DNA of 18,710 nucleotides. Source: Aureococcus anophagefferens. Lineage: Eukaryota; Sar; Pelagophyceae; Pelagomonadales; Pelagomonadaceae. The notes under the pieces are model-generated. The model did no database searches. It had not been told where the DNA came from and worked only from the letters and a program-made list of their open reading frames with translations. Shown piece by piece: positions 1 through 18,710 of this stretch; position 1 is the first letter of the stretch, and the number at the start of each line of letters is the position of its first letter. A program made the translations under genes and the position numbers. The DNA is taken from positions 278,653-297,362 of the forward strand of contig NW_008705597.1 in assembly GCF_000186865.1 (NCBI RefSeq), written 5' to 3'.

Positions 1-381
1 ACGCCGTCCCATCCGAGCCCCTGGCCGACGCCGTCCCTCGCGGACGTCCCCGGACTGGGGCGGACGCGTCGTGACCGCCCCCGGGACCACCCGGTATCGT
101 TAGCAATTGTTTCGTACTTCTGGGGGGGGTCGACCGTGGTCAGAGCCCTTTACAGGACCATAGGCTCAGCCTACTGGACCTACCGCTACCCTGACTGACC
201 TTCCCCACTGAGGAGGCTCTCCTCCTTTCTTTCTCCTTTCCTATCCCAAAGTACTGAGATCCTCCCTCCCTGGCGCTAACGCCAGTAGGTCAGTCCACGT
301 AACTCTCGCAGCTGCCCCTGCGAGCTCACTTCAAGGCCACTACCCAGAGAAGCCTTCTCCCTCTGTTCTTTTGCCTGCACA
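1..381. other. Non-coding, possible LTR remnant
   Basis: No recognisable gene. The first ~100 bases are GC-rich; from about 107 the sequence becomes pyrimidine-rich with short hairpins: CTGGCG-CTAA-CGCCAG near 270-290, and CTCGCA/TGCGAG arms near 303-325. The stretch from TG at 108 to CA at 381 has LTR-like boundaries and stops exactly where sulfatase coding sequence begins. The flanks AGCAA (102-106) and AGCGA (382-386) match at 4 of 5 bases, which is weak support for a target duplication. A solo LTR is possible but unproven. Confidence 0.2.
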
Positions 382-1245
382 AGCGACGTGCGTCGCAGTT
401 TCGTGTTCTGCAGCCCGACGCGCAGCTCGTTCCTCTCGGGCCGGCTGCCCATTCAACACTCGCAACGACGACCCCGACGTCTGGAGTGCCGCGAGCGGCG
501 AGGGCGCGGGGATCGGCACCAACATGACAGGGCTGGCAACGCGTGGGCGGGCGCGTACGAGGAGAAGCTCTTCAAGGCCGAGGCCACCGCCATCATCGGC
601 GACTTCGCCGCGGCCGCGGCCGACGGCGACGACGCGCGGCTGTTTTTGTATTACGCGTCGCACCTGTCGCACACGCCGATGCAGGTGGAGCAACATGTGC
701 TCGACGCGTTCCTCAACGAGAGCGCCACGCTGTCGCTGCCCGGTCTGGGCTACGCGGCCATGACCAACGCGCTCGACGCCGCGGTGGCGAACGTCACCGC
801 GGGATGTGGGAGCGCACGCTGTTCGTCTTCTAGTCGGACAACGGCGGCCCAATCTACGCCGCGAACTTTCGAGCGACCGGCGGCTGCCCGAGCGCCATGC
901 GGCCGGGGATGCATCCCTACGGGACCGGCGGGGCGGGAACCCTACCGCTCGACGTGCCTCGACTTTGGCGGCGCCGCGAACAACTGGCCGCTTCGCGGCG
1001 GCGAGGCCAGCTGCTGGGAGGGCGGCGTGCGCGTGGCTGGCTTCGTGAGCGGGGGTGCGCTGCCCGCGGCGCAGCGCGGCACGCGCTGCGCCGGACTGTT
1101 GCACACGGCGGACTGGTACGCAACCTTTGGCGCGGGGCTCGCCGGACTCGATCCAACCGACAAAGCCAACACAAGTTTTTTTTTTATAAAATAAAAATGA
1201 TTTGCGTATGAACATATTAAACATAAATCTATATACTTATTTAAA

Positions 1246-1470
1246 ATGGATGTCATGCATGTAATTAAGCGCGATAATTCCCGTGAAACTGTTTCTTTTG
1301 ACAAGATAGCGAAGCGATTTAAACAATTGATTAATGGCGATTCTAAAAAGAAACCGTTGAAAGTAGATTGGATTTCACTTACTCAGAAGATTTGTGGTGA
1401 AATGTATTCTGGCGTTCATACTCACGAATTGGATGAACTTGCTGCTCAAACGTGTGCCTCTCTTATTACA
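1246..1470 (+). pseudogene. Ribonucleotide reductase large subunit, N-terminal ATP-cone fragment
   Basis: Class I ribonucleotide reductase large subunits make deoxynucleotides; their first ~90 residues form the ATP-cone allosteric domain. The ATG at 1246 opens a frame with the ATP-cone hallmarks: HVIKRDNSRETVSFDKIAKR (residues ~5-24), a SLTQKICGEMYSGV stretch (~45-58) and THELDELAAQTCASLITE (~59-76). Homology stops abruptly at residue ~76, where the family continues into a conserved HPDY-type motif and some 700 more residues. Codon third positions are mostly A/T, unlike the flanking GC-rich sulfatase. Composition, truncation and compact AT-rich leader suggest a piece of giant-virus DNA, since many NCLDVs encode this enzyme. 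A cellular origin from an AT-rich genome or organelle-like donor is not excluded. Confidence 0.75.
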
Positions 1471-1482
1471 GAATGTGCTTCA

Positions 1483-1543
1483 GGAGTGGTGTCATTGACA
1501 CCACTCAACGGAGTGTCTGTCAATATTGTCTTCAACTCCGTTT
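1483..1543. repeat. Nested inverted repeats at the 3' end of the AT-rich insert
   Basis: GAGTGGTGTCA (1484-1494) is followed after one base by its exact complement TGACACCACTC (1496-1506). AACGGAGT (1507-1514) pairs with ACTCCGTT (1535-1542). ATTGACA (1494-1500) pairs with TGTCAAT (1518-1524). The same short words recur in alternating orientation within 60 bases, as expected from fold-back or template-switch synthesis at a junction. This is where the ribonucleotide reductase reading frame loses homology. Confidence 0.8.
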
Positions 1544-1842
1544 CTATAGACGCGGGGCGCGGCGAGCGGGCTGCCCTCGATCGACTCGCTGGACATGTGG
1601 CTGATGGTGAGCGGTGCGAATGCGACGTCGAGCGGAAAGCCGGGGCCGCGCGCGCTAGTGACGGCGCGGTACAAGCTGCTGCTTGGAAACGCGGGCGCGC
1701 CCGGCCTGGGGATGGACGGCTGGACGGGCCCGCACTTTCCCAACGCGAAATCGATGGACCACACCTGGCCCCAGACTGCGGCGCGGGCCGCCTCTTCGAT
1801 TTGCTGTTGGACCCGACGGAGCATCACACTGCCAAATACACC

Positions 1843-1982
1843 GTACTGTGTCATTCTTATTTCCCCCTGCGATATTGGTTGCTCTTGATTTGTTCTCGGT
1901 TCCTAGTTGCATGTATCTCGTAGATTATTGGCCCCCATATATATAGTTTGATTTATTTGATTTATTTATTTCTTTACTTCAG
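1843..1982 (+). other. AT-rich stretch, possible intron after the sulfatase tail
   Basis: Directly after the sulfatase C-terminal DPTEHH coding sequence, composition turns AT-rich for ~140 bases. It begins GTACTG and ends in a T-rich tract followed by TTTACTTCAG, a good GT...AG intron outline. The downstream sequence is not recognisably sulfatase, so this may instead be another small insertion or 3' flanking DNA. Confidence 0.3.
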
Positions 1983-2285
1983 AGGCATGCAGATCGATCG
2001 ACGCGATCTCGGAGCGATCGACACGGACACGCGCTCGGCGACGGACGCGTCCAGATTTAGGACAATGACGGGTCGACGACAAAGAGGCAGCTGCGCTGGC
2101 ACCGAAACCGACGAGGTGACCTTAAGCTTCAGACCTCCTGCGCGGCCCGCTCGAGGCGCTGGGCGTCGACGGATTTAGGTCGGCAAGCACGCACCGCGCG
2201 ATAGACGCGCGCACCATGACCAGAGGAGTGTCGCCGCTGCCCTCGATCAGGCGAAGGCACCAACGAGGTGCGTCGGATAGCGGCG
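1983..2285. other. GC-rich stretch without recognised gene
   Basis: About 300 GC-rich bases between the AT-rich stretch and the first palindrome. Open frames are short and none gives a protein I recognise. It is rich in CGATCGA-type words near 1990-2025 and may be degraded coding DNA. Confidence 0.4.
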
Positions 2286-2317
2286 TTTAACATATCCCGC
2301 CGGCGGGATATGTTAGC
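2286..2317. repeat. 32-bp element with 28-bp perfect palindrome, copy 1
   Basis: The half-site TAACATATCCCGCC (2288-2301) is followed immediately by its exact reverse complement (2302-2315), with no loop. Two further bases on each side (TT left, GC right) are shared, in inverted orientation, with a second copy at 8950-8981. The flanking DNA beyond these 32 bases does not match between copies. Confidence 0.95.
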
Positions 2318-2363
2318 AAGGGCAAGTGGGCGCGGCCGACCTCGAGGCCCAGACGGACATCAG

Positions 2364-3437
2364 TTACGTCGGCGCGACCTCCAGGACGCCATCGTCCCCC
2401 GCGCCGAAGGCGAACGCGTGGCGGTTGAAGGCGAGGCGGGAGATGTCGGCGCCCGCCGCCGCGCAGAGGGGCGCCTTCGCCGCGAGGACGAGGTGGACGA
2501 GCCAGGCCTCGTTGTGGTCGAAGCCCGTCGTGCCCGGTCGGACGGAGATATCGCAGCCCTCGACGACGGGCGCGCCGAGGGGCGCGGTGTCGACGGCGCC
2601 ACCGCGGGCACCGAGCGCGGCCTTGAGCTCCGCGAGCGTCGCCGGGTAGGCGTCGAACGCCGCGCGCGGCAGCGACAGCCACCACCAGCGCACCGTCGAG
2701 AGGTCCGACGCTCGGGCCGCCGCGGCGTCGAAGGGCAGGAAGCCGCCGCCGCCGCCGCGCGCGGCGCCGCGGTCCGCAAAGGCCCGGGCCGTCGCAAAGA
2801 CGCGTTCGAAGGTCGCGCCGCGCGCGTAGTGGTACAGGTCGTAGCGCGCGTGCACGCCGTCGCGCGACGGCGCCAGGGACGCGAGCCGGAAGGACGGGTC
2901 GGCCCACAGGACGTCCGTGCGCGCGCAGACGACCGCGTCGAAGCCGCGCAGGGCGGCGCCGAAGCGGTCGACGGCGACCGCGAGCTGGGCCTCCGCGTGG
3001 GCGCCCCGGGGCGCCGCGGCGACGGCGGCGTCGGCGCAGCCGACGCCGCCGCCGCCGGACGTCGCAGTTCGCGCAGGCCAGGGCGAGGGTCTCCGTGAGA
3101 TTCGTCGCCGCGTAGGGCGCCGCGGCCGCGAGATTCTCCGCGACGCCGCCGCAGCGATCGGCCACGGCGTCGAAGACGCACCGCGGCGCCGGCGACCCGG
3201 CGCAGCCGTTGGCGCGGTGCGCCGCCATCGTGGACCGGACGGCCGCCTCCACGGCGGCCGGCCATGCAGACGCGGGCAGCTCGTCGACGACCGCCGCCGC
3301 CGCCGCCCGACGTCCGGCGCCGCGTCGAGGCGCCACTCGACGCTGAGCGGCGCGTCCCCGAAGACGTTGGCGATCTGGACGGCGCACCACTCGGCGCGCG
3401 CCCAGGTCGCGAGGAGGACGAGGCTCCGCGCCGTCAT
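2364..3437 (-). pseudogene. Frame-broken glycosyltransferase-like protein
   Basis: A very GC-rich coding stretch of ~350 codons read over three segments. The ATG at 3437 starts MTARSLVLLATWARA, a possible signal or anchor, followed by EWCAVQIANVFG. The frame then changes near 3290-3312 to VVDELPASAWPAAVEAAV and CANCDVR, and again near 3040-3065 to GCADAAVAA and the C-terminal half. That half holds FDAVVCARTDVLWADPSF, YDLYHYARG, DLSTVRWWWLSLP, GFDHNEAWLVHLVL and a TAA stop at 2364-2366. The RTDV motif after a hydrophobic strand, with a Trp-rich block and a late NEAWLVH, resembles GT-A-fold algal glycosyltransferase-like proteins, but no canonical DxD is evident, so the family is tentative. Both frame changes sit in GCC/GCG-rich runs, typical of polymerase slippage or sequencing indels. 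If those are errors, the gene could be intact. Confidence 0.55.
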
Positions 3438-4139
3438 CGGAGCGGCTGCCCTTGGCGCGGATTCCTCATCGTGTAATTACAGCCTACCTCAACCCTCGTA
3501 CTCAACAACCGGACCAAGAGGTAGGCGGTAGACTACCCTCAGACAGCATGTAGTACCAACTAACTACCCCTGAGTCGCGACCTGCTCAAAATGAGTGGTC
3601 AAAACAGCTGCTGCAACATAGGGTCAACGAAGCCTGTGAACCACCCGCCCTGGCCAATCGGCAGCTGGAGGGCTGCTCGGCCACGACCTCCACTCGGTCG
3701 AAATTTATGATCGAGCGTCAAAATCACCAGTTTGCTCGAGTTCGAGATCCAAACTGGCCGATAGAGCCAAAACAAGCACATTTCCGGTGGAATCGAGTGG
3801 TCTCCCGCGGCTCCAGGGGCACTACCCCCACTACCACTACCACTACCTAACCCCATTCTCAGAGCACCCATCGCAGATCAACATGACATTAGTTATCGTA
3901 TTTTGTGCATGCCTCTTGAACCGGACGCAGTGACCCGTCGAGCGCGCTTCCCCTTCAATAACTAGTCACAACTTTGTTTACCCCTTGGCCAAGCGCCCTT
4001 GTTTTGGACTTCCGGACCGTCGTCTTGAAGGCGATATGGTCGACAAACCCGCGCGCGTGAGCATTTGAAAACCTGAACACTGAACCTCCGCGGATGGGAC
4101 ATCGTGCGCCGGTGGGGTCCGTCTTACACCGCATCATCC
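3438..4139. other. Intergenic, no gene recognised
   Basis: Roughly 700 bases of mixed composition. A short tandem (ACTACC-like) hexamer run lies near 3825-3848. Open frames here are short and low-complexity (for example a Gly/Ser-rich frame on the minus strand across the hexamer run) and are not supported as genes. It would contain the divergent upstream regions of the minus-strand gene ending at 3437 and the plus-strand gene starting at 4140. Confidence 0.4.
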
Positions 4140-4445
4140 ATGGTCTCGTTCCGCCGGAAGCGCCACCGCTGGCACGTGCGCTGGGCGTTCGAGGGGTGGG
4201 AGCGCTGGCGCCGCCACCAGGACGCCCTCGACGACCAGAGCAGCGACAGCGACGACGACGACGAGTTCTTCGTTCCCGCGGCCGGCGACGCGGCCAACGG
4301 CGCGGCGCCGTCCTCCTCCTCGTCGTCCTCCTCCGGTGAGCATGACGAGGATCATCAGAAGGAGGTAAAAGCGGCCTACAACGCCGCGGTGCAGCGACAC
4401 GAACAGGAGCAGGAAGAGTGGCTGAGCAAGCATATCAGACAGTAA
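4140..4445 (+). CDS. Small basic/acidic low-complexity protein, unknown function
   Basis: A 101-residue frame from ATG 4140 to TAA. The N-terminus is strongly basic and aromatic (FRRKRHRWHVRWAFEGWERW, residues ~4-23), followed by an acidic Ser/Asp run (SSDSDDDDEFF), an Ala/Ser-rich linker with eight consecutive Ser, and a charged, probably helical tail rich in Glu and Gln (HEQEQEEWLSKHIRQ). No family is recognised. The segregated charge blocks suggest a nuclear or nucleic-acid-associated disordered protein, but that is inference. The ATG at 4140 is chosen because upstream in-frame sequence lacks an ATG. Composition falls from GC-rich to neutral just after the stop, consistent with a true gene end. 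A chance frame in GC-rich DNA remains possible. Confidence 0.45.
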   Translation: MVSFRRKRHRWHVRWAFEGWERWRRHQDALDDQSSDSDDDDEFFVPAAGDAANGAAPSSSSSSSSGEHDEDHQKEVKAAYNAAVQRHEQEQEEWLSKHIRQ

Positions 4446-4527
4446 ATTGCGATTTCGTTGCCTTTGGTGTATTCTTATGGGAGACTTCCTTCTTAAGTAC
4501 GCTCTCGCTCCCACTTAAACTGCCCCT

Positions 4528-4740
4528 TTAGAGCACCGCAGCTGCTTTTTCCGTTTCTGTTAGCTGCGGATCAGATTTGTGATTCTGCACGTGTCGCGCA
4601 ATGTCTTTCATCTTGTTCGCGGCGCATAGGATTAGCAGGCTACCCACAACAAGGGGAACAGCGGTCCTCTGGTCATTGCGGGCACCAGAAGAGCCGCGAT
4701 GGTGGCGTTTCAGCGCACACCAACGACCTGTTAACAACAT
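4528..4740 (-). CDS. Small hypothetical protein with one possible membrane segment
   Basis: A 70-codon frame with ATG at 4740, starting 22 bases downstream of the transporter stop on the same strand. It has a basic N-terminus, a hydrophobic stretch TAVPLVVGSLLILCAA (residues ~26-41) and a polar tail ending TETEKAAAVL. It may be an independent small membrane protein, part of the transporter 3' UTR, or an extra transporter exon; I could not find a splice solution that removes the transporter stop. Low confidence. Confidence 0.2.
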   Translation of the reverse strand: MLLTGRWCALKRHHRGSSGARNDQRTAVPLVVGSLLILCAANKMKDIARHVQNHKSDPQLTETEKAAAVL

Positions 4741-4761
4741 GAAAGAAACCTATGCGTGCAA

Positions 4762-6084
4762 CTATGTGTAGCAGGCACTCTTTATGATAAAAACTTGGAC
4801 ACTGACGGCGATCACAAAAGAAAATGACACACAGGGTATGCCAACTAAAGTAACATAGAGTATCACAGAAATGGCAGAAAGTCGACCCTGTTTGTCTATT
4901 GGAGCTTGGCTCGTCCACATGGCGCCAAGTGGTATTGTCGCACCTGGAAGAACAAGACAGCAAAGAATGCTTATTAGTAGAAAACCCCAGAGAGTGCTTG
5001 AAAAAGCGCCCCCAAGGCAGATCAGGGAAAGAAGAGCTTGATAGTACGGCATCACATATATTTCAGTCTTGTTCCCATGTCTAAAATGTCTCCACCACAA
5101 GTAGGTCCCAATGCTTGTAGGAGCAATCAAAACAAGGCCAAATTCAGCACGTAGCTTGGCGTTTGGATCAAACTTGTATTGAAATACATTGAAAATAGTG
5201 AAGAAGTAAATAGTCATACCCCATGAAAACAACAAAAAAAAGATAGTCAGATCAACAAGCAACTTCTCACCGGTCCGCCATCTTGCTAGCTGGTCGCGAA
5301 ATCCAAACCACACTTCGCCTCGTGCCCCACGAATGGCAGCTGACAGAATCACAAGGGGAGGCAAATTGGTGTTGTGGGGTTTAGACTCAGGTAGAAGTAC
5401 TACGAGAAACTGAGAAACAAACAAGACCGATAGCGCGATATATATTGCATGACGGATTGAGAGAGCCTCGCTAGAAAGAACCAAGCTGCCGACGATGTGC
5501 CCAACAACAGAACCAGCGCCAGTGTACACACCGGTGAACACGCCGCCGACTTGGATGTGACGAAGTCCAGCTTCAGAGCAAGCAGTCTTGCTCAACAATT
5601 CTGCTCCTGCATTGTTAGAATTGGGATCACGATGTGTCGAATCCAAGTGCAGGGTGAGATCAAACAAGTAAAGAGTTTTAGCAAAATCGTGCAAATTCAA
5701 GATTGCTCGAACCCCATACAGTGCCAGGATCAAATGCATATCTTTACTCCAGCAAATTACAATCCAGAGAAGAATTTCAACCAGTTGGCTAATAACGATG
5801 CACGGGACTCGAGGCAATCTATCAACAACTTCTCCGTGAAACTGCACGAGGCAGATACGCGGAAGTGTATGATACATATATGCCAATGAGACAAAAGTCG
5901 CAAGTCTTCCAGGGTTGTTATTGCATACGTTAGCGATGATGTAGCTCAAAAGTGGAGGAGCAAGCATACCAGAGCCAAATCCAGACGCAAGGCAGTACCG
6001 AAGGTAGGGCTTGAGGCTCGCCGGACAAAGGGCATTATTCAACTCACTAATCTCTCTAACAGGTCCAGGATTTGAGGCGAACAT
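4762..6084 (-). CDS. MFS-type multi-pass membrane transporter
   Basis: An uninterrupted 440-residue protein from ATG 6084 to TAG at 4762. Hydrophobic segments lie at roughly residues 27-50, 59-82, 92-112, 115-137, 179-203, 210-232, 240-252, 278-303, 318-335, 348-390 (two) and 408-435, giving about 11-12 membrane helices. A GEVVDRLPR stretch between helices 2 and 3 matches the position and character of the MFS loop motif (G-x-x-x-D-R-x-x-R). Near the C-terminus, APIDKQGRLSAIS resembles the E/D-x-Q-G-x-x-x-G loop of the tetracycline-resistance/HIAT1-like MFS branch. Length is typical for MFS. Substrate cannot be told. GC content is moderate, unlike the GC-rich broken genes, and the frame is intact without introns, suggesting a functional gene or recent arrival. 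A folate/biopterin-type transporter was considered and is not supported by specific motifs. Confidence 0.8.
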   Translation of the reverse strand: MFASNPGPVREISELNNALCPASLKPYLRYCLASGFGSGMLAPPLLSYIIANVCNNNPGRLATFVSLAYMYHTLPRICLVQFHGEVVDRLPRVPCIVISQLVEILLWIVICWSKDMHLILALYGVRAILNLHDFAKTLYLFDLTLHLDSTHRDPNSNNAGAELLSKTACSEAGLRHIQVGGVFTGVYTGAGSVVGHIVGSLVLSSEALSIRHAIYIALSVLFVSQFLVVLLPESKPHNTNLPPLVILSAAIRGARGEVWFGFRDQLARWRTGEKLLVDLTIFFLLFSWGMTIYFFTIFNVFQYKFDPNAKLRAEFGLVLIAPTSIGTYLWWRHFRHGNKTEIYVMPYYQALLSLICLGGAFSSTLWGFLLISILCCLVLPGATIPLGAMWTSQAPIDKQGRLSAISVILYVTLVGIPCVSFSFVIAVSVQVFIIKSACYT

Positions 6085-6095
6085 CTAGGGTTTAG
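6085..6095 (-). promoter_or_regulatory. Telo-box-like motif abutting the transporter start
   Basis: On the minus strand, AAACCCTA followed by G lies immediately before the transporter ATG. It matches the telo-box word (AAACCCTA) known from plant promoters. The match is short and may be chance. Confidence 0.2.
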
Positions 6096-6818
6096 TTTTA
6101 AAAAAGAAAGAGGAATTTGCCAGGAACAATACCTCCCCGCAAATATCGGTGTCGGTGGAGCCGGTCGTCATTACGCGGGAGTCCAATCCGGACGGTACAG
6201 AGCGATTGCGCGGAGGGAAGTATTTTGAGAGACAATCCGCAGATGCATGCTTGTATAGACCAAATGGGTTCTTCTAGGAGTCGAAATCCGGGCAGCGAAG
6301 ACGGGAGGCGGAGGAGTCAGGGAATAATTATTCGTTTCCGTCCACTTTGCCTTTCGTACCCACTAGCCTGAGCTAAAGGAAGCAGTAAACTCCTCCCGCA
6401 AGGGGGAGGCTTGGTAGCTGGGACGGAGGCGGGTAGGGTAGGGCGGGTGCTTCATTTGAGCCGAAGGAAGCGGAGAGGACCACCGCAGCCAGCATTTTTA
6501 TTTAGCTGGATGATGATAGGAGGTCTAAACTCACTAACTCGTTACCGGAAACATATTGTACTGCCGTGAATGCAATTTTGGTCTCGGCGGGACGCGCCCC
6601 CGGGGCGGGGGGCTGGTCCTTTTTTTTGTTTCCGTATTCTTCCTCCAAAAGGAGCGGTTTCACGGCACGAATTCCAAGCCTCTACATCGCTGACCAAAAG
6701 CCGGAGAAATTCAATGGAGTCCTCAAACTCCTGCCCCTAACCGCCCATTCATGCCAGTTATGGCGGACGCGAGAGGAGCTAGGGGTTGCCATTATTTTCG
6801 GTAGTATCTTAGAATCCG
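6096..6818. other. Intergenic, no gene recognised
   Basis: About 720 bases between the divergent transporter start and the 3' end of the EF-hand gene. It contains a hairpin (CCTCCC at 6392-6397, GGGAGG at 6404-6409) followed by G-rich sequence to about 6450, and a GC-rich block near 6590-6620 followed by a T run. Open frames are short and lack recognisable features. Confidence 0.4.
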
Positions 6819-7219
6819 CTACATCAAAGATGAGATGCTGGAGCCCGTCCCCTCCAAATACTTGCCAAGTATGTCAGTGACTAAGGCATCGTCCAATTCA
6901 TCGAGCTCAATTTCACCTGTCATGTCCTTGTCGTAATTTGAAAATGTAGTATCAATCAACGTTCGTAGCAACTTGTTTCCACCGTCCTCGTCATCAGATG
7001 TGGGTAGAGGAAACTCACTTGCAACAGCGGTGATTGCCACGAATCTCGTCAATTCCAGCTTGTCAACACCGCCAGACCTGGGAGTTAGCGATGCGACGAT
7101 TTAGCGGTCGACACGTACCGATTGTCGTCCAACTGCGTCCAAAAAGTATGCAAACTCAAATCAAAATCTTGGCCCCGTGCCATCGCGCAAGCTGCGAAGA
7201 TGGTTGCCAGCAGGATCAT
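6819..7219 (-). CDS. Secreted two-exon EF-hand protein
   Basis: Exon 1 runs 7219-7119 and starts MILLATIFAACAMARGQ, a good signal peptide; an in-frame TAG lies four codons upstream, fixing this ATG. It ends within an EF-hand loop (...LDDN plus two bases). An intron (7118-7078) follows, then exon 2 (7077-6819, TAG). Splicing gives DDNRSGGVDKLE, a full 12-residue Ca2+-binding loop with acidic 1, Asn 3, Ser 5, Gly 6, Val 8, Asp 9 and Glu 12. A second loop, DKDMTGEIELDE, follows ~45 residues later in exon 2 after a helix. The product is ~119 residues with paired EF-hands, expected in the secretory pathway or outside the cell. That both halves of one loop join exactly at GT-AG borders is strong evidence of a real gene. 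The partner is unknown. Confidence 0.85.
7078..7118 (-). other. 41-nt spliceosomal intron in the EF-hand gene
   Basis: On the minus strand the intron begins GTACGTG and ends CCCAG, with a branch-point-like GCTAAC just upstream of the acceptor. Removing it restores a canonical EF-hand loop in frame, while reading through hits TAA within it. It splits an Arg codon after two bases. Confidence 0.85.
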
Positions 7220-7400
7220 GAAGGGAATGTTCTATACGGAGTATCGTTCTCTCGGGCGCCTATATTCGCGAAGGGAGCGTTAGCCGATCCATTGGGTCAT
7301 TTAGCGTTGAATCGCTGTCCGAAGGCTAGCCCCACTAGGGTAACACCCTGTGTGCCACCTACTATGGGTTGTTCCACCGTGCTAACACTGCCCCCCGTGT
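7220..7400 (-). promoter_or_regulatory. Upstream region of the EF-hand gene
   Basis: This is the likely promoter of the EF-hand gene. On the minus strand a GAATATAGG TATA-like word lies near 7262-7270, ~45-50 bases upstream of the ATG. Small inverted repeats (AGGGT/ACCCT near 7338-7350) are also present. No other element is recognisable. Confidence 0.3.
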
Positions 7401-7402
7401 AA

Positions 7403-7641
7403 CGGGGCTACCTGCAGTTCGTCGGACTCTGAGCCTCCCGGGACACCCCGCCCCGAGGCCGCGACCGCGCGTCGCGCGCCGGCGAGGCCGCGGCGGCTAG
7501 CACACCGCAGCCCTCGGGCAGCGCGGCGCGGCGCGCCCTGACGCGGCGCGACCGGCGGCCCCAGAGGCGCCACCGCTACCCCAGATGGCAGCCCCAGAGG
7601 CGCCGAAGACCAATCTAGCGACGCTGTTCGGCAATGCATAG
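7403..7641 (+). pseudogene. GC-rich C-terminal coding tail, frame-shifted
   Basis: Composition switches sharply to GC-rich at ~7400. Three frames in succession give plausible disordered-protein text: CSSSDSEPPGTPRPEAATA (third frame), then DTPPRGRDRASRAGEAAA and TPQPSGSAAR (second), then PDAARPAAPEAPPLP, a repeat of AAPEAP, and KTNLATLFGNA ending at TAG 7639-7641 (first). A near-identical 17-base word (GCGGCCCCAGAGGCGCC / GCAGCCCCAGAGGCGCC) underlies the AAPEAP repeat. It looks like the Ala/Pro-rich end of a host gene whose upstream part is lost or unrecognisable. No function can be assigned. Confidence 0.35.
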
Positions 7642-7859
7642 AGTCGACTCCAGGCGCTGTCAAGGTTTCTTCAACGAATGGCCCCGAGCGTATGGCTGCA
7701 AAGCCCTGCTTCTCACGATTCCGCAAATCCAAAAATCTCGCGAATCGATGAGGTTTGAGCTGAGTTATGAGCATCTGAATGGCTGCCGCAGTGGGCCGAA
7801 ATGTATGTCAGAAGCTGCTCCGGTGCGAGGGTTAGTCCTGGCTCCGGCCACGCGGACTT

Positions 7860-7996
7860 CGCGGGAGACTGCCTGATACTTCGCGGGAGACTGCCTGATA
7901 CTTCGCGGGAGACTGCCTGATACTTTGCGGGAGACTGCCTGATACTTTGCGGAGACTGCCTGATACTTCGCAGGAGACCGCCTGATACTTCGCGGG
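7860..7996. repeat. 22-bp minisatellite, six units
   Basis: Units of CGCGGGAGACTGCCTGATAC plus TT run at 7860-7881, 7882-7903, 7904-7925 (identical), 7926-7947 (one change), 7948-7968 (21 bases, one deletion) and 7969-7990 (two changes), then a partial unit to 7996. There are no spacers between units, so it is a tandem array and not a CRISPR array. Confidence 0.97.
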
Positions 7997-8073
7997 ATGT
8001 TTCCGTTTCTACGCGGCCGCGGAGCGACGCGCGGCCGCCGCGCGGAACGCGATCATCGAGTGGTCGGTTTGGA

Positions 8074-8104
8074 CGTCGGATGGGAACCCATCCGACGCGT
8101 CGGA
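8074..8104. repeat. Overlapping hairpin and palindrome
   Basis: CGTCGGATGGG (8074-8084) and its complement CCCATCCGACG (8087-8097) are separated by AA. The right arm overlaps a perfect 14-base palindrome TCCGACGCGTCGGA (8091-8104). Confidence 0.85.
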
Positions 8105-8379
8105 CTTGTCTTAGAACGCGTCACTACGGGTCGTTTCTACGGAGACGATTTTACTGGGGGAGCCTCCTCAGAGCCGGAGCCTCTTGGGCGCGGCGGACAG
8201 ACGCTCTTCGACGCGGCCTCTGTTGCGGGCCGCGGAGCTCCCGGAGGCGCTGGAAATGACGCCCCCACACCCACCTTGCAAGGCAAGCCACGCAGCGTCC
8301 GCGTTCGCGCGATCTCGTCGAACGTCGTGGCGAAATCGACGACGTCGTCTTCGAGGGAGAGAATCCGGTTCGCTCGACA

Positions 8380-8620
8380 GTTTCCACCTGCTTCCACCCC
8401 GCGAAACTGGGCGCAGAGGCCGAGGGAAAGGGGTTCGTTCGAGCGAGCGACCCGCTGGGGCGGGCGGCGCCGGGCGCCGGGCGCATCCGGGCCCGACGTC
8501 GCTTGTCGTCGAGAACCCGTCCGGCGGGCGCTTTGAGAGTGTTCCACCTGTCTCCACCCCGCGAAACTGGGCGGAGAGGCCGAGGGAAGGGGGCTCGTTC
8601 GAGCGGGCGAAACGCTGGGT
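8380..8620. repeat. Two direct repeats ~160 bases apart
   Basis: A ~70-base stretch starting GTTTCCACCTG at 8380 recurs from 8540 as GTTCCACCTG, with shared words CCACCCCGCGAAACTGGGCG, AGAGGCCGAGGGAA and GTTCGAGCG. The preceding ~40 bases also show weaker similarity (GTCGAGA, CCGG), so the underlying unit may be ~160 bases. No gene is recognisable across 8000-8700; GC-rich frames here are not supported as proteins. Confidence 0.8.
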
Positions 8621-8820
8621 CGGGGCAGTCCGGGGCACGGGGGACCCGGGGTGTGCCGCGGGCCTCGTTCGGGCGTGCGCTCGTCGGGCTACTTCGGGGC
8701 CGCGGGGCCGTAGCCGGGGGGCCGTGAAGCGGTCGCAGCCCTGGGGGAACTCGGGGTTCCTCGAGGGGCACGTCTCCTTCGAGACCTCGTCCCCGGCGCA
8801 GGCCTCGCGCGCGCGCGCGG

Positions 8821-9006
8821 GAACCCGACGCCTGCGACGACGACGACGACCCCGGGGACGAAGACGACGCCGTCCACTGCGGCTGCTGCTCGAAGATCCT
8901 GGCTCCCACCGACGAGCCGTGCGACAGCTGCGGCGCCATCATCTGCTCCGCTAACATATCCCGCCGGCGGGATATGTTAAATGAACGTTCCCGGAACGTT
9001 CCGTGA
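8821..9006 (+). pseudogene. Acidic zinc-ribbon-like coding fragment reading into the palindrome
   Basis: The frame reads EPDACDDDDDPGDEDDAVHC, then GCCSKILAPTDEPCDSCGAI and ICSA. The Cys spacing C-x-C-C-x10-C-x2-C-x4-C resembles a zinc ribbon or small Cys-rich zinc-binding module after an acidic stretch. Upstream, a GC-dinucleotide run (8806-8820) separates it from a plausible preceding segment (EGHVSFETSSPAQASRA) in another frame, so a slippage frameshift is likely. Downstream the frame runs through the second palindrome copy (NISRRRDML) and stops at TGA 9004-9006. The domain text ends exactly at the palindrome, so the palindrome appears inserted in, or at the break of, this gene. No specific family is assigned. 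Confidence 0.4.
8950..8981. repeat. 32-bp element with 28-bp perfect palindrome, copy 2 (inverted)
   Basis: The core at 8952-8979 is identical to that at 2288-2315. The flanking bases GC (left) and AA (right) match copy 1 only when it is reverse-complemented, so the two copies form a 32-bp inverted pair about 6.7 kb apart end to end. Confidence 0.95.
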
Positions 9007-9066
9007 AGTGCAAGGTTTGAGTTGAAGTCTTGCACTCAACGTTGAGTGCAAGCTTTGAAGTTGAAG
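8983..9066. repeat. Palindrome and direct-repeat cluster
   Basis: GAACGTTC (8983-8990) is followed by the palindrome GGAACGTTCC (8993-9002). Then a perfect 24-base palindrome with half-site CTTGCACTCAAC lies at 9029-9052. It is flanked by near-identical direct repeats AGTGCAAGGTTTGAGTTGAAG (9007-9027) and AGTGCAAGC-TTTGAAGTTGAAG (9045-9066). Confidence 0.9.
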
Positions 9067-9233
9067 CCGCGGCGCGCGAGCGAGCCGTTCGCGCGCGCGT
9101 GGCGGAGCCGTGGCGGAGCGCGCGGGCGAGCCGTTAGCGGCGCAAAATAAAATCGAAAAAAGATAAAAGAAATTTCCTTGGTTTTCTACAAGTTTTTTAT
9201 TGGCTGATTAATTATATCCACAGCGGCTCGCAG
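9053..9233. other. GC-rich then A/T-rich non-coding stretch
   Basis: GC-rich words with recurring GAGCCGT (9080-9135) end abruptly, followed by A/T-rich sequence that closes with TTAATTATATCCACAG at ~9222, a plausible splice acceptor just before the ATG at 9234. No gene is recognised. Confidence 0.35.
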
Positions 9234-9692
9234 ATGGCTGCCACGGGCAGCCCGTCGTCGACGCGTACGCGGCGCGGCGGCGAGAGCTCAGATGACGTGT
9301 ATCAGCGTTTGCGCGCCGTCGTGGACAGCGTGTCACACGACGTTGCCGCCGATGCTGTACCGCTAGCAAGCTGTGCGAACTTGGAGAAATTGAAAAGGTA
9401 TTTTTCCCGGTTCGAGATGCTGTTACGAATTATCAAAACAACGGAGAAGAGACCGTTGAGGAGAGAAAGAGAGGAGAGAGAGCACGGTTCGACGCGCTCG
9501 GGTCGCCGCCGATTTCCTTTTCTTTTTTTTCTTTTTCCTCCCGGGGCCCATGCACCGCACGGACGTCGCCGTCCTCTAGGGAGGCAGCCTAGTGGGGCTG
9601 CCCTGCCGTGCGAGGGTGAACTATCGAGGTTACGCAGTGGCGGTACACCGGCGTCTCTGTTATCCTCACGTCACCGCAGCTGCCGTATATAA
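9234..9692 (+). CDS. Possible first exon of an unknown protein
   Basis: The ATG at 9234 starts MAATGSPSSTRTRRGGESSD, then DVYQRLRAVVDSVSHDVAAD and AVPLASCANLEKLKR, which looks like real protein text (amphipathic, balanced composition) up to ~9400. A GGTATTTTT donor-like site follows at 9398-9406. Beyond ~9440 the frame becomes Arg/Glu low-complexity over a purine-rich tract and then a pyrimidine tract, which is unlikely to be coding. The credible part is therefore the first ~55 residues, possibly an exon whose downstream partner was displaced by the element that follows. The family is unknown. Confidence 0.25.
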   Translation: MAATGSPSSTRTRRGGESSDDVYQRLRAVVDSVSHDVAADAVPLASCANLEKLKRYFSRFEMLLRIIKTTEKRPLRREREEREHGSTRSGRRRFPFLFFLFPPGAHAPHGRRRPLGRQPSGAALPCEGELSRLRSGGTPASLLSSRHRSCRI

Positions 9693-10038
9693 TAAATACA
9701 TACGGGGGCCGGGGCTACTGGACGAACGGGCAGAGGATCTGCCTCACTAGGTCCAGGAAGACTCTCCGTCTATCACAGTGCGAGAAGCAGCTATAACAGG
9801 GTTGGAAAGTATTAGGAAGGGAAGGGATATTTGGTGGCTCTGTACCAGCGAACCACTAGGGAGATATAAAATTCTCTATCTCTCTATATCAGCCAGGATA
9901 TTCAGGATACAGAGGAGAGAGACAGAAGATATATCTCGTACTCGAGTACGAGTTATCGTCTGTCGCTGACATCCTCTTCTATTATTGTGCGCCTGAGCGC
10001 ACCCCAGGAAAATCTTCTTTTGGGGGGGAGTGGGGCAT
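9583..10038 (+). promoter_or_regulatory. TATA-bearing leader / possible LTR of the gag-like ORF
   Basis: Contains a hairpin GGCAGCC/GGCTGCC (9583-9602), an inverted repeat CCGTAT/ATACGG around TATATAATAAATA (9683-9705), a TATAAAAT box (9865-9872), a perfect 18-base palindrome CTCGTACTCGAGTACGAG (9935-9952) and a tight hairpin GTGCGC-CTGA-GCGCAC (9987-10002). This dense regulatory look, ending just before a long ORF, fits an LTR plus leader. A matching second LTR is not in the window, so the assignment is inferential. Confidence 0.35.
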
Positions 10039-11475
10039 ATGTCAGGGAGTAATCCGGCGCCTAGGCCGCCGCCAAGAGGGTCTTATTCTTTGTCGGCCGG
10101 CGCTGGTGCGGGCGGGGCGGCCCCAGCCCCGGCACCAGGTGCGGCAGCAGAGGAAGGGGGGGCGGAAGCCCCGGCAGAGGCTCGCGCGGAGACCGCCGAG
10201 CCAGCGGCCACGAGCACTTTTGTGGCGCGGGTTGCCGCGTCACCGGGCGTGAACGTGGGCGTCGAAGTGCGGATTAAGGCGACAGACGAGAGGTTTATTG
10301 AAGGGGTGGTTACCGGGCGGCGCAACGTGGATGACAGCTATCCAGTGGCGCCGCTGGGCCTTAGTGGGGAGCGCGGTCTCGTATCAAATATGATGCACGG
10401 GCAGCACTTCCTCACGGTGGCCGAGTATGAGCGGGATTATACGAGTTGGCGAGGCTCACTACCGGGCAGCGCGCCCTCGGTGCCGCGGATAGCGACGCGG
10501 GACGCTCCGGTAGCCCGGGCGCCTGCTCGGTATACCAGCGAAACGGTACCTCCGGGTTTCGGGTTCAGCGAGGGCGGTTTCGTGAGCAAAGTCTTTGGAT
10601 GCGCAGCGGAGCATGTGGACAAGTGTTGGCCGCCCTTTCTGCTCCTAGCTCAAAGCGTGGCTAAGGAATTCTTGGAGCAGGACGTTCTGACGCTGGTGGC
10701 AGCTGTGGAACAGGCCCTCGAAGGTGGCGAGGGCGTTGCTTTGGCACCCCCGGTTTTCGGTCTCTTCGATGATACCGAGAGCGTACTGCGAGGGCACGTG
10801 CTGCGGCTGGGGGCAGCTCTGAAGGAGGTGGCTACAAGGAAGGCCAAGAAGCAAAGAATCGAGGATCCAGGCTCGCGTCAGCCTGGGTCTTTAGGGCTCA
10901 AGGTGATGGAAGAGCTGTTGGGCGGGTCTCTGTCTCCGAAGGCCAAGGCGCTGTGCGCCGGGCTGGAGGACGCGGGTCGCACTATGACGGCAGCGAAAGC
11001 AGTGCTGGGCAAGCCGCCGGAGGACGACTTTGGCCGAGCTCTGCAGCGGGTAGCGCGGTCCACGGGGCCTTGCGACGTGGTCGCAAAAGGAACCTTTGGC
11101 AATACACTGGTCACCCTTCGAAAGGGCGCGGAGGACGGGATGGAGGAGCTGGCGCACAGGTCTAATTTTGGCAAGGTGCCGCCGAGCGGCGTGCGCGCGG
11201 GTCCGGCGTCCAAGAAAGGGGTGACTTTAAATTCGGTCCTGCGGACGGGGTCGATCGAGGGGCTGCATTACAGTGTCGCTTTGGCTTTCAGCGAAGGGGG
11301 GTACCAGGACTGGTTCGGAACCCACCGCTTTGATCGCGCGGCGGCGGCGGATCCGAAGCGGCCGTGTGGGCCGCCTGAGGCGCAAAACGTCCTGCGGGCA
11401 ATTGTGCGGCATGTGGTGCAACCGGAATTTTGTGTCGCCGTTAGACCAGAACGGACCGATGGAATTTATAACTAG
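10039..11475 (+). CDS. Unknown 478-residue protein, possibly retroelement gag-like
   Basis: The frame is open from GTG 10030; the first ATG is at 10039, giving 478 residues to TAG 11473-11475. The N-terminal ~55 residues are Ala/Gly/Pro/Glu-rich and disordered. A compact region follows (FVARVAASPGVNVGVEVRIK; DERFIEGVVTGRRNVDDSYP, like a small beta domain), then mostly helical text with VSKVFGCAAEHVDKCWPPFL, a basic KAKKQRIE patch and a C-terminal GGYQDWFGTHRFDRA. There is no zinc knuckle, protease or polymerase motif and I recognise no family. A long undamaged frame with moderate GC beside broken GC-rich genes, a TATA-bearing leader and an abrupt end ~46 bases before the helicase gene terminus suggest a mobile-element ORF inserted at the helicase 3' end. 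A host gene is the alternative. Confidence 0.6.
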   Translation: MSGSNPAPRPPPRGSYSLSAGAGAGGAAPAPAPGAAAEEGGAEAPAEARAETAEPAATSTFVARVAASPGVNVGVEVRIKATDERFIEGVVTGRRNVDDSYPVAPLGLSGERGLVSNMMHGQHFLTVAEYERDYTSWRGSLPGSAPSVPRIATRDAPVARAPARYTSETVPPGFGFSEGGFVSKVFGCAAEHVDKCWPPFLLLAQSVAKEFLEQDVLTLVAAVEQALEGGEGVALAPPVFGLFDDTESVLRGHVLRLGAALKEVATRKAKKQRIEDPGSRQPGSLGLKVMEELLGGSLSPKAKALCAGLEDAGRTMTAAKAVLGKPPEDDFGRALQRVARSTGPCDVVAKGTFGNTLVTLRKGAEDGMEELAHRSNFGKVPPSGVRAGPASKKGVTLNSVLRTGSIEGLHYSVALAFSEGGYQDWFGTHRFDRAAAADPKRPCGPPEAQNVLRAIVRHVVQPEFCVAVRPERTDGIYN

Positions 11476-11521
11476 CCTTTCCAAGGACATGCCCCACGAC
11501 TGCCAGGTGCGGACTTACGCC

Positions 11522-14500
11522 CTAGGTCATGACCGCTAGGTGCTCGAGCGTCTGCGCGCCATCCCCGAGGACGTCGCGCTCGTCGTCCGCGGTCGTCCGC
11601 GCGGAGGCCTCCCGGACCGCGAGCCGGATGGCGGCGCGCAGGTCGTGGTGGAGGTCCTGGAAGTCGGCGGCGCGCCTGCGCACGTCCAACTCGCTCTCGA
11701 TGGACGGCTGGAAGAGGAGGCCCACGACGAGGTCGGCCTTGTCGCGGTCCGCGGGGCCGGCGTCGCGGAACGCGGGGTCGTCGTGGAGCAGCGCGAGCAC
11801 CGCGCGCTCGGCGCGCGCGAAGTGGTCTTCGACGCCCTCGGTGGCGCCCTCGAGCTCGGCCACGGCGCCGTCCTCGTCCTCCACGAGCACGGGGCGGGCG
11901 GCGTCGGCTTCGCGGCGCGCCCGAGCCAGGAACTCCGGCCCTCGCAGGTCGACCGTCGGCTCTGCGTGGACCGCGGCGAGCGTGCACGGCGGCGGCGGCG
12001 TGGAGCCGGCGTCCGCGGCCATGAGCTCGTCGAGGAGCTCGTCGCGGCGCGGCGCGGCGCGGCGCGGCCGCCGCGGCCGCCGCGGCCCGCCCAGGAGGTC
12101 CTCGTCGTCGCTGTCGTCGTCGGCGACCGCGGCGGACGGCGCGGAAGCCGTGGCCGCCACCGCCGGCGTGGCGTCGCGCGCCGGGAGCGCCGCGTCGCGC
12201 GCCGGGAGCGCCGCGTCCGGCGCCGAGAGCGACGCGTCCGGCGCCGGGGCCGCCGGCGCCGGGGGCGCGGGCGCGGGCGCGGGCGCGGCGGCGGCCGCGC
12301 TCGAAGCGGGCGCCGACAGCTGCTCCATGGACGTGAAGACGAAGGACACGAGCGGCGTGTTCGCCGCCGTCGTGACGAGCGGCGCGTCCTCCGACACCAT
12401 CGCGTCGTCGTCGTCGTCGTCGCCGTCGGAGCCTTCCGCGGCCGCGCCGGAGAGCGCGAGCGTCTCGCGGATTCGGAGCTTCGCGTCGAGGAGGTCGCCG
12501 AGCCACGAGGCGCGGCCCTCGCGGGGGATCTCGGAGGCGGCGCGCGCGCTCCAGCGGCTCGGGTCGTGGTGCTCGGGCACGGGCGCGCGCGGGCCGGCGC
12601 TCGCGTCGGCGGCGGCCAGATCGTCGTCGGAATCTTCGCCGAGCTCGTCGAAGTCGCCGCCGCCGCGGTCGTGGAGGCGCGACGGGGACTCGCTCCGCGA
12701 GAAGATCTCGGTTCGGTCCGGGCTCGTGGGCGGCGGGAAGCCGCCCTGGGTGAGGATCGCGCAGAGGCCGTCCTTCTCGGCCTGGCGCCCGACGATCGTC
12801 TCCTCGATCGTGCCCCGGCCCACGAGGCGGATGACCGTGCACGCCCGCGACTGGCCGATGCGGTGGATGCGCATGGCGGCCTGCTCGTCCTGCGCCGGGT
12901 TCCACGAGGGGTTCAGCAACATCATGAAGTTCGCGCCGATGAGCGTAACGCCCTCGAGGTTTTGGACCGTCGCGAGCATGCACCGCGCGTCGAGCTCGTT
13001 CAGGGACCGCCGGTTTGCCGAGCGCGTCGCGGCCGACTGCTCGCCCGTGTGCCAGACGCAGAAGCGCGGCGCCGACCAACGGGACCTGCGGCGGGGCGGG
13101 CCGGTCGCGCGTGCGGCGACCCCCGCGACGCGGACGCTGGTTCGCGACCGGATCCAGTTCGCGATGATGACCAGCGGCATCTTGAACGACGACGCGACCA
13201 CGACCTTGCCGCGAGTCCTGGTCAAAATGTGGGTCAAAATCACGGCCGCGGCCTGCAGCTTGCCGCTGAGCTCGAGCACGCGGTCGGGCCTCTCGGGCCA
13301 GGGCCGGAAGACGCGGTCCGCCGACAGCTTCTCCGCGCCCGAGTTCAGCAGCGACGCGTGCACGCAGAGCTTCTGGAGCGCGCCGACGAGCACGAGGGCC
13401 TTCGCCGTCGCCGCCCCGCCCCGCGCCGCGGCGCGTTCGCAGACGTGGTCGTAGAGCTGCTTCTCCGCCGGCGTGAGCTCGACGACGACAATGTGCGTCG
13501 TCTGCGGCGGCAGCGCGAGCGCTTGCGTCTCTCGCCGCAGGTGCAGGCCGCCGAGCGTGTTCTGGAGCCACGACCACGCGCGCTCCGCGACGAACGCGCG
13601 GCCTGGGCTCGCGCCGACGACGCGACCTTGGTCGATGCGCGCGAGGAGAACGTAGGGCAGAGTCGCCGGGTCCAGGAGCAGGAGGAGCGTGTGGAGCTCG
13701 GAGAGGTCGTTGCTCATTGGCGTCGCCGTGAGCAGGAGCAGGCGGCGGCGCCGAAGGCTGGACGCGACGGTGGACTGCTTCGTGCCGGGGTTCTTGAGCC
13801 TGTGGGCCTCGTCGAAGACCTCCTCGCCTCGTCGAAGACGAGGAGGTCGAGCATGGCCGTGAAGGCCTTCGCGTGCCGCACCATGGCCTCGTAGCTGATG
13901 ACCGCGACGAGCGGCGCCGACGTCGTCGCCAGCCGCCGCAGGACCTCCGCGACGGACAGCGCGCGGGAGTCGCCGTCGGCGGTGACGATGGCCGGGGCCT
14001 CGGTGCCGAGGAACTTGCGGAACTCGGCGAGCCAGACGGGCACGACGGTGGCCGGCGCGACGACCAGGACCCGCGTCGCCGCGGCGCCTGCGCCGTCTTG
14101 CCCATGCCCGGCGCGTCGCCGAGGATCGCCGCGCGCCGCGCGAGCACGAACTCGACGCCCTCGCGCTGGTGCGGCTTCAGCGCGTCCGCGAGGCCTCGCG
14201 GCACGTCGCGGAGCGCGGGCGCCGGCGGCGGCCGCGCGCGGACCGGCGGATCGCCGCGCGTCGGCTCGGCGGCAGGCGCGGGGACGAGTCCGCGAGGAGG
14301 GTCTGGGGCGTCAAAACGAGGCGAAAATCCGGCTCCTGCCGCGCGCGCGGGTCCGGGAGCGGAGGCAGAAGCGTTTCCGCGGTGTCGGTCGCGGCTCCCT
14401 CGCCGTCACCGGGGCGCGCCGACGCGCCTGGAGCGGGATCGGGGCCGCCCATGACATGGTCGCCGCGGGCCCGCCCCTCGCCGGCAGTGTCGACGGCCGG

Positions 14501-14629
14501 AACACTGCCTACGAAGCGCACGAGGTGGGGTCCGCGCCGCGCGTCGTCGCGCGCCCCGAACGTCGCCCATGGGCCGCGAGAATTTTGCGCACCTGGTGCG
14601 CCCGACTGCGTATCACGTGGCGAAGCCAT
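11522..14629 (-). pseudogene. SNF2/RAD54-family DNA helicase-like ATPase, frame-broken
   Basis: SNF2-family ATPases translocate on DNA to remodel chromatin or recombination intermediates. Reading from a likely ATG at 14629: a disordered N-terminus (MASPRDTQSG...), a frame change near 14283, LADALKPHQREGVEFVL, motif I GDAPGMGKT (~14120-14094), a frame change near 14085, VWLAEFRKFLG, LLVFDEA with a 20-base duplication that shifts frame before DEAHRLKNPGTKQS (~13840-13790), and motif III TATPMSNDL. The second RecA lobe contains ELTPAEKQLYDHVCERA, SGKLQAAAVIL, GANFMMLLNPSWNP and motif VI QAAMRIHRIGQ (12883-12851). The C-terminal ~400 residues are acidic, Ala/Pro-rich and end LEHLAVMT at TAG 11522. 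Motifs are otherwise well conserved, so loss is recent or some shifts are sequence errors. The Walker A has APGMGKT where the family usually has MGLGKT. The unknown ORF ends 46 bases from the stop. Confidence 0.88.
13807..13839. repeat. 20-bp tandem duplication in the helicase DEAH box
   Basis: CCTCGTCGAAGAC occurs at 13807-13819 and again at 13827-13839, exactly 20 bases apart. On the coding (minus) strand this duplicates the codons for VFDEA and shifts the frame, so that DEAH is read only after the second copy. Confidence 0.9.
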
Positions 14630-15194
14630 GGCGCACGGCGCGGGGTCCCAGGAGGCGATTTCCAGCGAGGCGCTCCGGGAGCAGCTCCTCACATGCCTCT
14701 CCTGTGCCTCGCCGGGGGGAACTCACGACCAACCTCCGCCGCGACGGCTACCTAGGGGCGGCCTGGCTCGGCTCGCCGAGGTACCCCACGAACCCCCCTG
14801 GATAAGAGCCTGAAGTTATGACCTCAGGCGCCCGAGGGTAAGGGAGCGGCATTGTCTACTCATGCCAGATACTATCTCTCTAGACATTTAACCCAAAAAT
14901 CTTGGGTTGTTTGTGTTGGATTTAAGTGTGGGTAACACACTCAACTCATCAATATTGATAATGTTGATATTAAATGTTTGAAAGTTGATGCAGCATTTCC
15001 CGATTCCCTAATGAAAGATCTTGGACGTGCCGGGCAACTTGGCTTGTCAGTACCTTTTTGTCTGTTTCGGCGTATTTTCCTGCATCTTGCTGAGCCATGG
15101 CTTCCCCCCCGGGACGCACAGACATTGCGTGCGTGAAGCTTTGGCTATTGTTATCATTCTTTAAGGTACCTTGAATGGCTTTTCGTGCGAATGT
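14630..15194. other. Intergenic, with AT-rich coding-like fragment
   Basis: GC-rich DNA to ~14800, then a sharp change to AT-rich. Hairpins: GCCTGA/TCAGGC (~14809-14830) and AACCCAA/TTGGGTT (~14890-14908). A plus-strand frame after TAA 14933-14935 reads NIDNVDIKCLKVDAAFPDSL then MKDLGRAGQLGLSVP (~14951-15055), which looks like genuine protein text but has no start codon at its head. It may be a gene fragment or exon with a donor-like CAGTACCT at ~15047. I cannot name the family; an acyl-CoA-dehydrogenase-like reading was considered but is too weak. Confidence 0.35.
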
Positions 15195-16322
15195 CTACTG
15201 ATCCTGGAACACCACAGCATAGTTGTGTATAGAGCTGGATATATATATAACAATACATACTACAACAACAAATCCAGTGAGTAAACGAGACTTGTAATGA
15301 CTTTCTGCTATCGCCGTGTCGTCCCTTTTGTATTCTGATTGGGAATCTTCCCTACGGAAGGGAATCACGGGAAAGCTCGCGAGAAAGGCTTCATACTCCG
15401 CACAAGTCCCGCATCTTTTGTTGCAATATGATCCAAAAGGGCCATGCGGTGACAATGAAGTGTGACATGTTGTATCGTCCATTGAAGTTAAAATCTCGCA
15501 ACATTCAGTAGAGGTCTGTGCCAGACTGCAAACCACATAGAACTCCAAGGAGTCCTTTATCTCCCCATCATCACATGTTGATGTCGGTTTGTTTGAGCTC
15601 GGTTCGTGTGATGGCGGGGGACTGATAGTGGGAGCAGTAGTCGAGGGGCAAAATGAAGGAACGGGTGAAGGTGGTGTTGTTGGTGCTGAGGATAACGTCG
15701 GAACGAGAGTTGGTTCTTTAGTGTAGGATGGAAATAGACTAGGACCATGGCTTGTAGTCGGATTCGGTGATGGTTCTGAACTAGGAAAATTTGTGATGGG
15801 AGTTGGCTCTGGAGAGGGCAATATTGTAGGAGCATCCGAACAAACACCCTCATGCAGGTTGCCGCGCATTGAATACACGCTATTTCGATTGCCATAGCTA
15901 CCATTGAAAATTGATCCAGAGTAATCTTGTATAGAGTACTTCACATAGGTAGCATCTGCCCAGGCTGTTCCACTACAGCACTGAAATCTGTAACAGCCAT
16001 CATCTAGACAGAATTCGACCACTTTGAGAAGACGGGTCTCAGCAGTGCCAGAGTCTTGATAATTAGCAAAACTTAAGAGTCTACGATCCCACCTATCTCT
16101 GATCTCAAACAACAGGCCCATCCAGCCTTTATCTGCGTCGCCATGCATTGTCAGATTGTAGCACGATGGTGCATTCGAGGGGGGATAACTTAAAGAGGGA
16201 TAAAAAGACGGCGTCGCGAGATTCACCGGTGATGCATTTGCGGAAGGCCGCGTCGGCACCATTGATGGTTCTTGTGCATGACATAGATGAGTAATAACAT
16301 AAAATTCCATTATCACTAGCAT
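15195..16322 (-). CDS. Ser/Pro/Thr-rich single-pass membrane or cell-surface protein
   Basis: An intact 375-residue protein from ATG 16322 to TAG 15195. It has a short hydrophobic N-terminus ending HLCHA (a weak signal peptide, cleavage likely before QEP), then a Ser/Pro-rich stretch. A Cys-containing domain (~residues 53-162) follows, with CYNLTMHGDADKGWMG, VEFCLDDGCYRFQCCSGTAW and GNLHEGVC; then ~90 residues of PSxEPTP-like repeats, a second Cys-rich domain (~250-310, TCDDGEIKDS, ECCEIL, YCNKRCGTC), and a C-terminal membrane helix LLTGFVVVVCIVIYISS (~348-364) with a short tail. Pro/Ser/Thr repeats of this kind are common in stramenopile secreted and wall-associated proteins. The probable role is a surface glycoprotein. 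Composition is AT-richer than the helicase next to it. The LTR element begins 59 bases upstream of its start. Confidence 0.75.
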   Translation of the reverse strand: MLVIMEFYVITHLCHAQEPSMVPTRPSANASPVNLATPSFYPSLSYPPSNAPSCYNLTMHGDADKGWMGLLFEIRDRWDRRLLSFANYQDSGTAETRLLKVVEFCLDDGCYRFQCCSGTAWADATYVKYSIQDYSGSIFNGSYGNRNSVYSMRGNLHEGVCSDAPTILPSPEPTPITNFPSSEPSPNPTTSHGPSLFPSYTKEPTLVPTLSSAPTTPPSPVPSFCPSTTAPTISPPPSHEPSSNKPTSTCDDGEIKDSLEFYVVCSLAQTSTECCEILTSMDDTTCHTSLSPHGPFGSYCNKRCGTCAEYEAFLASFPVIPFRREDSQSEYKRDDTAIAESHYKSRLLTGFVVVVCIVIYISSSIHNYAVVFQDQ

Positions 16323-16380
16323 GATTCCCGCTCGAGAATGAAAAACTTTAGCAGCAAATTTTCATAAGGGAGCAATTTAA

Positions 16381-16746
16381 TGTTCCCGCGTATCCGTGTC
16401 ACCCGGTGTCACCCGCTCCCCTCAGGAGGAAGATTCTCCTGTATCTGCCCCACTGTGCTTATTCTCCCTTTTCTCCCTACCTTGCAGTCTCATATCTTCA
16501 TGAGACTGAGGTCCCCACTTTAGTATGGGGGTCCTTCCTCCTTTTTCCCAATTTCCTTCCCTTTCTCTCTTTCTTTTCCACTTTAAGACAGTATAGAGTA
16601 ACCCTCTCCTGTTGGGAATCAGGGCTGCTCAGCAGCCCCATCTCACTTTTCCATTTTCAGTCTAAGTCAGGAACACTGCCATTTCCCCTCAAGGGTTATG
16701 GGCCCACAGCGTTAATCCTGACCCAAGACTCTTTACCTTCGTTACA
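16381..16746 (+). mobile_element. Candidate 5' LTR of a Copia-like retrotransposon
   Basis: It begins TGTTCC at 16381 and ends GTTACA at 16746 (TG...CA borders, 366 bases), followed at once by TGGTAG, a primer-binding-site-like word, with a gag-like ORF 84 bases downstream. It contains a perfect hairpin GGCTGCT-C-AGCAGCC near 16623-16637 and pyrimidine-rich tracts. The 3' LTR lies outside the window, so the borders are predicted from local signals only. Confidence 0.5.
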
Positions 16747-16758
16747 TGGTAGATTAGC
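16747..16758 (+). promoter_or_regulatory. Putative primer-binding site
   Basis: TGGTAG directly follows the LTR CA end. It is complementary to a tRNA 3' end ...CUACCA, as in eukaryotic initiator methionine tRNA. Complementarity beyond six to seven bases is poor, so this is tentative. Confidence 0.35.
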
Positions 16759-16830
16759 TAATTACAGCGGAACTTCGGAAAATTCGCTTAACAGGCTAAC
16801 ACTTTAAGGATCTCTTCTCGTAACAGAAAT

Positions 16831-18705
16831 ATGGGGGATGCAGATCAAGGGGGTAGACGTAACCCCGCGCGTGCCGCAAGGGCTCCTCGACCGCAAGAAC
16901 CCGAAGGTGGTGAACCCGAAGGAGATGAACCACCCCAAGACCAACCCGAGCCAACAGAAGAAGAGCTGGCTCAGCAAGAAGCAGCTCGTCAAGAAGCAAC
17001 TCGTCGGGATGCAGAAGCTCTTGCAGCAGCTGAGCGAGAGGCAGAAAGACAAGAACATCAGGATGAAATTACCAGAATGCAAGCTGAAATCGATACTCTC
17101 AGACAGCAGTCACCAGAGGAACGCAGGAATACAGATGGCATAACTTTAATTGGCAATGCTGTGAGAACCATGACTAGTATCTTGCGTCAAAATACAAATA
17201 TCAGCAAAAAGCAATTGGAATTCCAGGAACTTCTTAATGCCGATGCTACAGCAGACGCCATGCTGAAGCAGCAGCAACTAACTGACCCAACTATGGGCAA
17301 CTCTAGCTGGTACACTGGTGTACTTAGTTCGGAACAATCCAGACATTTTTCCAAGGGTATCATCACCAGTAAGGAGTTTAGCTATTCTAAGGCTAATAAT
17401 GAGTTTCAGAAGGCAAGTAAACCAAACGACATGCATTTTCCGAGGAGTTTGGAGGATCTACCGGATACAACAGAAGCCTGGAAAGCAAGCTTCAATGACT
17501 CATTACAGCAAATTGTGATGGAGTCACCAGACTATCATGCGTATGTTACCACTAGCTCAAAAGTTACCGATTATATCAACTCACGAATTGAAATTCGAAT
17601 GAAAGAAATTCGCAATCATGATTCAACTAAGAACTTCGAATTTGATAAACTCCAAGACCTTCAGATTCCACCGGTAGAGGGTGCACACATGTTGTCTGCT
17701 GTACTTGTCAAAGATGTCGGTGAGTTCCCTCCGCGAGTTACTACACCAGGCTGGCAATTTGGTGTACTTGAACCTGTTTATTATAATGATGGATCAAGCG
17801 CTGATCAACGCACCTTATTGTGCATACCCAGCAATTTCTCATCCTTGAATCTTACTGATCATCCGCCTTTCATTCCCTTCAATGACTATACTCGCAGATA
17901 TTACGACCATCTCCTTCACAAAGTCCAAGGTGATCGAGAATACTGTCCTAATCCTCGTAGGGTACCGGGGTCTCCACACTTCTGTGATAGAGATCACATG
18001 GACCTTGAAGAATTCAATGCGTTTGATAAGAAATTGTTTGACCTGTTCATGAGCTGGCTCAAGAAGTCGATGACAGCCATACAGCAGCCAGCTAAGATTT
18101 CCGAGATTGAGATTTTCGAAAAGAAGCTCCGGCGGACCAATAATTGCTGCCTGATTTATGCAGCTCTGCAATGGACCAATCTATATCTTTGCGGAAACTC
18201 AAATGTTGTTGCCATCAACATTCGAAATCATGTTAATCAAGTGAAACATCGAGCTATGAGGGACTGGCCTAATGCCGATCTATGCCATATACTGGCCTTC
18301 TACCTCACTGCAGAGGACAAGATTAAGATATTTTCTCCACGGAATGTATCCCACCACTTGAACATGGAAGATCTGTTACAGGAAACTATCGATCAAATAG
18401 GCAAACATGTCACTGAAGCGGCATGGGAACGCGCAAACGGAGATAAATCCACTTTCATGCACAAGATGATTAAGGCAGCGGAAGGCCTTGGTCAATGGTT
18501 CAACAATTCAGTCGACAAGAAGTCACCAGAGTCGATGCGAAACTTGGATCAAGCTGTCCCAGGTTTGTCGCAAGCTGTTGGATCAATGCAGAACCTTCTA
18601 GCGTTCTTTCAGCATATCTACAGCTCTCATGGTGTCACCATTGGTCCTACCCCTGACAGATTTACAGTCAAATGCCATCGAGCTCACACTAGCTTGCAAA
18701 GATAA
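16831..18705 (+). CDS. Gag-like protein of an LTR retrotransposon
   Basis: An intact 624-residue frame from ATG 16831 to TAA 18703-18705, 84 bases after the candidate primer-binding site. The N-terminal ~50 residues are Arg/Pro/Glu-rich. Residues ~40-95 form a strong coiled-coil with heptad-like Ala/Glu/Gln (EEELAQQEAARQEATRR; AEREAERQEHQDEITRMQAE). The remainder is mixed alpha-helical text (NSSWYTGVLSSEQSRHFSKG; FDLFMSWLKKSMTAIQQP; NCCLIYAALQWTNLYLC). There is no CCHC zinc knuckle, protease or integrase motif before the stop. Position and size suit a stand-alone gag whose pol follows after a stop or frameshift, as in some algal Copia groups; pol would begin beyond 18710. Family assignment rests on context more than on sequence motifs. 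A host hypothetical gene is the alternative. Confidence 0.55.
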   Translation: MGDADQGGRRNPARAARAPRPQEPEGGEPEGDEPPQDQPEPTEEELAQQEAARQEATRRDAEALAAAEREAERQEHQDEITRMQAEIDTLRQQSPEERRNTDGITLIGNAVRTMTSILRQNTNISKKQLEFQELLNADATADAMLKQQQLTDPTMGNSSWYTGVLSSEQSRHFSKGIITSKEFSYSKANNEFQKASKPNDMHFPRSLEDLPDTTEAWKASFNDSLQQIVMESPDYHAYVTTSSKVTDYINSRIEIRMKEIRNHDSTKNFEFDKLQDLQIPPVEGAHMLSAVLVKDVGEFPPRVTTPGWQFGVLEPVYYNDGSSADQRTLLCIPSNFSSLNLTDHPPFIPFNDYTRRYYDHLLHKVQGDREYCPNPRRVPGSPHFCDRDHMDLEEFNAFDKKLFDLFMSWLKKSMTAIQQPAKISEIEIFEKKLRRTNNCCLIYAALQWTNLYLCGNSNVVAINIRNHVNQVKHRAMRDWPNADLCHILAFYLTAEDKIKIFSPRNVSHHLNMEDLLQETIDQIGKHVTEAAWERANGDKSTFMHKMIKAAEGLGQWFNNSVDKKSPESMRNLDQAVPGLSQAVGSMQNLLAFFQHIYSSHGVTIGPTPDRFTVKCHRAHTSLQR

Positions 18706-18710
18706 GTCGA

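What the first reader, a model, noticed from the sequence alone, without database searches (positions are those of the whole stretch)
1168..1552. Virus-like ribonucleotide reductase fragment inserted in an algal sulfatase gene
Seen: sulfatase coding text breaks at GLDPTDKA and resumes at SGLPSIDSLDMW, with ~380 AT-rich bases between that carry ATG plus ~75 codons of ATP-cone sequence. Known: large DNA viruses of algae often encode class I ribonucleotide reductase and are often AT-rich. Inference: a small piece of giant-virus DNA was captured, perhaps during break repair. An insert this short, with its own leader and start but truncated after one domain, would be a fossil of infection.
Basis: partly seen in the sequence, partly recalled or inferred. 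Interest (0 to 1): 0.75.

Follow-up and report, generated by a model that had tools for sequence, protein, structure and literature searches.

The report
Giant-virus gene scrap in brown-tide alga
A dead sulfatase gene of what is very probably a brown-tide alga holds a tiny, almost unchanged piece of a gene from an uncultured giant virus, most likely pasted in when the cell mended broken DNA, and this points to a second giant virus that infected this alga recently.

Summary
Window 1168-1550 is a 383-bp foreign insert in a sulfatase pseudogene of what is very probably Aureococcus anophagefferens. It carries 78 codons of a ribonucleotide reductase (RNR) large subunit. They match an intein-bearing RNR on a 60-kb metagenome contig at 77 of 78 residues; a host RNR matches at 38 of 77 aligned columns. 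A tree that groups the piece with host RNR is rejected (p-AU 1.85e-5).

New here: the insert is a composite. Its last ~70 bases are the end of a T-shaped palindrome seen at two other host sites. One, on contig C55, is a 3,020-bp patchwork with a MutS piece that matches a metagenomic MutS at 299 of 300 residues. A copy of that site without the insert exists in the same genome: the insert replaces 4 bases, with no target duplication. That favours end joining of viral DNA over transposition. No protein named for the cultured virus AaV appears in the hit rows shown.

Not shown: reads across the junctions, the donor contig itself, and whether the palindrome is a viral genome end.

The parts
388..1167 (+). 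left part of the sulfatase pseudogene (frame slips; in-frame TAG at 831-833)
   Evidence: paralogs are Pfam Sulfatase
1131..1138 (+). direct repeat CGCGGGGC, first copy; the C75 copy lacks exactly one repeat copy, 29 bp and the insert (420 bp)
1168..1245 (+). AT-rich leader of the insert (15% G+C)
1193..1200 (+). AAAAATGA, the early-promoter octamer reported for the Aureococcus virus AaV; only copy in the window
   Evidence: 336 of 20,000 dinucleotide shuffles of the leader contain it, while 73 of 200 shuffles of the whole window contain at least one
1246..1479 (+). 78 codons of a viral-type RNR large subunit, ending inside the ATP-cone
1480..1550 (+). 3' part of a repeated T-shaped palindrome, ending CCGTTTCTATAG-A
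1484..1506 (.). inner hairpin GAGTGGTGTCA-T-TGACACCACTC
1551..1558 (+). direct repeat CGCGGGGC, second copy
1553..1861 (+). right part of the sulfatase pseudogene (frame ARGAASGLPSIDSLDMW...; its end was not determined)
7856..7997 (-). 6.5 copies of the same 22-bp tandem repeat that precedes the palindrome at C34 and C55
7998..8012 (+). terminal motif (CCGTTTCTA) next to host DNA; a host paralog (L176) begins at 8013

Best explanation
The insert is a short, recent endogenous viral fragment from an uncultured giant virus that infected Aureococcus. Shown: the coding part is the start of an RNR gene of a lineage known from metagenomes and distinct from host RNR; it is joined to the end of a palindrome that recurs in other inserts with foreign genes; one of those inserts replaced 4 host bases with no target duplication. 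Inferred: the donor is a giant virus; during an infection that the cell lineage survived, non-adjacent pieces of viral DNA, with a recurrent end among them, were ligated together and into a chromosomal double-strand break by end joining. The piece is a dead scrap with no function of its own; its value is as a record of the virus.
For: RNR piece 77/78 aa to P0001, an intein RNR on a 60,394-bp metagenome contig. Fragment in a 13-row clade (100/94) with P0001 as its sister (84/86), host RNR with Ectocarpus (99/95); fragment plus host held together rejected, p-AU 1.85e-5. GC3 31% (RNR piece) and 29% (MutS piece) against 99% for host RNR. MutS piece in the sister insert 299/300 aa to P0122, a MutS with domains I, III and V, of the type described for giant viruses (passages of PMC3166940 and PMC6459981). 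C55 insert is a patchwork. Empty site on C41: 3,020 bp replaces TTCA, flanks 99.8-100% identical. AaV-type promoter octamer in the leader.
Against: Only 78 codons. The P0001 and P0122 contigs could not be read, so that they are viral is inferred. The array and palindrome were not found in any virus contig (0 exact matches for the array and for the hairpin core), so their viral origin is unproven. No giant-virus capsid or VLTF3 match in the genome, although those searches rang in no control genome either and N stretches were not seen. One C55 frame had no homologs. No clean empty site for the window's own insert: C75 also lacks 29 bp of flank and one repeat copy. A shared end at 4 of 5 places is more than random breakage predicts. 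The octamer is not significant over the whole window.
Confidence: 0.75

Rival explanations
1. A host or viral mobile element, whose fixed end is the 22-bp array plus T-shaped hairpin, picked up viral gene pieces and moved them (Helitron-like or another hairpin-ended element).
For: The motif CCGTTTCTA(TAG) lies at or within 8 bases of the host junction at 4 of the 5 places with array or palindrome. The inner hairpin at C55:41801 differs at 3 of 23 positions yet keeps pairing, with one change on both sides and one G-T wobble.
Against: Few copies: 3 palindromes and 4 arrays in the visible genome. At C55 there is no target duplication but a 4-bp loss, and the ends are not 5'-TC...CTRR-3' between A and T, the Helitron rule as recalled. 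The left ends and contents of the three palindrome inserts differ. No transposase or helicase was seen in the frames scanned in the inserts.
Confidence: 0.13
2. Remnant of a much larger integrated giant-virus genome, most of which was later deleted.
For: Other AT-rich islands lie on the same contigs (C37:258903-260102, C55:100251-101950), one with a NUMOD4/HNH endonuclease.
Against: The C41 empty site shows the C55 insert as one 3,020-bp replacement of 4 bases. One donor-grade RNR place and one donor-grade MutS place were found.
Confidence: 0.06
3. Assembly chimera or viral contamination of the sequenced culture.
For: No reads were available; the named gene models P0002 and P0121 may come from the same assembly; the C75 and C41 copies lack the inserts.
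Against: The same palindrome end meets host DNA at three separate places. Flanks on both sides of the window's insert continue collinearly with C75.
Confidence: 0.05
4. A pseudogene piece of the host's own nuclear RNR.
For: The host has five places with an RNR ATP-cone besides the window.
Against: 38/77 aligned columns to host against 77/78 to P0001; tree and AU test; GC3 31% against 99%.
Confidence: 0.01

Closest known systems
Viral DNA pieces in the Ectocarpus siliculosus genome (PMC2373305; abstract and outline seen)
   Same: Pieces of large DNA virus genes scattered in an algal genome, mixed with repeats.
   Different: There they are close to a virus that integrates its genome; here short patchworks, near-identical to metagenomic proteins, with an empty site that shows a 4-bp replacement.
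Giant endogenous viral elements of green algae (seen only as cited in passages of PMC10120064)
   Same: Giant-virus DNA in an algal nuclear genome.
   Different: Those are reported up to about 2 Mbp; these inserts are 0.4 to 3 kb and mosaic.
Aureococcus anophagefferens virus, AaV (Kratosvirus quantuckense)
   Same: Giant virus of the same host; encodes a MutS; early-promoter octamer AAAAATGA (passages of PMC5917014).
   Different: No row named for AaV among the 120 of 158 RNR hits shown or the 21 MutS hits. AaV itself was not compared. Its genome is reported as circular (passage of PMC10720644).
Terminal palindromes of linear viral genomes, such as AAV inverted terminal repeats (recalled; a resemblance only)
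   Same: T-shaped fold: outer stem plus inner hairpin, next to tandem repeats at C34 and C55.
   Different: No sequence relation was tested, and it is not shown to sit at the end of any viral genome.

Membership tests
Class I ribonucleotide reductase large subunit (fragment) | N-terminal ATP-cone | tested here: met
   Pfam PF03477 E 1.7e-8, profile positions 1-68 of 88
Class I ribonucleotide reductase large subunit (fragment) | catalytic barrel domain | tested here: not met
   The piece ends at codon 78; the barrel is present in P0001 but not in the window. So it is a piece of an RNR gene, not an RNR gene.
Endogenous viral element | sequence closer to a viral lineage than to host genes, within host DNA | tested here: met
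   for the lineage; host flanks. That the lineage is viral is inferred from the tree and from the MutS in the sister insert
Endogenous viral element | junctions confirmed by reads or in another strain | not testable with these tools
   no reads; gene models P0002 and P0121 may share the assembly
Giant endogenous viral element (large integrated genome) | long region with viral hallmark genes | tested here: inconclusive
   no capsid or VLTF3 match in the genome, but no control genome rang, and N stretches were not seen
Helitron | 5'-TC...CTRR-3' ends, insertion between A and T (rule recalled) | tested here: not met
   C55 insert: AAATAC-[AAGG...ATATAT]-AAGAGG against empty AAATAC-TTCA-AAGAGG; tested at this one site
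Cut-and-paste (DDE) transposon | target-site duplication | tested here: not met
   C55/C41 pair: no duplication, 4 bases replaced; tested at this one site, and no clean empty site exists for the window's insert
MutS7 (metagenomic match P0122) | domains I, III and V plus C-terminal HNH (PMC3166940, passages) | tested here: inconclusive
   I, III and V found; no Pfam HNH at E 1e-3; an HH...N...CxxCH stretch is seen by eye at the C-terminus. Relative P0123 also has a weak domain IV hit (E 9e-5)

The most novel reading that the evidence does not exclude
The 22-bp array plus T-shaped palindrome is the telomere of an unknown linear giant-virus genome that infects Aureococcus. Viral genome ends are what the alga's repair machinery preferentially joins into breaks, so the host keeps an end-tagged record of recent infections. 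The paired lesions at the sulfatase site (insert in C37, exact 8-bp microhomology deletion in C75) could be two repair outcomes of breaks at the same spot in two copies, conceivably made by a viral nuclease.
Probability: 0.25. Interest if true: 0.8.

Novelty: new variant of a known kind. Interest (0 to 1): 0.62.

Why it matters
Aureococcus and AaV are a model system for giant viruses of algae. These scraps would tie two metagenomic protein lineages (RNR P0001, MutS P0122) to this host and suggest a second giant virus, recent or current. The C55/C41 pair is a recent insertion with its empty site in hand, so the route by which viral DNA enters an algal genome can be tested directly. A practical point: two annotated proteins (AURANDRAFT_67511 and AURANDRAFT_68074) are host-virus chimeric gene models and should not be used as host ATP-cone or mismatch-repair genes.

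Tried and rejected
Host RNR origin: rejected by identity, GC3, tree and AU test. Phage origin: 54 phage records match the protein, best 41.7% identity; 48 weak DNA matches, none covering 80% of the insert; MutS piece no phage match. Close relatives in IMG/VR: fragment alone 0; by alignment 46 loci, best segment 46%; by full-length alignment 4 loci, 43-48%; MutS piece 0. Terminal 15-mer AACTCCGTTTCTATA: 72 stretches in viral contigs, read as chance and not followed. Alignment A1 had two rows on the wrong strand and was replaced by A2, which left those two host copies out.

AaV as donor: no row named for AaV, and none on a contig of AaV's size, among the 120 of 158 RNR hits shown and the 21 MutS hits. 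That is an argument from absence: AaV was not searched directly, and it does encode a MutS (passage). In five AaV papers searched for 'ribonucleotide' no passage gave AaV an RNR; the single occurrence is a cited title. The gene numbers 67511 and 68074 do not occur in the main text of two of them, and the one AURANDRAFT number in a third is another gene. Paper searches listed none that, from title and the start of the abstract, reports viral insertions in Aureococcus; only the papers named here were opened. Searches were on MutS7 and on end joining.

In the own-genome search with P0001 two short matches, C12:814505-814618 (68%) and C6:1170246-1170335 (63%), were not followed.

Full report
WHAT IS THERE. 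The window lies at the end of contig C37 of a 49.05-Mb, 86-contig genome. The session gives it no name. Two public gene models of Aureococcus anophagefferens, AURANDRAFT_67511 (P0002) and AURANDRAFT_68074 (P0121), carry host-foreign text like that of C37 and C55, so the host is taken to be A. anophagefferens. The models may come from the same assembly and are not independent proof of the junctions. Sulfatase text stops at GCC 1165-1167 and resumes after 1550. The family call rests on paralogs: 3 of 3 scanned are Pfam Sulfatase. The gene is a pseudogene: C37 and its near-identical copy C75 share frame slips and an in-frame TAG at 831-833.

THE INSERT. 1168-1550 is 383 bp, 34% G+C, between flanks of 71% and 59%. 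It has three parts. (a) 1168-1245 is a leader of 15% G+C. It holds AAAAATGA at 1193-1200, the only copy in the window. This octamer is the early-promoter core reported for the Aureococcus virus AaV (passages of PMC5917014). 336 of 20,000 dinucleotide shuffles of the leader contain it, but 73 of 200 shuffles of the whole window contain at least one, and the bases after the core do not follow the longer published pattern; it is weak support. (b) 1246-1479 is 78 codons of an RNR large subunit that end inside the ATP-cone. (c) 1480-1550 is the 3' part of a palindrome that recurs in the genome.

WHOSE RNR. A search of 5.8 billion proteins with residues 1-79 gave 158 hits, 120 shown. The best is P0001, an intein-bearing RNR on a 60,394-bp metagenome contig: 77 of 78 residues; P0003 has 71 of 78. 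The genome has five other places with an RNR ATP-cone, 49-50% identical to the piece; the C21 copy has 38 of 77 aligned columns. In a tree of 48 N-terminal rows the fragment lies in a 13-row clade (support 100/94) as sister of P0001 (84/86), while host RNR joins Ectocarpus (99/95). Forcing fragment and host together is rejected, p-AU 1.85e-5. A full-length tree of 47 rows keeps P0001 apart from host RNR, in a 29-row group (94/88) that holds two proteins named 'viral metagenome' and three IMG/VR loci. Third-position G+C is 31% in the piece and 99% in host RNR. That the donor is a giant virus is inferred from these facts and the MutS evidence below; the P0001 contig could not be read.

SISTER INSERTS. 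The palindrome occurs at three places in the visible genome (C37, C34, C55), the 22-bp array at four (C34, C37 at window 7856-7997, C55:41.6k, C55:84.4-85.1k). Much of the contigs fetched reads N, so these are lower bounds. The C55 insert (82174-85193, 3,020 bp) contains a MutS piece that matches 299 of 300 residues of P0122, a 940-aa metagenomic MutS with domains I, III and V. It is joined to an unrelated coiled frame (no homologs), a repeat-containing frame, about 31 array units and the full palindrome: a patchwork of pieces that are not neighbours in P0122. MutS7 proteins with domains I, III, V and HNH are described from giant viruses (passages of PMC3166940); an algal giant virus, CpV, has MutS7 and RNR (passage of PMC6459981). 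Pfam did not report the HNH in P0122; a matching stretch is seen by eye. The other MutS-like places in the genome match P0122 at 25-30%. One donor-grade RNR place (98%) and one donor-grade MutS place (98%) were found; two short RNR matches at 63% and 68% were not followed.

HOW IT GOT IN. A search with joined C34 and C55 flanks found contig C41, which carries the C55 flanks without the insert: 99.9% over 1,807 bp on the right, 100% over 308 bp and 99.8% over 608 bp on the left, with one other length difference between the two left blocks. C41 reads CAACAAATAC-TTCA-AAGAGGCG; C55 has 3,020 bp in place of TTCA. That is 4 bases lost and no target duplication, as in end joining and unlike cut-and-paste transposition, and it shows that the C55 insert is recent. 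At C34 the right junction shares 2 bases (AG) with paralogs on C6 and C7. The motif CCGTTTCTA(TAG) lies at the host junction, or within 8 bases of it, at 4 of the 5 places that hold array or palindrome; the fifth, C55:41.5-41.9k, has no mapped junction. A repeated end suggests a physical DNA end or an element end. No virus contig with the array or hairpin core was found, so this step is open. That the window's own insert entered the same way is inferred from its shared end.

THE SULFATASE SITE. Over window 1-2800, C75 differs by 13 mismatches and two indels. One indel is exactly the 420 bp between the starts of two copies of CGCGGGGC (1131-1138, 1551-1558): one repeat copy, 29 bp of sulfatase text and the insert. 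Three histories fit: loss of the insert from C75 by microhomology; an older short deletion in an insert-free copy; or two different repairs of breaks at the same spot. The data do not choose between them, so there is no clean empty site for the window's insert.

VERDICT. A recent endogenous viral fragment from an uncultured giant virus that probably infected Aureococcus, most likely pasted in by end joining. AaV as donor is unlikely but argued only from absence in the rows shown, and AaV has a MutS. The kind, viral DNA in algal genomes, is known. The near-identity to metagenomic proteins, the patchwork with a shared hairpin end, and the empty site make it a new variant.

Noticed in passing
window 7856-8012: A second insert-like feature in the same window: 6.5 copies of the 22-bp repeat ending CCGTTTCTAC directly against host DNA.
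   Followed up: partly
window 2288-2315 and 8952-8979: A perfect 28-bp palindrome TAACATATCCCGCCGGCGGGATATGTTA occurs twice in the window and once in the C75 copy; the whole genome was not searched for it.
   Followed up: no
L030 (C55:100001-108506), bases 420-941: Another AT-rich island (30% G+C frame) with a NUMOD4 plus HNH_3 endonuclease, E 2.3e-10 and 1.1e-12, possibly further viral DNA.
   Followed up: no
L037 (C37:258653-268652), about bases 251-1450: A 34% G+C island about 20 kb upstream of the insert on the same contig, with a 178-aa frame and no family match above cut-off.
   Followed up: no
C55:41540-41830 (L024 1540-1830): A diverged relative: 2 array units, the terminal motif and an inner hairpin that differs at 3 of 23 positions, with one change on both sides that keeps the pair; flanked by an inverted GTACCCTCAT/ATGAGGGTAC and a possible 5-bp duplication seen by eye.
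   Followed up: partly
proteins P0002 and P0121: Public gene models AURANDRAFT_67511 and AURANDRAFT_68074 are host-virus chimeras that carry ATP-cone and mismatch-repair names.
   Followed up: yes
window 11525-13717 (-): A frame with a Helicase_C domain (E 2.8e-6), probably a SNF2-type host helicase gene (the SNF2 label is recalled).
   Followed up: no
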